Shown here one piece after another: positions 1 through 64,000 of a DNA stretch of 64,000 bases; position 1 is the first letter of the stretch; every line of letters begins with the position of its first letter. The DNA is taken from the NCBI RefSeq assembly GCF_013870525.1, contig NZ_JACBXD010000029.1:1-64000 (forward strand), given 5' to 3'. The translations under genes were made by a program, and so were the position numbers. Source of the DNA: Amycolatopsis pittospori. Its GTDB lineage: Bacteria; Actinomycetota; Actinomycetes; Mycobacteriales; Pseudonocardiaceae. The notes beneath the pieces are model-generated. The model saw only the letters and a list, made by a program, of their open reading frames with translations, ran no database searches and was not told the DNA's origin.

Positions 1-46
1 ACCCGTGCTTGAACGGCACACACCCGTGATCACACGGACGACACAA

Positions 47-109
47 TGCCGTCCACCCAAACACGCCTGCCGTCCACCCAAACACGCCCGCCGTCCACCC
101 GATCACGCG
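47..109. repeat. Three tandem 21-bp units
   Basis: Two identical copies of a 21-bp unit (47-67 and 68-88, beginning TGCCGTCCACCC) are followed by a diverged third copy (89-109). The units are directly adjacent with no spacers, so this is a small tandem repeat and not a CRISPR array. Function unknown. Confidence 0.85.
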
Positions 110-205
110 AGACACGCCCCTGAGCACGCGACATACACGCCTACACACACAAGTCACCGCCCACCACACCCCTGGCACTCCCATGCGGGGCTCAGCGACG
201 CAGGA

Positions 206-253
206 GGTCGTGAGTGGCGTTTCGGGTTCTAACCCGAAACGCCACTCACGACC
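206..253. repeat. Perfect palindrome, GTCGTGAGTG family, copy 1
   Basis: Two perfect 23-base arms (206-228 and 231-253) are separated by the two bases CT. Outer arms read GGTCGTGAGTGGCG; the tip is GGTT-CT-AACC. It shares the outer 10-11 bases and the tip with copies at 274, 36044, 49455 and 50584, while the middle of the arm differs between copies but stays self-complementary. A two-base loop favours a DNA cruciform target or an RNA hairpin closing on four bases. Confidence 0.9.
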
Positions 254-273
254 AACCCGCCACCACACAGAGC

Positions 274-317
274 TCGTGAGTGAAAAGGGTCGCTCTAACG
301 ACCCAAAACACTCACGA
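274..317. repeat. Interrupted palindrome, GTCGTGAGTG family, copy 2
   Basis: Arms TCGTGAGTG (274-282) and CACTCACGA (309-317) pair, as do GGGTCG (287-292) and CGACCC (299-304). Between them AAAA faces AAAA, an unpaired internal bulge, and the loop is CTCTAA. It is the most diverged of the five long copies in this window and lies 20 bases from copy 1. Confidence 0.8.
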
Positions 318-363
318 CCCCGGCCAGCGAAGACCCCGGCCAGCGAAGACCCCGGCCAGCGAA
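316..363. repeat. Three tandem 16-bp units
   Basis: The 16-base unit GACCCCGGCCAGCGAA is present three times without change (316-331, 332-347, 348-363). It begins inside the right end of the preceding palindrome. Probably a slippage product in non-coding DNA. Confidence 0.85.
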
Positions 364-425
364 GACCCAGCGGAGCGGGTCGGAGCGGGTCGGAGCGCAG
401 TGAGCCGCGCGACCCCGGGAGCCGG

Positions 426-447
426 CGCAAGTAGTCGACTAACTGCG
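426..447. repeat. CGCA..GTCGAC..TGCG palindrome
   Basis: An imperfect 22-base palindrome with ends CGCA and TGCG and centre TAGTCGACTA. It resembles the element at 27955-27982 and, more distantly, the CGCATTTAGTCC elements near 13.5 and 23.5 kb. It lies 28 bases before the end of the sirtuin gene and could act at that gene's 3' end. Confidence 0.6.
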
Positions 448-474
448 GCCGGCGGAGGAAGGGGTGCGGGGAGG

Positions 475-1212
475 TCAGGGGGCGAGGGCGGGGAGGGTCT
501 CGCCCAGGGGGCCTCGGACCACAGCGGTGGCCAGGGAGTCGTAGGGCGTTTCGGAGCCGTTGCAGATCACCACGGCGGCGCCGGCGCGCGAAGCGGCGCT
601 CACCAGGCCCGCGGCCGGCTGGACGCCCAGGGACGAACCCGCCACCAGCAGGAGATCGCTCGCTTCGACAGCGGCGCGAGCGGCGAGTAGCAGGTCTCGG
701 TCCAGTTGCTGCCCGAAGGAGATCGTGGCGGACTTCAGAATGCCACCGCACACCAGACAGGGCGGATCCGTCTCGCCGGCTCGGACCCGCTCCAGGGTCG
801 AGCTCATGTCCCGGTGGTCGTCACAGGACAGGCAGACGGACTCGAACATCGTCCCGTGCAGTTCCAGCACCCGTTCCGGCGGAGAACCCGCCTTCTGGTG
901 CAGCCGGTCGATGTTCTGCGTGACGATATGCGTCGGCGACAGGCGTACGAGCGCGTAGTGCGCGGCGTTCGGCTCGGCGTACCAGCCCGGGTGGACCAGC
1001 CGCGCCTGCCAAGTCCGCTCTCGAACCTCGCGACTGCCTTGATACGCCTGGAGGTTCGACATCTTCTCCGCGGCCGGATCGCGGGTCCACAGGCCCTGCG
1101 GGCCGCGGAAGTCAGGGATCCCGGAGTCCGTGGAGACCCCGGCGCCGGTCAGTGCGACGACCCGGCCGGCGCCGGCCACGAGCGAACGGGCCGTACTCAG
1201 GGTGGTGGTCAC
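475..1212 (-). CDS. Sirtuin NAD-dependent protein deacylase
   Basis: Sir2-family enzyme that removes acyl groups from lysine side chains using NAD and releases O-acyl-ADP-ribose; cytosolic. Visible signs are the NAD-binding GAGVSTDSGIPDFRG (residues 23-37), TQNIDRLHQKAG (98-109), catalytic His119 in LHGT, four zinc cysteines (127, 130, 152, 155) and a GSSLGVQPA loop. At 245 aa it has normal length. I set the start at GTG 1212, where conserved sequence begins; ATG 1221 and 1224 just after AGGGG are also possible. It begins 16 bases after the L,D-transpeptidase stop, so both are probably on one transcript. Its substrates cannot be read from the sequence. Confidence 0.9.
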   Translation of the reverse strand: MTTTLSTARSLVAGAGRVVALTGAGVSTDSGIPDFRGPQGLWTRDPAAEKMSNLQAYQGSREVRERTWQARLVHPGWYAEPNAAHYALVRLSPTHIVTQNIDRLHQKAGSPPERVLELHGTMFESVCLSCDDHRDMSSTLERVRAGETDPPCLVCGGILKSATISFGQQLDRDLLLAARAAVEASDLLLVAGSSLGVQPAAGLVSAASRAGAAVVICNGSETPYDSLATAVVRGPLGETLPALAP

Positions 1213-1228
1213 CCGGCCCATCATGCCC

Positions 1229-2434
1229 CTATTTGACGGCGCTGCCCGCCTGCCAGTCCGCCCACGACTTCGACCAGTCGCCGTAGAGGTCCCAGACCGG
1301 CAGCTGCGGGCCACCGGAGTTGGTCACCTCGACGACGTCTCCGAGCCCCATGTTCTGGTAGAACCACTGGGCGTTGGCGGCGTTCAGGTTGATGCAGCCG
1401 TGAGACACGTTGGAGCTGCCCTGCGCGCCGACGCTGTTCGGGTTCTCGTGGACGAACTCGCCGTCGTTGGAGATCCGCAGCGACCACTTCTCGTTCGACT
1501 TGTAGTAGCCGGGCTGGCCTTGGCAGACGCCGTAGGTGCACGAGTCCATCGTGTAGTTCTCGTGTTTGTCCGAAATGACGTGCGCGCCCAAATGGGTCGG
1601 CGTGGCGTCCTTGCCCATGGAAATGGGCATCGATTTCGCCAGCTGGCCGTTGTGGAAGATCTGCATCTGCTCGGTGTTGCCGTCGGCCTTCGCGACCCAG
1701 GAATCGTGCACTTTGTACGTTTCGGTGCGGTCGGTCGCTCCGTAGACGCCATTGCCGAAATCGACGCCGTAGATCATCGCCGAAACCTTCAGTGTCGTCC
1801 CGGGCTGCCAGTAGACCTTGGGCCGGTAGTGGACGTTCTTGTCGTCGATCCAGTACCAGGAGCCCTCTTGTTTCGGCGTCGACTCCACCGACAGCTTCTT
1901 CTCGACGTCGGCCTTGTTCTTCACCGGCTGGCCGAAGCTGAACACGATGGGCTGGCCGACACCGACCCCGCCGGAGGTGACCGCGGCCGGTGCCGGGATG
2001 AGGTTCGGGTTCGCCTGCTGACGTGGGCTCAGCGTGGAGATCCGGGTCTGCTGCTCGACCGGTTTCCCGTCGGTGCCCTGGGCGTGCGCCACGATCTTGT
2101 AAGTGCTGCCGTAGCCGAGCGGCTCCACTGTCTTCCAGCTGAGCCCGTCGCCGGCGAGTTCGCCCTTCACCGGATTGCCCTTGTCGGCGTTGGTGACGGT
2201 GACATCGGTCAGTTTGCCGTGCTCGGCCTTCACGACGACCGGGGTCGCCGGATTGACGTCCTTGCCGCCTGCGGGATCGATGGACACCGAAACCGGGCTT
2301 TCGTCCGATTCGGCACTGGTGCCGGTCGAATTCGTATTGCCGCTTCCTGAGTCGCCCGAGGATGAGCAGGCCGAGATCAGCAGTACCGCGGCGAGTATTC
2401 CGGCCGTCGAAAGTAATGTCTTCTTGGGGAACAT
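1229..2434 (-). CDS. L,D-transpeptidase lipoprotein (YkuD domain)
   Basis: Makes 3-3 cross-links between peptidoglycan stem peptides outside the membrane. The 401-aa protein starts with a lipoprotein signal (hydrophobic residues 7-22, lipobox ISAC, Cys23), then a Ser/Thr-rich linker, two Ig-like regions (about 45-240) and a YkuD domain with the SHGCINL motif, His345 and catalytic Cys347. This is the architecture of mycobacterial LdtMt2-type enzymes. The lipid anchor would hold it on the outer face of the membrane. The sirtuin follows at 16 bases; 92 bases separate its start from the patatin gene and must contain its promoter if it is separately expressed. Confidence 0.95.
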   Translation of the reverse strand: MFPKKTLLSTAGILAAVLLISACSSSGDSGSGNTNSTGTSAESDESPVSVSIDPAGGKDVNPATPVVVKAEHGKLTDVTVTNADKGNPVKGELAGDGLSWKTVEPLGYGSTYKIVAHAQGTDGKPVEQQTRISTLSPRQQANPNLIPAPAAVTSGGVGVGQPIVFSFGQPVKNKADVEKKLSVESTPKQEGSWYWIDDKNVHYRPKVYWQPGTTLKVSAMIYGVDFGNGVYGATDRTETYKVHDSWVAKADGNTEQMQIFHNGQLAKSMPISMGKDATPTHLGAHVISDKHENYTMDSCTYGVCQGQPGYYKSNEKWSLRISNDGEFVHENPNSVGAQGSSNVSHGCINLNAANAQWFYQNMGLGDVVEVTNSGGPQLPVWDLYGDWSKSWADWQAGSAVK

Positions 2435-2526
2435 GTAAGTCTCTTTTTACGTCGCTCGATCAGCGGAAAGTTCTCTTTCAAAAGTACGCGACGAAGAAGA
2501 CGTGATCGATGGTGGATGGTTGCCTG

Positions 2527-3393
2527 TCACGCCACAACGAGACCCGGCGCACCATAAAGACCAGGGCCATCGACGTTCAATTCACCCAAATAGGTCTTCG
2601 CGGCTTCGTAGGCTTCGCTCGTCAGCGTGGTGGTGTGGCTGAAGTCCAGCGGGCTGACCCGCACCGGCTTCGGCCCCGGCACGTAGACGACGGGTACCTC
2701 CGCCGCGGCGATCGGCGCTTCCAGGACGGCCTGGTTCCGCATGCTGATCATCGCGGTGAACATCATCACCTCGGCGAAGGTCTGCGGGGTGCCGGGCATT
2801 TTGCCGGGGAACGCGCAGTCGAGGACGACGAGCGATTTCGCGCCCATCGCGAGCGCTTGGCGCATCGGCACGTTGGCGACCAGGCCGCCGTCGTAGAGCA
2901 TGCGCTCCTCGAAAGCCACCGGCGGATAGATCCCCGGGATCGCGCAACTGGCCAGCAACGGCGCCAGGACGGGGCCTGAGCGGATCAGCAGGGGCTCGGC
3001 GGTGTCGACGTCCGTCGCGACGACGCCCAGCGGCAGCGCGAGATCCTCGAACCGGACGCCTTCGCCGATGTGCTCGTCGACGATCGCGGCGAGACCGGTG
3101 TTGGGGAACAGGTTGGTCTTGCTGTGCCGCAGGGTTCGCACCTGGCTGAGCACGCCGCCGGGGAACGCCTCGTGACGCGTCATCCGCGACCAGATCCGGT
3201 TCAGCCGGTCACCCGACTCGTCCCCGAGGGCGAGGACGGCGGCGTTCAGTGAACCCACCGAAGTGCCGACGACGAGGTCGGGCGCGATGCCGGCTTCCGA
3301 GAGTGCCTGGAGCATCCCGACCTGCATGGCGCCGAGGCTGCCCCCGCCGCCGAGGACGAAACCGATCGGCTGGGGCAGGTTCAGGGCGCTCAT
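2527..3393 (-). CDS. Patatin-like phospholipase
   Basis: Serine lipid acyl hydrolase of the patatin/RssA type (288 aa). The oxyanion loop GGGGSLGAMQ starts at residue 15, the nucleophile is Ser45 in GTSVG, and the catalytic Asp168 lies in DGG, giving the Ser-Asp dyad of the family. No signal peptide or membrane segment is seen, so it acts in the cytosol or at the inner membrane face. It starts 9 bases after the DedA gene stop, so the two membrane-lipid-related genes are likely co-transcribed. The natural substrate is unknown; a phospholipid or lysophospholipid is most likely. Confidence 0.9.
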   Translation of the reverse strand: MSALNLPQPIGFVLGGGGSLGAMQVGMLQALSEAGIAPDLVVGTSVGSLNAAVLALGDESGDRLNRIWSRMTRHEAFPGGVLSQVRTLRHSKTNLFPNTGLAAIVDEHIGEGVRFEDLALPLGVVATDVDTAEPLLIRSGPVLAPLLASCAIPGIYPPVAFEERMLYDGGLVANVPMRQALAMGAKSLVVLDCAFPGKMPGTPQTFAEVMMFTAMISMRNQAVLEAPIAAAEVPVVYVPGPKPVRVSPLDFSHTTTLTSEAYEAAKTYLGELNVDGPGLYGAPGLVVA

Positions 3394-3402
3394 GCCCGGA
3401 AT

Positions 3403-4065
3403 CTAGTCCTCCGCGCCGACCTTCGCCGGGGTGGCTTCCTCGGCTGTGACGCCGAGCGCCTTCTTCTTTTTGTAGCGCAGCAGGAAGAACACGGCGACGC
3501 CGACGAGCACGCCGACGATGACCAGTCCGCCGGTGTTCAGCGCGCCTTCGACCTTCTTCGCGGCTTCACCGAGGGCGGCGCCGATACCGATGTGGATGGC
3601 CGACCAGCAGGCCGCACCGGCCGCGGCGGCCGGCAGGAACTTGCGGAACGGGAGACCCGAAGTCCCGGACGCCGCCGGGGTCAACGTGCGGATCACCGGC
3701 AGGAACCGTGCGAAGAACACCGCCCACGCGCCACGCCGTTCGAGTACGCCTGTCGCCTTGTCCCAGGCGTCGAGGCCGTATTTGCGAATCAGTTTGGTTT
3801 CGCGCAGACGCGGTCCGAAGCGTTTGCCGATCGCGTACCCGAGCGAGTCGCCGAGTGCGGCGCAGACCGTCACGACCGCCCACAGGGTCAGGAACCGCGA
3901 GACCGACGTCGCCGTCGTGGCCGCCACCAGCAGCCCCGACTCGCCGGGCGCGATGAAGCCGAGCCCGATGGTGCATTCGGCGAACACCAGTCCACCGGTC
4001 GCCGCGACCAGTCCCGGTTCGGGGAGTCCCTGCAGCCAGTTCAGAAGATCCGTTACCAACGCCAC
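3403..4065 (-). CDS. DedA family membrane protein
   Basis: Multi-pass membrane protein of the DedA/VTT group (220 aa), implicated elsewhere in lipid flipping and membrane homeostasis. Visible are the typical re-entrant opening (GLVFAECTIGLGFIAPGESG, about 26-45), the FARFLPVIRTLTPAASG signature (about 118-134) and a C-terminal membrane helix followed by a Lys-rich tail. The start is GTG 4065, with only a weak ribosome site. It is the first gene of a two-gene unit with the patatin gene. 61 bases separate it from the lipA stop. Confidence 0.9.
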   Translation of the reverse strand: MALVTDLLNWLQGLPEPGLVAATGGLVFAECTIGLGFIAPGESGLLVAATTATSVSRFLTLWAVVTVCAALGDSLGYAIGKRFGPRLRETKLIRKYGLDAWDKATGVLERRGAWAVFFARFLPVIRTLTPAASGTSGLPFRKFLPAAAAGAACWSAIHIGIGAALGEAAKKVEGALNTGGLVIVGVLVGVAVFFLLRYKKKKALGVTAEEATPAKVGAED

Positions 4066-4126
4066 CAGGTCACATTACTGATTCGTGACCTGGTGGGTGG
4101 CGACCTTCGAAAGAGGGTGACCGGAG

Positions 4127-5128
4127 TCACCGGGCCAGCAGCGAGCTGGCTTCCTGGGCGGCGGTCCCTTCGGCGGCGAGGTGGGCCAGGTTCTCCGACA
4201 GCGCTTCGCCGCGGCGCGCCTTCGTCTGCGCGAAGAGGCGCCCGGCGCGGTACGAGGACCGGACCAGCGGCCCCGCCATGACACCGGCGAAGCCCATGGC
4301 CTCGGCGGCGTTGGAGTGCTCGACGAACTCCTCGGGCTTGACCCAGCGGTCGACCGGATGGTGCCGGGGCGAGGGACGCAGGTACTGGGTGATCGTGAGG
4401 ATCTCGCAGCCCGCGTCGACCAGGTCCTTCATTGCCGGGGCGACCTCGTCGGGGGTTTCGCCCATGCCGAGGATCAGGTTCGACTTCGTCACGAGGCCGG
4501 CCTCGCGGGCACGCGTGATCACTTCGAGCGAACGCGCGTAGCGGAAGCCGGGCCGGATCCGCTTGAAGATCCGCGGCACCGTCTCGACGTTGTGCGCGAG
4601 CACCTCCGGCCGCGAACCGAACACCTCGGCCAGCTGGTCGGGGTCGGCGTTGAAGTCCGGGATCAGCAGTTCGACGCCCGTGCCGGGGTTCAGCGCGTGG
4701 ATCTGGCGCACGGTCTCGGCGTACAGCCACGCGCCGCCGTCTTCCAGGTCGTCGCGGGCGACGCCGGTCACCGTCGAGTAGCGCAGGCCCATGGCCTGGA
4801 CGCTTTCGGCGACCTTGCGCGGTTCGGTGCGGTCCAGTTCGGCCGGCTTGCCCGTGTCGATCTGGCAGAAGTCACAGCGCCGGGTGCACTGGTCGCCACC
4901 GATCAGGAACGTCGCCTCGCGGTCTTCCCAGCATTCGTAGATGTTGGGACAGCCCGCTTCTTCACAGACGGTGTGGAGGCCTTCGCGGCGCACCAGACCT
5001 TTCAGCTCGGTGAACTCCGGGCCCATCCGCGCTCGCGTTTTGATCCACGAAGGCTTCTTTTCGATGGGGGTTTGGGAATTCCGGACCTCGAGCCGCAACA
5101 GCTTGCGGCCATCTGGGGCAGCACTCAC
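4127..5128 (-). CDS. lipA: Lipoyl synthase
   Basis: Radical-SAM enzyme that inserts two sulfur atoms into protein-bound octanoyl groups to form the lipoyl cofactor. The auxiliary cluster cysteines Cys55, Cys60 and Cys66 ([12 protein letters not shown]) and the radical-SAM triad Cys81, Cys85, Cys88 (CTRRCDFC) are all present, and the C-terminal RSSYRA segment includes the conserved cluster-ligating serine. Length 333 aa is normal. GTG 5128 starts the protein after GGGTGGCGGT. lipB, which supplies the octanoyl substrate, lies 4.4 kb downstream on the same strand, with unrelated genes between. Confidence 0.97.
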
Positions 5129-5165
5129 ACCGCCACCCTACGCCCGCCGTAGTAGTGGTCGTCGC

Positions 5166-6122
5166 TCACGCGGGATCGGGGGTGACGCCCGTCAACTTGG
5201 TGGTCACGTCCCACAGTGCGGCGCCCAGCGATTCGCTCTTCGCGGCGGGCAGCGGCCGCACCTTGACCGGCGTACCGCGCAGGCCGCCGAGGCCGCGAGG
5301 TCCGATGTAGTCGCCGCCTTCGACCTCGGGGGAGGTCGCCGCGAACAACTGCGGGAGCGTGCCCTGCCGGGCGTTCTGCGCGATGAAGATCTCGCCGATC
5401 CGGTTGCCCGCGCCGACGAGCGCGCGCACCACCGGGTTGCGGTAGGAGCGGGCCATACCCGATCCGAGACCGGTCCAGGTGTAGCCGGGGTGGGCGGCCA
5501 CGCTGATGATGTCCTCGCCCGCGGCACGCAGCCTGCGGTCGAGTTCGAGCGCGAACACCTGATTGGAGAGTTTCGACTGGCCGTAGGCCGCCGCGGGGTT
5601 GTACGCGCGGCGTTCGAAGTTCGGATCCGCGACGTCGATGCGCGCACCTGTCGCCGCGACGCTCGACAAGGTCACGACCCTGGCGCCCGTGCCGTTGCGC
5701 AGCGACGGCACCAGCAGCCAGGTCAGCACCGCGTGCCCGAGGTGGTTCGTGCCGAACTGGGTCTCGAAGCCGTCTTTGGTGTGGCCACGCGGGGTCGCCA
5801 TCACACCGGCGTTGTTGACCAGGAGGTCGAGCTTGTCCTCGGTCAGTTCCTGGACCTTCTTGACGGCTTCGCGCACCGAGTCGAGGTCGGCGAGATCGAG
5901 CCGGACCAGTTCCGGTGCGGGTCCGGTCGCGGCCGCGCGGACCTGCTCCAGCGCCTTGGCGCCGCGTTCCGGCGACCGGCAGCCGAGCAGCACGCGAGCC
6001 CCCTTGCTCGCGAGCACCTCGGCGGTCCGCAGTCCCAGTCCCGAGTTCGCCCCCGTGACGAACGCGGTCCGGCCGGTCTGATCAGGGATGTCGGCCTCGG
6101 TCCAGCGCGTGTGAGCAGCCAT
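5166..6122 (-). CDS. Short-chain dehydrogenase/reductase
   Basis: NAD(P)-dependent oxidoreductase of the retinol-dehydrogenase/protochlorophyllide-reductase-like SDR branch (318 aa). It has the cofactor motif TGANSGLG (residues 23-30), NNAGVM, a catalytic Ser in TLSSVA and the YGQSK active-site segment. No membrane anchor is seen. ATG 6122 is preferred because AGGTGA lies 5 bases upstream; GTG 6131 adds three residues. It is 43 bases downstream of the 176-aa hypothetical gene and may share its transcript. The substrate cannot be inferred. Confidence 0.88.
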   Translation of the reverse strand: MAAHTRWTEADIPDQTGRTAFVTGANSGLGLRTAEVLASKGARVLLGCRSPERGAKALEQVRAAATGPAPELVRLDLADLDSVREAVKKVQELTEDKLDLLVNNAGVMATPRGHTKDGFETQFGTNHLGHAVLTWLLVPSLRNGTGARVVTLSSVAATGARIDVADPNFERRAYNPAAAYGQSKLSNQVFALELDRRLRAAGEDIISVAAHPGYTWTGLGSGMARSYRNPVVRALVGAGNRIGEIFIAQNARQGTLPQLFAATSPEVEGGDYIGPRGLGGLRGTPVKVRPLPAAKSESLGAALWDVTTKLTGVTPDPA

Positions 6123-6165
6123 GTCGGTCACCTAACTACATCGTCAGCCGTGCCGCCACGCCGGA

Positions 6166-6696
6166 TCACGCGCTCGGCGCGAGCAACCTGAGCAGGTGTC
6201 CCATCGGGCTGCGGCGGCGGGCGGGCTTGGCCTGGCGGCCGTGCCGGAGCAGGGTGGCGAACGCGGCGCCGACCTTGGTGATCTCGGCGGTGGGCTCGTT
6301 GCCGTCGGCCAGTCCCGCCGTGAGCGCGAGGGTGCGCAGTTCTGCTTCGTGCGACGGCGCCAGCGCCGGGCATCGGTCGAGGGCGGCGTCGAGAACCGCG
6401 CGAAGGGTCTCATGCTCGGTCGTGGCGCGATTCCAGGCACGGGTGACCGCGTCGACGCGGTCGAGCGCGAGGTCCTGATCGGCGTAGTCGGGGTCCGCCA
6501 TTTCGGCGCGAAGGTGTCCGCCGAACACCTGATTCCACTTGTACTGCAGCGCGACCAGAAGTTCGTCTTCGGTCGCGAAGTACTTGGTGGCCCCCGGGAT
6601 CTCTTCGAGTGAAAGCGGGTCGGACGGGTGGTGACCCGCCTGTCGCAGTGCGGCTTCGAGGATGTCTCGCCGCTGGTAGAAGTCGTTCCAGCTCAT
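6166..6696 (-). CDS. Conserved hypothetical protein
   Basis: A 176-aa soluble protein starting MSWNDFYQRRDI. ATG 6696 is set by a strong GGAGGGGAG 8 bases upstream; the longer frame upstream has no such site. It appears largely alpha-helical, with Ala/Leu/Arg-rich helices and a basic C-terminal stretch (KPARRRSP). No catalytic motif is recognised. It is divergent from a TetR-type gene, with 132 bases between starts that contain CATAC/GTATG dyads, so it may be a target of that regulator. Confidence 0.75.
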   Translation of the reverse strand: MSWNDFYQRRDILEAALRQAGHHPSDPLSLEEIPGATKYFATEDELLVALQYKWNQVFGGHLRAEMADPDYADQDLALDRVDAVTRAWNRATTEHETLRAVLDAALDRCPALAPSHEAELRTLALTAGLADGNEPTAEITKVGAAFATLLRHGRQAKPARRRSPMGHLLRLLAPSA

Positions 6697-6721
6697 GATG
6701 TTGGCTCCCCTCCGTGACCCG

Positions 6722-6789
6722 GTACATACCGCAGGTTTGCGGCATACTCCCGGTACGGACCTGACAGCAGCCAACATACCATGAGTATG
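6722..6789. promoter_or_regulatory. Candidate TetR operator region
   Basis: Between the divergent 176-aa gene and the TetR-type gene, CATAC-N5-GTATG forms a dyad (6775-6789). Related ACATACC (6724-6730) and GCATACTC (6742-6749) half-sites lie upstream. Placement between a regulator and a divergent gene fits an autoregulatory operator; no binding data support it. Confidence 0.4.
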
Positions 6790-6828
6790 GAGCGGGGCCG
6801 ACGGCGTAAAGTTGTGAAGGTGGCGACA

Positions 6829-7446
6829 ATGAGGTCAAGGCGGCTGGACTATTCCGAGTCCACTCGGTCGGCACTCGTCGAGAGTGCCGTGGAGCTGTTC
6901 ACCAAACGCGGTTACGCGGGCACTTCTCTCGACGAGATCGCCAAACGGGCCAGGGTGACGAAGGGCGCGCTCTATCACCACTTCAGTGGGAAGCAGGCGT
7001 TGTTCGAGGCTGCCTTCGACACGGTGGAGAGCCAGGTCTTCGACCGGCTCGAAAAGATCATGAACGGTCCGGACTCGCCGTGGGAGCGGGCGCTGGCGGG
7101 TCTGCGCGGCTTCCTGCAGAGCTGCCTCGACCCGGCGTACCAGCGCATCGCGATCCACGAGGCCCCGGTGGTGATGGGCTGGGAGCGCTGGCGCGAGGCC
7201 GAGGAACGGTGCAGTTTCGGCCTGGTCCGCACCGGGATCCAGTCGCTCATCGAGGTCGGCGAGGTCGACGACGTCCCGGTCGACGTCACCGCGCGCCTGC
7301 TGTTCGGCGCGCTGTCGAGCGCGGCCATCGAGATCGCTTCGTCGCCCGAACCGAAGAAGGTCAGCGCCCAGGTCGAGGAGGTCCTGGTGCGGTTGCTCGT
7401 CGGATTCCGCCGTGTTCCGTCCGCCGAGCACGGGAAAGCGAGCTGA
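6829..7446 (+). CDS. TetR family transcriptional regulator
   Basis: DNA-binding regulator of 205 aa. The N-terminal helix-turn-helix region spans about residues 10-55 (GYAGTSLDEIAKRARVTKGA, YHHFSGK), followed by a helical ligand-binding domain. ATG 6829 is chosen because GAAGG lies 8 bases upstream; ATG 6781 would overlap the CATAC/GTATG dyad and lacks a ribosome site. An LLM-class oxidoreductase gene starts 24 bases after its stop, so regulator and enzyme are probably co-expressed. Effector unknown. Confidence 0.9.
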   Translation: MRSRRLDYSESTRSALVESAVELFTKRGYAGTSLDEIAKRARVTKGALYHHFSGKQALFEAAFDTVESQVFDRLEKIMNGPDSPWERALAGLRGFLQSCLDPAYQRIAIHEAPVVMGWERWREAEERCSFGLVRTGIQSLIEVGEVDDVPVDVTARLLFGALSSAAIEIASSPEPKKVSAQVEEVLVRLLVGFRRVPSAEHGKAS

Positions 7447-7470
7447 CGAAGCCGTCTATAGGGTGGCTTC

Positions 7471-8406
7471 GTGGACCTCAGGATCTTTACCGAGCCCCAG
7501 CAGGGGGCCAGCTACGACGACCTGCTCCGGGTGGCCAAGGCCACCGAGGACGCGGGCTACGACGCTTTCTTCCGCAGCGATCACTACCTCAAGATGGGTT
7601 CGGCGTCCGGCCTGCCCGGGCCGACCGACGCGTGGATCACCCTCGCGGGTCTCGCCCGTGAGACCAGCCGTGTGCGGCTGGGCACCCTCGTCACCGCCGC
7701 CACCTTCCGGCACCCGTCGGTGCTGGCGATCTCGGTCGCGCAGGTCGACCAGATGTCCGGCGGCCGGGTCGAACTCGGCCTCGGTTCGGGCTGGTACGAC
7801 GACGAGCACACCGCGTACGGCCTCGACCTGCCGCCGCTCAAAGAGCGCTTCGACCGCTACGCCGAGCAGCTCGCGGTGGTCACCGGGCTGTGGGAGACGC
7901 CGGAGGGGGAGACGTTCTCCTTCGACGGCGAGCACTACCAGCTCGTCGATTCGCCCGGCCTGCCGAAACCGGCTCAGCGGCCCCGGCCGCCGGTGATCAT
8001 CGGCGGCGGCGGCAAGAAGCGGACCCCGGCGCTCGCCGCGCGGTACGCCGACGAGTTCAACCTGCCCTTCGCCGCGCCGGAGTTCGCCGCCGAGCAGTTC
8101 GGCCGTGTCGACGCCGCCGCCCGCGAGATCGGCCGCGACCCCAAGGAGATCCTCCGCTCGGTCGCGCTGGTCGTCGCCGTGGGTCGTGACGACGCCGAGA
8201 TCGCGAAGCGGGCCGAGGTGATCGGCCGCGACGTGACGGAACTGAAGGAGAACGGCCTCGCGGGGACGCCGGCGGAGGTCGTCGAGAAGATCGGGCAGTG
8301 GCGGGAGAAGACCGGGATCACCCGGCTCTACCTGCAGCTGCTGGACCTCTCGGATGTGGACCAGATCGAGCTGATCGCCTCCGAGGTCGCACCTCGGCTG
8401 GACTGA
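7471..8406 (+). CDS. LLM class (F420-dependent-like) oxidoreductase
   Basis: Luciferase-like monooxygenase fold protein (311 aa) of the group that usually uses coenzyme F420 in actinobacteria. It begins MDLRIFTEPQQG, has the SDHYLKMG strand-loop near residue 37 and the region SGGRVELGLGSGWYDDEH (about 94-111) that packs near the cofactor, then a conserved PVIIGGGGKKRTPALAARYAD segment. The start is GTG 7471. It lies 24 bases after the TetR gene, which probably controls it. A short GCTTTCA/TGAAAGC hairpin follows at 8432-8453. The substrate is unknown. Confidence 0.88.
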   Translation: MDLRIFTEPQQGASYDDLLRVAKATEDAGYDAFFRSDHYLKMGSASGLPGPTDAWITLAGLARETSRVRLGTLVTAATFRHPSVLAISVAQVDQMSGGRVELGLGSGWYDDEHTAYGLDLPPLKERFDRYAEQLAVVTGLWETPEGETFSFDGEHYQLVDSPGLPKPAQRPRPPVIIGGGGKKRTPALAARYADEFNLPFAAPEFAAEQFGRVDAAAREIGRDPKEILRSVALVVAVGRDDAEIAKRAEVIGRDVTELKENGLAGTPAEVVEKIGQWREKTGITRLYLQLLDLSDVDQIELIASEVAPRLD

Positions 8407-8431
8407 CACCTTCATACGCGGTGGGGCTGCT

Positions 8432-8453
8432 GCTTTCAGGCTCGCTTGAAAGC
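8432..8453 (+). terminator. Short hairpin after LLM oxidoreductase
   Basis: Seven-base arms GCTTTCA (8432-8438) and TGAAAGC (8447-8453) with an 8-base loop, 26 bases after the oxidoreductase stop and 56 before the next start. There is no U-tract; it may instead be an operator for the next gene. Confidence 0.35.
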
Positions 8454-8508
8454 TATTGTGTGCTCTCACGAATTCCTCCTACGATTTCTTCGTCGAAAGG
8501 GGAAATCG

Positions 8509-9027
8509 GTGGCGAAAAAATTCGGGCTGATTCGTGCATTCGCTCTCGCGCTGGGTTCGATGGTCATGGCTGCCGGCCTGGTCGCGCCCGCGGCGAGCGC
8601 GGCGGAATCGCGCATCGCGGGCGCGCCCGTGTACTGCAAGATCCGGATCGTTTCGATGGCCAGCGGCCTGACCGTGCGCGTCAAGGGAACGACGCTGCAC
8701 GCGGACAGTGCGGGAACCGGCGCCGCGGAGGAATTCTGGGTGCAGCACTACGATAATGGCGTGGTCTATCTGCAGTCGAACGCCAATGGAAACTATGTCG
8801 AGATTCTGGACAGTACAAGGAGATTGTACGCGGAATATCCGGACAAGAAGATCAACGGCCAGTGGCGCTGGGAAGACGTCTCGCCGGGGGCGCGTACCTT
8901 CCGGTTGATAGGGTCGCCCGGTAACTATGCCCGGGTGGAACCCAGCGGAGACGGTCTTCTGCGCTCCGACAATCAGAATCGTGACAACTGGTCATTGTTC
9001 GGCTACGACGTGGTTTTCTGTCTCTGA
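8509..9027 (+). CDS. Secreted beta-trefoil/fascin-like protein of unknown function
   Basis: A 172-aa protein with a Sec signal peptide: KK, then a hydrophobic core (about 8-28) ending in AASA before AESRIAG. GTG 8509 follows GAAAGGGG at a proper distance; the upstream in-frame ATG would place junk before the signal. The mature part repeats short strand patterns (VYLQSNANGNYVEIL, TFRLIGSPGNYARVE, LLRSDNQNRDNWSLFGYD) that resemble beta-trefoil or fascin-like folds. It contains two Cys in the mature chain, CKI near the start and the terminal CL, which could form one disulfide. No enzyme motif is seen. It converges on another small secreted protein gene. Confidence 0.75.
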   Translation: MAKKFGLIRAFALALGSMVMAAGLVAPAASAAESRIAGAPVYCKIRIVSMASGLTVRVKGTTLHADSAGTGAAEEFWVQHYDNGVVYLQSNANGNYVEILDSTRRLYAEYPDKKINGQWRWEDVSPGARTFRLIGSPGNYARVEPSGDGLLRSDNQNRDNWSLFGYDVVFCL

Positions 9028-9043
9028 GTCATAGCGAAGCACG

Positions 9044-9083
9044 AAGGCCTCCTTTTCTACCGTGCGGTGGAAAAGGAGGCCTT
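9044..9083. terminator. Bidirectional terminator hairpin, AAGGCCTCC type
   Basis: Perfect 14-base arms (9044-9057 and 9070-9083, AAGGCCTCCTTTTC and complement) with a 12-base loop lie between two convergent secreted-protein genes. The T- and A-rich ends of the arms make it suitable in both directions. The arm resembles the core of the GTGAAGGCC palindrome family but lacks its GTG outer end. Confidence 0.75.
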
Positions 9084-9102
9084 AGTGTGCGCGGGAGTCG
9101 CG

Positions 9103-9441
9103 TCAGGTCATCGTGATGTCCGGGCCGAAGTTGTGCATTCCGACACCGGCGGGACACCGCGCGATGGAGGTATCGCCTCGCTGTGCCCAATCGCCGACGT
9201 GGAGATGTCCGTCCTGGCAGTAGACGACCACGCGGAACCAGAGCGTCCCTTCGTCGAGTTCATCGCACCTGGCCTTGGCATAGGCCGCCGGGGCCCGATT
9301 GATACCGGTCCAGGTGCAGTCTCTGTATTGGCCGGCCGCGGCGCCCACCGTCGCCGGTGCCGCGGTGGCGGTCATCGCCGAAGAAGCGAGACTCGCCAGA
9401 GTCAGTGCGGCGACGGTGAGGGTTTTGGTTTTGTTTCCCAT
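9103..9441 (-). CDS. Small secreted cysteine-containing protein
   Basis: A 112-aa protein with a clear Sec signal (MGNKTKTLTVAALTLASLAS, cleavage near TATA-APA). ATG 9441 follows GAAGGGG. The mature part has four cysteines (CTW, RCDE, YCQD, RCPAG) and a WFRVVVYCQDGHLHVGDWAQRGD core, which suggests a compact disulfide-bonded extracellular domain. No known family is recognised with certainty. It converges on the other small secreted protein across the hairpin at 9044-9083. Confidence 0.75.
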   Translation of the reverse strand: MGNKTKTLTVAALTLASLASSAMTATAAPATVGAAAGQYRDCTWTGINRAPAAYAKARCDELDEGTLWFRVVVYCQDGHLHVGDWAQRGDTSIARCPAGVGMHNFGPDITMT

Positions 9442-9553
9442 ATGAAGCCCCTTCGGATCGGTGCATCGAATTGTCAGCCGAACCGCTGCCAAAACGCTGC
9501 CGCGAACCGATTTGCAGGCCCCTTTCAGCGAGAACTGAACCCTGCCGGCAGCA

Positions 9554-10297
9554 CTAATTCTGCAAGGCGAAAGTGACCCCGGGGGCCGCGGGTGTCTCGG
9601 GACGCGGCAGCCAGCGCTCGTCGTTCACCGGGAGGTCGCCCTCCAAGGCCGCGAGTACGGCCTCGCGCGCCATCGGCAGCACCGACGCCACGGTGACCTC
9701 GCGGCCGAGTTCGTACGAGAGCGACGTCACGCCCGCGTCCCGGATACCGCACGGGACGATCTTGTCGAACGCGGCCAGGTCGGCGTTGCAGTTCAGCTCG
9801 AAGCCGTGCATGGTCACGCCGCGCTGCACGCGGATGCCGATCGCGGCGATCTTCCGCTCGGGGCCGCGGTCGTCGGCCGGTATCCAGACGCCGCTGCGGC
9901 CCTCGACCCGGCCGGTGTGCACGCCGAGCTGGTCGCAGACGGTGATCAGGGCCTCTTCGAGGCGCCGGACGTAGTGCACGACGTCGATCGGGTCGGCGAG
10001 TTTGACGATCGGGTAGCCGACCAGCTGGCCGGGGCCGTGCCAGGTGATCTTCCCGCCGCGGTCGACGTCGATCACCTGGGTGCCGTCGGTCGGACGGTCC
10101 TCGGCTTCGGTGCGCTTGCCCGCGGTGTACACCGACGGGTGCTCCAGCAACAGCATGGTGTCGGGGCCGTCGCCGTCGGCCCGGGCGGTCACGTGTCGGC
10201 GCTGGAGTTCCCAGGCCTCGGTGTAGTCGATCGTCCCGATCTCGCGGACGTCGACGGGCTCGGTGGCGGCACGGCATGACGTGGTCGAAGAGCTCAC
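9554..10297 (-). CDS. lipB: Octanoyl-[ACP]:protein N-octanoyltransferase
   Basis: Transfers octanoyl groups from acyl carrier protein to the lipoyl domains of 2-oxoacid dehydrogenase E2 and glycine cleavage H proteins; LipA then adds sulfur. The 247-aa protein shows [17 protein letters not shown] (about 80-96), the catalytic Lys149 in RKIAAIG and Cys183 in VPCGI, the Cys/Lys dyad known for LipB. GTG 10297 is the start. It is 10 bases downstream of the PAP2 gene and ends a minus-strand run that starts with the beta-lactamase-like gene. The E2 that carries its product lies 3.3 kb away. Confidence 0.97.
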
Positions 10298-10307
10298 GTC
10301 AGCGACA

Positions 10308-10922
10308 CTACGCCGGGTCTCGCGGCCGGGGCAGCAGGCCCAGTCCGGTCGCCGCGATCAGGCCGACACCGCCGACGGCCAGCACCGATCCGGCGGTGTC
10401 GGTCAGCCAGTGGACGCCGAGGACGACGCGGCAGAGCGCGCCCACGACCGTCGCCGCGACGGCGATCGTGATCGCCAGGCGCACCAGGTGCGGACGGGTC
10501 CACGCGCAGAGCAGGATGGCGACGAATCCGGTGCAGGCGACGGCGACGACATGCCCGCTCGGGTAGCTCAGGTCGGGGAATTCGCGAGGACGTTCCCGGT
10601 AGAACAGTGGTTTGGCGATCAGGCTCGTCAGGCGGCACAGCATGAGGACGACGGCCAGTTTGACGCACAGCGCGGTCAGCTCCCGGTGGCGCCAGGCGAT
10701 CACCACCAGCACGGCGCCGAGCGCGAACGGCAGCACCGGGCCGAGGACGTTCGTGATCAGGTCGGCCACCTGCCCGGCGGGCCGCGTGTACTGGCCGCGG
10801 AACGCGTCGGCGAGGGCGACGTCCACCGGCGGCGCCTGATCGTCGACCAGCAGGCCGAGGACCACGAAGCCGATCAGCAGCAGGGTTCCGGCGATGGTGT
10901 ACAAGCCGCGTTGCAGGGTCAT
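10308..10922 (-). CDS. PAP2 family membrane phosphatase
   Basis: Integral membrane phosphatase (204 aa, about six hydrophobic segments) of the phosphatidate/undecaprenyl-pyrophosphate type. The three-part signature is visible: [14 protein letters not shown], and [12 protein letters not shown]. The start ATG 10922 overlaps the upstream epimerase stop as ATGA, so translation is probably coupled. A longer frame continues upstream but only because it shadows the epimerase gene. Substrate is not predictable: lipid phosphate recycling or phosphatidylglycerol phosphate are options. Confidence 0.9.
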
Positions 10923-11803
10923 GTCGCGGCGGCCAGCGCGCCTTCGAGCGTCGGGTGCCTGAACTCGTAGCCCGCCTCTTCGAGCGCGCGGGGCATGGCG
11001 CGCTGCCCGAACAACGCCATCTCCTCGGCGGCCTGGCCGAGGGCGATCTTCATGGCGAAACCGGGCACCTGCCAGAACGCCGGACGGTGCACGGCGCGGC
11101 CGAGCGCCTTCGTGAACGCCGCGTTCGTCGCGGGCTGCGGTCCGCTGAGATTCACCGCGCCGGACAGCGACGCGTTCTCCAGCGCGAAAACGATCGCGCC
11201 GACCTCGTCGTCGAGCGAGATCCACGGCATGTACTGCTTGCCGTCGCCGAGTTTCCCGCCGAGCCCGAGCCGGAACAGCGGACGCAGGACATCGAGGAGT
11301 CCACCCTTGCGCGCGAGCACCAGCCCGGTCCGGATCCGCACGACCCGGGCGCCGGCGGTGGTCGCGGCCTCGGTGGCACCTTCCCACGCGGTGCAGAGTT
11401 CGGCGAGGAAACCGCGGCCCGCCGGACTCGCTTCGTCCACAAGGGACGGACCGGGATCGCCGTAGTAGCCGACGGCGGAAGCGTTCACCAGCACAGGGAT
11501 CCCGTGTTCGGCGACCGCTTCGGCGAGCACTTCGGTCGGTTCGACCCGGCTGTCGAGCAGAACCTGTTTACGGGCCGCGCTCCAGCGTCCGGGCAGGAGG
11601 GGCGCACCCGCGAGGTTCACCACGGCGTCGACACCGTCGAGCGCGCCGTCGGTGATTTCGCCCGCCGGAGGATCCCAGCGGCGTTCGTCGTCGGCCCGTT
11701 CTTCCCTGCGCACGAGTCGGATCACCTCGTTCCCGGACTCGCGAAGCCGCTTCGTCAGGGAGGTGCCGATCAGTCCGCTCGCGCCCGCGATCAGAACTCG
11801 CAT
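10919..11803 (-). CDS. NAD-dependent epimerase-like protein (TIGR01777 type)
   Basis: Extended-SDR protein of 294 aa with the N-terminal GASGLIGTSL nucleotide-binding motif (residues 7-16), the YYGDPG segment replacing the usual catalytic Tyr region, and a C-terminal DUF1731-like part ending FRHPTLEGAL. Proteins of this family are widespread but their reaction is unknown. From memory an orthologue sits next to the E2 gene in mycobacteria (Rv2216), matching this context between lipB and the E2. Stop and the PAP2 start overlap by four bases. Confidence 0.9.
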   Translation of the reverse strand: MRVLIAGASGLIGTSLTKRLRESGNEVIRLVRREERADDERRWDPPAGEITDGALDGVDAVVNLAGAPLLPGRWSAARKQVLLDSRVEPTEVLAEAVAEHGIPVLVNASAVGYYGDPGPSLVDEASPAGRGFLAELCTAWEGATEAATTAGARVVRIRTGLVLARKGGLLDVLRPLFRLGLGGKLGDGKQYMPWISLDDEVGAIVFALENASLSGAVNLSGPQPATNAAFTKALGRAVHRPAFWQVPGFAMKIALGQAAEEMALFGQRAMPRALEEAGYEFRHPTLEGALAAAT

Positions 11804-11840
11804 GATCCGATCGTGTCCTATCCGCGTTCCGGTCGCACGC

Positions 11841-12308
11841 TCAGGTTCGCAGTTGCCCGGCGACGTCCGACGCCGCGGTGAGCAACACCAGCACCGGGAT
11901 CGTCGCCGCGGGCCGCAGGCGATAGCTGCCCCGCTTGTCCTGCTCGACGATCCCGGCGCCGGTCAGCGCCTTGAGATGGTGGTACAGCTGGCCGGGGGAG
12001 CCGAGTTCGGCGGCCTCCTGCAACGCGGGCGCGGATTGGGTGCCCTTTTCGGCCAGCGTCCGTACGAGTGCCACCCGTGCGGTACTGGACAGAGCCGCGA
12101 GCACCTCGACCCGCGGCCCGTCGTCCAGCGCCAGCAGCGGGCCCGGCAGGACGTTGATCGCCCAGCTCAGCTCGACGGGATCGGTGAGCTCGCCGCGATA
12201 CCCGACCAGACCCCCGGGGCCGGCCGGCTGGGCGGCCGGGCCCCGTTCTTCGAGCGCGGCGACCCGTTCTTCGAGGGCGGCGATCCGGTCGGCGAGCTCA
12301 GCGTCCAT
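11841..12308 (-). CDS. ArsR-like winged-helix regulator
   Basis: A 155-aa protein with an N-terminal short coiled coil (DRIAALEERVAALEER, residues 7-22), a Pro/Gly linker and a winged helix at about 70-130 (LSSTARVALVRTLAEKGTQ, GSPGQLYHHLKALTGAGIV). The absence of Cys metal-site motifs argues against a metal sensor. It starts 21 bases after the beta-lactamase-like gene stop, so it may sense or control cell-wall stress for that gene, but this is only positional inference. 37 bases separate it from the epimerase. Confidence 0.85.
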   Translation of the reverse strand: MDAELADRIAALEERVAALEERGPAAQPAGPGGLVGYRGELTDPVELSWAINVLPGPLLALDDGPRVEVLAALSSTARVALVRTLAEKGTQSAPALQEAAELGSPGQLYHHLKALTGAGIVEQDKRGSYRLRPAATIPVLVLLTAASDVAGQLRT

Positions 12309-12329
12309 ACCGGTTATCTATACCGTCGG

Positions 12330-13430
12330 CTAGCCGAGCGCTCGCCGCAGGGCGGTGAACTTCGCCGGGTCGGACAGCGCCGCGAGCAAGGCGTCGATGA
12401 GCGGCAACTCGTTCTGCGTGTCCCGGTCCGTCACGCCGTGGAGCAGGACGGCCGCCGTACCGGACCGTCCTCCCGGCCACCTGACCGAAAGCCCGATGGT
12501 GAGCGTGCGCGGCAGGGCCCCGTCCTTGATGAGCACCTCGCTCGCGCCGGGCGGCACGCGGCCGGAAAGCGGCCTGGCGAGGATCTCGCGGGCGAGCGCG
12601 CCGCCCGGCCGGTAGCGACCGGATGCCAGGCTGTGGTGGAGGGAGAACAGTTCCGAGGCCGTACCCCTGGCGTGGCCCTCCACCCACGGCCACTGCGCCT
12701 CCGGCGTCCCCGGCATGGTCGGGAAGCGTGCGAAGGCTTCGGCGCGGAAGTCGGGGTCGGCCACGAACCGCCGGGCCACCGCGTCGCCCAGCGCCCGCCG
12801 GACCGCGACGGGACTGCCGGGCGGCGGCGCGTACTCCGGCATCATCAGCATCAGGACCTCGCCGCCCAGCGATCGGGTGTCCGGCCGCACCCACCCTCCT
12901 CGTGCCGCCGCGCGCTGGAGGGCGGGATCGCCGAGACGGGTGCGGAGGTAGTCGGTGGCGGCGTTGTCGCTGAAGAAGATCATCGCTTCGGGGAGCCTCG
13001 CCAGCGGGACGCGCTGTTCAGGGTCCTTGGCGATGCCGTAGTCGTCGCAGGGGACGCCCAGCCAGGTGAGCGCGTGGAAGTGCGCGCGGCCGTCGGAGAC
13101 GAACGGGTGGTGGGCGTCCCAGTCGCCGACCCTGATCTGTTCCTTCGGATCGAGCCTGCCCGCGGCGACCGCGACGGCGTAGGCGCTGAGGTGCACGACC
13201 TTGACCGACGAAGCCAGTAGCCGCCGGACATCGGCGTTGCGCGAAGCCCGCCGGCCCGCGCCGTCGTCGATCAGGACGGAGACGTCGCGCCGGTGCGCGG
13301 CGAGCCAGTCGAGCCAGCCCTGTTCCGTCGACGTGTCCGGCCCGGTCGTGGTCGCGCTCGCGGTCCCCGGCAGCAGCAGCGCCGCCGATCCGGCCGCGGC
13401 TCCCGCCAGCAGATGGCGTCTGGTCAGCAT
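12330..13430 (-). CDS. Tat-exported class A beta-lactamase-like serine hydrolase
   Basis: A 366-aa exported protein. The N-terminus MLTRRHLLAGAAAGSAALLL is a twin-arginine type signal. The serine-hydrolase core shows S74-S-V-K77 (SxxK), S154-D-N156 and a late KDG in place of the KTG/KSG triad, so the third motif is altered. It may therefore be a low-activity lactamase or a penicillin-binding-protein-like hydrolase. ATG 13430 follows GAGGGAGGG at 8 bases. It opens a compact minus-strand gene run that continues to lipB. Confidence 0.85.
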   Translation of the reverse strand: MLTRRHLLAGAAAGSAALLLPGTASATTTGPDTSTEQGWLDWLAAHRRDVSVLIDDGAGRRASRNADVRRLLASSVKVVHLSAYAVAVAAGRLDPKEQIRVGDWDAHHPFVSDGRAHFHALTWLGVPCDDYGIAKDPEQRVPLARLPEAMIFFSDNAATDYLRTRLGDPALQRAAARGGWVRPDTRSLGGEVLMLMMPEYAPPPGSPVAVRRALGDAVARRFVADPDFRAEAFARFPTMPGTPEAQWPWVEGHARGTASELFSLHHSLASGRYRPGGALAREILARPLSGRVPPGASEVLIKDGALPRTLTIGLSVRWPGGRSGTAAVLLHGVTDRDTQNELPLIDALLAALSDPAKFTALRRALG

Positions 13431-13498
13431 GGTCAACACCCTCCCTCTTGTTTTCCGTAATTCCGGAATACTAGAGTTCTGGGTGGCTGTCAAACCGG

Positions 13499-13562
13499 CG
13501 CATTTAGTCCTCTGGATGCGGTAGTTGCGTGCGCAAGTACCGCATCCAGAGGACTAAATGCG
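13499..13562. repeat. Long palindrome of paired CGCATTTAGTCC elements
   Basis: Perfect 25-base arms (13499-13523 and 13538-13562) around a 14-base centre that is itself nearly self-complementary (TTGCG/CGCAA). Each arm is one copy of the CGCATTTAGTCCTCTG element that also occurs singly at 23439 and 23577. Head-to-head pairing of two copies makes this the largest of the set. It lies upstream of the beta-lactamase-like gene and downstream of the E2 gene. Confidence 0.9.
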
Positions 13563-13572
13563 AGGAAAATGG

Positions 13573-13610
13573 AGAAGGCCCCCGTCCCGTGGAGGGGACG
13601 AGGGCCTTCT
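13573..13610 (-). terminator. dlaT: Hairpin terminator of the E2 gene
   Basis: Arms GAAGGCCCCCGTCCC and GGGGACGAGGGCCTTC pair with one mismatch around a short loop, 15 bases beyond the E2 stop. It fits a rho-independent type end for the lpdA-E2 transcript, although no long U-tract follows. Confidence 0.7.
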
Positions 13611-13625
13611 CGGACTACCGGAGGA

Positions 13626-15404
13626 TCAGAGACCGAGCTCGTCCTCGAAGTTGCCCTCTTCCAGACGCTGCTTGATCGTCGTGACGAAGCGGCCCGCGTC
13701 GGCCCCGTCCACCAGGCGGTGGTCGTAGGTCAGCGGCAGGAACGCCATCGACCGGACGGCGATCGTGTCGTTGCCGTCGGCGTCCGCGATCACGACCGGA
13801 CGCTTCACGACCGCGCCGGTACCGAGCATGCCGGACTGCGGCTGCACGATGATCGGCGTGTCGAACAGGGCGCCGTTGGAGCCGATGTTCGTGATCGTGA
13901 AGGTGCCGCCCGAAAGCTCGTCCGGCTTGATCTGGCCCGAACGCGCGCGGCCCGCCAGGTCGGCGATGCGGTGCGCGAGACCGGCGAGGCTGAGCTCACC
14001 CGCGTCGTGGATGACCACCGACAGCAGACCCTTTTCGGTGTCCACCGCGATCCCCAGGTGCACCGCACCGTGGTAGGTGATCTCCTTCGTGTCCTCGTTG
14101 TAGGACGCGTTGACGTTCGGGTGCTGCTTGAGCGCCTCGACGGTGGCCTTCGCGAAGAACGGCAGGAACGTCAGGTTGACGCCCTCGCGCTCCTTGAAGG
14201 CCGCCTTCGCCCGCGTGCGGAGCTTCGCGATCTTCGTGACGTCCACCTCGTGGACCTGCGTGAGCTGCGCGGAAACCTGCAGCGACTCGCGGGTCTTCGT
14301 GGCGGTGATCTGACGGATCCGGCTGGCCTTCTGCACGGTTCCGCGCAGTGCCGCGAGCTCCGGCGAAACCGCGGCCTTGCGCGGAGCGGCCGGAGCCGAC
14401 GACGCGGCCGGCGCGGCGGCAGCGGCGGGCTGGGCGGCGGGAGCCGGGGCGGCCTTCTGCTTGGCCTCCGCGGCCGCGAGCACGTCCTGCTTGCGGATAC
14501 GGCCACCGACACCGCTGCCGGTCAGCGACGACAGGTCGATGCCGTGCTCCGAAGCGAGCTTGCGGACCAGCGGCGTCACGTACGGCGCGTTGTCCGAACC
14601 GTTGTCGCTGCTCGCCGCCGGGGCGGGCTGAGCGGCGGGCTTCGGCTGCTCGGCCGGCTTCGGCGCGGGGGCGGCCTCGGCCTTGGGCTCGGGCTTCGGT
14701 TCCGGCTTGGGCTCGGGCTTGGGTTCCGGCTTGGGCTCGGGCTTCTTCTCCTCGGCCTTCGGGGCCGGGGCGGAACCGGCCGCGCCGATCACCGCGAGGA
14801 CACCGCCGACCTCGACGGTCTCGTCCTCACCGGCGCGGATCTCCAGCACGGTGCCGGCGACCGGGGACGGGACCTCGGTGTCGACCTTGTCCGTGGAGAT
14901 CTCCAGCAGCGGCTCGTCGACCTCGATGCTGTCGCCGACCTGCTTGAGCCACCGGGTGACGGTGCCCTCGGTGACGCTCTCGCCCAGCTCGGGCAGCTTC
15001 ACCTCGGTACCTTCGCCGCCCGAAGCCGGTGCGGTGTCCGGCTGGGACGGCGCGGAGGCCTGCTCCTGCGCGGGCTCCGGCTCGGGTTCCGGCTGCGCTT
15101 CTTCGGCGGCCGGTTCCGAAGACGCCGAGGACTCGGAGGACCCGGAGGACTCCGGCACACCGCCGGTCCCGTCGTCGATCACCGCGAGCTCGCCACCGAC
15201 CTCGACGGTCTCGTCTTCCTGCGCGCTGATCTTCACGACCTTGCCGGCGACCGGGGACGGGACCTCGGTGTCGACCTTGTCCGTGGAGATCTCGAGCAAC
15301 GGCTCGTCGACCTCGACGGTGTCGCCCTCCTGCTTCAACCACCGGGTGACGGTGCCCTCGGTGACGCTCTCACCGAGCTCCGGCAACGTGACGGAGTAGG
15401 CCAT
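13626..15404 (-). CDS. dlaT: Dihydrolipoamide acyltransferase (E2) with two lipoyl domains
   Basis: Core E2 of a 2-oxoacid dehydrogenase complex (592 aa). Two nearly identical lipoyl domains carry Lys43 and Lys173 (STDKVDTEV) and are joined by Ala/Pro/Glu linkers, one with many [10 protein letters not shown] units. The E3-binding domain ([19 protein letters not shown], about 275-310) follows, then the catalytic domain with His562 in HRLVDG. Annotated sucB in many genomes, but actinobacteria often use a fused OdhA/Kgd for 2-oxoglutarate, and the mycobacterial orthologue Rv2215 serves pyruvate dehydrogenase; I therefore prefer pyruvate E2. AGGGAG precedes ATG 15404. lpdA (E3) is 56 bases upstream. 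Confidence 0.93.
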
Positions 15405-15460
15405 CGTTCGCTGACTCCCTTGATATGTCTTGCTTGGTCTGTTTCTTCGACGGTGAGACG

Positions 15461-16834
15461 TCAGCTGTGGACGTGCAGCGGCTTGCCCGCCAGGGCGAGG
15501 AACGCTTCACCGAGGGCCTCGGTCTGGGTGGGGTGCGCGTGGATGAGCGGGGCGACGTCCTCGGGGAACGCCTCCCAGCTGTAGATCAGCTGCGCTTCGC
15601 CGATCAGCTCGCCGACGCGGTCGCCCACCATGTGCACGCCCACGACCGGCCCTTCCGGAGCCTTGATCAGCTTGACCCCACCGGAGGTCTTGAGGATCTG
15701 GCTCTTGCCGTTGCCGCCGAGGTCGTAGGTGAAGGTGGTGACGTCGGAGCCGTACTTCTCCTTCGCCTGCGATTCGGTGAGGCCGACCGAAGCGACCTCG
15801 GGGTGCGAGTAGGTGACGCGCGGGATGCCGCTCTCGTCGATCACGCGAGGCTCCTGGCCGGCGATCTCTTCGGCGACGAAGATGCCCTGCTGGAACCCGC
15901 GGTGCGCGAGCTGCAGACCCGGGACGATGTCGCCGACGGCGAAGACGTTCGGCAGGTTGGTGCGCAGGCGGTCGTCGGTGAGGACGAAGCCGCGCTCCAT
16001 CTTGACCCCGGCCTCCTCGTAGCCGTGCCCGGCCGAGTTCGGGCCGCGGCCCACGGCGACCAGCAGCACGTCGGCCTCGAGGGTTTCGCCCGACTCCAGC
16101 GACACGCTGACGCCGTCGTCGTCCTGCTTCGCACCGGTGAACCGCACGCCGGTCTTGAAGGCGATCTTGCGGCGGCGGAAAGCGCGCTCGAGCTGCTTGG
16201 ACGCGTACTCGTCCTCGTTCGGGACCAGGCGGGGCAGCGCCTCCACGATGGTGACGTCGACGCCGAAGGACGCCCAGACGGACGCGAATTCGACACCGAT
16301 GACACCACCGCCGAGAACGATGGCCTTCTTCGGGATGTAGTCCAGCGAAAGGGCCTGCTCGCTCGCGATGATGCGGCCGCCCAGCTCCAGGCCCGGCAGC
16401 GTCTTCGAGTACGAGCCGGTGGCGAGGATGACGTTCTTGCCGGTGTAGCGGGTGCCGTCGACCTCGACGGTGGTGCCGCCGACGAACGTTCCGGTGCCCT
16501 CGACGAGGTTCACCTTGTGCGCCTTGGCCAGGCCCTGCAGGCCCTTGTACAGGCGGGAGACGATCCCGTCCTTGTACTTGTTGACCCCGGCGATGTCGAT
16601 GCCTTCCAGCACGGCCTTGACGCCGAAGGTCTCGGCGTCGCGGGTCTCGTCGGCGACCTCCGCCGCGTGCAGGAGGGCCTTGGTCGGGATGCAGCCTCGG
16701 TGGAGGCACGTCCCGCCAAGCTTGTCCTTTTCGATCAGGGTGACGGAAAGGCCCAGCTCGGCCGCGCGGAACGCGGCGGCGTAGCCGCCCGATCCGCCAC
16801 CCAGGATCACAAGGTCGGCGGAGGTGTCGGTCAC
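15461..16834 (-). CDS. lpdA: Dihydrolipoyl dehydrogenase (E3)
   Basis: FAD/NAD flavoprotein that reoxidises dihydrolipoyl arms of E2 and passes electrons to NAD. The 457-aa protein has the FAD motif GGGSGG (residues 12-17), redox-active Cys43/Cys48 (CLHRGC), the second [11 protein letters not shown] nucleotide motif and the C-terminal HAHPTQTE active-site His-Glu pair. GTG 16834 is supported by GAGGAG 8 bases upstream; the frame continues upstream without a ribosome site. It is the first gene of a two-gene unit with the E2 and may also serve other lipoyl complexes. Confidence 0.96.
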
Positions 16835-17025
16835 TTCAATAACTCCTCGGCAAGCGGTAGGGGTGGTGCTCTGGCGCCGCTTCGCGCGGTATACGCGCGC
16901 GCGGACACTTGCCATCTTGTCACTACGCGCGGCGGGCCTGCGACCTAGCCGGGTATGCGACGGTGAGCACACGCCCGAGTCGGGATAATGGACATCGGAC
17001 GCGAGTGGGAAGTGAGGTGGTCGGA

Positions 17026-17361
17026 GTGGGTCTGTTCGACTCGCTGCGCCGGCGCTCTAAAGGCGGGCAAAAGCCCGGTACGCTGCGGAAAGCCTCTTCA
17101 AACGACTTCAAGCACCTTGAGGAGTGGGCCGCGTCGAGGACGGGTGTCGAGGCCTATGTGGAGCCGAAGACCAACGTCACGGAGACCACAGTCGTCCTCA
17201 TCGCGCACGACGGCGAGTGGACGCGGCGCCGGATCGACAGCCTGGACGCCGCGCAGCAGTTCGGTCGCAAACGGTCGATCCCCGTGTACGAGGTGGCGCG
17301 GGTCGGCTATCCGAAGCGGATGCGGGAGTACACCGAGCGGAAGAAACGCGGCGAAGCCTGA
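17026..17361 (+). CDS. Conserved small actinobacterial protein
   Basis: A 111-aa protein beginning MGLFDSLRRRSKGG, rich in basic residues at both ends, with a central beta-type stretch (TETTVVLIAHDGEWTRRRID). GTG 17026 is preferred because GAGG lies 8 bases upstream and the protein becomes compact there. It starts 191 bases from the divergent lpdA gene. No domain with a known role is recognised. A strong palindrome closes its 3' side at 17386. Confidence 0.75.
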   Translation: MGLFDSLRRRSKGGQKPGTLRKASSNDFKHLEEWAASRTGVEAYVEPKTNVTETTVVLIAHDGEWTRRRIDSLDAAQQFGRKRSIPVYEVARVGYPKRMREYTERKKRGEA

Positions 17362-17385
17362 CGGGTTTCGGCTGGTCACAGGTCC

Positions 17386-17442
17386 GGTCCGTGAAGGCCT
17401 CCTTCCCTACCCTCAAGGTAGTGAAGGAGGCCTTCACGGACC
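17386..17442. terminator. GTGAAGGCC-family palindrome
   Basis: Arms of 24 bases (17386-17409 and 17419-17442) pair with one mismatch around CCCTCAAGG. It lies 24 bases after the 111-aa gene and 10 bases before the end of the convergent SUKH gene, so it can terminate both. Confidence 0.85.
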
Positions 17443-17452
17443 GACGCCTGTC

Positions 17453-18436
17453 CTACGCGGACTGGGCCAGCAGGAGCAGATGCCGTTCCAGCAGCGCGCG
17501 GAACGCCGGGTGGACCGTCGTGCCCAGCGCCGGGTCGATCTCGACCGTTCGCCATCCGTCGCCGACAGCCGTGAGAAGCACCACGGCGGGGTCGGCGATC
17601 ACGACCACCCCGCCTTCCGCGCGCAGTTCCGCCGTGCCGAGCAGACGCGGGAAGACGACGTCGGCGGGCAGTCCGTCACAGGTCAGCAGGAACTCCCGGT
17701 AATCGGCCGGCAGCCGGAGCCCGAGCCGTACCTCCGCCGCGTCGACGTTGCGGGCGGACGCCGCCGGGGGCGCGGTCCCGCCGCCGCGTAGCCGGAGGAT
17801 GCCCGCGACCATCTCGCGCCACGTCCCGGTGTCCGGCGGGTAGCGCTCGTACAAGCCCGCGACGAGCGCCCCGGCGCACACCCTGGTCCAGTCGCCGAGT
17901 CCGAGCGGGTCCGCTCCCGCGGCCAGACGCGGCGCGAGCGGCCGCGACGCGGCGAGCACGGCGACGTCCGGGCGAGCCTGTTGCGAGGCGATCTCCGCCC
18001 AGACGTCGACGTCGCCTCGCGCGACGGCCTCGCGCAACCGGTCCGGCCGGGACGGCCCGAGATGCGACACCGCCTCGCCGATCGGGGAGCCGCTGAAGAG
18101 ACCGTCGAGATCGGACACGCGCCGGGCGAGGTGCGTTTCGTGGGCGCGTTCCTCGGCGTCGAGGTCGAGCGGCGTCAGCGCCGCGGCCCACTCCGGCCGC
18201 CCGCCGTTCGCTTCGAAGAGCATCGCCCACGCGCGCGCCTGCACGGCGCCGGGGACGAGCGCTGTCACGGGACGTTCGGTGAGCGCGTGCCAATGCGTGA
18301 TCAGCCTGTCGGCTTCCGCCATCGCCCCGGACGCCGCGAACAGCAACGCGGCGTGCCCGATCCGGTCGTCGAGCGTCGCCTCGTCACCGCTCAGCACATC
18401 CCTGATCGCGCCTTCCAGATACGCGTCCCTGTCCAC
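17453..18436 (-). CDS. SMI1/KNR4 (SUKH) domain protein
   Basis: A 327-aa soluble protein. Residues about 1-220 are Ala/Arg/Leu-rich helical sequence of unknown type; the C-terminal third has the SUKH signature LGLRLPADYREFLLTCDGLP followed by a VVVIADPAVVLLT beta stretch and WRTVEID. SUKH proteins are often immunity proteins against polymorphic toxins, but others have housekeeping roles. No toxin gene is adjacent, so function is open. GTG 18436 with AAGG 8 bases upstream is preferred over the upstream start at 18484. Confidence 0.75.
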   Translation of the reverse strand: MDRDAYLEGAIRDVLSGDEATLDDRIGHAALLFAASGAMAEADRLITHWHALTERPVTALVPGAVQARAWAMLFEANGGRPEWAAALTPLDLDAEERAHETHLARRVSDLDGLFSGSPIGEAVSHLGPSRPDRLREAVARGDVDVWAEIASQQARPDVAVLAASRPLAPRLAAGADPLGLGDWTRVCAGALVAGLYERYPPDTGTWREMVAGILRLRGGGTAPPAASARNVDAAEVRLGLRLPADYREFLLTCDGLPADVVFPRLLGTAELRAEGGVVVIADPAVVLLTAVGDGWRTVEIDPALGTTVHPAFRALLERHLLLLAQSA

Positions 18437-18484
18437 GGAAACGACCTTGCCACAAGGAATGACCTCGGTGCGACGCCGATCCAC

Positions 18485-18730
18485 TCACGCCGGCCGTCGC
18501 CTCAGAGCGGGTGATCGAATTCGACCCAAGGGGGTCCGGCCCCTCGATCAGCCCGAGAACATCGCCGGCGTGGCCAAGACGCAGAACGCCGTGAGTCGGA
18601 TCCTCTACGAGCTTTCACAGCCAAGACCTCGCCGACCTCGAGCCATCCCCGTCACCGTCCACATCGGACACTGAGCGGGACCCTGCGGGCCGGCGTTCGG
18701 CCAGCTCGTGGACACGCCTCTGGAGTGAAA
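18485..18730. other. Intergenic stretch, possible gene remnant
   Basis: No intact gene is seen. A short plus-strand stretch near 18538-18625 reads like coding sequence (PLDQPENIAGVAKTQNAVSR) but has no start, ribosome site or continuation. It could be the tail of a decayed gene. The right end adjoins the pepA terminator palindrome. Confidence 0.4.
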
Positions 18731-18783
18731 CGCGTGAAGGCCCTCTTCCCTCGGCTGAGCAGAGGGAAGAGGGCCTTCACGCG
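18731..18783. terminator. GTGAAGGCC-family palindrome after pepA
   Basis: Perfect 21-base arms (18731-18751 and 18763-18783, outer CGCGTGAAGGCCC) with an 11-base loop end 7 bases before the pepA stop codon on the minus strand. It is placed as the pepA terminator. Confidence 0.85.
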
Positions 18784-18789
18784 CGAGGA

Positions 18790-20292
18790 TCAGCCGTTGG
18801 CGGCGATGTCCGCGAGGACGGCGGCGATGGTGCGGACCGGGACGCCGGTGCCGCCCTTGCCGGTGTAGCCCCACGGGCCGGCGGTGTTGAACGACGGGCC
18901 CGCGATGTCGATGTGCGCCCAGGGCAGGCCGTCGGCGACGAACTCGCGCAGGAAGATGCCCGCGGCGAGCATGCCGCCCCAGCGGTGCCCGGTCACGTTC
19001 GCCAGGTCGGCGAGACGCGAGTCGAGGTCGGCGCGCAGTTCCTCCGGCAGCGGCATGGCCCAGCCGCCCTCACCGGTCGCCTGCGCGATACCGGCGATCC
19101 GGTCGCGGAACTCGTCCGAGCCCATGACACCCGCGGTGCGGTTGCCCAGCGCGACGAGCTGCGCGCCGGTCAGCGTCGAGGTCTCGATCAGGTAGTCGGG
19201 GTTCTCCTCGCCCGCGCGCACGATCGCGTCGGCCAGCACGAGACGGCCTTCGGCGTCGGTGTTGAGCACCTCGACGGTCTTGCCCCCGTACATGCTGAGC
19301 ACGTCGCCCGGCCGGTACGAGGTGGCCGAGGGCAGGTTCTCCGCCAGCGGGATGTGCGCGACGACCTCGAGCGGGTACTTCAGCTTCGCGGCCAGCACCA
19401 CGGAGGCGAGCACGGCGGCCGCGCCCGACATGTCCGAGGTCATGTGGTCCATGTTCGCGGCGGGCTTGATCGAGATGCCGCCCGAGTCGAAGGTGATGCC
19501 CTTGCCGACCAGCGCGACCTTCTTCGACGCCTTCGCCGGCTTGTAGGCGAGACGCAGCAGACGCGGCTGACGGGAGGAGCCGCCGCCGACGCCGAGGATG
19601 CCGCCGAAGCCCTTGCGCTTGAGCGCCTTTTCGTCGAGGACCTCGAATTCGAGGTTGTTCGCCTCGGCCAGGGTCTTCGCGCGGTCGGCGAAGGAGGCCG
19701 GGAACAGGTCGTTCGGCGGGGTGTTGATCAGGTCGCGGGCGATGATCACCGACTCCGCGATCAGGGTGGCGGCCTTGAGGGTCGCCTTGTGGTCCTTCGC
19801 GGTGCCCTCTTCGGGGCTCACGAAGTCGACCTTGGCGACCGGGCCGTCGCCCTTCTCGGAGCGGTACGCGGTGAAGGTGTACGCGCCGAGCGCGGTGCCC
19901 TCGACGGCGGCCTGCAGGTCGATCGCCGACAGTGTGACGAACGCGCGGTCGGTGCCGCTCAGCGCCCGCGCCGCGGCACCCGCGCCCCGGCGGACCTGCT
20001 CGGCGGTGACGCCGTTCTCGCCCGCCTTGCCGAGGCCGACGGCCAGCACGACACCGGCGGACAGCTTGCCCAGCGTCGGGACCTTGACGACCTCGTCGGC
20101 CTTGCCGGACGCGCCCAGCGTCCCGAGGACGTCGGCGAGTTTGCCGTCGAAGGCGGCATCGGCAACGGAGGAGCCGGCGGCGAGCGCCAGGCCGTCCTCG
20201 CCCTGCAGGGTTCCGATGACGACGACGTCGGCGCGCGTCTTGGCAAGCGCCGCTTCGGCGTTCTCGGTCAGGGCAAGCTTCGGCACGGTCAC
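18790..20292 (-). CDS. pepA: Leucyl aminopeptidase (M17)
   Basis: Zinc/manganese exopeptidase that removes N-terminal residues; cytosolic, hexameric in homologues. The 500-aa protein has the metal-site [15 protein letters not shown] and [12 protein letters not shown] signatures, with the catalytic Lys and Arg within them, plus an N-terminal alpha/beta domain (about 1-170). GTG 20292 is fixed by GAGGAG 6 bases upstream; an open frame extends more than 1 kb upstream only because it shadows the opposite-strand membrane gene. The palindrome at 18731 closes the gene. Confidence 0.96.
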
Positions 20293-20424
20293 TTCTGGCT
20301 CCTCGCGCGTTCGCGGTGGTACCGGGCGGGTGCCCGGTTGGATCGTGAGCCATGCTAATGACAGCGGGACCTGGGGGAACAGCGGGGCCGACCGGGTCAC
20401 TCGGTGTACAGGAAGGGAGACGGC

Positions 20425-21279
20425 GTGCGGCTGGCGGGCGGTCTGTTCATCGCACTCGCGGTGGGCACCTCCGGAGCGGACTATTGGGTGCTGCTCGCGG
20501 CGGTGGTCGCGGTCTTGGTCGCCGTCGCGGCGGAGGCGTTGCTGCCGCCGCTGGGGGAGACGCGAGCGGATCGGATCGTGGGCTCCGTTTCGCGGCTGGG
20601 CCTCGTCCTCGTCTTCGCGACGACGTTCGGCCAGTACCTGTTTCCGTCCGCTCCGGGCATCGCCGCGGCGGTGTTCGCCGTCGTCGCGGCCGTCGCCGAT
20701 CTCGCCGGGGTCCGCCTCGGCGACCACGCCGCCCGCTGGGTCACCGGCGTGCTGCTCGTGGCGGCCGCCTCCCTGATCGCGATCTGCGTCGCCATCCCGC
20801 CGCTGGCGCAGTTCATCGCGCCGGATCCGCCGTCCGTACCCGGTCTCGGCCTCGCCGTCCTGGTGCTGCTGCCGTTCCTGCTGCCCCGCCGTCCCGGCGC
20901 GGGCCGCGCGGCCGCGGTGGGCCTGGTGGCCGTGGTGATCGTCGGCGTCGCCCTCTACCAGCTGGGACCGATCCGGCTGGGACTCTCCGCGACGTCGTTC
21001 CGCGAACTCCTCGCCGCGGCCGACGCGGTCTCGCTGCTGCCCGTGCTTTCGGTGGTGGTCGCGGTGGCGACCGTGCCGGTCGCGGTGGACGCCTTCACCG
21101 AGGGCCGGGAGCGGCTGTCCCCGGAACGTCCGAAGGCGACACTCGCTTGTGGACTGATCGTGGCCGTCGCGGCGGCCTTCGCTGGGCCGGTCGTGGCCCT
21201 CGGGCTCGCGGGAGTGGGAACGGTCGCGGAACTGGTTCTGCGGGTCCGCGCCCGTGGGTACCGTGCAAGGCGTGCGTGA
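20425..21279 (+). CDS. Multi-pass membrane protein of unknown function
   Basis: A 284-aa protein made almost entirely of hydrophobic helices (about eight), with Gly/Ala/Val-rich segments and few charged loops; a short loop [17 protein letters not shown] lies near residue 225. GTG 20425 follows GGAAGGGAG. No transporter signature is recognised. Its stop overlaps the start of the DUF402 gene by 8 bases, so the two are translated together. It is divergent from pepA with 132 bases between starts. Confidence 0.75.
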
Positions 21280-21898
21280 TCCTCTCTGGACCCCGGGCGA
21301 CACGGTCGTCGAGCGCTTCCTCCGGCCGGACGGCTCGATCGGTCAGCATCACCCGCTGCGCGTCATCGCCGACGACGGCGAAGTGCTGCTCGGCTGGCTC
21401 CCGGCCGACACCCCGATCATCGGCAGCAGGCTCGCCGACGGACGGCTCTTCCGCGAGGCGCCGCTCGAGGAGCGGTTCCGGGTGCCGAGGGTGCGGGTGC
21501 CGGATTTCTGGCGCGACACCTCGACGCTGCGCCGGATCGCCGACGACGAATGGTCGTCGGTCTGGTGGTTCTTCGACGCCGCGGGACGCTTCCTCAACTG
21601 GTACGTCAACCTCGAGGTCCCGATGGGGCGCACGTCGTCCGGGCCCGACCGGATCGACGGCATCCTCGACGTCGCCGTCGAACCCGGCGGAAGCTGGCAG
21701 TGGAAGGACGAGGACGAGGCCGAGGAGGCCGTCCTCGCCGGGCGGATCACCGCCGCGCAGTTGGAGCGGCTGAGGGCCGAAGGCGAGCGCATCGGGGCGC
21801 TCGCGGACGCCGGGTCGTTCCCCTTCGACGGCACCTGGACCGACTTCCGGCCGGAGCCGGACTGGCGGGCGCCCGTTCTCCCCGAGGGGCTGCTCTAG
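21272..21898 (+). CDS. DUF402 family protein
   Basis: A 208-aa protein whose centre (about 80-165: [44 protein letters not shown]) matches DUF402, a fold found in nucleoside diphosphate phosphatases/RNA-associated hydrolases such as Streptomyces SC4828. The conserved N-W-Y and acidic DxD/ED residues needed for metal binding are present. GTG 21272 overlaps the membrane gene's end and has AAGG upstream. Its TAG stop shares the CTAG at 21895-21898 with the convergent small membrane gene. Confidence 0.85.
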
Positions 21899-22206
21899 CT
21901 CACCTGGAGGAGGAGCAGCAGCACCAGCACGACGTTGATCACGGTAAGGATGACCACCGACTTGGTGGACAGTTCACGCGGGAACACCTTGCCGTGGATG
22001 CTGCGCCACCAAAAGATGCCGAAGCCGCCCCCGACCAGGCCGAGGAACGCGCCGAAGCCGCTGTCCAGCAGGGCCCAGCCGTCCATCATCAGCAGGCCGG
22101 TGCCGAAGGTGAGCAGCACCGCCGTCGCGAACGTCTTGACGTCGGCACCCTTGCCGACGGTGGCCGGTCGCGCCGGGTGTGCGGGCTGCATCTGGTTGTA
22201 CGTCAC
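21895..22206 (-). CDS. Small membrane protein
   Basis: A 103-aa protein with a soluble N-terminal segment (about 1-22) and three hydrophobic helices (about 25-44, 47-68 and 83-101), ending LLLLLQVS. No family assignment. Its stop codon overlaps the convergent DUF402 stop on the same CTAG. It is divergent from ilvE, 117 bases apart. Confidence 0.7.
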   Translation of the reverse strand: MTYNQMQPAHPARPATVGKGADVKTFATAVLLTFGTGLLMMDGWALLDSGFGAFLGLVGGGFGIFWWRSIHGKVFPRELSTKSVVILTVINVVLVLLLLLQVS

Positions 22207-22281
22207 GAACCCATCCTAGGGGCGCGAGCCCTCATCCGTTCGTCGCGATGGACAGATCGCGAGAGGTAAAGATATGCGGAC

Positions 22282-22303
22282 GTCCGACTAACGTGGGTCC
22301 GAC
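22282..22303. promoter_or_regulatory. GTCCGAC direct repeat upstream of ilvE
   Basis: GTCCGAC occurs at 22282-22288 and 22297-22303, 15 bases apart, 21 bases before the ilvE start. Such spacing could suit a regulator binding successive faces of DNA; this is only a pattern. Confidence 0.25.
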
Positions 22304-22323
22304 CAAGCGTTATCGTCTTAGGC

Positions 22324-23427
22324 ATGACGACCTCGACGCAGTTCACCCACCTCCCGCACCCGAGCCCCGCGAGCCCGGAACGCGTCGCGGACGTATTGGC
22401 CGCACCCGGTTTCGGTCTGTACTTCACCGATCACATGGTGACCGTGAAGTGGAGCGCCGAGCAGGGCTGGCACGACGCGACCGTCGGGCCGTACGCGCCT
22501 TTCACGCTGGACCCGGCGACCTCCGTGCTGCACTACGGCCAGGCGATCTTCGAAGGCCTCAAAGCGTACCGTCAACCGGACGGCACCGTCGCGGCCTTCC
22601 GGCCCGACGCCAACGCTGTCCGGTTCCGGAACTCGGCCGAGCGGCTCGCCATGCCGCAGCTGCCGGTGGAGGTGTTCCTCGACTCGATCCGTGAACTGAT
22701 CGCCGTCGACAACCGCTGGATCCCGACGAAGCAGGGCGAGTCGCTGTACCTGCGGCCGTTCATGATCTCCACCGAGGCCGGGCTCGGCGTCAACCGTCCC
22801 GCGAACGAGTACCTCTACGCGCTGATCGGCTCGCCCGCCGGCTCGTACTTCTCCGGCGGCGTCAAGCCGGTGAGCGTCTGGCTCTCCACCGAGTACGTGC
22901 GCGCCGTCCCCGGCGGCACCGGCGAGGCGAAATGCGCCGGCAACTACGCGGCGTCGTTCGTGGCGCAGGCGCAGGCCGTCGAAAAGGGCTGCGACCAGGT
23001 CGTCTGGCTCGACGCCGTCGAGCGGCGCTGGGTCGAGGAGATGGGCGGGATGAACCTGTTCTTCGTCTTCGGCTCCGGCGACGAAGCCCGCGTCGTGACC
23101 CCGGAACTGACCGGCTCGCTGCTGCCGGGCGTCACCCGCAAGTCACTGCTGGAGCTGGCGAAGTCGCTCGGCCACCAGGTCGAGGAGCGTCGGATCTCCA
23201 CCGAAGAGTGGGAAAAGGCCGCCGCGTCGGGTGAGCTGACCGAGGTGTTCGCCTGCGGGACCGCGGCCGTCATCACGCCGGTCGGGCACGTGAAGCACGC
23301 GGGCGGGGAGTTCTCCGTCGCCGGCGGCCAGCCGGGCGAACTGACCATGAAGCTGCGCGGCGCGCTGACCGGCATCCAGGAGGGCACGCGGCCCGCCCCG
23401 GAAGGCTGGATGTACCCGCTGGGCTGA
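22324..23427 (+). CDS. ilvE: Branched-chain amino acid aminotransferase
   Basis: PLP enzyme that makes Leu, Ile and Val from their 2-oxo acids with glutamate. The 367-aa class IV aminotransferase shows [11 protein letters not shown] (about 60-70), LYLRPFMI, the pyridoxal-binding lysine in [15 protein letters not shown], and the late [13 protein letters not shown] phosphate-binding loop. The start is ATG 22324. It is monocistronic here: a membrane gene diverges upstream and cobT converges downstream across a 177-base repeat cluster. Confidence 0.96.
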
Positions 23428-23438
23428 TCTTCGGCGGT

Positions 23439-23461
23439 CCGCATTCAGAGGACTAAACGCG
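23439..23461. repeat. CGCATT..AGGACTAAACGCG element
   Basis: A 23-base element beginning CCGCATTCAGAGG and ending AACGCG. It is 92-96% identical to the copies at 23577-23599 and 13540-13562. It starts 12 bases after the ilvE stop. Confidence 0.8.
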
Positions 23462-23504
23462 AGAGGGAGCTGAGCCCTCGCCGGTCCGCAGACCGGCAAG
23501 AGTG

Positions 23505-23555
23505 CCGTGAAGGCCTCCTTCCCTACGCTCAAGGTAGGGAAGGAGGCCTTCACGG
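23505..23555. terminator. GTGAAGGCC-family palindrome between ilvE and cobT
   Basis: Perfect 21-base arms (23505-23525, 23535-23555) with the 9-base loop CGCTCAAGG. It lies between two convergent genes and is flanked on both sides by direct copies of the CGCATT element. The loop nearly matches that at 17410. Confidence 0.85.
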
Positions 23556-23576
23556 ACTTCCGGGACCGAAGACGGC

Positions 23577-23599
23577 CCGCATTCAGAGGACTAAATGCG
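23577..23599. repeat. CGCATT..AGGACTAAATGCG element
   Basis: Second direct copy of the 23-base element in this gap; its ends CGCATT and AATGCG are complementary. It stops 5 bases before the cobT stop codon. Confidence 0.8.
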
Positions 23600-23604
23600 A
23601 AGCG

Positions 23605-24681
23605 TCAGGTGGCGGGGACGTCGATCAGCGGCCCGCTCACCCCGGACTGCTCGTGCGTCGCCATCTCCGCGAGCACCCGCGTCGCCATGAACACCAGCGG
23701 CAGCGCGACGACCGCGCCCGTTCCCTCGCCGAGCCGGACGTCCAGGTCCAGGATCGGGTCCAGGTCGAGGTGCTCCAGCGCGAGCGCGTGCGCGGGTTCG
23801 CCGCCGAGCTGGCCGGCGGTCCACCATTGCCGCGCGCCGGGCACGAGTTCCTCGGCGACCAGCGCGGCCGCGGCGGCGACCAGGCCGTCCAGGATCACAG
23901 GGGTCTTGCGGAGCGAGGCCTGCGCGAGGAATCCGGTCATCGCGGCGATGTCGGCGCCGGCGGCGGTGCGCAGGAGAGCGACCGGGTCGGCCAGTACCGT
24001 CCGGGCCCGCCGGAGCGCGTCGCGGACGGCGGCGGCCTTGCGCATCCAGGCGTTGTCGTCGATACCCGATCCGCGGCCGACGACGGCCACCGGTTCGCTG
24101 CCGGTCAGCGCCGCGACCAGGACCGAGGCCGGGGTGCTGTTCCCGATCCCGAGGTCGCCCGCGATGAGCAGGTCGGCCCCGCCGTCGACCTCGGCGTCGG
24201 CGATCGCCCGGCCCGCGCGGACGGCGGCGCGCGCCTCTTCGTCGGTCAGGGCGTCTTCGACGTCGATGGAGCCGGAGCCGCGCCGCACCTTGTACTCGCC
24301 GATGGACCGCGTCGCGGGGGCGTCGCTGTCCACGGCCATGTCGACGACCCGGACGCTCGCGCCGGCGGAGGCCGCCAGCACGTTGATCGCCGCGCCACCG
24401 GTCAGCATGCTGCCGACGAGTTGCGCGGTGACCTCGCCCGGATAGGCCGAGACGCCCTTCGCGGCGATGCCGTGGTCCCCGGCGAACACCACGACGCGGG
24501 GCCGCGTGAACGGGCGAGGCGGTGACTGGCCCTGGCAGGCCGCGACCCAGACGCCCAGTTCTTCGAGCCTGCCCAGCGAGCCCGCGGGCTTGATCAATTT
24601 CGAGTGGAGGGCGATCGCCGCCGAGCGTGCGTGTTCATCAGGTTGCTCGACTTCGGCGAACTCGAGGATTTCGTCGTCCAA
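23605..24681 (-). CDS. cobT: Nicotinate-nucleotide:dimethylbenzimidazole phosphoribosyltransferase
   Basis: Makes alpha-ribazole phosphate, the lower ligand precursor of cobalamin. The 358-aa protein shows [16 protein letters not shown] (about 32-47), the [16 protein letters not shown] loop and the [12 protein letters not shown] motif (about 172-183), all typical of CobT. TTG 24681 is the likely start with AAGGGCAAGG upstream. Other late cobalamin genes are not in the window. The ispD-like gene diverges from it with starts about 54 bases apart. Confidence 0.95.
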
Positions 24682-24734
24682 CGCCTTGCCCTTCGGATCG
24701 CTTCGGTGGCCGGGCCCAACCTACCGACCCGGCT

Positions 24735-25442
24735 GTGCCAGAGTTGCCTGTGGCTCAGACGAAGGCGGCCGGGGTGGTGCTCGCGAGCGGTGCGGGCACC
24801 CGGGTCGGCGCCAAGCTCAACAAGGTCTACCTGCCGGTGGCGGGCAGGCGGGTCGTCGCGTGGTCGCTCGACGCCTTCGCCCGCGTACCCGGCATCGACG
24901 TGCTCGTGCTGGTCATCCGGCCGCAGGACACCGAGCTCGCGCGGGAGGTGCTCGCCGCGCATCCGGGTGAGGTCGAACTCGTGCACGGTGGCGCGACGCG
25001 TCAGGGTTCGGAGCTGAACGCCTTGCGCCACTTGGCTTCCCGGATCGGAAGCGGCGAGATCGACGCGGTGCTGCTGCACGACGCGGCCCGTCCGCTCGTC
25101 ACCCCGGAACTGATCGCGGACGTCCTCGCCGACACGCGGCGGTATGGGGGAGCGGTGCCCGGCATCGCCGCCGACGACATCGTGCGTGTGGACGGTGACA
25201 CCGTTTCCGGGGAATTGCCGGGCGCCATCCGGGTGCAGACACCACAGGGTTTCCGCGCGGCCCCGTTGCTGGAGGCGTACGAAACGGCCGAGCGCGAGGG
25301 TTTCGTCGGCACGGACACGTCTTCGTGCATGGAAAGGTTCTCCGCGCTGCCGGTGCGGTGGGTTCCGGGCAGCGCGGAGAACCTCAAGATCACCTACCCG
25401 CACGACCTCGTTGTCGCCGAGCAGGTGATCGGCCGAGGTTAG
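24735..25442 (+). CDS. ispD: IspD-like cytidylyltransferase
   Basis: NTP-transferase fold protein (235 aa) most likely making 4-diphosphocytidyl-methylerythritol in the MEP isoprenoid pathway. Visible are the nucleotide loop ASGAGTRVGAKLNKVYLPV (about 15-33), LLHDAARPLVTPELI and the C-terminal GSAENLKITYPHDL. The loop reads LNK rather than the usual PK, seen in one actinobacterial branch, so ribitol-phosphate cytidylyltransferase activity is an alternative. Start GTG 24735 or 24750 cannot be decided; neither has a strong ribosome site. ispF is not adjacent. The stop overlaps the convergent gene at 25439-25442. Confidence 0.8.
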   Translation: MPELPVAQTKAAGVVLASGAGTRVGAKLNKVYLPVAGRRVVAWSLDAFARVPGIDVLVLVIRPQDTELAREVLAAHPGEVELVHGGATRQGSELNALRHLASRIGSGEIDAVLLHDAARPLVTPELIADVLADTRRYGGAVPGIAADDIVRVDGDTVSGELPGAIRVQTPQGFRAAPLLEAYETAEREGFVGTDTSSCMERFSALPVRWVPGSAENLKITYPHDLVVAEQVIGRG

Positions 25443-25846
25443 GGATCTCCCTGGTCGGCCTTGCCGGTTCCGTTGGCCGGCAGGATGGTGACCGGCTGGC
25501 GCGCGTCCATCGGGATCGCGCAGTCCGGATGTGGTTGCAGCAACTGGATCGGCGCCGCGACGTCGCCGGGCGGCGGGATGGTGAGCACCGCGCGCAGCGT
25601 CCAGTCGGCCGTGGAGTGGTACTGCCACGAGACGAGTGCGGGCTGGAAGACGTCCGTGTCGGGGAGTGTGGTGACCCGGTAGGCGCTCGCCCGTTCCTCA
25701 CCGCGCAGGACCAGGACATCGGCGCAGGTCTCCCATTGGAACACCGCGGCGCAGACTTCGGGCTCCTCCCGGGGGCCGAAGATGTAGACGACCCACCGGC
25801 GTCTTCGAAGCTCTTCGAGCAGTTCGTCGATGCTCAGATGGTTCAT
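25439..25846 (-). CDS. Hypothetical protein
   Basis: A 135-aa protein starting MNHLSIDELLEELRRRRW, with alternating strands such as WVVYIFGPREEPEVCAAVFQW and CADVLVLRGEERASAYRV and a Pro-rich C-terminal half. The N-terminal half resembles small alpha/beta actinobacterial proteins, but no family is recognised. ATG 25846 has GGGGGG 4 bases upstream; TTG 25858 is an alternative. Its stop TAA overlaps the ispD TAG. It is divergent from the GntR gene. Confidence 0.7.
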   Translation of the reverse strand: MNHLSIDELLEELRRRRWVVYIFGPREEPEVCAAVFQWETCADVLVLRGEERASAYRVTTLPDTDVFQPALVSWQYHSTADWTLRAVLTIPPPGDVAAPIQLLQPHPDCAIPMDARQPVTILPANGTGKADQGDP

Positions 25847-25890
25847 CGAGCCCCCCAACGGGTTTCGGGAACTCTGCGGAGAGTAACAGG

Positions 25891-25977
25891 TGTACTAGAG
25901 CACCGTCCAGAATGTGTACTAGTACGTAATAATGGGGTGTGAGCAGGATCCTTGGTGCTCGTCCATGGGTGTGCTAG
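25891..25977. promoter_or_regulatory. TGTACTAG repeats, candidate GntR operators
   Basis: TGTACTAG occurs at 25891-25898 and 25915-25922, the latter inside the perfect palindrome GTACTAGTAC (25916-25925). TGTGCTAG follows at 25970-25977. All lie in the 170-base gap before the GntR gene. GntR-family operators are commonly short palindromes with a TAG/CTA centre, so autoregulation of the GntR-purC unit is plausible. Confidence 0.5.
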
Positions 25978-26016
25978 AACGCTTGTGCGCACCGCGCGAC
26001 CTTGTTAGGAGTCACC

Positions 26017-26766
26017 TTGCCCGCCGTCGAACGACCTGAACCGCCGTATCTCCAGATCGCGGGAAACATTCGCGACGACATCGTTTCGGGCAGGCTCAAG
26101 GAAGGCGACGCGGTGCCGTCCGCGCGCGAGATCGCGAGGAACTGGAACGTCGCCATGGCGACGGCGATGAAGGTGCTCTCGACATTGCGGGCCGAAGGTC
26201 TGGTCCGCGCGGTACGCGGCATCGGGACAGTGGTGCAGACCAGAGCGCTGCACCGCTCCGCGCACGATCGGACGATCTCGATCGCGCGAACCGGCAAGGT
26301 CTATCCACCGGGCCACTACGCGAAAATCCGTGAGGCCGGGCTCGTCCCGGCGCCGGAGCGGGTGGCGGACGCGCTCGGTATCGACGAGGGCGCTCCCGCG
26401 ATCCGGCGGCGGCGGACCACGTACGCCGGCGACGAAGTGCCGGTGTCGACGTCGGTCTCCTGGTTCGACGGCGCGCTCGCGGCGAAGTCGCCGCTGCTGT
26501 TCGAGACCAGGCGGATCGTCGAAGGAACGGTCAAATACGTCGCGGATCAGACCGGGCGGGTTCTCACGTCGACGCATACTCAGCACGCCGCGGGGCTGGC
26601 GGGTGCCGAGGACGCGGCGGAACTCGGCGTGGCCGAAGGTACGGCGATCTTGTTGAGCCGCAACAGGTTTCTCTCCGCGGAGGGTGACGTGCTGGAGTAC
26701 GGCGAATCGTCGGCCTTGCCGAATCAGTGGGTTTTCTACGAATACAACATCGAGGACGGGGCATGA
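26017..26766 (+). CDS. GntR/HutC family transcriptional regulator
   Basis: DNA-binding regulator of 249 aa. A winged helix at residues about 10-72 (YLQIAGNIRDDIVSGRLKEG, VPSAREIARNWNVA) is followed by a UTRA ligand-binding domain (about 90-245, with RRRRTTYAGDEVPVSTSVSWF and LLSRNRFLSAEGDVLEYGES). TTG 26017 follows AGGAG at 5 bases. The stop overlaps the purC start as ATGA, so regulator and purine enzyme are made together. The ligand could be a purine-pathway metabolite such as a phosphoribosyl intermediate, since UTRA domains often bind sugar phosphates; this is inference. Confidence 0.9.
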   Translation: MPAVERPEPPYLQIAGNIRDDIVSGRLKEGDAVPSAREIARNWNVAMATAMKVLSTLRAEGLVRAVRGIGTVVQTRALHRSAHDRTISIARTGKVYPPGHYAKIREAGLVPAPERVADALGIDEGAPAIRRRRTTYAGDEVPVSTSVSWFDGALAAKSPLLFETRRIVEGTVKYVADQTGRVLTSTHTQHAAGLAGAEDAAELGVAEGTAILLSRNRFLSAEGDVLEYGESSALPNQWVFYEYNIEDGA

Positions 26767-27614
26767 AGCACATTCACGCGGGTAAGGTCCGGGACCTTTA
26801 CGAAATCGACGACGACATTCTGCTCGTCGCGTCCGATCGCGTTTCGGTCTACGACGTCTCGCTGCCGACCCCGATCCCGGACAAGGGCGCGCTGCTGAAC
26901 CAGCTTTCCGCCTGGTGGTTCGAAAAGATGGCCGACGTGGTACCGAACCACGTCGTCTCCACGACCGACGTCCCGGCCGAATTCGCCGGCCGTGCCATGC
27001 GCTGCAAGCCGCTGAAGATGATCCAGGTCGAATGCATCGCGCGCGGCTACCTCACCGGTCTCGGAATGCGTGAATACCAGCGCGACGGCAAGGTCTCCGG
27101 GGTCGAGTTGCCCGCGGGTCTCGTCGAGGCGGACAAGCTGCCCGAGCCGATCTTCACGCCCACCACGAAGATCTCCGACACCGGACACGACGAATTCATG
27201 ACCTTCGCCGAGGTCGTGAACGACATCGGCCAGGAGACCGCGGACCGTCTCCGCGACCTGACGATCGAGGTCTACACCAAGGGCGCCGAGCACGCGGCGA
27301 AGAACGGCATCATCATCGCCGACACCAAGATCGAATTCGGTTTCGACGCCGACGGTGTGCTGACGCTCGGGGACGAGGTCCTCACCTCGGACTCCTCGCG
27401 GTTCTGGCCCGCCGACGACTGGCAGCCGGGGCGGACGCAGCACGCGTTCGACAAGCAGTTCGTCCGCGACTGGTCCGCGAGCACCGGCTGGGACAAGACG
27501 CCGCCCGGGCCGGAGATCCCCGACGAGATCGTCGAGGCGACCCGCAAGCGATACACCGAGGTCTACGAGAGGATCACCGGGAACACCTGGGTTCCCGGTG
27601 GTGGCCATGCCTGA
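26763..27614 (+). CDS. purC: SAICAR synthase
   Basis: Purine biosynthesis enzyme that joins aspartate to CAIR using ATP. The 283-aa protein starts MKHIHAGKVRDLYEIDDD and has SDRVSVYDV, IQVECIARGYLTG, the substrate-binding DTKIEFGFDADG and the SSRFWPADD region. ATG 26763 overlaps the GntR stop (ATGA). It overlaps the next small gene at its 3' end. Pairing purC with a dedicated upstream regulator is unusual and is discussed in the findings. Confidence 0.96.
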   Translation: MKHIHAGKVRDLYEIDDDILLVASDRVSVYDVSLPTPIPDKGALLNQLSAWWFEKMADVVPNHVVSTTDVPAEFAGRAMRCKPLKMIQVECIARGYLTGLGMREYQRDGKVSGVELPAGLVEADKLPEPIFTPTTKISDTGHDEFMTFAEVVNDIGQETADRLRDLTIEVYTKGAEHAAKNGIIIADTKIEFGFDADGVLTLGDEVLTSDSSRFWPADDWQPGRTQHAFDKQFVRDWSASTGWDKTPPGPEIPDEIVEATRKRYTEVYERITGNTWVPGGGHA

Positions 27615-27834
27615 CCCGCAGGTCTACGACCCGTACCGGCTGATCGACGACGTCGTGGGCCTGCTGATCCAGCGGGGCCACCGGCCGGAGCGGCTCGACG
27701 GCCGGGCGGGCGACCGCGTCGTCGGGGCGAGCAGGCTGCTGCGGGGACTGGGAATCGACCCGCTTCGCGCACCCGCCGACGCCCTCGACCTCGACGGTCA
27801 GATCGCTTACCAGTCCCGGGTGCACGGCGACTGA
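27607..27834 (+). CDS. Small hypothetical protein
   Basis: A 75-aa protein starting MPDPQVYDPYRLIDDVVGLL, overlapping the last 8 bases of purC. It is mostly helical with Arg-rich middle (RGHRPERLDGRAGDRVV). The overlap suggests translational coupling to purC. No family recognised; GTG 27598 would add three residues. Confidence 0.6.
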   Translation: MPDPQVYDPYRLIDDVVGLLIQRGHRPERLDGRAGDRVVGASRLLRGLGIDPLRAPADALDLDGQIAYQSRVHGD

Positions 27835-27842
27835 CGCCCGAA

Positions 27843-27951
27843 GTCCGTGAAGGCCTCCTTGAGGGACTTGAATCAGCCCCGTGGCGCGAAGCGCCTCCGT
27901 TGAGGGCGGTGGCGGGGGCATGGATGGACCCTCAAGGAGGCCTTCACGGAC
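27843..27951. terminator. GTGAAGGCC-family palindrome with a long loop
   Basis: Perfect 23-base arms (27843-27865 and 27929-27951) enclose 63 bases that contain a GGCGC/GCGCC hairpin at 27883-27895. Other copies in this window have 5- to 13-base loops, so this one appears to have gained an insertion or to be a composite. It follows the purC transcript and precedes the convergent aldo/keto reductase gene end. Confidence 0.8.
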
Positions 27952-27954
27952 CAA

Positions 27955-27982
27955 CCCCGCATTTGGTCGACTAAGTGCGGGG
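27955..27982. repeat. CCCCGCA..GTCGAC..TGCGGGG palindrome
   Basis: A 28-base near-perfect palindrome with centre GTCGAC, directly after the GTGAAGGCC palindrome and 7 bases before the aldo/keto reductase stop. It resembles the element at 426-447. Confidence 0.75.
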
Positions 27983-27989
27983 GAGGGGA

Positions 27990-28979
27990 TCAGGGCGAGC
28001 GGGTCAGGGTGGGGTCGGTCTCGACGACGCCGTCGAGGGCCTCGTCGATGGCGGCGAGAAGATCCGCGTCCAGCTTCACGCCGGCCGCCTTCACATTCTC
28101 GTGCACCTGCTCCGGACGCGAAGCGCCGATGATCGCCGAAGCGACGTTCGGGTTCTGCAACACCCACGCCACGGACAGCTGGGCCAGCGACAGGCCTGCC
28201 TTGTCCGCGATCGGCTGCAGCCGCTGGACACGTTCGAGGACGTCGTCGTTGAGGAAGCGGGCGACCATGTTGGCGCCGCCCTTCTCGTCCGTCGCGCGGG
28301 AGCCCTCGGGCAGCGGCTGACCGGGCTTGTACTTGCCGGTGAGCACGCCCTGCGCGATCGGCGACCAGACGATCTGGCTGAGGCCCTCACGCTCGGACGC
28401 CGGGACGACCTGCGCCTCGATGACCCGCCACAGCGCGTTGTACTGCGGCTGGTTCGAGATGAACGGCACCTTCAGCTCGCGTGCGATCGCGGCGCCCTGG
28501 GTGATCTGCTCGGCGGTCCACTCCGAAACGCCGATGTAGAGCACCTTGCCCTGGCGGACGAGGTCGGCGAAGGCGAGGAACGTCTCTTCGAGCGGGACGG
28601 TCCGGTCGAAGCGGTGCGCCTGGTAGAGGTCGACGTAGTCGGTGCCGAGTCGCTTCAGCGAAGCGTTCGCCGACTCCATGATGTGCTTGCGGCCGAGGCC
28701 CTGGTCGTTGGGACCCTTGGGGCCGGTCGGCCAGTAGACCTTGGTGAAGATCTCCAGGCTTTCGCGCCGCAGGCCCTTGAGTCCGCGGCCGAGTACCGAT
28801 TCGGCGGCCGTGTTGGCGTAAACATCGGCGGTGTCGAAGGTGGTGATGCCCGCGTCGAGCGCGGCCTTGATGCAGGACTGCGCCTGGTCCTCTTCCACCT
28901 GGGACCCGTGGGTGAGCCAGTTGCCGTACGAGATCTCACTGACATTGAGGCCGCTGCGGCCTAGGCGTCGGAACTCCAT
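27990..28979 (-). CDS. Aldo/keto reductase
   Basis: NADPH-dependent oxidoreductase of the AKR (YghZ/Kv-beta-like) type, 329 aa. The tetrad is visible: Asp in TFDTADVY, Tyr in the same segment, Lys in EIFTKVYWP and His in LYQAHRFD. The C-terminal IIGASRPEQVHENVKA segment binds the cofactor phosphate. ATG 28979 is the start. It is convergent with the purC unit and separated from DUF3043 by 55 bases. Probable role in detoxifying carbonyl compounds; the substrate is unknown. Confidence 0.9.
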   Translation of the reverse strand: MEFRRLGRSGLNVSEISYGNWLTHGSQVEEDQAQSCIKAALDAGITTFDTADVYANTAAESVLGRGLKGLRRESLEIFTKVYWPTGPKGPNDQGLGRKHIMESANASLKRLGTDYVDLYQAHRFDRTVPLEETFLAFADLVRQGKVLYIGVSEWTAEQITQGAAIARELKVPFISNQPQYNALWRVIEAQVVPASEREGLSQIVWSPIAQGVLTGKYKPGQPLPEGSRATDEKGGANMVARFLNDDVLERVQRLQPIADKAGLSLAQLSVAWVLQNPNVASAIIGASRPEQVHENVKAAGVKLDADLLAAIDEALDGVVETDPTLTRSP

Positions 28980-29034
28980 GAGCCCGACTCTACCCCAGGC
29001 CGTTAGGTAGGCTAACGACCTGGGTTTCGCCTGC

Positions 29035-29691
29035 TCAGACCTTGTCGCCGGGCTTGACCCGCGGCTTCGGGACGCGCAGCTTGCGGATCTGGCTCGCCCG
29101 GATGAAGGAGTACCAGCCGACCGAGGTGCCCTTGACCACTTCGTTCGGGAACTTCAGGCGGACCATCTTCGCGATCCGGCGTCCGCTGAGCACGCCTTCG
29201 ACGATCATGCCGAGCAGCATCACTGTGCACAGCAGGGTCGCGTAGCGCTGCACGTCCGGGTACGGCACCAGCAGCGCGACGAACACCAGGATCGCGAGCG
29301 GCATGAAGAGACCGAGCAGGTTGCGTCGCGAGTCGACGAGGTCGCGGATGTAGGCCTTGACCGGCCCGCGGTCGCGCGGGAGCAGGTACTTGTCGTCGCC
29401 CGCCATCATCTTCTCGCGGCGTTCCTTGGCCGCGTTGCGCTGCTTGGCCTTGTACTCCGGGTCGGCCTTCGCGGACTTGCGGAGTTCCTTGTTGCGCTTC
29501 ATCGCCTCCCGCATGGTGGTCGGGGGCGGCGCCACCGGACCACGGCGCTTGGCCTCGGCCTCACGCCGCTTGGGCGTGGCCTTGCCCTTTCCGGGCGTAT
29601 AGGCCTTGGCCTGGACCTCGACGGCCTCGTTGTCGAGGGTCTCGGTGTCGGTCGTGGCGGAGTCTGTGGTGCTACGGCGCAGGAACCTCAC
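29035..29691 (-). CDS. DUF3043 membrane protein
   Basis: Actinobacterial protein of 218 aa. The N-terminal half is highly charged and Lys/Arg-rich (KGKATPKRREAEAKRRGP), followed by two or three membrane helices (about 125-175) and a basic C-terminal tail ending RVKPGDKV. Function unknown; from memory a homologue lies beside cobT in mycobacteria. GTG 29691 is the start. It is divergent from the erpA-like gene. Confidence 0.88.
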   Translation of the reverse strand: MRFLRRSTTDSATTDTETLDNEAVEVQAKAYTPGKGKATPKRREAEAKRRGPVAPPPTTMREAMKRNKELRKSAKADPEYKAKQRNAAKERREKMMAGDDKYLLPRDRGPVKAYIRDLVDSRRNLLGLFMPLAILVFVALLVPYPDVQRYATLLCTVMLLGMIVEGVLSGRRIAKMVRLKFPNEVVKGTSVGWYSFIRASQIRKLRVPKPRVKPGDKV

Positions 29692-29834
29692 CTCACCAGG
29701 GTAGTCGCGGGCGTCACGGTGCCACGCACCAGGCCGAGCGATATGTCACCATGGAGGGGAACAGATCGGGACTCCGACGTGTTGGACCATGTGCAAGACG
29801 AGTACCCGCAGCGAGTTCGACCAGAGGGAGAACC

Positions 29835-30212
29835 ATGACGACCGCTGAGCAGGCAGGCGCAGCTCAGGCCGAAACCGCCGAGGAGACCCACGGCGTCACG
29901 TTGACCGACTCCGCGGCCTCCAAGGCGAAGGCCCTGCTCGAGCAGGAGGGCCGCGACGACATGCACCTGCGCATCGCCGTCCAGCCCGGCGGGTGCGCGG
30001 GTCTGCGTTACCAGCTGTTCTTCGACGAGCGCACGCTCGACGGCGACCTGTTCCGGGACTTCGACGGCCTCCGCGTCGCCGTCGACCGGATGAGCGCGCC
30101 GTACGTGTCCAGCGCCGTGATCGACTTCGTCGACTCGATCGAGAAGCAGGGCTTCACGATCGACAACCCCAACGCGACGGGTAGCTGCGCCTGCGGCGAC
30201 AGCTTCCACTGA
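29835..30212 (+). CDS. erpA: A-type iron-sulfur cluster carrier
   Basis: HesB/IscA-type scaffold or insertion protein that hands Fe-S clusters to target enzymes; 125 aa. The three conserved cysteines are Cys in PGGCAGLRY and CAC near the C-terminus (TGSCACGDSF). ATG 29835 follows GAGGGAG closely. Its neighbours adoK and DUF3043 match the mycobacterial order, where it is Rv2204c. Clients here could include LipA and BioB, both of which need Fe-S clusters. Confidence 0.92.
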   Translation: MTTAEQAGAAQAETAEETHGVTLTDSAASKAKALLEQEGRDDMHLRIAVQPGGCAGLRYQLFFDERTLDGDLFRDFDGLRVAVDRMSAPYVSSAVIDFVDSIEKQGFTIDNPNATGSCACGDSFH

Positions 30213-30226
30213 CGCGAATCGGGCAC

Positions 30227-30268
30227 GAAGAAGGGCCGCGAACCTCACCCAGGTCGCGGCCCTTCTTC
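30227..30268. terminator. erpA: Terminator after erpA
   Basis: Arms GAAGAAGGGCCGCGAACCT and AGGTCGCGGCCCTTCTTC pair with one bulged base, 14 bases after the erpA stop; the right arm ends CCTTCTTC, giving a pyrimidine-rich end. Confidence 0.8.
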
Positions 30269-30299
30269 ATGCCCGCCGAACTTGCGGACTCTCAGCGGA

Positions 30300-30488
30300 T
30301 CAGACGTAGGCGTCCAGATCGGCGACCTGGGCGAGGCACCGCTCGTCCACGGTCCACGGCGGAGCGATCTGCCGGGGCAGGGGCAGGTTCTCGGCCTGGA
30401 GGGACGAAGGGATGCCGGCACAGTCGGCGATGAGTTCGCCGATCGATTCCGGTTCTAGGTGATACGCGGAAGAGGTCACGAACGACAA
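30300..30488 (-). CDS. Possible small protein
   Basis: A 62-aa frame (MSFVTSSAYHLEPESIGELIADCAG) beginning with TTG 30488; GTG 30479 is an alternative. Composition is not extreme, but there is no ribosome site and no recognised family. It lies between the erpA terminator and the divergent adoK promoter region. It may be real but this is weakly supported. Confidence 0.35.
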   Translation of the reverse strand: MSFVTSSAYHLEPESIGELIADCAGIPSSLQAENLPLPRQIAPPWTVDERCLAQVADLDAYV

Positions 30489-30516
30489 GTTAATGACTCG
30501 CGTTCGAGTAGGACAC

Positions 30517-30534
30517 CACTACCAACCGGTAGTG
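30517..30534. promoter_or_regulatory. Inverted repeat upstream of adoK
   Basis: CACTACC-AACC-GGTAGTG is a perfect 7-base dyad with a 4-base centre, 96 bases before the adoK start. It looks like an operator for a dimeric regulator; the regulator is unknown. Confidence 0.4.
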
Positions 30535-30572
30535 TTCATGGCCGTGCTTGAAGCAACCCGTATGGGGCATGA

Positions 30573-31619
<1,047 letters not shown>

Positions 31620-31644
31620 GCTGAAAGGTCCACTGACGTCCCTT

Positions 31645-31703
31645 AAGTCCGTGAAGGCCTCCTTGAGGGACTCAGCGTCCCTCAAGGAGGCCTTCACGGA
31701 CTT
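31645..31703. terminator. adoK: GTGAAGGCC-family palindrome after adoK
   Basis: Perfect 27-base arms (31645-31671, 31677-31703) with a 5-base loop TCAGC, 25 bases after the adoK stop and 37 before the convergent hydrolase stop. It has the longest perfect arms of its family in this window. Confidence 0.9.
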
Positions 31704-31740
31704 GCGCGAGCAGGGGTGAGGGGAGTGGGTCGGGCATCTG

Positions 31741-32394
31741 TCACGCGCGTCCGGTCAGGATGCCGGCGACCTCCGCGGGGCGGGACATGTGCGGGCAGTG
31801 CCCGGCGTCGATCTCGATCGCGGTGACCCCCAGCCGGTCCCGGGCGGCCTGACGCATCCACTCGGGCTTCAGCGTGCGGTCACGCGTGGGGCCGACCACC
31901 GTCGACGGGATCTCCGGCGCGGGCCCGGCGTGGTGCGCCGCGAGCACCGCGGGGCTGAACAGCCGCAGGCTGTCCAGCGCCAGATGTTCGGTCTCGGGGT
32001 CGCAGTCGTGGAAAAGGAACTCCGACGCCTTCGCGGGATCCGCGGTCGGGTCCACGCCGATCCATTCAGGGGCGAACAGGGAGACGGCCTCGTCGCGCAG
32101 GCTCCGGCCACCGGCGAAATCGGGGATGTAGGCGGCGACCCACACCATCGCCCGCGCGTCGAGCGCTTCGGCGATCGCGGGGAGCAGGACCCCGGTCCCG
32201 GAATGGGCCACCACGACCGGCCGTTCGCCGTCGTACTGGTCCCGTGCGTGCTGCGCGTAGCCCTCGACAGGCAGATCGGCCGGGGTCAGCAGGTCCACCG
32301 CGATCGCGCGATGCCCGGCGGCCCTGAGCAACTTGGCCACGCGGTCCCAGCCTGCCGGGCTCTGCGTCGTGCCGTGCACGAGGACGAAGTCCAT
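31741..32394 (-). CDS. Alpha/beta hydrolase
   Basis: Small alpha/beta hydrolase fold enzyme (217 aa). VLVHGTTQSPAGW opens the fold, the nucleophile Ser69 is in AHSGTG, and the catalytic His is in AGHCPHMSRP. No signal peptide. The protein resembles salicylate-esterase-like (MES/HNL) hydrolases in its short cap. ATG 32394 is the start; it follows asnB on the same strand with 54 bases between, so a shared transcript is possible. Confidence 0.87.
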   Translation of the reverse strand: MDFVLVHGTTQSPAGWDRVAKLLRAAGHRAIAVDLLTPADLPVEGYAQHARDQYDGERPVVVAHSGTGVLLPAIAEALDARAMVWVAAYIPDFAGGRSLRDEAVSLFAPEWIGVDPTADPAKASEFLFHDCDPETEHLALDSLRLFSPAVLAAHHAGPAPEIPSTVVGPTRDRTLKPEWMRQAARDRLGVTAIEIDAGHCPHMSRPAEVAGILTGRA

Positions 32395-32448
32395 CGCTCC
32401 ATGCTGGCCTCCACCGGGTGAACGGTGAAGGCCAGTGCGGAGTCGTGA

Positions 32449-34383
32449 CTAGAGTTTCACCGGGTAGACGGGTTCCGGCACCTCGGGCTTGATGCGGTGC
32501 TCGACGAAGATGCCGTGCCAGAGCATGAACACCAGCAGCGCCCACAGCTGGCGACTCCGGTCGAGCTGACCGGCCTTGTGCTCCTCCAGCAGCGCCAGGA
32601 TGGCCTTCTTGTCGAGCAGTTCGTCGGTCCGCGAGTCCGAGATGATGCCCTTGGCCCAGTCGTACATCTCGTTGCGCAGCCACAGCCGGATCGGCACCGG
32701 GAAGCCGAGCTTGCGCCGGTTCAGCACATGCGCCGGGATGATCTTCGCCAGCGCCTGGCGTAGCGCGTACTTCGTGGTGCCGTGCGCGAGCTTCTGGTCG
32801 AGCGGGATGCTCGCGGCGACCTTGAAGACCTCGGCGTCGAGGAACGGCACACGCAGTTCCAGCGAGTTCGCCATGGTCACCTTGTCGGCCTTGACCAGGA
32901 TGTCACCGCGCAGCCAGGTGTAGAGGTCGACGTGCTGCATACGCGCGACCGGGTCCCAGCCCTCGGAGACCTTGTACCAAGGAGCGGTGACGTCCTTGAA
33001 GCCGACGCCCTCCTCGTACGTGCGCAGCACGTGGCGCAGCTGGTCGTCGCGGAAGTTGCGGGCGTTGCCGTAGTAGCGGTCCTCCAGCGGAAGCGCGCCG
33101 CGGCGCAGCAGGTCCTTGCCGCGGGTGCCCTCGGGGATCTTCGTGGAGACCTTGCCGATGATCTTCCGCATGCCGCCGGGGATCTTCTCGAACGGCGCCA
33201 GGGAGATCGGCTCGTTGTAGATCGTGTAGCCGCCGAAGAGCTCGTCGGCGCCTTCGCCGGACAGCACGGCCTTGACGTGCTTACGCGCTTCGCGGGCGAT
33301 GAACCACAGCGGTACGAGCGCCGGGTCGGCCACCGGGTCGTCCAGGTACCAGACGATGAGCGGCAGCGCCTCCATCATCTCGTCCGCCGACACCGTGCGG
33401 ACCACGTGCTTCACGCCGATCGCGGCGGCCGATTCGGCGGCGACGTCGACCTCGGAGTAGCCCTCGCGCTCGAACCCGGTGGTGAACGCGATGAGGTTCG
33501 GGTTGTGCTCCTTCGCCAGCGTCGCGGTCGCGGTGGAGTCGATACCGCCGGAGAGGAACGCGCCGACCGTGACGTCCGGGTCGGAGATCATGTGCTTGCC
33601 GACCGAGTCGCGCATGACGTCGGCGATGCGCTCGTACAGCGCGTCCGCCTCGGCCTGGCCGTTGACCGGCTTCGCGCTGAACTGTGGGTGGAAGTAGCGG
33701 GTGAACTCGACGTCCCCGCCGGGGACCACGCGGAACGACGTACCGGACTCGACGCGGCGGATCCCGGCGTGCAGCGACTCGGGCTCCGGCACGTACTGGA
33801 GCACCAGATAGTGCTGAAGGGCTTTGCGGTCCAGCTTCTCCTCGACGCCGAGCACGCCCGAGAGCTCCAGAAGGCTCTTCTTCTCGCTCGAGAAGGCGAC
33901 CTTGCCGGGGCCGGCGGAGTAGAACAGCGGTTTGATGCCGAACGGGTCACGCGCGCCGAAGACGACCTTCTCCTGGGAGTCCCAGATCATGAAGGCGAAC
34001 ATGCCGCGCAGCTTCTTCACCGCGTCGTCGCCGAGGTAGTGGTACGCCGCGACGATCGCCTCGCCGTCACCTTCTGTGGCGAACTTCGCACCGTGCTCGG
34101 CGGCCAGCTCGTCGCGCAGCTCCCGGTAGTTGTAGATCTCGCCGTTGAAGTTCAGCGTGTAGCGCTCCGGCGCCTCCGGCGGACCCCAGATCAGGGGCTG
34201 GTGCGCGTGGTCGACATCGATGAAGGCGAGCCGGTTGAAGCCGTAGACCACCTCGGCGTCGGCCCAGGTGTCGTGCTCGTCGGGGCCGCGGTGCCGCTGG
34301 CAGCGCATGGCGGCGTCGACCGCGTCACGGGCGCCGGCCGCGTCGGCTTCGGTCGAACAGATCAGTCCAAGCAGGCCGCACAC
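32449..34383 (-). CDS. asnB: Asparagine synthase (glutamine-hydrolysing)
   Basis: Makes asparagine or amidates cell-wall meso-DAP-like substrates using glutamine and ATP. The 644-aa protein starts at GTG 34383 so that Cys2 (CGLLGLI) becomes the N-terminal glutaminase nucleophile after Met removal; an upstream open extension would bury it and is rejected. The synthase half has the PP-loop FLSGGIDSTATATLAKE near residue 265 and SGEGADELFGGY. The Corynebacterium homologue LtsA affects cell envelope and lysozyme sensitivity, so a wall role is possible. It is divergent from ctaC, 176 bases apart. Confidence 0.95.
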   Translation of the reverse strand: MCGLLGLICSTEADAAGARDAVDAAMRCQRHRGPDEHDTWADAEVVYGFNRLAFIDVDHAHQPLIWGPPEAPERYTLNFNGEIYNYRELRDELAAEHGAKFATEGDGEAIVAAYHYLGDDAVKKLRGMFAFMIWDSQEKVVFGARDPFGIKPLFYSAGPGKVAFSSEKKSLLELSGVLGVEEKLDRKALQHYLVLQYVPEPESLHAGIRRVESGTSFRVVPGGDVEFTRYFHPQFSAKPVNGQAEADALYERIADVMRDSVGKHMISDPDVTVGAFLSGGIDSTATATLAKEHNPNLIAFTTGFEREGYSEVDVAAESAAAIGVKHVVRTVSADEMMEALPLIVWYLDDPVADPALVPLWFIAREARKHVKAVLSGEGADELFGGYTIYNEPISLAPFEKIPGGMRKIIGKVSTKIPEGTRGKDLLRRGALPLEDRYYGNARNFRDDQLRHVLRTYEEGVGFKDVTAPWYKVSEGWDPVARMQHVDLYTWLRGDILVKADKVTMANSLELRVPFLDAEVFKVAASIPLDQKLAHGTTKYALRQALAKIIPAHVLNRRKLGFPVPIRLWLRNEMYDWAKGIISDSRTDELLDKKAILALLEEHKAGQLDRSRQLWALLVFMLWHGIFVEHRIKPEVPEPVYPVKL

Positions 34384-34559
34384 GTCTAGTTCACACACCT
34401 CTTGTTGGCCGAGCGGGGGAGAAGGGCCCAGTATGCCCGTGCGGGCGTACACCCGACCGTGGTGGGGGACACGTGTGTTGGGGTTACCCCTTAGTCAGCG
34501 CGGTGCCACAACTCGGCTAGGCTCCGCCCTGTCACAAAGATCGGTCGAGGAGGCTCTGG

Positions 34560-35516
34560 GTGAAAGGGCAAGGCGCAGTGGGAAATCCAGAGCGCAAGCC
34601 AGCTAAGCGGGCTGGTCGCGTAGTCGCACTCGCCGCGCTGGTGATGCTGACCGCGACGGGCTGCTCCGGGGACGAGATCCTCCGATTCGGCTGGCCGGTC
34701 GGGGTGACCCCGCAGTCGCACGACATGCGCACGCTGTGGACGTGGACCGTCGTCGCCGCGCTGGTCGTCGGTGTCATCGTCTGGGCGCTGATCTTCTGGA
34801 CCGCGATCTTCCACCGCAAGAAGAAGACCGCCGACGGCGCGGAGGAGGAACTGCCCCGGCAGTTCCAGTACAACATCCCGCTGGAGATCTTCACGGTCGT
34901 CGTCCCGACGATCATGGTCTGCGTGCTGTTCTTCTTCACCGCGACCACCGAGAACCGCGTGCTCGCCGAGACGGAGAACCCCGACGTCACGGTCGACATC
35001 GTCGCGTTCCAGTGGAACTGGGAGTTCAAGTACAAGAGCGACTCCAAGAACCACGACGACCCCGAGATCACCACGGTCGGCAGCTCGACCGAGATCCCGC
35101 TGCTCGTCCTGCCGACGAAGAAGACGATCCAGTACAACCTGCGGTCGGCCGACGTCATCCACTCGTTCTGGGTGCCGGAGTTCCACTTCAAGCGGGACGT
35201 CATGCCGGACCCGGAGAAGAACAACCAGGACTTCACCTTCCAGAACTCGATCGACAAGGAAGGTTCGTTCGTCGGCCGCTGCGCCGAACTGTGCGGCACC
35301 TACCACTCGGGGATGAACTTCGAGGTCAGGGCGCTGTCGGCGGACAAGTACGCGCAGTACATCCAGCTCCGCGGCACGGTGAACCCGAAGAGCGGCAAGC
35401 CGAACACCGCTTCCGAGGCGCTGACGGCCATGAACTGTGGCGAGCTCTGCTCGCCGTACGCCGTCACCACCACCCCGTTCAACACCGACCGCACCGCGCG
35501 GGTCGCGACCAACTGA
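34560..35516 (+). CDS. ctaC: Cytochrome c oxidase subunit II
   Basis: Carries the CuA electron-entry site of the aa3 terminal oxidase. The 318-aa protein has a lipoprotein-type signal ending LTATGC (Cys35), two membrane helices (about 55-80 and 105-130), then a cupredoxin domain with WNWEFKY, VIHSFWVPEFHFKRDVMP and the CuA ligands in CAELCGTYHSGMNF. GTG 34560 follows GGAGG. It is followed at 40 bases by ctaF. Together with ctaE and qcrCAB it forms the III-IV supercomplex; ctaD is not in the window. Confidence 0.97.
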   Translation: MKGQGAVGNPERKPAKRAGRVVALAALVMLTATGCSGDEILRFGWPVGVTPQSHDMRTLWTWTVVAALVVGVIVWALIFWTAIFHRKKKTADGAEEELPRQFQYNIPLEIFTVVVPTIMVCVLFFFTATTENRVLAETENPDVTVDIVAFQWNWEFKYKSDSKNHDDPEITTVGSSTEIPLLVLPTKKTIQYNLRSADVIHSFWVPEFHFKRDVMPDPEKNNQDFTFQNSIDKEGSFVGRCAELCGTYHSGMNFEVRALSADKYAQYIQLRGTVNPKSGKPNTASEALTAMNCGELCSPYAVTTTPFNTDRTARVATN

Positions 35517-35556
35517 CCCGGCTGTTCGAGCCCGAAACAGGAGTGAGGCAACGTCC

Positions 35557-35976
35557 ATGAAGGTCGAAGGACGGATTTTCTTCCTCGTCGCGGTCTTCTC
35601 CGTCGTCGTGGCGGGTATCTACGCGTACATGACCGGAACGATGACCCGGGACGGCGTCGAGCCGGTCGGTGTGGTGGCCCTGATCCTCACCGGTGGCCTG
35701 GCCTTCCTGGCCGGGAGCTACCTGCAGTTCGTGGCGCGGCGCATCGAGCCGCGTCCGGAGGACCGGGAAGACGCCGAGATCAGCGACGGCGCCGGTGAGC
35801 TGGGCTTCTTCAGCCCGGGCAGCTACTGGCCGATCGGTCTCGCGGCGGCCGCCGCGCTGACCGGTGTCGCGCTCGCGTTCTTCCACATCTGGCTGCTGAT
35901 CATCGCGCTGGGTTTCGTGATCGTGGCCATCGGCGGGCTGGTCTTCGAGTACCACACCGGTCCGAACCACGACTGA
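35557..35976 (+). CDS. ctaF: Actinobacterial cytochrome c oxidase subunit IV
   Basis: Small structural subunit of the aa3 oxidase specific to actinobacteria; 139 aa with four membrane helices (about 7-27, 38-60, 91-109, 112-131) and a polar loop RRIEPRPEDREDAEI between pairs. ATG 35557 is selected because the protein begins MKVEGRIFF as in homologues; GTGAGG lies upstream. Directly downstream of ctaC, so co-transcribed. A hairpin 17 bases after the stop ends the unit. Confidence 0.95.
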   Translation: MKVEGRIFFLVAVFSVVVAGIYAYMTGTMTRDGVEPVGVVALILTGGLAFLAGSYLQFVARRIEPRPEDREDAEISDGAGELGFFSPGSYWPIGLAAAAALTGVALAFFHIWLLIIALGFVIVAIGGLVFEYHTGPNHD

Positions 35977-35992
35977 CGCTTGTAGTCGTTGG

Positions 35993-36032
35993 AAGCGGCG
36001 CCTCGCTCCGGGAACGGAGTGAGGCGCCGCTT
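35993..36032 (+). terminator. ctaF: Terminator after ctaF
   Basis: Arms AAGCGGCGCCTCGCTCCG and CGGAGTGAGGCGCCGCTT pair with one mismatch around GGAA, followed by TCG. Located 17 bases after the ctaF stop. Confidence 0.85.
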
Positions 36033-36043
36033 TCGTATGTGCG

Positions 36044-36093
36044 GGGTCGTGAGTGGCGATTCGGGTTAGAACCCGAATCGCCACTCACGACCC
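36044..36093. repeat. Perfect palindrome, GTCGTGAGTG family, copy 3
   Basis: Perfect 24-base arms (36044-36067, 36070-36093) around AG, tip GGTT-AG-AACC. It overlaps the stop codon of the convergent DMT transporter gene: that gene ends with TCG TGA taken from the palindrome's outer arm. It therefore defines both a 3' structure and the protein end. Confidence 0.9.
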
Positions 36094-36996
36094 ACTGGGC
36101 CGAACGGCCACTGGTGTTTCGCGCACCTCGGGCTTGGGCGCCTTCCCGCCCTTCTGGGGTGCCAGGGCGGCGGCGAGGACGGCCAGCATCCCCACACCTT
36201 CCAGCCAGGTCGGCCGGTGGTCGTAGGCGAGGGCGTCGACGACCACCGCGACCACGGGGTAGACGTAGGACAGCAGCGCCACCGTCGCTGTCGGCAGTTT
36301 GCCGATGCCGGCGTACATCAGGACGTACATCAGCGCGGTGTGCACCGTTCCCAGCAGTACCAGCCACAGCAGCCCTGAGGTGTCCGTAGGCAGCGGCGTG
36401 ACGAGCAGTGCGGGCGCGAGCACGATCGTGCCGGTCGCCAGCTGGACGGCCGCCAGGACGTGCGGGCGAAGGTGCTTCAGTTGCTTCGCGACGAAGGAGG
36501 CGCCGGCGTAGAGCGCGGCCGCGCCGAGGGCGAGCGCGATCCCTTCCAGCCGTACGGGTTTCCCGTCGGCGCCGTGTGCGGACAGCGAGATGAGCGTCAC
36601 GCCGCCGAACGCGATCAGCGCGCGGATCAACTGGCTCTTCGCCATCCTCTCGCCGAGGAACGCAGCGGCGAGACCGACCAGCATCAGCGGTTGCGTGTGG
36701 TAGACGACGGTGCTGACGGAGATCGACGACAGCGCGTACGAAGCGAACAGCAGCACCCAGTTCCCGACCAGGAACAGTCCGCCGAAGACGGCGAGCCCGA
36801 GGTCGCGGCGGCTGAGCGTCCAGGGGCGGAGCCAGCCTCGGGCGGCGCTCCACACCAGGAGCAGCAGGCCGCCGACGAGGCTCCGCGCGAACGCCACGGC
36901 GGGCGCGTCGGCGCCGCTTTCGAGGACGACGGCACCGATCGTGCCGGAGAGGGCCATCGCGGCCGTCCACTGCAGCAGGGGGTTGTTCTTGGTCAT
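36085..36996 (-). CDS. EamA/DMT family exporter
   Basis: Ten-helix drug/metabolite transporter (303 aa) with two EamA repeats (about 5-135 and 150-275), probably exporting an amino acid or metabolite. Start ATG 36996 has only weak AAAG upstream; the frame extends 11 residues further. The C-terminus KPEVRETPVAVRPSGS is polar and its last codon and stop lie inside a palindromic repeat. It is divergent from a GlxA-type regulator, so that regulator may control it. Confidence 0.9.
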   Translation of the reverse strand: MTKNNPLLQWTAAMALSGTIGAVVLESGADAPAVAFARSLVGGLLLLVWSAARGWLRPWTLSRRDLGLAVFGGLFLVGNWVLLFASYALSSISVSTVVYHTQPLMLVGLAAAFLGERMAKSQLIRALIAFGGVTLISLSAHGADGKPVRLEGIALALGAAALYAGASFVAKQLKHLRPHVLAAVQLATGTIVLAPALLVTPLPTDTSGLLWLVLLGTVHTALMYVLMYAGIGKLPTATVALLSYVYPVVAVVVDALAYDHRPTWLEGVGMLAVLAAALAPQKGGKAPKPEVRETPVAVRPSGS

Positions 36997-37033
36997 GGCG
37001 ACCACTTTCGCCCTCTCTTGCCCGCTCAACCAG

Positions 37034-37070
37034 TGTCAGAGATGACATCGACCGCAAAACTTGTGACACA
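37034..37070. promoter_or_regulatory. TGTCA/TGACA dyads between exporter and GlxA-type regulator
   Basis: TGTCA-GAGA-TGACA (37034-37047) and TGTG-A-CACA (37062-37070) lie in the 82-base divergent gap. They are good candidates for an operator of the adjacent AraC-type regulator. Confidence 0.45.
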
Positions 37071-37078
37071 CTCGCCGC

Positions 37079-38041
37079 ATGGATGTGAAGAAGGTCGCGG
37101 TGGTGCTCGCGGACCACGTCTCGCCGTTCGAACTCGGGGTCGCGTGCGAGGTCTTCGGCACCGACCGGAGTGCGGACGGCATCGAGGGCTGGGACTTCGC
37201 GGTCTGTTCGCCCGGCGGGGACGACGTCCTGAGCTGGTCGGGCTTCGGTCTCAAGGGACTGGAGAGCCTGGACTTCGCGGCGTCCGCCGACCTGCTGATC
37301 GTCCCGACCTGCGCACCGCGCAGCGCGAGCCCACCCGAGCCGGTGCTCGAAGTCCTTCGTGACGCGGCCGCCCGGGGTGCCTGGGTCGCGGGCTTCTGCG
37401 CTGGCGTCTTCTCGCTCGGCTACGCGGGGCTCCTCGACGGGCGCAACTGCACCGTGCACTGGGTTTACGAACAGGAGTTCCGGTCGCGCTTCCCGACGGC
37501 GAAAGTCGACCCGAAGGCGTTGTACGTCGACGACGGCGGCGTGCTCACCAGTGCGGGGACCGTCGCCGCCGTCGACCTGTGCCTGCATCTGGTGCGCGAA
37601 CTGCGCGGAGTGACCGCGGCCACCGCGCTGGCGAGGCGGATGGTCGCGGCGCCGCACCGGGTCGGCGGGCAGGCGCAGTTCGTGCAGGCACCGGTCCCCG
37701 AGACCGCCGCGTCGGACGACACCGTGCTGTCCGAAGCGCTCGAATGGATCGAGCGGCGACTGGATCAGCCGTTCACCGTCGCGGAATTGGCGCGCCGCAG
37801 CGGTTTGGGGGAGCGCACCTTCCTGCGCCGCTTCTCGGCGGCCACCGGTACGACCCCGCACCGATGGCTCACCGAACGCCGTCTCGATCGCGCGCAGGCC
37901 CTGCTCGAAGAAGGACGTCTGTCCATCGAGGACATCGCGGTCGCTTGCGGCTACGCGTCCGCGGCGGCGCTGCGGCACCAGTTCGGCAAGCTTCGCGGGA
38001 CCAGTCCGAGCGCCTACCGCAGGACGTTTTCCGTTGGCTAG
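37079..38041 (+). CDS. GlxA-type AraC regulator 1
   Basis: Two-domain regulator (320 aa): an N-terminal DJ-1/PfpI-like domain (about 1-190, with the nucleophile-elbow Cys in AGFCAGVFSLGYAG) and a C-terminal AraC HTH (about 215-315: WIERRLDQPFTVAELARRSGLG, TPHRWLTERRLDRAQALLEEG, IAVACGYASAAALRHQF). The first domain senses small molecules in family members. It is divergent from the exporter; its stop overlaps the convergent cupin gene on CTAG (38038-38041). Confidence 0.93.
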   Translation: MDVKKVAVVLADHVSPFELGVACEVFGTDRSADGIEGWDFAVCSPGGDDVLSWSGFGLKGLESLDFAASADLLIVPTCAPRSASPPEPVLEVLRDAAARGAWVAGFCAGVFSLGYAGLLDGRNCTVHWVYEQEFRSRFPTAKVDPKALYVDDGGVLTSAGTVAAVDLCLHLVRELRGVTAATALARRMVAAPHRVGGQAQFVQAPVPETAASDDTVLSEALEWIERRLDQPFTVAELARRSGLGERTFLRRFSAATGTTPHRWLTERRLDRAQALLEEGRLSIEDIAVACGYASAAALRHQFGKLRGTSPSAYRRTFSVG

Positions 38042-38433
38042 AAGGAGATTTCCTGTCCGACCGTGACCGTGACGTGGTCGGGGACCTCGTCGTGCCTGTC
38101 GCCGACCGACAGTGTCCCGGTCGGTTCGAACAGCAACAGCGACGCACCGTCCACTGAGGACGGTTTGTGATAAGTGCCGCGCGGTACGACGAACACCGAG
38201 CCGCGCGGCAGGGTGACGACGCGCTCGCCCGCCTCCTCGCGCAAGGCGATGTCCAACGTTCCGTCGAGGACCAGGAAGAACTCGTCGGTGTTCTCGTGGA
38301 CGTGCCAGACGTGCTCGCCCGCGACCTTGGCGAGACGTACGTCGTAATCGTTGACGTGGGCGACGATCCGCGGGCTCCAGATCTCGTCGAACCCGGCCAG
38401 CGCGGTGCTCAGATCGATCGGCTGCTTGCTCAT
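38038..38433 (-). CDS. Cupin domain protein
   Basis: Single-domain cupin of 131 aa. The metal-site motif HVHENTDEFFLVLDG (about 44-58) and PRGTYHKPSS are present, giving typical His/Glu/His ligands. It may be a small dioxygenase, isomerase or a storage/sensor protein; the reaction is unknown. It lies between two GlxA-type regulators and is divergent from the second, 53 bases apart. Confidence 0.85.
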   Translation of the reverse strand: MSKQPIDLSTALAGFDEIWSPRIVAHVNDYDVRLAKVAGEHVWHVHENTDEFFLVLDGTLDIALREEAGERVVTLPRGSVFVVPRGTYHKPSSVDGASLLLFEPTGTLSVGDRHDEVPDHVTVTVGQEISF

Positions 38434-38486
38434 GGATTCGATCCTGGCCGCTGGACCGTCCGGGGAGTGAGTGCTAGGAATCGCAT

Positions 38487-39452
38487 ATGTCGCATGATTT
38501 CTCGCACGAGGTCGCCGTCCTGGTCGACGAGGGGTCCAACCCGTTCGAAATGGGCGTCGCGACCGAGTTGTTCGGCCTGCGGCGGCCGGAGCTGGACCGG
38601 CCCTGGTACGGCCTCACGCTGTGCGCCGCCGCGCCGTCCGTGCGCATGCACCTGGGGATGTTCACCCTCACCGGGGTTTCCGGGCTCGAAGCCGTCGAGA
38701 ACGCCGACACGGTGATCGTGCCCAACCGGCCCGACCCGGAGGTTCCGGCGGCCGAGCCGGTGCTGGCCGCCATTCGCGCCGCGGCCGCGCGGGGAGCCCG
38801 CCTGGTGAGCTTCTGCACAGGCGCTTTCACGCTGGCTCAGGCCGGTGTTCTCGACGGGCGCCGCGCGACGACGCACTGGAAATGGGCCGAGCGGTTCCGG
38901 AGCCTGTTCCCCGAGGTGCTGATGGAGCCGGACGTCCTGTTCGTCGACGACGGCGACGTCCTGACCGCGGCGGGCAGCGCGGCCGCGCTCGACCTGGGCC
39001 TGCACCTGATCGCCCGCGACCACGGCGCCGAGATCGCCAACGCGGTGAGCCGCCGCCTGGTGTTCGCCGGGCACCGCGACGGCGGACAGCGGCAATTCGT
39101 CGAACGCCCCGTTCCGTCGGTGCCGGACACCTCTCTCGCGCCGGTGCTCGAATGGGCGCGTGAACGACTGGACCGGCCGCTCACCGTGGCCGACCTCGCC
39201 ACCCGGGCGGCGGCCAGCCAGGCGACGCTCCACCGTCGATTCCGCGCCGAACTGGGGACGACGCCGCTGGCGTGGCTCACCACCGAGCGGATCGCGCTGG
39301 CGTGCCGGCTGATCGAGCGCGGGGAGCAGCGCCTGGACCGGGTGGCGCGGGCGTCGGGTTTCGGTACCGCGGCGAACCTGCGTACCCAGCTTCGGCGGGC
39401 TACGGGCCTGACGCCTACGGCTTACCGGGCCCGCTTCAGCACCGCTTCGTAG
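38487..39452 (+). CDS. GlxA-type AraC regulator 2
   Basis: Second regulator of the same architecture (321 aa): DJ-1/PfpI-like N-terminal domain with Cys in SFCTGAFTLAQAG and AraC HTH at the C-terminus (ERLDRPLTVADLATRAAASQ, TPLAWLTTERIALACRLIERG). It shares much sequence with the regulator at 37079, so they are paralogues. Divergent from the cupin gene, which is its most likely target. A long palindrome follows its stop. Confidence 0.92.
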   Translation: MSHDFSHEVAVLVDEGSNPFEMGVATELFGLRRPELDRPWYGLTLCAAAPSVRMHLGMFTLTGVSGLEAVENADTVIVPNRPDPEVPAAEPVLAAIRAAAARGARLVSFCTGAFTLAQAGVLDGRRATTHWKWAERFRSLFPEVLMEPDVLFVDDGDVLTAAGSAAALDLGLHLIARDHGAEIANAVSRRLVFAGHRDGGQRQFVERPVPSVPDTSLAPVLEWARERLDRPLTVADLATRAAASQATLHRRFRAELGTTPLAWLTTERIALACRLIERGEQRLDRVARASGFGTAANLRTQLRRATGLTPTAYRARFSTAS

Positions 39453-39463
39453 CCGCCGCCGGA

Positions 39464-39518
39464 TGCTATGAACGGCCCGTTACTTGCAAAATTTGCCAGT
39501 AACGGGCCGTTCATAGCA
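39464..39518. terminator. Bidirectional terminator between GlxA-2 and trpD
   Basis: Perfect 21-base arms (39464-39484, 39498-39518; core GAACGGCCCGTTACT) with an inner GCAAA/TTTGC stem in the 13-base loop. It lies between two convergent genes. No second copy occurs in the window. Confidence 0.85.
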
Positions 39519-39541
39519 CGTCGGAGAGCGCACGCGAGGGG

Positions 39542-40573
39542 CTACGCGAAGGCGATCCACCGGTTCAGCAGGTCGGCGGCGGCGCCCGAGTCGACAGCGG
39601 AGGCCGCCCGCGCCAGACCGGCCGCGAGGTCTTCTTCCAGCGATCCCGAGAAGCCGGTGAAAGCGGCCAGCGCGGCCGCCGAGTTGAGCAGTACCGCGTC
39701 CCGGACCGGACCGGTCTTCCCAGCCATCATCTGCCGGAACACCTCGGCGTTGTGCGCCGCGTCGCCACCGCGAAGGTCCTCCGCGGTCGCTCGCGGGACA
39801 CCCACCGACAAGGGATCGAAGCTGCGCTCGGTGATCTCGCCGCCGGAGACCACCCAGACCGAACTGGTCGTCGTGGTGGTGATCTCGTCGAGCCCGTCGT
39901 CGCCGCGGACCAGCAGCACGGTCATGCCGCGTCGCGCGAAGACCTCGGCGAGGACGCGGGTCTTGTCCTCGTAGGCGCAGCCGATCAGGGAACTGCGCGG
40001 CTGCGCGGGGTTGGTCAGCGGGCCGAGCAGGTTGAACGTCGTCGGCACGCCGAGTTCACCGCGGGTCGGGCCGGCGTGGCGCAGGGCGGGGTGGAACTTC
40101 GGCGCGAAGCAGAAGCCGATCCCCAGCTCGTTCACGCTGCGCTGGACCGTCTCGGGCGGCAGGTCGATGGTGACGCCCAGTTCCTCCAGCACGTCGGCCG
40201 CGCCGGACTTCGACGACGCGCTCCGGTTGCCGTGCTTGGCCACCGGGGCGCCGGCCGCGGCCGTCACCACCGTGGCCATGGTGGAGATGTTGACCGAGTT
40301 GGACCGGTCGCCGCCGGTGCCGACGATGTCGACCGACGGCCTGTCGATCGTCACGCGTTTGGCGTGCGCCAGCATGGCGTCGGCCATCCCGGAGATCTCC
40401 GCCGGTGTCTCGCCCTTCGCTCGCAGCGCGACGGCGAATCCGGCGATCTGGGAGGGCGTCGCCGCCCCGCTCATGATCTGGTCCATCGCCCACGCGGTGT
40501 CCTCGGCGGACAGGTCCGCGCGCGCGATGAGCTGGTTGAGCAGGGACGGCCAGGTCTTAGTGGCCGCGCTCAT
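39542..40573 (-). CDS. trpD: Anthranilate phosphoribosyltransferase
   Basis: Second step of tryptophan synthesis: anthranilate plus PRPP to phosphoribosyl anthranilate. The 343-aa protein has the PRPP loop VGTGGDRSNSVNIST, KHGNRSASSKSGAAD and MAHPALRHAGPTRGELG-like anthranilate region (FHPALRHAGPTRGELG). ATG 40573. The other trp genes are not in the window, as in mycobacteria where trpD stands alone near the ctaE-qcr genes. It is 4 bases after the pseudo-receiver stop, so both are on one transcript. Confidence 0.96.
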   Translation of the reverse strand: MSAATKTWPSLLNQLIARADLSAEDTAWAMDQIMSGAATPSQIAGFAVALRAKGETPAEISGMADAMLAHAKRVTIDRPSVDIVGTGGDRSNSVNISTMATVVTAAAGAPVAKHGNRSASSKSGAADVLEELGVTIDLPPETVQRSVNELGIGFCFAPKFHPALRHAGPTRGELGVPTTFNLLGPLTNPAQPRSSLIGCAYEDKTRVLAEVFARRGMTVLLVRGDDGLDEITTTTTSSVWVVSGGEITERSFDPLSVGVPRATAEDLRGGDAAHNAEVFRQMMAGKTGPVRDAVLLNSAAALAAFTGFSGSLEEDLAAGLARAASAVDSGAAADLLNRWIAFA

Positions 40574-40577
40574 CGGC

Positions 40578-40988
40578 TCAGCCGTGCACGACCGGCACCC
40601 GGCGGGCGCGCAGCACGTCGGCGACCGTCTCGGCGGCGGTCAGCGGGTCGAGCGGGTGGACCAGCACCGCGTCGGCCTGCGACCAGGTCGCCAGCCAGCG
40701 ATCGTCCTTGCGCCGCACCGACACCACGATCGGCGGGCAATCCTCGATCTCGTTCTTCAGCTGGCGGGTCAGCCCGATGCCGCCGGTCGGCTGCGCCTCA
40801 CCGTCCAGGATGGCCAGGTCCACATTGGCCGCGTCCATCTCGGAGAGCACCTCGGAGATGCCGGACGCCTCGGTGTAGTCCACCCGGCCGAGGTCGGCGG
40901 CGGGCCTGCGGCCGACGGCGTTGATGATCGCCTCGCGCACCTCCGCCTTGTGGCTGAACACCAGGATCCGCATCGCCTGCTCGCCCAT
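40578..40988 (-). CDS. Response-regulator-like (pseudo-receiver) protein
   Basis: A single-domain CheY-like protein of 136 aa starting MGEQAMRILVFSHKAE. The phospho-acceptor position Asp62 (AILDGE) is kept, but the acidic pair after strand 1 (usually DD) reads SH and the C-terminal Lys is not at the expected KP; VHPLDP is seen instead. This argues against ordinary phosphorylation. GGAGG 7 bases upstream supports ATG 40988. It precedes trpD by 4 bases and probably shares its transcript; no kinase is nearby. Confidence 0.8.
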   Translation of the reverse strand: MGEQAMRILVFSHKAEVREAIINAVGRRPAADLGRVDYTEASGISEVLSEMDAANVDLAILDGEAQPTGGIGLTRQLKNEIEDCPPIVVSVRRKDDRWLATWSQADAVLVHPLDPLTAAETVADVLRARRVPVVHG

Positions 40989-41030
40989 GAGCGCGCCTCC
41001 GCCTCGTCTAGTCATGTCGACCCCGCGATG

Positions 41031-41465
41031 TTATCCGCCATGACCGACATCACGTGTACCGGTCGGAGGCTGGAGCGCGTCCCAGCCCAGCGAATCCCCG
41101 CCGAGCCGCTGCGCCAGCCCCGCCATCCGCGACCTTTCCTGCGCGCAGTGCAGCGCGTCGAGGATCTGGACGCGCAGCGCGTGCGCCAGCGTGAAGCCGC
41201 CGTCCGGTCCCTGTTCCCGCAGCTCCCAGCCGTCCTGGGCGAGAATCGCTGTCGCCTCCGCCACCTTTTCGGGCGGAAGTTTCAAGTGGTGCCGCAGGAT
41301 CGCCGGCGCTTCGGCGACCCAAGCGGGTGATCTCGCCAGCACCGACGAGTCCGCCTCGGCCGGGTCGAACGCCTCCGCGATGATCTCCACGCCGGGCGTG
41401 TCGGCGCCGAGACCGGGGGCTTTGGTCTTTCCGACCAGGTCACGCAGCCGATCTAGTAAACCCAT
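41031..41465 (-). CDS. Hypothetical protein
   Basis: A 144-aa protein starting MGLLDRLRDLVGKTKAPGLG. The middle (AWVAEAPAILRHHLKLPPEKVAEATAIL, then DGWELREQGPDGG) resembles a small alpha/beta domain, but no family is recognised. It lies in a minus-strand run with the pseudo-receiver and trpD (42 bases from the former), divergent from ctaE. Confidence 0.75.
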   Translation of the reverse strand: MGLLDRLRDLVGKTKAPGLGADTPGVEIIAEAFDPAEADSSVLARSPAWVAEAPAILRHHLKLPPEKVAEATAILAQDGWELREQGPDGGFTLAHALRVQILDALHCAQERSRMAGLAQRLGGDSLGWDALQPPTGTRDVGHGG

Positions 41466-41559
41466 GAGTAGCCCGGTTCCCTCTTTCGTTCAGATGTGAC
41501 CCGACACGCACGCGACCCGCCGGGACCCACCCGGCGGGCCTCCCGCGTGAGAGGACATA

Positions 41560-42183
41560 ATGCGACGCGTGACAACGGCAGCTCCCACCATCAGCCAGCG
41601 GGTCCACTCGCTGAACCGGCCGAACATGGTCAGTGTCGGCACCATCGTGTGGCTGTCCAGCGAACTGATGTTCTTCGCCGGACTGTTCGCCATGTTCTTC
41701 ACCGTGAAGGCGCAGAACGCGACCGGCCAGTGGCCGCCGCCCCTGCACGGTGAGCCCTTCCACCTGAACATCGCGCTGGCGATCCCGTTCACCGTGATCC
41801 TCGTGGCGTCGTCGTTCACCTGTCAGTTCGGCGTGTTCGCCGCTGAAAAGGGTGACGTGTTCGGCCTCCGCCGCTGGTACATCATCACGTTGATCATGGG
41901 CGCGATCTTCGTCGGTGGCCAGGGCTACGAGTACCTGCACCTGATCGACGAGGGCATGACCATCCCGTCCGGCCCGTACGGAACGGTCTTCTACCTCGCG
42001 ACCGGGTTCCACGGCCTGCACGTCATCGGCGGGCTCATCGCGTTCGTGTACCTGCTCATCCGCACCAAGCTGAGCAAGTTCACCCCGGCCCAGGCCACCT
42101 CGGCGATCGTCGTGTCCTACTACTGGCACTTCGTCGACATCGTGTGGGTGGGCCTGTTCGCGGTGATCTACATCCTTCCGTGA
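41560..42183 (+). CDS. ctaE: Cytochrome c oxidase subunit III
   Basis: Integral membrane subunit III of aa3 oxidase; 207 aa, five or so helices, starting [21 protein letters not shown]. Conserved residues such as the [16 protein letters not shown] helix and HGLHVIGG are visible. ATG 41560 follows GAGAGG at 6 bases. It is 55 bases upstream of qcrC and co-directional, so ctaE-qcrCAB is likely one transcript; this order is characteristic of actinobacteria. Confidence 0.95.
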
Positions 42184-42238
42184 TCGAAGCCGCCACCACG
42201 ACCTATCGGCCTGAACTGACAGCAAGGGTTGCCGCAAG

Positions 42239-43057
42239 ATGACCTCCAGCAAGGACAACACGGAGCGCCGCTTCCGTAAGCGGTCGAAGGCACGCAGGCG
42301 GTTCGCCGGCGCGCTGGCGCTCGGGATCGCGCTGCTGAGCGTGGGCGGGTTGTACGCCGTTTTCGCCCCGGAGCCGCAGACCGCGCAGGCGCAGGGCGAG
42401 TCCGCCCTCCTGCGCGAGGGCGAGAAGCTCTACAACAACACGTGCATCGAATGTCACGGGCCGAAGCTCGAAGGCGTCACCGACCGTGGCCCGAGCCTCG
42501 TCGGCATCGGCGACGCGGCCGTGTACTTCCAGACCTCGACCGGCCGCATGCCCGCCGTGCGCCAGGAGGCCCAGGCGCAGCGGAAGCCGCCGAAGCTGAG
42601 CGAGGCCGAGATCAACGCGCTGAGCGCCTACATCCAGGCGAACGGCGGCGGCGTCCAGCGTCCCGAGGAGAAGGGCGACGCGCTGCGCGGCAAGGACGTC
42701 GCGCGCGGCAGCGAGCTCTTCCGCCTCAACTGCGCCTCCTGCCACGGCTTCACCGGCCGCGGCGGCGCGCTCTCGTCGGGCAAGTTCGCCCCGAACCTGG
42801 ACCCGGCCACGGAAGAGCAGATCTACACCGCGATGCTCTCCGGGCCGCAGAACATGCCCAAATTCTCCGAACGGCAGCTGTCGCCCGAAGAGAAGAAGGA
42901 CATCATCGCGTTCGTGAAGTCCGTGAGTCACGGGAACAACTCACCCGGCGGTAACTCGCTCGGCGGTATTGGCCCGGCCTCGGAGGGCGCGATCGCGTGG
43001 ATCGTCGGGATCGCCGCGCTGATCGGCGTGACGTTGTGGATTGGATCGAAGGCATGA
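42239..43057 (+). CDS. qcrC: Cytochrome bc1 diheme cytochrome c subunit
   Basis: Takes electrons from the Rieske protein to the oxidase without free cytochrome c. The 272-aa protein has an N-terminal membrane anchor (about 22-42), two CxxCH haem c sites (C69-I-E-C-H73 and CASCH), and a C-terminal helix. Both axial methionine regions ([15 protein letters not shown]) are visible. Its stop overlaps the qcrA start as ATGA. Confidence 0.96.
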
Positions 43058-44187
43058 GCGCCGAAGGGCCGAAGCCGCCGACAGAGGCGGAGTTGGCGGA
43101 TATGGATCGCGACCAGCTGGTGAAGCTGGGTACCGCGCTCGACGGTGTCGAGATCGTGGAGTACCCGAAGCCCTGGCCGGTCGAAGGGACGCGGGCGGAG
43201 AAGCGCGCCGAGCGCACCGTCGCCCTCTGGTTCGTGCTGGCCGCGCTGTCCGGTCTCGCGTTCGTCGTGCTCGTCGCGTGGCCGCACTGGTTCGAGTACA
43301 AGGAGCCGGGCACCGAGGGTTACACCAAGTACACGCTGTACACGCCGCTGCTCGGGGTCACGCTCGGTCTCGCCGTGCTCAGCCTCGGTATCGGCGTGAT
43401 CATCTACACCAAGAAGTTCATCCCGGCCGAGGTTTCGGTCCAGGAGCGCGGCGACGGCGGGTCGAAAGAGGTCGACAAGGCCACCATCCTCGCCCAGCTG
43501 GCCCACTCGGGCAGCCACAGCACCATCGCGCGCCGTTCGCTGATCAAGCGATCCGCCGGTGCCGGCGCCGGTGTGCTCGGGCTCGCCGTGGCGGCCCTGC
43601 CCGTGGCGTCCTTCATCAAGGACCCCTGGAAGGACACCGAAGGCCGCGACTCGCTGTGGCACTCGGGCTGGAAGAAGAACTTCCCGGACGAGGTCGTCTA
43701 CCTGCGCCGCAACACCGGCCGCCCGCACGAGGTCTCCCTGGTCAAGGCCGAGGACCTCGACGCCGGCGCCATGGAGACGGTGTTCCCGTTCCGCGAGAGT
43801 GAGCGCGAGGACGAGCACGCCCTGTCCGCCGCCTTCAAGCGGGTCGACAACCCGGTCATGCTGATCCGCCTCCGCCCCACCGACGCCGCCAAGGTCGTCA
43901 AGCGGGCGAACCAGGAGGATTACAACTTCGGCGACTACTACGCGTACACGAAGATCTGCAGCCACGTCGGCTGCCCGACCTCCCTGTACGAGCAGCGGAC
44001 CAACCGGATCCTCTGCCCCTGTCACCAGTCGCAGTTCGACGCGCTCCACTACGCCAAGCCGATTTTCGGTCCGGCGACGCGGCCGTTGGCCCAGCTTCCG
44101 ATTACAGTGGACAAAGAGGGCTTCCTGATCGCGCGCGGAGACTTCAACGAGGCCGTCGGACCGGCCTTTTGGGAGCGTAAGTCATGA
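43054..44187 (+). CDS. qcrA: Rieske iron-sulfur subunit of cytochrome bc1
   Basis: Holds the 2Fe-2S cluster that accepts electrons from menaquinol. The 377-aa protein has an extra-long N-terminal region with three helices (about 60-135 and near 175-195), typical of actinobacterial QcrA, then the Rieske domain with CSHVGC and CPCHQSQFD ligand loops. The twin Arg-like [14 protein letters not shown] segment before the third helix fits Tat-dependent insertion. ATG 43054 and the stop both overlap neighbours by ATGA. Confidence 0.96.
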
Positions 44188-45851
44188 GTTCACTCACCAC
44201 CCCGACAAAGGGGACGAACCCGGTCGAGAAGGCCGCCGGTGCGGGTGCCAAGTGGGCCGACGACCGGTATCACCTCGCCAAGGGCATGCGGCACCAGATC
44301 AACAAGGTGTTCCCGACCCACTGGTCGTTCCTGCTGGGCGAGATCGCGCTCTACAGCTTCATCATCCTGTTGCTGTCGGGCGTGTACCTCACGCTGTTCT
44401 TCGACCCCTCCATGGAGGAGGTCGTCTACAACGGCAGCTTCACCGGTCTGCAGGGCGTCGAGATGTCGCGGGCCTTCGCGACCACGCTGGACATCTCGTT
44501 CGACGTCCGCGGCGGTCTGTTCGTCCGCCAGCTGCACCACTGGGCCGCACTGATCTTCGTCGCCTCGATGATGGTGCACATGTTCCGGATCTTCTTCACC
44601 GGCGCCTTCCGGCGCCCGCGTGAGGCGAACTGGGTCATCGGTGCGCTGCTGCTGGTCCTGGGCATGTTCGAAGGCTTCTTCGGCTACTCGCTCCCGGACG
44701 ACCTGCTCTCCGGTACCGGTATCCGCGCGACCCTTTCGGGCATCGTGCTCTCGGTGCCGGTCATGGGCACCTGGATCCACTGGGCGCTGTTCGGCGGGGA
44801 GTTCCCCGGCAACGAGATCATCCCGCGCCTGTACACGATCCACATCCTGCTGCTGCCGGGCATCATGCTCGCCCTCGTGGGCGCGCACCTCGCGCTGGTC
44901 TGGTACCAGAAGCACACGCAGTTCCCGGGCGTGCGCCGCAAGGAGACCAACGTCGTCGGCGTCCGGATCATGCCGGTCTTCGCGCTCAAGGGCGGCGCGT
45001 TCTTCGCGCTGGTCACCGGCGTCATCGCGCTGATGTCGGGGCTCTTCCAGATCAACCCGATCTGGAACATCGGCCCGTACAACGCGGCGCAGGTCTCGGC
45101 GGGTTCACAGCCCGACTGGTACATGGCCTGGGCCGACGGCATGCTGCGGATCTGGCCGGCCTGGGAGCTCTATCTCGGGAACTACACGGTCCCCGCGGTG
45201 TTCTTCCCCGGTGCGGTCGGGATGCCACTGCTGATCGGGTTGCTGGTGATGTACCCCTGGATCGAGCGAAAGCTGTCCAAGGACACGGCGCACCACAACC
45301 TGCTGCAGCGTCCGCGCGACGTCCCGGTCCGGACTTCGCTCGGCATCATGGCCCTGACGTTCTTCGCGGTCATCATGCTGTCGGGCTTCAACGACATCAT
45401 CGCGTTCGCCTTCGACATCTCGCTGAACGCGACGACGTGGGCGGGCCGGATCGGTGTGCTGCTGCTGCCGCCGATCGCGTACTACATCACCTACCGGATC
45501 TGCCTGGGTCTCCAGCGGGCCGACCGCGAGGTGCTGGAGCACGGTGTCGAAACCGGCATCATCAAGCGCCTGCCGCACGGTGAGTTCATCGAGATCCACC
45601 AGCCGCTCGGCCCGGTGGACGACCACGGTCACCCGCTGCCGCTCGAGTACCAGGGCGCGTCGGTCCCGAAGAAGATGAACAAGCTCGGTTCGGCCGGTCA
45701 CGCCGTCGCGGGTTCGACCTGGTCCCCGGACCCGGTCGAGGAGACGATCGCGCTGGAGCGCGCCCGGTCCAACGGGCACGGCAACGGCAAGGTCGACGAC
45801 ATCGGCGGCGAGCCCTCGCAGGAGCGCAAGGAGATCACCTCCGGGCACTAG
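44184..45851 (+). CDS. qcrB: Cytochrome b subunit of cytochrome bc1
   Basis: Quinone-oxidising di-haem b membrane protein; 555 aa. It has the eight-helix core (about 50-420, with [24 protein letters not shown] and the [11 protein letters not shown] Qo loop), and an extended hydrophilic C-terminus that actinobacterial QcrB proteins carry. ATG 44184 overlaps qcrA stop. It is the target of the drug Q203/telacebec in mycobacteria. A GTGAAGGCC-family palindrome follows 12 bases after the stop. Confidence 0.97.
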
Positions 45852-45863
45852 CTCGTCAGAAGT

Positions 45864-45914
45864 ACGTGAAGGCCCCCTTGCTTGCGCTAGACGCGAGCAA
45901 GGGGGCCTTCACGT
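45864..45914. terminator. qcrB: GTGAAGGCC-family palindrome after qcrB
   Basis: Perfect 19-base arms (45864-45882, 45896-45914, core GTGAAGGCCCCCTTGCT) with a 13-base loop. Located between convergent qcrB and the Lrp-type gene, 12 and 9 bases away. Confidence 0.85.
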
Positions 45915-45923
45915 GCTTCCAGG

Positions 45924-46208
45924 TCAGGCGCCTTCGACGCCGATGTCGAACGCGGACTCGCTGTCCGCCTTCGAGTACGAGCGGAACGCGATATGCGTGA
46001 CCGTGCTCAGCACACCGGGGACCTTGCCGATCTTCGCCGGGATCAGGTCCGCGAGGTCCTCGTGAGCCGCGACCCGGACCGAGGCGATCAGGTCGACGTC
46101 GCCCGCGCAGGAGTAGACCTCTCGGACGCCTTCGATGTCCGCGATCGCCTGTGCCGCTTCGGGGATCGCATCGGCCTCGACCTGGATCAGCACGATCGCG
46201 GTGATCAC
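45924..46208 (-). CDS. Stand-alone Lrp/AsnC ligand-binding (RAM) domain
   Basis: A 94-aa protein that is only the effector-binding half of Lrp/AsnC regulators: ITAIVLIQVEADAIPEAAQAIAD, YSCAGDVDLIASVRV and STVTHIAFRSYS fill a beta-alpha-beta-beta-alpha-beta fold. It has no helix-turn-helix, so it may act as a sensor or modulate a full-length Lrp protein. GTG 46208 follows AGGAGG at 7 bases. It probably forms dimers or octamers that bind an amino acid. Confidence 0.9.
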   Translation of the reverse strand: MITAIVLIQVEADAIPEAAQAIADIEGVREVYSCAGDVDLIASVRVAAHEDLADLIPAKIGKVPGVLSTVTHIAFRSYSKADSESAFDIGVEGA

Positions 46209-46247
46209 TACAGCGCCTCCTACATACGGGAATCCGGTGCCGCGATC

Positions 46248-47966
46248 CTAGCCCGCCACTCGTTCCAACGCCGTCGCACTCGCCGCCAGGTCCAGCCACT
46301 CCTGCCAGCCACCGGAGACGGCCGCCTCCGCCCAGGGGTGGGTGGTGCGCACCAGCCGGACGCCGGGGCGGGTCAGCCAGCGCAGCAGGATGCGGACCTC
46401 GTCCGAGATCGCGCCGAACAGCGGGCCGGGACCGGGGATCACCGTCTCCGCCGAAGCCACCAGCATCTCCACGACCGGCATCGGCGGCACCCCGCGCCGC
46501 GCGACGCCCGCCGACGCGAGCCTGCCGTACCGGATCACCGCCAGTTCCCAGCCGCCGTTGCCGTCGGGTCCGGCGGCGATGAGCTCGGGGATGCCCGCCA
46601 GCGCGGACTGCCGGTGCGCCCGGCCGACCGCGCGGATCAGCCCGGCGAGCTGGTCGCGGTGCTGGGCGGCCTGTTCGAAATGCTCCGCCGAGGCGAGCCG
46701 GGCCAGTTGATCGGCGGCCGCCCGCAGCGGACGGCCGTCCGTGCCGGCGATCAGTCCGGACACGGCCAGCACGCCGGGCCGGTACGCCTCGACCGTCTGC
46801 AGTCCCGCGCACGGCGCCCCGCAACGTCCCAGCTCGGCGAGAACGCAGGGTTTGCCGTTCGGCTCCGTCGCCGAGATGCGCTGGGTGCACGTCCGCAGCC
46901 CGGAGGCGCCGGCGAGGGTGTCCGCGGCGGACCGGGCGTCGGTCTGGCTGCGAAACGGCCCCAGCATCCCGTCTCGCGGCATGCGGACCACGGACAGACG
47001 GGGGAAGGCCTCCTCGGTCAGTGCGACCCACCAGGCGTGGCGTGGGTTCTTGGAACGGCGGTTGTACATCGGGCGATGCGCGGCGATCAGCCGCAACTCC
47101 CGGATCGCGGCCTCCAGCGCGTGCGAGCACTCGACCGCGTCGACCCGTTCCGCGAGCGCGACCATCTCGCGGATCCGGCCGCGGCTCTCCGAGCCGGTGA
47201 AGTACTGCCGGACCCGGCGGCGCAGGTCGGACGACGTCCCGACGTAGAGCACCTCGTCGCTCGGGCCGCGGAACAGGTACACGCCGGGCCTCGACGGGAG
47301 ATGTTCGGCGAGAGAACGTTTGCGCCGCTGGGCCGGGGTGACCTCGGGCAGGTAGTCCAGTAGTTCTTCGAGGGTGTGGACACCGAGGTTGCCGACGCGC
47401 TCCAACAGCGCGTGCAGGACGTCCACAGTGGCCCGGGCGTCCGCCAGGGCGCGGTGATTGGGCGTTGTCCTGGCCCCGAACAGCGCGGCCAGCGCGGAGA
47501 GCCGGTAGCTGGGCGTCTCGTCCCGGGAGATGACCCGGCGGGCGAGCCGGACCGTGCAGACGACGGCCGTCTTCGGCCAGTGGTAGCCGTGGCCCTCGCA
47601 GGCCGCGCGCATGAACCCGGTGTCGAAGGGGGCGTTGTGCGCCACCAGCACGCATCCGGAGATGAACTCGAGGAAAGCGGGCAGCACGCGCTCGATGCGG
47701 GGAGCGTCGTAGACCATCGCGCTGGTGATGCCGGTGAGCTCGACGATCTGCGGCGGAATCGGCATCCCCGGGTTGACGAACGTGCCGAATTCGCCGACGA
47801 CCTCGCCCGCCCGGACCTTGACCGCGCCTATCTCGGTGATCCCGTCCGGCCCGGGTTTCGTCCCCGTGGTCTCCAGGTCGAAAACGACGAAAGTGGTGTC
47901 CCGCAAGGGTGTTCCGAGTTCGTCGAAGGCGAGTTGTGCCGCCCCCGGCCGCCGTCCGGTGTCCAT
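46248..47966 (-). CDS. DnaQ-like exonuclease fused to GIY-YIG (UvrC/Cho-like) domain
   Basis: Two-nuclease protein of 572 aa. The N-terminal DEDDh 3'-5' exonuclease (about 20-200) shows FDLETTG, HNAPFDTGFM and HRALADARAT, and a central GIY-YIG domain (about 225-320) begins RPGVYLFRGPSDEVLYVGTS. The C-terminal part (about 320-572) resembles the post-nuclease region of Cho/UvrC-type proteins. From memory a similar fusion exists in mycobacteria (Rv2191). Likely role: DNA repair or proofreading; not tested. It is divergent from the NYN protein gene, 96 bases apart. Confidence 0.9.
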   Translation of the reverse strand: MDTGRRPGAAQLAFDELGTPLRDTTFVVFDLETTGTKPGPDGITEIGAVKVRAGEVVGEFGTFVNPGMPIPPQIVELTGITSAMVYDAPRIERVLPAFLEFISGCVLVAHNAPFDTGFMRAACEGHGYHWPKTAVVCTVRLARRVISRDETPSYRLSALAALFGARTTPNHRALADARATVDVLHALLERVGNLGVHTLEELLDYLPEVTPAQRRKRSLAEHLPSRPGVYLFRGPSDEVLYVGTSSDLRRRVRQYFTGSESRGRIREMVALAERVDAVECSHALEAAIRELRLIAAHRPMYNRRSKNPRHAWWVALTEEAFPRLSVVRMPRDGMLGPFRSQTDARSAADTLAGASGLRTCTQRISATEPNGKPCVLAELGRCGAPCAGLQTVEAYRPGVLAVSGLIAGTDGRPLRAAADQLARLASAEHFEQAAQHRDQLAGLIRAVGRAHRQSALAGIPELIAAGPDGNGGWELAVIRYGRLASAGVARRGVPPMPVVEMLVASAETVIPGPGPLFGAISDEVRILLRWLTRPGVRLVRTTHPWAEAAVSGGWQEWLDLAASATALERVAG

Positions 47967-48062
47967 GATCGGGCACAGTAGGGGTGGGCACCGACAATCT
48001 CACGATCCGCGCACGGTGTCCCATCGAGCGCGCCCCGAGCCCGTGGGGCCTACGCTGGAGCG

Positions 48063-49451
48063 ATGCAACCGCAGCCCACAGTGCCCGAACTGCCCGAGGA
48101 CGCCACCGGCGGACCCTCGGGTGTCGTGCCGTCGGCTGACGGTGACGAGACCCTGGAAGAGGTCCCCGTCGAAGGCTGGACGTCCCTTCCGGAGGCCGTG
48201 CGGGAGCGGATCGCCGAGCTCGCGGCGGCCGCCGTCGGCAAACTCCCGGTCGCCGACGTGCCGAGACAGCTGCGCCCGGTCGCGAAGTTCGCCCCCGCGA
48301 AACGCGCGAAACTCGGCGGGACGGCGCTGCTCGCCGCGCTGGGGGAGTCGTCGCAGTTCCGGGTCGCGGTCACCGAATGGCTGCGTGACCACCGCAAGGA
48401 CGCCCTCGACCCGAACGATCCCGACTCCGTCACCGCCGCGGCCGCCGCCGTGCTGCTGGGCGAGTCCGGTGCGGCCGGACGGGTCCGGCTGGTGGCGAAG
48501 AACGCCGAGGAGACGGCGTTGCGCGCCGAACGCGACGCCGCGCTCGCCCGCAACCAGCGGCTGGAGACCGAACTGGTCCAGCTGCGCGAAGATCTGCGCG
48601 AGGCGAAGGAGATCGCCGGTGGCGCGCGGGGCGAACGCGACGCCGAGGTCGAGAAACTGCTGAAGCGCCTGCGGGAACAAGGCGTCCAACTGCGCCAGGC
48701 CAAGGACGCCGTCGCCGAGGCCCACGCTCAGATGGAGAGCGGCGGCGCGGAGCGCGCCGAAGAGATCAAGGCGCTGAAGGCCCAGTTGGACCGTGAGAGG
48801 CAGCGAGTCGCCACCGAGCGGGCGCGGGCCGAGAAGGCCGTCACGGACGCTGAGATCGCCCGTCAGTCCGCGCGCGAGGCACGTCAGGCCGACGAGGTCC
48901 GGCTCGGACTGCTGCTGGACACGATCGAGGGCGCCGTCGGCGGCCTTCGCCGGGAACTCTCGGTGAGCGCACGCGGCCAGCGTCCGGCGGACATGGTCCG
49001 CGGCGCGACGTCGGGCCTGGGCGCGGGCGGCAAGATCCAGGACGTCACCGCGCTCGACAGGCACCTCGCGCTGCCCAATGTGCATCTGATCGTCGACGGC
49101 TACAACGTCACGAAGACCGGCTATCCGGAACTCGCGCTCTCCGACCAGCGGGACCGGCTCATCCACCAGCTTTCCGCGCTGGCCGCCCGGACTTCGGCCG
49201 AGGTGACCGTGGTGTTCGACGGCGCCGGCGTGCTCTCCGTGCCCGCCGCGGTGCCGCGCGGCGTGCGGGTGCTGTTCTCCGAACGCGGGGTGCTCGCGGA
49301 CGACGTCATCCGCTCCCTGGTCGCGGCCGAGCCGCCCGGGCGGCCGATGGTGGTCGCGAGTACGGACCGGGCGGTGGCGGACTCGGTGCGGCGGAAGGGC
49401 GCGCACCCGGTGCCCTCGGCGGTTCTCGTTTCGCGGCTCAGCCGGGTGTAG
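48063..49451 (+). CDS. NYN (PIN-like) domain protein with coiled coil
   Basis: A 462-aa protein with an acidic N-terminal part, a long coiled coil (about 150-285, many Ala/Glu/Arg heptads) and a C-terminal NYN domain (about 335-450: HLIVDGYNVTKTGYPELALSDQRD, TVVFDGAG, DVIRSLVAAE). NYN domains are RNase-type folds related to YacP/Rae1, using three or four acidic residues that are present. A role in RNA cleavage is likely. ATG 48063. A palindrome begins 4 bases after its stop. Confidence 0.88.
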   Translation: MQPQPTVPELPEDATGGPSGVVPSADGDETLEEVPVEGWTSLPEAVRERIAELAAAAVGKLPVADVPRQLRPVAKFAPAKRAKLGGTALLAALGESSQFRVAVTEWLRDHRKDALDPNDPDSVTAAAAAVLLGESGAAGRVRLVAKNAEETALRAERDAALARNQRLETELVQLREDLREAKEIAGGARGERDAEVEKLLKRLREQGVQLRQAKDAVAEAHAQMESGGAERAEEIKALKAQLDRERQRVATERARAEKAVTDAEIARQSAREARQADEVRLGLLLDTIEGAVGGLRRELSVSARGQRPADMVRGATSGLGAGGKIQDVTALDRHLALPNVHLIVDGYNVTKTGYPELALSDQRDRLIHQLSALAARTSAEVTVVFDGAGVLSVPAAVPRGVRVLFSERGVLADDVIRSLVAAEPPGRPMVVASTDRAVADSVRRKGAHPVPSAVLVSRLSRV

Positions 49452-49454
49452 ATG

Positions 49455-49498
49455 TCGTGAGTGGTGAGGACGGTTAGAACCGTCCTCACCACTCACGA
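49455..49498. repeat. Perfect palindrome, GTCGTGAGTG family, copy 4
   Basis: Perfect 21-base arms (49455-49475, 49478-49498) around AG, tip GGTT-AG-AACC. It starts 4 bases after the NYN gene and its right arm holds the stop codon (TCG TGA) of the convergent gene at 49493. It is the second case of a stop codon within this repeat family. Confidence 0.9.
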
Positions 49499-50485
49499 GC
49501 ATTTCCGGCAGGTGACGCGTTCGGTCATCGGTCGCCACCCTTCCCGCAGGAGGATCGTGCGGACCTCGTCCGCGACCTGACACGGGGAGTTCCGGACGTC
49601 CTGCCAGCCGTAGACCAGCCGGGCTCGACCGGCGAGTTCCGCGGCGTTGTCCCGGCGACGGTCCCGGAAGGCGACGGCGGCCATGGCGTGGGTCGCGCGT
49701 CCGTCCAATCGGACGGTCACGGCGGCTCCGTGCGAGTCGTAGGTGACGTCCTCCCACAACGTCTTCCCGTCCACTTCGACCGGTGTCTGCCGGTCACCCG
49801 CCGGCAGCCCGTGCAGGATCTCGACCTGATCCTTGAACTCCACTTCGAGAGCCGACATGAGGCCGTCGGCCACCAGTTGGAGACCTCGCTGGATCTCAGC
49901 GCGAAAACGGAACGGCGGGCGCATCGACACGCAGTCCCGCATCGCGGACAGGGGGACTTTGCTTCGGCTCACCAGGTCGACGACGACGTTCAAGGCCTCT
50001 TTCGCGGTCGGCTGGGAAGTCGCCAGGTCGGCGATCGTGTCCGTGAGCCTGGTGCGGGGCGGCCAGGTTTCGGCCGCGGAATGGGGGAGTGCCCTCGACC
50101 GGTGCACTTTCACCAGTGGGGGTTGGGAGATCGCCGAACTCGAATAGCGCACCGTGATTTCGACAGGTCCCTCCGCGATCGGCACGAGACGCCATTCCTC
50201 GGCGGCCGTGCGGTGGCTCAGGACCGCGTCTCCGCCGCCGTAGCGGAGCGCTGCGTGGATCATGGCACTTCGCGGGAGAGGGCCGGTGAACGTGGCATAG
50301 ACCCGCGGAAGCACTCGTCGCCAGCGTCCGGCCTCCAGGTTGGCGACGATATCGGCCTTGGAGTGTCCATAGGCCCGGAGCTGCGCTCTGGAGACGACGC
50401 CGTACTGCTCCTCCAGGAGGACCGGCCAGCTCGGCCGTTGTTCGGCCGGGATCGCTTCTTCCGACCAGCGGTTGTGTAAGGGCAC
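49493..50485 (-). CDS. AbiEi-like antitoxin-domain / DUF559-type protein
   Basis: A protein of about 330 aa resembling the common actinobacterial type IV antitoxin (AbiEi) N-terminal domain plus DUF559-like endonuclease-type C-terminal domain. EEQYGVVSRAQLRAYGHSKADIVANLEAGRWRRVLPRVYATFTG (about 20-62) is the winged-helix part; EVEFKDQVEILHGLPAGDRQTP with VDGKTLWEDVTYD is the C-terminal acidic/DUF559-like core. No partner toxin gene adjoins. The start is uncertain: GTG 50485 gives family length but has a poor ribosome site. The stop lies inside a palindromic repeat. Confidence 0.75.
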   Translation of the reverse strand: MPLHNRWSEEAIPAEQRPSWPVLLEEQYGVVSRAQLRAYGHSKADIVANLEAGRWRRVLPRVYATFTGPLPRSAMIHAALRYGGGDAVLSHRTAAEEWRLVPIAEGPVEITVRYSSSAISQPPLVKVHRSRALPHSAAETWPPRTRLTDTIADLATSQPTAKEALNVVVDLVSRSKVPLSAMRDCVSMRPPFRFRAEIQRGLQLVADGLMSALEVEFKDQVEILHGLPAGDRQTPVEVDGKTLWEDVTYDSHGAAVTVRLDGRATHAMAAVAFRDRRRDNAAELAGRARLVYGWQDVRNSPCQVADEVRTILLREGWRPMTERVTCRKCS

Positions 50486-50583
50486 CCCTTCACGATCACC
50501 GGATTTCGCCGCGTGCGTGCGACGGAAAGCAGATCTGTGGACAGCGAGGGCGGTTGTGGATAACCGGTACAGCGGGTGCTGCG

Positions 50584-50631
50584 GGTCGTGAGTGGTAAAG
50601 GCGGTTCTAACCGTCCTTACCACTCACGACC
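50584..50631. repeat. Palindrome, GTCGTGAGTG family, copy 5
   Basis: Arms of 23 bases (50584-50606, 50609-50631) with two G-T-type mismatches around CT, tip GGTT-CT-AACC. It lies between the AbiEi-like gene and the small Cys-rich gene, upstream of both divergent starts, unlike the other copies that end genes. Confidence 0.85.
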
Positions 50632-50665
50632 GAAACTGTCGGTGCCACCTCCTACCCTGCTGACC

Positions 50666-50899
50666 ATGGACGACAAGGCCATCGCCGATATAGCGGACAT
50701 AGAGAACCTCGTCATCGATTGCGACCGGTGCGTGGTCCGCGGTGACGCATGTCATGACTGTGTCGTCAGCGTTCTCCTGGGTGCCCCGCCGGCGCTCGAA
50801 TGGGACGCTGACGAGCGGAAGGCGGTCGACGCGCTCGCGGCGGCGGGGATGGTCCCGCGCCTCCGGATGGTGGAACCGGCCCGCCGGATGACGGCCTGA
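50666..50899 (+). CDS. Small cysteine-rich protein
   Basis: A 77-aa protein with CDRCVVRGDACHDC, that is CX2C-X6-CX2C at about residues 19-32, which fits binding of one zinc or a small iron-sulfur site. It starts at ATG 50666. No known function. It precedes the NlpC/P60 gene by 450 bases on the same strand and is conserved near it in relatives as far as I recall. Confidence 0.7.
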   Translation: MDDKAIADIADIENLVIDCDRCVVRGDACHDCVVSVLLGAPPALEWDADERKAVDALAAAGMVPRLRMVEPARRMTA

Positions 50900-51349
50900 G
50901 ACACGCCCGGACCGTGGCATTCGACGAGTGGTCGATCCGATCGGGTGAACGGTAGGTAGTCGTGACCAGCCCCAGGATGTAACGCCCGTCACAAGTTTCC
51001 ACTCATGCTGGTCCGAAGGTGTTTCGGCGCATCACGGAGAGTTTTTGCGGTGGGCGTGGTGGACGCGGTGCCCGTGGTTTCGTAACCTGTCCGAGATCTC
51101 GTGGACGGAAGTCGTCGACAGACGGCGACACGGGATCGCCACTGAAGCAGCTTTGTCGGGGAGCTGCACCAGAACCAGCCGTGCGCCAAACCTGTTGCGA
51201 TAGCACTCGGCCAGGCGCAAGGCGGGAACGCGGGGAACCGCGCGGGCTTCTCACGAGGCCGGCGACGCGGCTTCGCGGAAGAGGGCCCCCGACCTCTTCG
51301 TCCCAGGGTTTCCGGTCAGTGGCCGACAGCAAAGGAGACACGCGCGACC
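50900..51349 (+). other. Long leader upstream of the NlpC/P60 gene
   Basis: 450 bases with no convincing gene; the plus-strand open frame 51019-51582 overlaps the NlpC gene and has no ribosome site. It contains a GTAAC/GTCAC direct repeat (50979-50993) and GC-rich hairpin-prone segments around 51200-51300. Strong leaders occur before muralytic enzyme genes in actinobacteria. I found no ydaO-type consensus strings. Confidence 0.6.
50979..50993 (+). promoter_or_regulatory. Possible MtrA-type 9-base repeat
   Basis: GTAACGCCC and GTCACA lie in direct repeat at 9-base spacing (50979-50993), about 360 bases before the NlpC gene. This resembles the 9-base GTCACA-type repeats bound by MtrA upstream of some mycobacterial muralytic genes. 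Position relative to the start is far, so the call is tentative. Confidence 0.25.
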
Positions 51350-52402
51350 GTGCAGTCGCATCCAGTCAAGCGCGTGGTGTCAGGAGCTTTGGCCGCGGCC
51401 GCGGTGATCACAGCCGTAACGGTCGCTCAGCCTTCCGCCACCGCAGCCCCAGCCCCCGCCCCCCAACAGCCCCCGTCCGGCTCGGACGCGCTCGCCAAGT
51501 ACCGCGACCTCGCGGCACAGGCCGAGAAGGCGAACGAAGACCTCCTCAAGGCGAAGGACGACCTCGCCGCGAAGCAGGGTGAGCTCGACAAGGCCACCGC
51601 GGACGCCGCGGCCGCCAAGGACATCGGCGTCAAGGCGGCCGGTGACGAGAAGACGTTCCAGGCCGAGGTCAACAAGTTCGCCGGTGCGTCGTTCACCAGC
51701 GGTGTGCAGCTCAACAAGCTGTCCTCGCTGCTGTCGGGCGCGTCGACCCAGGACTTCCTGGAGCGCTCCTCGGCGCTCGAGGTCCTCGCCGCGAACAAGA
51801 ACGCCGCCCTGAACAACCTGAGCGGTGCCGTCGCCCAGGCCGCGGCCGCCGCGAAGCAGGCTTCGGACGCGCAGGCGTCCGCCACCTCCGCTCGCGACGC
51901 CGCGTCCAAGCTGACGACGGACATCGAAGCGCGCCAGAAGACGCTGAACGACCAGCTCAAGGAAATCGAGCGGGCCGGCGGCAACCTGAGCTCCGCGGAC
52001 AAGGCGGCCCAGAAGGACAAGGGCGGCGCGTTCCCCAACCTGCCCGCTCCGGGTCCGGCCGCCGCGGCGGCCCTCTCGGCCGCGAAGAGCAAGCTCGGCA
52101 GCGCCTACGTGTGGGGCGCGACCGGTCCGTCCACCTTCGACTGCTCCGGTCTGATGCAGTGGGCGTACAAGCAGGCGGGTCTGAGCCTGCCGCGGTCGAG
52201 CCGTCAGCAGGCCACCTTCGGCGCCCCGGTGGAGAAGTCGCAGCTTCAGCCGGGCGACCTGGTGTTCTACTACTCGCCCGTTTCGCACGTGGGCATGTAC
52301 GTCGGCAACGGCATGATGGTGCACGCGCCGACCTCCGGTGACGTCGTCAAGGTGTCGCCGCTGCAGAACAACTACGTCGGGGCCCGTCGCCCGACCGCTT
52401 GA
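51350..52402 (+). CDS. NlpC/P60 peptidoglycan endopeptidase
   Basis: Secreted cell-wall hydrolase of 350 aa cutting gamma-D-Glu-meso-DAP bonds. Sec signal (about 1-33, ending SATAAPA), a coiled-coil region (about 45-230, Ala/Lys/Glu/Asp-rich) and a C-terminal NlpC/P60 domain with Cys265 (FDCSGL), His313 (SHVGMYVG) and His325 as third residue. The architecture matches RipA/RipD-like proteins; from memory the neighbour of pimB in mycobacteria (Rv2190c) is the same type. GTG 51350 follows AAAGGAG. The coiled coil may position it at the septum. Confidence 0.93.
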   Translation: MQSHPVKRVVSGALAAAAVITAVTVAQPSATAAPAPAPQQPPSGSDALAKYRDLAAQAEKANEDLLKAKDDLAAKQGELDKATADAAAAKDIGVKAAGDEKTFQAEVNKFAGASFTSGVQLNKLSSLLSGASTQDFLERSSALEVLAANKNAALNNLSGAVAQAAAAAKQASDAQASATSARDAASKLTTDIEARQKTLNDQLKEIERAGGNLSSADKAAQKDKGGAFPNLPAPGPAAAAALSAAKSKLGSAYVWGATGPSTFDCSGLMQWAYKQAGLSLPRSSRQQATFGAPVEKSQLQPGDLVFYYSPVSHVGMYVGNGMMVHAPTSGDVVKVSPLQNNYVGARRPTA

Positions 52403-52424
52403 TCGAACCTTTTGTCCTGCGACA

Positions 52425-52478
52425 GGACGAGCGAAAGGGGCGGTACCGCACGAGCGGTGCCGCCCCTTTCGCTCGTCC
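52425..52478. terminator. Terminator after NlpC/P60 gene
   Basis: Arms of 25 bases (52425-52449, 52454-52478) with one mismatch around ACGA, core GCGAAAGGGGCGG. It lies between the NlpC gene stop and the pimB GTG, 23 and 22 bases away. Confidence 0.85.
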
Positions 52479-52499
52479 GGGGCCAAGTAGCCTGCAGGG

Positions 52500-53657
52500 G
52501 TGCTGAGGACCCTGCTGGTGACCAACGACTTCCCGCCCCGGCCCGGCGGCATCCAGAACTACCTGAACTCGCTGGCCACCCGTCTGCCCGCGGACGACCT
52601 CGTCGTCTACGCCCCGGCCTGGGAGTCGAGCACCGGCTCGCACGGCGAGTTCGACGCCGCCGCCCCGTTCGAGGTGGTGCGCCATCCGACGTCCCTGATG
52701 CTGCCGACACCGGACGTTCTCAAGCGGGCGAAGGAGATCATGCGCGCCCGCGACTGCGAGGCCGTCTGGTTCGGGGCGGCCGCGCCGCTCGCTTTGCTGG
52801 GGCATCCGCTGCGTTCCGCGGGCGCCCGCCGGGTGCTGGCGTCGACGCACGGCCACGAGGTCGGCTGGTCGATGCTCCCGGGTTCGCGGCAGGCGTTGCG
52901 CCGCATCGGCGACACCGTCGACGTGATCACCTATGTCAGCAAATACACGCGCTCCCGCTTTTCGGCCGCGTTCGGTCCGATGGCGGGATTGGAAATGCTC
53001 CCGTGCGGTGTGGACACCGCCCTTTACCGCCCGGATCCCGCCGCGGGCAAGGAAATCCGCGACAGGCACGGTCTCGGCGACCGGCCGACCATCGTCTGCG
53101 TTTCCCGGCTGGTGCCGCGAAAAGGCCAGGACATGCTCATAAAGATCCTGCCCGAACTCCGTAGGCGGATCCCGGACGTGGCGCTGCTGATCGTCGGCGG
53201 CGGCCCGTACCGCAAGACGCTCACCGGGCTTGTCGACGCGCTGGGGGTCGAAGACAGCGTGGTCATCACCGGATCGGTGCCGTGGAAGGAGTTGCCGGCG
53301 CATTACAACGCCGGCGACGTCTTCGCCATGCCGGCCCGGACGCGCGGGAAGGGGCTCGACGTCGAGGGACTCGGCATCGTGTACCTGGAGGCCTCGGCGA
53401 GCGGGCTGCCGGTCGTCGCGGGCAATTCCGGCGGTGCGCCGGAAACGGTGCTGGACGAGGTCACCGGCCACGTCGTCGACGGCCGCGACGAACAGCAGCT
53501 GCGGGAGACGCTGGCCGCCTTGCTGGAGGATCCGGTGCGGGCGCGGCGGATGGGGGCCGCCGGCCGCGAGTGGGTCAGCGAGAACTGGCGTTGGGACACC
53601 ATGGCGGGCAGGCTTTCCGGGCTGCTCGACGGCGACCCGGTCGCGGCGGTGCGGTGA
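52500..53657 (+). CDS. pimB: GT4 mannosyltransferase, PimB type
   Basis: Adds the second mannose in phosphatidylinositol mannoside synthesis from GDP-mannose. The 385-aa protein shows the GT-B fold: N-terminal NDFPPRPGGIQNY (about 9-21), VGGGPYRKTL near 230, and the C-terminal EGLGIVYLEASASGLPVVAG (about 290-309) nucleotide-sugar region with EX7E. GTG 52500. It follows the NlpC gene as in mycobacteria (Rv2188c-Rv2190c). Acts at the cytosolic membrane face. Confidence 0.9.
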   Translation: MLRTLLVTNDFPPRPGGIQNYLNSLATRLPADDLVVYAPAWESSTGSHGEFDAAAPFEVVRHPTSLMLPTPDVLKRAKEIMRARDCEAVWFGAAAPLALLGHPLRSAGARRVLASTHGHEVGWSMLPGSRQALRRIGDTVDVITYVSKYTRSRFSAAFGPMAGLEMLPCGVDTALYRPDPAAGKEIRDRHGLGDRPTIVCVSRLVPRKGQDMLIKILPELRRRIPDVALLIVGGGPYRKTLTGLVDALGVEDSVVITGSVPWKELPAHYNAGDVFAMPARTRGKGLDVEGLGIVYLEASASGLPVVAGNSGGAPETVLDEVTGHVVDGRDEQQLRETLAALLEDPVRARRMGAAGREWVSENWRWDTMAGRLSGLLDGDPVAAVR

Positions 53658-53680
53658 CGGCGGACGGTCGGTGAACGCCG

Positions 53681-54304
53681 TCAGGGCTCGTAACGCGCCG
53701 GATGGTTCGGATCGTCGACCCGGACGGCGATGTCCGCCAACGCCGTCGGGTCGACTTCCTGTTCGTAGCGCTCGTAGGCGGGTAACGCCCATTCGGCGGG
53801 CACCCGCCGCTTGAGCGCCGCCGGCGAGAGCCACAGGTGCACGCTCAGGTCGAACGCGAGACCCGCGCCGAACAGGAATTCGCCGTCCAGGAGGACGACA
53901 CCGCCTTCGGGCAGTTCGACGCGTTCGGCGCGGGTGGCGCGATCGCGGACCGGATCCCACAACGAGGGGAGGACCCGGCCGCTGCCGTCCTCGGCGAGCG
54001 GGTCGAGCACCTCACGGCGCAGGGCACCGAGGTCGAGCCAGTCGGTATAGCGCGAATCCGGGTCCTCTTTGCCTCGTTCGAAGCGCAAGGACGCCGGACG
54101 GAGGAAGTCGTTCGCCGAAATCCGCAACGCCGCGTGACCGGCAACCTTCAACGGATCGACCAGGGCGTCGGCGAGTTCTGTGGTGTTCGTCGCACCGGCC
54201 GCGCCGTCGACGGCGACCGCGATCCGGCGGCGGCCGGTGATCGCCGTGATGCGTTCGGTCAGTTCGGAGACCAGCAGAGCGGGAGAAATCGGACGGTAGC
54301 GCAC
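53681..54304 (-). CDS. Uridine-kinase-like protein with degenerate P-loop
   Basis: A 207-aa protein of uridine kinase/ATPase-like fold. The Walker A position reads G34-A-A-G-A-T-N40-T41, so the usual G and K are replaced by T39 and N40. Other family features remain: SANDFLRPASLRFERG, SGRVLPSLWDPVRDRATRAE, GGVVLLDGEFLFG (Walker B-like) and the VHLWLSPAALKRRV lid. It may be an inactive or altered kinase; similar degenerate P-loops occur in several actinobacterial relatives, as I recall. Divergent from the SRPBCC gene. Confidence 0.8.
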   Translation of the reverse strand: MRYRPISPALLVSELTERITAITGRRRIAVAVDGAAGATNTTELADALVDPLKVAGHAALRISANDFLRPASLRFERGKEDPDSRYTDWLDLGALRREVLDPLAEDGSGRVLPSLWDPVRDRATRAERVELPEGGVVLLDGEFLFGAGLAFDLSVHLWLSPAALKRRVPAEWALPAYERYEQEVDPTALADIAVRVDDPNHPARYEP

Positions 54305-54368
54305 AGAAGGAGATCCTCCACCCGGACCGGTGACTGTCGCACGCTACACCCGATGGGATGATGGGCCG

Positions 54369-54782
54369 GTGACCAAAGCAGTGGCCAAAACAGCCGGAAG
54401 TGGTTGGCAGGTAGGTGTTTCCCAAACTGTGCAGGTAAGCGGCGCGCAGGTGTGGGACTTCCTGGTCGGACGCGAGGGTGTGGAGATCTGGCTCGGTCCC
54501 GGCGCGGAGCTCGGCCGTGAGCTCGGCGCCGCGTACGAGACGGCCAACGGGACGACCGGCGAGATCCGCGGGCGCACCGAGGGCGGCGAACTCCGGCTGA
54601 CCTGGCGGCCGAAGGACTGGGACCACGACTCGACCTTGCGGATCACGGTGAGTGGCTCCGAGCAGAAGACCACGCTCCGTTTCCACCAGGAATGGCTCGC
54701 GGGCGCCGACGAGCGCGAGGAACAGCGGGCATACTGGACCGACGTGACCGAGCGGGTGGTGGCCGCGCTGGCCGAACGCTGA
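54369..54782 (+). CDS. SRPBCC (START/AHSA1-like) family protein
   Basis: A 137-aa hydrophobic-pocket protein: TVQVSGAQVWDFLVGREGVEIWLGPGAELG, then RLTWRPKDWDHDSTLRI and LRFHQEWL. Such proteins bind lipids, polyketides or act as cyclases/aromatases. GTG 54369; the frame extends upstream without need. It precedes the P450 by 23 bases and is probably co-transcribed with it, which hints at a role in the same lipid- or acyl-related reaction. Confidence 0.85.
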   Translation: MTKAVAKTAGSGWQVGVSQTVQVSGAQVWDFLVGREGVEIWLGPGAELGRELGAAYETANGTTGEIRGRTEGGELRLTWRPKDWDHDSTLRITVSGSEQKTTLRFHQEWLAGADEREEQRAYWTDVTERVVAALAER

Positions 54783-54805
54783 CCAGTGCGCTGGGAGGCG
54801 GGCCG

Positions 54806-56014
54806 ATGCGGGTGTCGGAAGAGCGGAAGAGCCTGGGCGAGGAGTTCATCCAGGAGCCGCACAGGATTTCTTCGCTGCTTCGCGAAGGCGGCCGGGTCCG
54901 GAAGGTGCGCATGCCGCGCGGCCTGGACGTCTGGATCGTCACCGGATACGCCGAGGCACGCGCCGTACTCGCGGATCCCCGCGTGGGCAAGGACACCACC
55001 CAGGTCAGGCGGCTCTTCGAACGCGACGGCTTCGAATCCGCCGGCGACGACGCCGTGCGCGCGCTCGGCGCCCATCTGCTCAACCTGGATCCGCCGGATC
55101 ACACGCGGCTGCGCAAACTGGTCAACCAGGCCTTCACCTCGCGGACCGTCTCCCGGCTGCGGCCGAGGATCGAGCAGATCACCGCGGAACTGCTGGACGG
55201 CATCGGCGACGCGGAGCGCACCGACCTGCTGACCGCCTTCGCCGTCCCCTTGCCGATCAGGGTGATCTGCGAACTGCTCGGCGTGCACGCGGGGGACCAG
55301 CCTGCGTTCGCGAAGTGGTCGAACACGATGGTCGCCTGGTCGACGCCGGAGGAACTCCGTGCCGCGGCGGCGAAAATGCACGCCTATCTCGTCGACCTCA
55401 TCGCGGAGAAACGTGCCGAGCCCGCCGACGACCTGCTTTCGGGCCTGATCCACGCCAGTGACGAGGGTGATTCGCTCTCCGGGGACGAACTGCTGTCGAT
55501 GGCCTTCCTCCTGCTGGTCGCCGGATTCGAGACGACGGTCAACCTGATCGCCAACAGCGTGTTCGCGCTGCTTCGCGATCCCGGGCAGCTGGCCGCGCTG
55601 CGCGCCGATCCCGCGTTGCTGCCGGGCGCGGTCGAGGAGTTCCTGCGCTACGACGGCGCGATCCACCTGGCGACCATCCGGTTCACCAGCGAACCCCTGA
55701 CCATCGGTGGCGTCGAGATCCCGGCGGGCGAGTTCGTGCTCGTCTCCCTGATCGGCGCGAACCGCGACGCCGAGCGGTTCGCGGAGCCGGACCGGCTGGA
55801 TGTCACGCGCTCGGCCACCGGGCATCTCGCGTTCGGACACGGAATCCACTACTGCGTCGGCGCTCCGCTGGCCAGGCTGGAGGCCGAGATCGCCTTGCGC
55901 GGCCTGCTGGACCGGTTCCCGCGGCTGAGTCTCGACGCCGAGCCGGAAACCTTGCGCTGGCGGGAAAGCACCCTGGTGCACGGCCTCGAAACCCTCCCTG
56001 TCCGCCTGCGCTGA
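54806..56014 (+). CDS. Cytochrome P450 (CYP107-like)
   Basis: Monooxygenase of 402 aa. I-helix AGFETT (about 239-244), K-helix E-F-L-R, and the haem loop FGHGIHYCVG with Cys350. The first ~25 residues lack a membrane anchor, so it is soluble. GGAGG 7 bases before ATG 54806 supports the start. It is 23 bases after the SRPBCC gene and 25 bases before bioA, so the three are one transcript. Similarity to BioI (CYP107H1), which forms pimeloyl units in Bacillus, is plausible and is raised in the findings. Confidence 0.9.
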   Translation: MRVSEERKSLGEEFIQEPHRISSLLREGGRVRKVRMPRGLDVWIVTGYAEARAVLADPRVGKDTTQVRRLFERDGFESAGDDAVRALGAHLLNLDPPDHTRLRKLVNQAFTSRTVSRLRPRIEQITAELLDGIGDAERTDLLTAFAVPLPIRVICELLGVHAGDQPAFAKWSNTMVAWSTPEELRAAAAKMHAYLVDLIAEKRAEPADDLLSGLIHASDEGDSLSGDELLSMAFLLLVAGFETTVNLIANSVFALLRDPGQLAALRADPALLPGAVEEFLRYDGAIHLATIRFTSEPLTIGGVEIPAGEFVLVSLIGANRDAERFAEPDRLDVTRSATGHLAFGHGIHYCVGAPLARLEAEIALRGLLDRFPRLSLDAEPETLRWRESTLVHGLETLPVRLR

Positions 56015-56039
56015 GGAGCGCGTGTCATAGGGTCGCGGG

Positions 56040-57320
56040 ATGGACGCCGCCGAACTCCTCGCCCTCGACGCGGAACATGTCTGGCACCCGTACGGGCCGA
56101 TGCCGAGCCCGATCGATTCCCTGCTGGTCCGCGAGGCGAGCGGGGTCCGGCTCACCCTCGACGACGGCCGCGAGCTGGTCGACGGCATGTCGTCGTGGTG
56201 GGCGGCGATCCACGGCTACCGGAACCCGGTGCTGGACGCGGCGCTGGCGGAGCAGGCCGGGCGGATGAGTCACGTCATGTTCGGTGGGCTCACCCACGAA
56301 CCGGCCATCATGCTGGCGAAGACCCTGGTCGACCTCGCGCCCGACGGACTGCGGCACGTCTTCCTGTGCGACTCCGGTTCGGTGTCGGTCGAGGTCGCCG
56401 TCAAGATGTGCCTGCAGTACTGGCAGTCGGTGGGGCGCAAGGACAAGCGCAGGCTGATGACCTGGCGCGGCGGCTACCACGGCGACACGTTCACGCCGAT
56501 GAGCGTCTGCGACCCCGAGGGCGGGATGCACTCGCTGTGGCGCGGGATCCTGCCGGATCAGCTGTTCCTGCCCAAGCCGCCGGGCGGCTTCGGCGACGAG
56601 CCGGACCAGGCGTACGTCGACCTGCTCGCGGCCGAGATCGAGCGGCACGCGGGTGAGCTGGCCGCGATCATCGTCGAGCCCGTCGTACAGGGCGCCGGCG
56701 GGATGCGCTTCCACCCGCCCGCGTACCTGCGGGCACTGCGAGAGATCACCGAGGCGAACGACGTCCTGCTCATCTTCGACGAGATCGCCACCGGTTTCGG
56801 CCGCACCGGCACGATGTTCGCCGCCGAACACGCCGGGGTGACGCCGGACGTGCTGTGCCTCGGCAAGGCGCTGACCGGCGGTTACCTGACGATGGCGGCG
56901 GCGCTGTGCACGCCGGAGATCGCGAACGGCATCTCGCGCGGTGAGCTCCCGGTGCTGGCGCACGGGCCGACGTTCATGGCGAACCCGCTGGCCTCGGCCG
57001 TCGCCAACGCTTCACTGGGGATCCTCGCCGAAGGCGGCTGGAAGACCGACGTCCCGCGGATCGGGGCCGCGTTGCGAGCCGGGCTCGAACCGGCTCGCGA
57101 GCTGTCCTCCGTCGTCGACGTCCGGGTGCTCGGCGCCATCGGCGTGGTGGAACTCGATCATCCGGTGGACATGGCGATCGCGACCGAGGTCCTCACCGCG
57201 AACGGTGTCTGGCTGCGGCCGTTCCGGAACCTGATCTACACGATGCCGCCTTACATCTCCGGGGCCGACGACCTCGCCGCGATCACTTCCGCAATGGTCG
57301 CGGCCGCGCAAAAAGCGTAA
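56040..57320 (+). CDS. bioA: Adenosylmethionine-8-amino-7-oxononanoate aminotransferase
   Basis: PLP enzyme of biotin synthesis that makes 7,8-diaminopelargonate using SAM as amino donor. The 426-aa protein has [19 protein letters not shown], the [13 protein letters not shown] loop, [11 protein letters not shown] and the catalytic lysine in [10 protein letters not shown] (Lys near 280). ATG 56040 follows GGAGCG. It lies at the end of an SRPBCC-P450-bioA unit and is followed by two carbonic-anhydrase transporter genes before bioD-bioB. Confidence 0.96.
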
Positions 57321-57375
57321 AAGCGGCCAAGTTCAACCTAAAGAGTGTGATGGCGGCCACAGGAAACCTGGAAGG

Positions 57376-57397
57376 CCACGCTGGGTACAGAGCGTGG
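57376..57397 (+). terminator. bioA: Hairpin after bioA
   Basis: CCACGCT (57376-57382) and AGCGTGG (57391-57397) with an 8-base loop, 56 bases after the bioA stop. No U-tract; possibly a terminator or part of the promoter region for the first SulP gene, which holds about 239 bases in total. Confidence 0.35.
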
Positions 57398-57559
57398 TCG
57401 TGAGTTGATCTTGATCAGGCGAACGGGCGAGTCCGATCGGGAGTCCTGTCGGGTGGTTTGTCACAAAAGGGTGCTATGTCCTAGTTCCCTGGTGCACAAG
57501 CAAACCTGAGAAACCTTTGCGTAGCGGACTTTTGCGCGCCGATCGGGTTTCCTGCCCCC

Positions 57560-59818
57560 ATGATCGACATCGTTGGTGACGAGCACGACACCGGGCCCCC
57601 GGGCCGCCGCAACGCCACATCGACCCTCCTGAAGAACCTTCGCCACGACATCCCGGCTTCGGTCGTCGTCTTCCTCGTGGCTGTCCCGCTCTCGCTCGGC
57701 GTCGCACACGCCGCCGGAGCCCCCTTGCTCGCCGGACTGATCTCCGCCGTCGTCGGCGGACTCGTCGCGAGCCTCTTCGGCGCTTCCGCCCTCCAGGTCA
57801 GCGGCCCGTCCGCCGCCCTGACCGTCGTCCTCGCGGAGACCATCGCCACCTTCGGCTGGGCCGCCACCTGCGCCATCACCGCCGCGGCGGGCGTGGTCCA
57901 GATCCTCTTCGGCATCAGCCGCGTCGCCCGGGCCACGCTGGCCATCTCGCCGGCGATCGTGCACGGCCTGCTCGCCGGGATCGGCCTGATCATCGTCCTC
58001 GGCCAGCTGCACGTCGTACTCGGCGGAGCGGCCCAGGGTTCCACCGTCGCGAACATCCTCGCGCTGCCCGGCCAGATCGTCGGCCACCACGACCAGGCCG
58101 CGCTGATCGGCGTCGTCACCATCGGCGTCCTGCTGGCGTGGACCCGGATGCCGCGTTCGGTGCGCCGCGTCCCCGGTCCGCTGGCCGCCGTCGCGCTGGC
58201 CACCGGCCTTTCCGTCGCCGCGGGGATGGACCTGCCGCGCGTCGACCTCCCGAACGGGCTGCCGGGACTGGGTTTCGTCCCCGAGGCGCCGTCGGGATCC
58301 TGGTCGGCGATCATCGCCGCCGTGCTCTCCATCGCGCTCATCGCCAGCCTGGAGAGCCTGCTTTCCGCCGTCGCCGTCGACAAACTGCGCGACGGCCCCC
58401 GCACCGACCTCAACCGCGAACTGGTCGGCCAGGGCCTGGCGAACGTCGCCGCCGGCTCGCTCGGCGGCTTCCCGGTCACCGGGGTCGTCGTACGCACCAT
58501 GACCAACTTCGAAGCGGGCGCCCGCACCCGGATGTCGGCGATCCTGCACAGCGCCTGGATCCTCGGCTGCTGCCTGTTCCTGGCCGGCGCGCTGCGGCTG
58601 ATCCCGCTCGCCGCCCTGGCCGGACTCCTCGTCTACGTCGGCGCCAAACTGGTCAACGTCACCAGCCTGCGGGAGGTCCGCCGCCACGGCGACCTGCCGG
58701 TCTACCTCGCGACGCTCGTCGGCGCGGTCGCGGTCAACCTCCTCACCGGGGTCGCCGCCGGAATCGTGGTGGCGCTCATGCTGATGCTGCGCCGGATGTT
58801 GTTCTCCGGCATCCACGTCGAACCGGACGGCGCGCGGACCCGCGTCGTCATCGAAGGCGCGCTCACCTTCCTTTCCGTGCCCAGGCTCACGACCGTCCTG
58901 GCCGGTGTCCCCGAGCGATCCGAGGTGACCTTGGAACTGCTCGTCGACTACCTCGACCACGCCGCTTTCGACTGCCTGCGCGGCTGGCAGCGCGCGTACG
59001 AACGCGCCGGGGGAGTCGTGATCGTCGACGAGATCGGGCATCCGTGGTTCGGTCGCGGCAAGGCGGGTGTGCCGACCGTGCGCCGCGGCGTCGCGTCCCG
59101 CGTGGTGCCGCGCTGGCTCGCGCCGTGGTCGGAATGGCAGGCGGAGCATCTGGAACTGCCGAGCCAGCGTGGCGGCAGCGTGCCGTTGTGCCGTGGTGCT
59201 TCGGAATTCCAGCGGCGGACCGCGCCGCTGCTGCGGCAGACCTGGGACGGGCTCGCGAACGGGCAGCAGCCGCACACGCTGTTCGTCACGTGCGGAGACG
59301 CGCGGGTCGTGCCGAACCTCATCACCACCAGCGGTCCGGGCGACCTGTTCACCGTGCGGAACATCGGAAACCTCGTGCCGCACGCCAGTACCGAAGCGGA
59401 TTTCTCCGTGGGAGCGGCGATCGAGTACGCCGTCGGCGTGTTGAGGGTGCGGGAAGTGGTGGTGTGCGGGCATTCCGGCTGCGGCGCGATGAAGGCGTTG
59501 CTCGGGGACGCGCCCAGCGGGCTCGCGCGACTCGGCGGCTGGCTGCGCCACGGCGAGGAAACGTTGCGGCGCAGGGAAAGCGAGGGCCCGGTGCTGCTCG
59601 ACGGCGCCCGCCCCGACCACGAAGGCGATCAGCTCGCCCTGCACAACGTGGTGCAGCAACTGGAAAACCTGCGTTCGTACCCGGTCGTCGAAGCCGCGCT
59701 GGCGCGGGACGAACTCCGGCTCACCGGCATGTACTTCGACGTCGGGAAGGCGAACGTGTACCTGCTCGACGCGGCGCACCGGTCGTTCACTTCGGCGGCC
59801 ACCCCGGTCAAGTCCTGA
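57560..59818 (+). CDS. SulP transporter-STAS-beta-carbonic anhydrase fusion 1
   Basis: A 752-aa fusion. Residues about 25-410 are a SulP anion transporter with about ten helices (HDIPASVVVFLVAVPLSLGVA, QVSGPSAALTV), about 420-500 a diverged STAS-like domain (EGALTFLSVPRLT, LVDYLDHAAFD), about 540-745 a beta-carbonic anhydrase with zinc ligands Cys578, Asp580, His638 and Cys641. Such fusions may import bicarbonate and interconvert it with CO2 at the inner face. ATG 57560. A tandem paralogue follows; both lie between bioA and bioD. Confidence 0.93.
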   Translation: MIDIVGDEHDTGPPGRRNATSTLLKNLRHDIPASVVVFLVAVPLSLGVAHAAGAPLLAGLISAVVGGLVASLFGASALQVSGPSAALTVVLAETIATFGWAATCAITAAAGVVQILFGISRVARATLAISPAIVHGLLAGIGLIIVLGQLHVVLGGAAQGSTVANILALPGQIVGHHDQAALIGVVTIGVLLAWTRMPRSVRRVPGPLAAVALATGLSVAAGMDLPRVDLPNGLPGLGFVPEAPSGSWSAIIAAVLSIALIASLESLLSAVAVDKLRDGPRTDLNRELVGQGLANVAAGSLGGFPVTGVVVRTMTNFEAGARTRMSAILHSAWILGCCLFLAGALRLIPLAALAGLLVYVGAKLVNVTSLREVRRHGDLPVYLATLVGAVAVNLLTGVAAGIVVALMLMLRRMLFSGIHVEPDGARTRVVIEGALTFLSVPRLTTVLAGVPERSEVTLELLVDYLDHAAFDCLRGWQRAYERAGGVVIVDEIGHPWFGRGKAGVPTVRRGVASRVVPRWLAPWSEWQAEHLELPSQRGGSVPLCRGASEFQRRTAPLLRQTWDGLANGQQPHTLFVTCGDARVVPNLITTSGPGDLFTVRNIGNLVPHASTEADFSVGAAIEYAVGVLRVREVVVCGHSGCGAMKALLGDAPSGLARLGGWLRHGEETLRRRESEGPVLLDGARPDHEGDQLALHNVVQQLENLRSYPVVEAALARDELRLTGMYFDVGKANVYLLDAAHRSFTSAATPVKS

Positions 59819-59857
59819 CGCGCTGAAGGGAGCCGGGTCCCAAGGCGAGTGTTCCGA

Positions 59858-59912
59858 GTCCGTGAAGGACTCCTTGAGGGACTCTGGGTCCCTCAAGGAG
59901 TCCTTCACGGAC
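59858..59912. terminator. GTGAAGGACTCC palindrome after SulP-CA 1
   Basis: Perfect 25-base arms (59858-59882, 59888-59912) with 5-base loop TCTGG, 39 bases after the stop. It belongs to the GTGAAGGCC family with a GGACTCC variant, and separates the two SulP-CA genes into two transcripts. Confidence 0.85.
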
Positions 59913-60193
59913 CTCGGTCCCGCCCGGGCAGCGGAGGTACCTGAAACATTTTTGGTTCTGACCCGAATCGCCACTCGCCACTGAGACCGAGTCGATGGTT
60001 CCGTGTGACTGGGTGGACGACACCCGCTTATTCGACGCGGTTTCCCTCTTCGCTCGGGGTCCCAGCATTTGGGAGCCCGCAAGGCTTTTCGCAACGCGGA
60101 GGACATCTCCAGGCAACGAAACGGCCCGAAAGTGGGCCACGCCACCCATCGGAAGGACGATATTCACTCGATCAGGTGGTGCATAGCGGACAA
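59913..60193. other. Leader between the tandem SulP-CA genes
   Basis: A gene-free gap. It holds a decayed right half of the GTCGTGAGTG palindrome family at about 59954-59977 (GGTTCTGACCCGAATCGCC). TAGCGGAC at 60184-60191 also occurs 38 bases upstream of the first SulP-CA start (57522-57529), which suggests a shared promoter element or duplicated leader. The left part (59913-59950) has no features. Confidence 0.5.
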
Positions 60194-60213
60194 ATCACCA
60201 GTTTCCTGGTGAT
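60194..60213 (+). promoter_or_regulatory. Hairpin covering the SulP-CA 2 ribosome site
   Basis: ATCACCAG (60194-60201) and CTGGTGAT (60206-60213) form a perfect 8-base stem with loop TTTC, ending one base before ATG 60215. The only weak ribosome-site-like GGTGATC lies in its second arm. It could be an operator or an RNA switch that blocks translation start. Confidence 0.45.
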
Positions 60214-60214
60214 C

Positions 60215-62410
60215 ATGAACCCCCAACCACGACTCGCCGTGCTCCGTCACGACCTGCCCGCATCCTTGGTGGTGTTCCTCGTCGCCGTCCCGTTGTCACT
60301 CGGGATCGCGCTCGCGTCAGGAGCCCCGATCGTCGCGGGGCTGATCGCGGCCGTCGTGGGAGGTGTGGTCGCCGGCGCGCTCGGTGGCTCCCCGCTTCAG
60401 GTCAGCGGCCCGGCCGCCGGCCTGACGGTGATCATGGCCGAAACGATCGCGACCTTCGGCTGGAAGACGACCTGCGCGATCACCGTCGCCGCGGGCGCGC
60501 TGCAGATCCTGCTCGGGCTGAGCCGTATCGCCCGCGCGGCGCTGGCGATCTCGCCCGCCATCGTCCACGGCATGCTCGCCGGCATCGGCGTCACCATCGT
60601 CCTGGGGCAGCTGCACGTCGTCCTCGGCGGATCGGCGCAGAGCTCCGCGCTCAAGAACATCGCCGAACTGCCCGCGCAGATCGTCGGCCACCACGACACC
60701 GCCGCGCTGATCGGCGTGCTCACCATCGGCATCCTGCTGCTGTGGCCGCGGCTGCCGAAGTCGGTCCGCAGGGTGCCCGGGCCGCTGGCGGCCATCGCGC
60801 TGGTGACGGTGCTGTCCGTCGCCACCGGTATGACCCTGCCCCGCGTCGAACTGCCCGGCGACCTGCTCACCATCCGTTTCGCGCCCGAATTCCCGAGCAC
60901 CGGCTGGGGCGCGTTCATCGTCGCGGTCATCACCATCGCGTTGATCGCCAGCGTCGAAAGCCTGCTTTCGGCCGTCGCGGTCGACAAGATGCACACCGGC
61001 CCGCGGTCGAACCTCGACCGCGAGCTCATCGGCCAGGGCGCCGCGAACATGACCTCCGGCGCGCTCGGCGGCCTCCCGGTCACCGGTGTGATCGTCCGCA
61101 GCTCGACCAACGTCGCCAGTGGCGCCCGCACCAGGGCGTCCGCGATCCTGCACGGTGTCTGGATCCTGGTCTTCGTCGCCGCGTTCGCCGGAATGATCCA
61201 GAACATCCCGCTCGCCGCGCTCGCCGGCCTGCTCGTCCACGTCGGCGCGAAGCTGGTGAATCCCGGCCACATGAAGCAGGTCCTCAAACACGGCGACCTG
61301 GGGCTGTACCTGATCACGCTCGCCGGTGTCGTCGTCTTCGACCTGCTCACCGGGGTCCTGCTCGGTATCGCGCTGTCGGTGCTGCTGATGCTGCGGCGCA
61401 CGGTGTGGTCCGGCATCCACGCCGAACGCGATGGCGACGAATGGCGCGTCGTCGTCGAAGGCGTCCTGACGTTCCTCTCGGTGCCGAGGCTCAGCCGCGT
61501 GCTCGCGACGGTGCCTGACGGCGCGAAGGTGACCCTGGAGCTCGTCGTCGACTACCTCGACCACGCCGCCTTCGAAAGCCTCTCGAACTGGCAGCAGGGA
61601 CACGAGCGCACCGGCGGCGAGGTCCGCGTCGACGAGGTCGGGCATCCGTGGTTCGCCAACGGCAAATCCGGTGATCCCACACTGACCCGCACGGACGCCG
61701 TGCGTTCGGTGCCGCGGTTCCTCGCGCCGTGGTCGGACTGGCAGGCGAAGGACGTCGAGGTGCCCGGACAGCGCGGGGGGCCGACCCGGCGCGGCGCGGC
61801 CGAGTTCCAGCGGCGCACCGCCGCGTTGATGCAGCCCGCGCTCAGCAAGCTGGCGGGCGGCCAGTCGCCGCACACCCTGTTCATCACCTGCGGCGACGCG
61901 CGGATCGTGCCGAACATGATCACCACCAGCGGTCCCGGCGACCTGTTCACCGTCCGCAACATCGGGAACCTGGTGCCCGCCCGGCGGGCCGACCCGTCGA
62001 TGGGCGCCACCGTCGAGTTCGCCGTCGGCGTGCTCAAGGTGCGCGAGATCGTCGTCTGCGGGCACTCCGGCTGCGGCGCGATGCAGGCGCTTTCGACCGG
62101 TGCCCCCGACGGCGCGCCGATGCTGGCGTCCTGGCTGCACCACGCCGAGCCGAGCGCCAAGCGGAAGGCCTCGGTGACCCTCGACGGCGAGCGGCCGGAC
62201 TCCGAGGTCAACCGGCTGGCACTGCAGAACGTGCTGCAGCAGCTCGACCACCTGCGCCACTACCCGCTGATCGCCGAAGCCGAGGCGCGCGGCGAACTGC
62301 ACCTGACCGGTATGTACTTCGACGTCGGGGCGGCCCAGGTCTATCTGTCGGATGACGAGAGCCCGTCTTTCACACCCGTCGGAGTGGTCCCCTTCAGTCC
62401 GGCCACGTAG
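60215..62410 (+). CDS. SulP transporter-STAS-beta-carbonic anhydrase fusion 2
   Basis: A 731-aa paralogue of the upstream gene with the same order: SulP (about 10-395; HDLPASLVVFLVAVPLSLGIALASG), STAS-like (about 405-480) and carbonic anhydrase with Cys559, Asp561, His617, Cys620. Both CGDARV strings keep Asp in place of the Ser-containing D-S-R of many beta-CAs. ATG 60215 is the first Met of the family alignment; upstream in-frame sequence lacks a ribosome site. It is likely a tandem duplicate, clearly diverged from the first. Confidence 0.92.
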   Translation: MNPQPRLAVLRHDLPASLVVFLVAVPLSLGIALASGAPIVAGLIAAVVGGVVAGALGGSPLQVSGPAAGLTVIMAETIATFGWKTTCAITVAAGALQILLGLSRIARAALAISPAIVHGMLAGIGVTIVLGQLHVVLGGSAQSSALKNIAELPAQIVGHHDTAALIGVLTIGILLLWPRLPKSVRRVPGPLAAIALVTVLSVATGMTLPRVELPGDLLTIRFAPEFPSTGWGAFIVAVITIALIASVESLLSAVAVDKMHTGPRSNLDRELIGQGAANMTSGALGGLPVTGVIVRSSTNVASGARTRASAILHGVWILVFVAAFAGMIQNIPLAALAGLLVHVGAKLVNPGHMKQVLKHGDLGLYLITLAGVVVFDLLTGVLLGIALSVLLMLRRTVWSGIHAERDGDEWRVVVEGVLTFLSVPRLSRVLATVPDGAKVTLELVVDYLDHAAFESLSNWQQGHERTGGEVRVDEVGHPWFANGKSGDPTLTRTDAVRSVPRFLAPWSDWQAKDVEVPGQRGGPTRRGAAEFQRRTAALMQPALSKLAGGQSPHTLFITCGDARIVPNMITTSGPGDLFTVRNIGNLVPARRADPSMGATVEFAVGVLKVREIVVCGHSGCGAMQALSTGAPDGAPMLASWLHHAEPSAKRKASVTLDGERPDSEVNRLALQNVLQQLDHLRHYPLIAEAEARGELHLTGMYFDVGAAQVYLSDDESPSFTPVGVVPFSPAT

Positions 62411-62451
62411 GCCACCAAGCCCGGACCCCGCCCCGTCACCCCCTCAACGGT

Positions 62452-62464
62452 GGGGCTTCGCCCC
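62452..62464 (+). terminator. GGGGC-TTC-GCCCC hairpin before bioD
   Basis: A tight GGGGC (62452-62456), TTC, GCCCC (62460-62464) hairpin 42 bases after the SulP-CA 2 stop and 20 before the bioD start. It may attenuate or end the SulP-CA 2 transcript. Confidence 0.5.
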
Positions 62465-62484
62465 GCAGACTAGATTCTGTGTAC

Positions 62485-63207
62485 GTGAGCATGCTGGTCA
62501 TGACCGGCACCGGTACAGGTGTCGGCAAGACGATCTCCACCGCCGCCATCGCCGCACTGGCCGCCGGTCAAGGCCAGCGTGTCGCCGTGCTGAAACCGGC
62601 ACAGACCGGGGTCGGGCCGGACGAGCCGGGTGATCTCGCGGACGTCCTCCGTCTCGCGGGTCCGGTCACCACTCGTGAGCTGCGGCGATATCCGGATCCA
62701 CTGTCGCCGGAAGCCGCCTCGCGGATGTCCGGGCTGCCGACCCTCACCCCGAGCGAGATCGCGGCCGCCGCGAGCGACCTCGACGGTGAACACGACCTCA
62801 CGCTCATCGAGGGCGCGGGCGGTCTGCTGGTCCGGTTCGACGCCGACGGTGCCACGCTGGCCGACGTCGCGTGGTCCCTCGGCGCGCTGGTCATCATCGT
62901 GGCCGAGGCCGGGCTGGGCACGCTCAACGCGACCGCGCTGACCGCCGAGGTCGCGACCAAACGCGGGCTCACCGTGGCCGGCGTGATCATCGGCTCGTGG
63001 CCCGAAGAACCGGACCTGGCGGCGGTGTCGAATCTGCAGGACCTGTCCGTCGCGGCCGGCGCGCCCCTGCTGGGCGCGCTGCCCGCCGGGATGGGTGAGT
63101 CCGGGCGGGAGGAGTTCGCCGAGCAGGCCAGGGCCGGACTCTCGCCGTGGTTCGGCGGCGTGTTCGATCCCGAATGCTTCGCGGGCAGCACGTCGGCCCA
63201 GAAGTGA
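62485..63207 (+). CDS. bioD: Dethiobiotin synthetase
   Basis: Closes the ureido ring of dethiobiotin using CO2 and ATP. The 240-aa protein has the P-loop GTGTGVGKT near residue 9, KPAQTG, and EGAGGLLV. GTG 62485 puts the protein at VSMLVMTGTGTG, as in relatives; GTG 62479 or ATG 62491 are alternatives. bioB follows with 84 bases between stop and start. Its direct use of CO2 makes the neighbouring carbonic-anhydrase transporter fusions interesting. Confidence 0.95.
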   Translation: MSMLVMTGTGTGVGKTISTAAIAALAAGQGQRVAVLKPAQTGVGPDEPGDLADVLRLAGPVTTRELRRYPDPLSPEAASRMSGLPTLTPSEIAAAASDLDGEHDLTLIEGAGGLLVRFDADGATLADVAWSLGALVIIVAEAGLGTLNATALTAEVATKRGLTVAGVIIGSWPEEPDLAAVSNLQDLSVAAGAPLLGALPAGMGESGREEFAEQARAGLSPWFGGVFDPECFAGSTSAQK

Positions 63208-63291
63208 TCTGCGTCGCTGTGGCCGAGCCGCCCGGTCGTGCACGATGATGTGCCTTCGCTCAGATGCCCCACCCCGAACAGGAGCCGCCTC

Positions 63292-64000
63292 GTGACCTCA
63301 GCCCCGGAGACCGTCGACATCCTCGCCGTGGCGCGTGAACAGGTCCTCGAGCGTGGTGTCGGGCTCAGCGAAGAGCAGATCCTCGAGGTCCTGCGGCTCG
63401 GCGACGAGCACCTGACCGACCTGCTGGCGCTGGCCCACGACGTCCGGATGCGCTGGTGCGGTCCCGAGGTCGAGGTCGAGGGCATCATCAGCCTCAAGAC
63501 CGGCGGCTGCCCCGAGGACTGCCACTTCTGCTCGCAGTCCGGCCGGTTCCCGACGCCGGTGCGTTCGGCGTGGCTCGACATCCCCGGCCTGGTCAAGGCC
63601 GCCCGCCAGACCGCCGAGACCGGCGCGACCGAGTTCTGCATCGTCGCCGCCGTCCGCGGTCCGGACAAGCGGCTGCTCTCGCAGGTCCGCGAGGGCATCA
63701 AGGCCATCCGTGAGGACGGCAACGACATCCAGATCGCCTGCTCACTCGGCATGCTCACCCAGGAGCAGGTCGACGAGCTCGTCGAGATGGGCGTGCACCG
63801 CTACAACCACAACCTGGAGACCGCGCGTTCGCACTTCGCGAACGTCGTCACCACGCATACGTGGGAAGAGCGCTGGGAGACCCTCCGCATGATCCGCGAG
63901 GCGGGCATGGAGGTCTGCTGCGGCGGCATCATCGGGATGGGGGAGAGCGTCGAGCAGCGCGCCGAGTTCGCCGCGCAGCTGGCCGAGCTGAACCCCGACG
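63292..64000 (+). CDS. bioB: Biotin synthase (3' end beyond window)
   Basis: Radical-SAM enzyme that inserts sulfur into dethiobiotin. 236 codons are visible: CPEDCHFC supplies the radical-SAM cysteines, followed by [14 protein letters not shown] and the [21 protein letters not shown] substrate/cluster region. GTG 63292 follows AGGAG at 7 bases. The gene continues past 64000, so its C-terminus is not visible. It is the last member of the biotin set here; bioF was not found. Confidence 0.95.

Follow-up and report, generated by a model that had tools for sequence, protein, structure and literature searches.

SulP-carbonic anhydrase fusion genes are conserved in linkage with bioD-bioB in members of the Pseudonocardiaceae

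The window, a stretch of 64,000 nucleotides from Amycolatopsis pittospori (contig NZ_JACBXD010000029.1), ends in a biotin locus in which all genes lie on the plus strand in the order cytochrome P450, bioA, S1, S2, bioD and bioB (Table 1). S1 and S2 each consist of one open frame (752 and 731 amino acids) that contains both a SulP domain and a β-carbonic anhydrase domain and no internal stop. The bioA product is also above the cut-off of NF004624 (582.2 bits), and bioB, which starts 30 bp after bioD, encodes 356 amino acids in L075 (L, G and g numbers denote loci, genomes and genera). Because the alignment of S1 and the relatives begins at the ATG at 60215, S2 most likely starts there rather than at the GTG at 60005, the earliest start codon of its open frame. 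A P450 gene directly precedes bioA in many members of the Pseudonocardiaceae, whether the fusion is present or not (the window, L062, L120, L121 and L131), and may contribute to the supply of biotin precursors. The possibility of a BioI-like P450 was rejected, as the closest solved structures are TamI and PikC and no entry named BioI is present among the best 60 of 349 matches.

Table 1. Features of the bioA-bioB region in the window.
Feature	Position	Strand	Evidence and remarks
Cytochrome P450	54692..56014	+	PF00067; 25 bp upstream of bioA
bioA, 7,8-diaminopelargonate transaminase	56040..57320	+	TIGR00508, 545.6 bits (cut-off 405)
bioA-S1 spacer with promoter-like block	57321..57559	+	TAGCGGACTTTTGCG at 57522-57536; block common to fusion genes of related genera
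S1, SulP-(STAS-like)-β-carbonic anhydrase fusion, 752 aa	57560..59818	+	SulP at residues 27-375, carbonic anhydrase at 573-732
Promoter-like block upstream of S2	60164..60198	+	TCACTCGATCAGGTGG (60164-60179), then TAGCGGACAAATCAC (60184-60198)
S2, SulP-(STAS-like)-β-carbonic anhydrase fusion, 731 aa from ATG	60215..62410	+	PF00916, PF00484
bioD, dethiobiotin synthetase	62479..63207	+	TIGR00347, 99.9 bits (cut-off 83.3); 68 bp downstream of S2
bioB, biotin synthase	63238..64000, continues beyond window end	+	TIGR00433, 252.4 bits (cut-off 225)

The SulP domain (PF00916, cut-off 23.2 bits) scored 236.8 bits in S1 and 233.9 bits in S2, and the β-carbonic anhydrase domain (Pro_CA, PF00484, cut-off 25.7 bits) scored 142.5 and 147.3 bits, respectively. 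The zinc ligands and the arginine of the dyad are all present, as C578, D580, R582, H638 and C641 in S1 and as C559, D561, R563, H617 and C620 in S2, and the catalytic set of S2 is invariant across 37 aligned sequences. These profile scores and aligned residues bear out the first-pass annotation of this DNA, which had placed two transporter-carbonic anhydrase fusions with complete zinc ligands between bioA and bioD. It had also assigned a STAS domain to both proteins, for which neither S1 nor S2 has a Pfam match, and this part of the architecture is seen only as a STAS-like fold in the structure model. The model of S2 (mean pLDDT 81.3, pTM 0.60) contains a strand-strand-helix-strand-helix-strand unit at residues 400-474, and Foldseek aligned the model over 488-546 columns with SLC26Dg (5da0), SLC26A11 (9iar) and AtSULTR4;1 (7lhv). 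The predicted fold and these long alignments to full-length SLC26/SULTR structures suggest that S1 and S2 contain a degenerate STAS-like domain. The best fold matches were SLC26, SULTR and BicA for the transporter and CcaA for the carbonic anhydrase part. Both proteins missed the cut-offs of the BicA equivalog NF050096 (144.1 bits for S1 and 139.9 bits for S2 versus 880) and of the sulfate permease model TIGR00815 (158.6 bits for each versus 380.45), and the transported ion can therefore not be read from the family models. The genome encodes two more short β-carbonic anhydrases (C59 and C35), which are above the Pfam cut-off and in which the C-x-D-x-R and H-x-x-C motifs were recognized by eye.

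Carbonic anhydrases fused to SulP anion transporters were, to go by the title, reportedly described by Felce and Saier in 2004 and proposed to be bicarbonate transporters; S1 and S2 show the same joining of the two domains, and we know of no biotin linkage from that work. SulP-carbonic anhydrase fusions are present in many actinobacteria, including mycobacteria. The Mycobacterium tuberculosis protein Rv3273 (β-CA3) has a similar length to S1 and S2 and an identical domain order, with 764 amino acids, a transporter domain at 121-414 and a carbonic anhydrase domain at 571-741, and its carbonic anhydrase part was active in vitro with a kcat of 4.3e5 per s (PMC6834203). The word “biotin” is absent from the available text of the article on Rv3273, and the mycobacterial loci examined, a sample that does not include the locus of Rv3273 itself, are mostly situated beside a histidine kinase or a response regulator. 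Next to these mostly mycobacterial fusion genes (for example, L183 and L078), a histidine kinase gene was seen in 20 loci and a response regulator gene in 16.

The cyanobacterial SulP bicarbonate transporter BicA has the same transporter fold (6ki1_B, E 2.3e-18, 26% identity), but the 6ki1 structure is the transporter domain alone, unlike the fusions. In Methylococcus capsulatus, β-CA3 is encoded in an operon with a SulP transporter, for which the authors present a speculative model of bicarbonate import followed by CO2 formation in the cytoplasm (PMC11423575). However, the carbonic anhydrase and SulP are separate proteins in this case, and in the available part of that article they are tied to RubisCO rather than to biotin. 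While the fusion type is already known, we found no published report of its conserved linkage to bioD-bioB, and judging by titles and abstract openings, no biotin linkage of SulP-carbonic anhydrase fusions was found in the open-licence PMC literature.

In a sample of 200 genomes from the family, 181 contained a homolog at E 1e-30, SulP-only proteins included, and the position of the homolog was compared with that of bioD, among the matches listed, in a set of 130 genomes. The association with bio genes, which the first-pass annotation had noted at this locus, recurs in the relatives: in 44 of the 130 placeable genomes, among the matches listed, the fusion is no more than 5 kb away from bioD, and these genomes represent 11 genera (g1, g3, g9, g10, g15, g20, g24, g26, g41, g42 and g44) and three positions in the tree. 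Within the matches listed, it lies upstream of bioD and on the same strand in all 44 linked genomes. The linked genera include Amycolatopsis (g1, to which the genome of the window belongs, and g26), Saccharomonospora (g24) and Herbihabitans (g9), and g42 is assigned to Actinomycetospora from the position of L157 (A. chibensis) within this group in the tree. Other placeable genomes have the fusion at 60-95 kb (38 genomes) or more than 150 kb (7 genomes) from bioD, among the matches listed; the two genes are on different contigs in 26 of the 130 genomes, and 15 genomes have no bioD among the matches listed. Linkage is seen in 14 of 80 named loci (L132-L141, L143, L145, L157 and L158), and the other 66 contain no bioA, bioD, bioB or bioF within the flanks examined, some of which are shortened by contig ends; some genomes are counted both in the named loci and in the family-sample loci. 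The frequency of linkage is far above chance for unrelated positions in genomes of 4-12 Mb, and shared descent explains part of it. The 38 genomes with the 60-95 kb spacing belong to g2, g8, g11, g19, g21, g22, g27, g32 and g45, and in 28 of them the homolog is on the opposite strand with bioD downstream, a pattern which suggests an old large-scale synteny.

The gene order in the main clade is bioA-fusion-bioD-bioB. Between the fusion and bioD there are 19-181 bp in 24 of the 26 loci of the main clade (the exceptions are L136 with 1311 bp and L138 with 2570 bp), the gap between bioD and bioB is 1-107 bp in all 19 main-clade loci showing both genes, and the gap between bioA and the fusion is 134-421 bp with a single outlier of 810 bp in L135; for all these figures the start codons were chosen by a script, and L062/L132 and L058/L143 are the same genomes counted twice. 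The spacing, order and strand suggest that the fusion may be co-transcribed with bioD-bioB. Other members of the Pseudonocardiaceae (L120, L130 and L131) contain bioA-bioD-bioB in the identical order but no fusion between bioA and bioD, which are separated by 96-303 bp in these three loci and by more in six other clusters examined. The order is bioA-fusion-bioF-...-bioD-bioB in Actinomycetospora and fusion-bioF-bioD in the MAG L158. An ancestral order with bioF between bioA and bioD was rejected, as bioF was found in none of nine fusion-free bioA-bioD-bioB clusters at E 1e-25 (L117-L121, L127, L128, L130 and L131). A gene located between bioF and bioD in Actinomycetospora (g42; L048, 12896-13771) has matches to MEDS and STAS_2 and is sensor-like.

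A tree of 166 rows, which was inferred by a quick search and contains open deep forks and long-branch warnings, requires seven changes of the linked label, and its well-supported branches force at least five gains or losses. In a more careful tree of 51 rows, the main clade (100/100) and Actinomycetospora (100/100) were separate, and forcing them together was rejected (lnL difference 43.3, p-AU 0.00023) for these groups, which were picked after viewing an earlier tree. The linked fusions are found at three positions, namely the main clade, Actinomycetospora, and a Pseudonocardiales MAG together with g3 genomes. The MAG L158 pairs (100/100) with L066 (G102, g3) in the 51-row tree. No bio gene was found in the 14.5 kb fetched around L066, of which 3.5 kb is downstream and ends at the contig end; linkage was seen in two further genomes of g3, with distances of 1274 and 1321 bp. 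Since the joining of the two largest linked groups is rejected, the linkage probably arose more than once. Repeated gain is the simplest reading of the trees, and an old linkage followed by many losses is a possible alternative.

The neighbors of the fusion vary within the family. Prauserella (g33) has kept the fusion without an adjoining bio gene (six fetched genomes and two named loci, with one genome in both), which suggests that the fusion has a value of its own; in L107 the fusion is split into two matches, and G095 has a separate cluster that includes a bioD of 44% identity. The fusion and bioD are still adjacent in nine genomes (L037, L050-L053 and L112-L115) for which the 18-19 kb fetched around the pair showed neither bioA nor bioB. 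In one of these, L037 (G053), the best bioB match is only E 6.5e-10, and this organism is possibly a biotin auxotroph. Five of the nine, all of them g26 genomes (G064, G092, G113, G146 and G187), have a distant bioB-bioA-bioF cluster with no bioD match in it, and the bioD adjacent to the fusion is the only bioD match of the genome at E 1e-20, among the matches listed. The second clusters in these genomes (L129 in G113, L123 in G092, L124 in G187, L125 in G064 and L126 in G146) are divergent, with values of 34-35% for bioB, 58-60% for bioA and 55-57% for bioF. The adjacency of the fusion and bioD is thus robust but not obligatory.

Outside the family, overlapping samples of 121 genomes from the order and 296 genomes from the phylum contained matches at E 1e-60 in 32 and 27 genomes, respectively, SulP-only proteins included. 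None of the flanks of 19 loci outside the family (L076-L094, of which L094 is SulP-only and L093 is in two frames) contained bioA, bioD or bioB, and fusions are present but unlinked in Mycobacteriaceae, Nocardiaceae, Micrococcaceae and Streptosporangiaceae. Like the unlinked fusions in Prauserella, these are consistent with the fusions being general inorganic-carbon housekeeping proteins that reside in a housekeeping operon for convenient expression and have no functional tie to biotin, an explanation that we consider possible but doubtful. It also agrees with the five g26 genomes, where the retention of bioD at the site is already explained by its being the only bioD match of the genome at E 1e-20, among the matches listed. 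However, the fusion is found on the same strand and on the same upstream side at all three tree positions, and the tight spacing survives the loss of both flanking bio genes, which argues against this explanation.

The first-pass annotation had further proposed a bicarbonate-supply module linked to carboxylase activity. This holds in part: the genomic finding that would have spoken against it, an absence of linkage in relatives, was not obtained, and as the linkage is seen in relatives (44 of 130 genomes) and at three tree positions, biotin synthesis may plausibly be tied to inorganic carbon. The link to carboxylases is not supported. With the birA of this genome as a query at E 1e-6, no match was found in the 160 fetched homolog loci, and two accD queries from this genome gave accD-like matches in 2 of 160 loci, at 32-34% identity, both searches being run without a positive control; a linkage of the fusions to birA or carboxylase genes was therefore rejected. 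Twenty representatives of the recurrent neighbors were scanned, and outside the main clade the Pfam names were unrelated to biotin or carboxylases, with some representatives lacking a Pfam match. These results, like the absence of bio genes from the 19 outside loci and the situation in Prauserella, are evidence against a general carboxylase module.

Members of the SulP/SLC26 family transport sulfate as well as bicarbonate, and the SulP domain could instead exchange bicarbonate produced by the carbonic anhydrase for imported sulfate or a different anion, so that the link would be one of sulfur supply, for example to BioB. The fold matches to the sulfate transporters SLC26A11 and AtSULTR4;1 and the missed cut-offs of both the BicA and SulP models are compatible with this. 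However, biotin synthesis presumably needs very little sulfur, and none of the 20 neighbor representatives had a Pfam name indicating sulfur assimilation, several being without any match, and we consider a sulfate-based link very unlikely.

The sequences of S1 and S2 agree at 66% of 721 aligned positions, and the divergence within the pair that the first-pass annotation had pointed out is confirmed, with one membrane segment of S1 affected. Of 153 columns with at least 95% conservation in the remaining rows, the S1 clade departs at 6, and three of these changes (S1 positions 71, 84 and 86) are near the QVSGP segment. No such departures were seen in the S2 clade (0 of 146 columns), Actinomycetospora (0 of 147) or g31 (0 of 148). 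S1 also has the longer stem branch in the tree. Judging from these comparisons, S2 is the less changed, conservative copy and S1 the derived copy, with residues altered near the presumed anion path. A switch of substrate or a regulatory role of S1 after the duplication in Amycolatopsis, with S2 retaining the original role, would fit this pattern, but we regard it as rather unlikely. Changes at conserved columns are not unique to S1, since Prauserella (2 of 149) and one Nocardia tandem copy (5 of 151) also have them, and the carbonic anhydrase ligands and the open frame of S1 are intact. Furthermore, L133 and L135 carry a single copy, which falls on the S2 branch, and S1 may for this reason be merely dispensable. 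Such a shift in S1 and the recruitment to the biotin genes that we favor below can be true together. Adjacent pairs of SulP-carbonic anhydrase homologs are also present in Nocardia genomes (L190, L200, L201 and L204), on a separate branch of the tree.

Both S1 and S2 are preceded by a promoter-like block, which consists of a sequence near CATAGCGGACATTTCAC, followed after about 10-14 bp by CGGTTATCTGGTG. With up to three mismatches, the core of the block was found upstream of 23 of 171 homolog genes and none of 171 in the reversed control, using a pattern derived from some of the very sequences scored. At four mismatches there were 9 matches versus 14 in the reversed control, and the weaker matches are meaningless since the control is at least as frequent. 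Of the 23 block-bearing genes, 22 are bio-linked, corresponding to 22 of the 39 linked genes in the main clade, with five genomes present twice, and the only unlinked one is L110 (g31). None of the six Prauserella loci that were fetched showed the block. It may be the promoter of the fusion, possibly now also serving bioD-bioB. A wider regulon was rejected, as the genome contains 25 matches at up to three mismatches versus 14 in the reversed control, with the S2 site alone at two mismatches and the others at three. A palindrome-like sequence, TCACYCGATCRGGTGA, has eight matches in the window, with some single sites scored on both strands, compared with a shuffle mean of 2.63, and 1 of 100 shuffles reaches eight. 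We do not claim it as an operator because the S1-S2 spacer is its only site in the region of interest.

The reading that we favor, with about even confidence, is that a bicarbonate/CO2 protein of the Felce-Saier type was drawn into the bioD-bioB unit as its first gene, whereby inorganic carbon became tied to biotin. It is favored by the frequency, order, strand and close spacing of the linkage, the promoter-like block, the three tree positions, the nine genomes in which only bioD stayed with the fusion, the complete carbonic anhydrase ligands, the fold matches and the activity of the carbonic anhydrase part of Rv3273. The SulP domain, the degenerate STAS-like domain and the β-carbonic anhydrase would act jointly on inorganic carbon at the membrane, where the transporter domain would move bicarbonate and the carbonic anhydrase, placed on the cytoplasmic side, would interconvert bicarbonate and CO2. 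By leading the bioD-bioB transcription unit in this clade, the fusion would let inorganic carbon handling rise together with biotin synthesis. BioD uses CO2 and biotin carboxylases use bicarbonate; the fusion could serve both, with CO2 going to the BioD reaction and bicarbonate to the biotin-dependent carboxylases whose cofactor is under synthesis. The use of bicarbonate has been called likely for one biotin carboxylase in the available part of a published article (PMC10880623). Against this recruitment stand the unlinked fusions in Prauserella and in 66 of the 80 named loci, the genomes in which the fusion is 60-95 kb or more than 150 kb from bioD, the lack of a carboxylase association, and the two further small β-carbonic anhydrases in the genome, which count against a dedicated module. 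The family models also do not give the transported ion, and the genome shows no wider regulon for the block. Biotin is required in trace amounts, and a dedicated CO2 supply for BioD is thus not obviously needed.

A more specific version, in which the fusion was repeatedly adopted as an inorganic-carbon supplier dedicated to dethiobiotin synthetase, with bicarbonate import, CO2 release at the membrane near BioD and a shared transcript, seems improbable to us. If it were true, biotin synthesis, and hence all biotin-dependent carboxylation, would be coupled to external inorganic carbon.

This type of fusion protein was known before, and its linkage with bioD-bioB is real and conserved, and probably of repeated origin. 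Its conserved and probably repeated placement next to bioD is a genomic clue to the partner pathway of the fusion. If the tie to biotin is confirmed, these bacteria would be heterotrophs in which a vitamin pathway is adjusted to inorganic carbon, and if it is not, the fusion would be a good example of an operon passenger.
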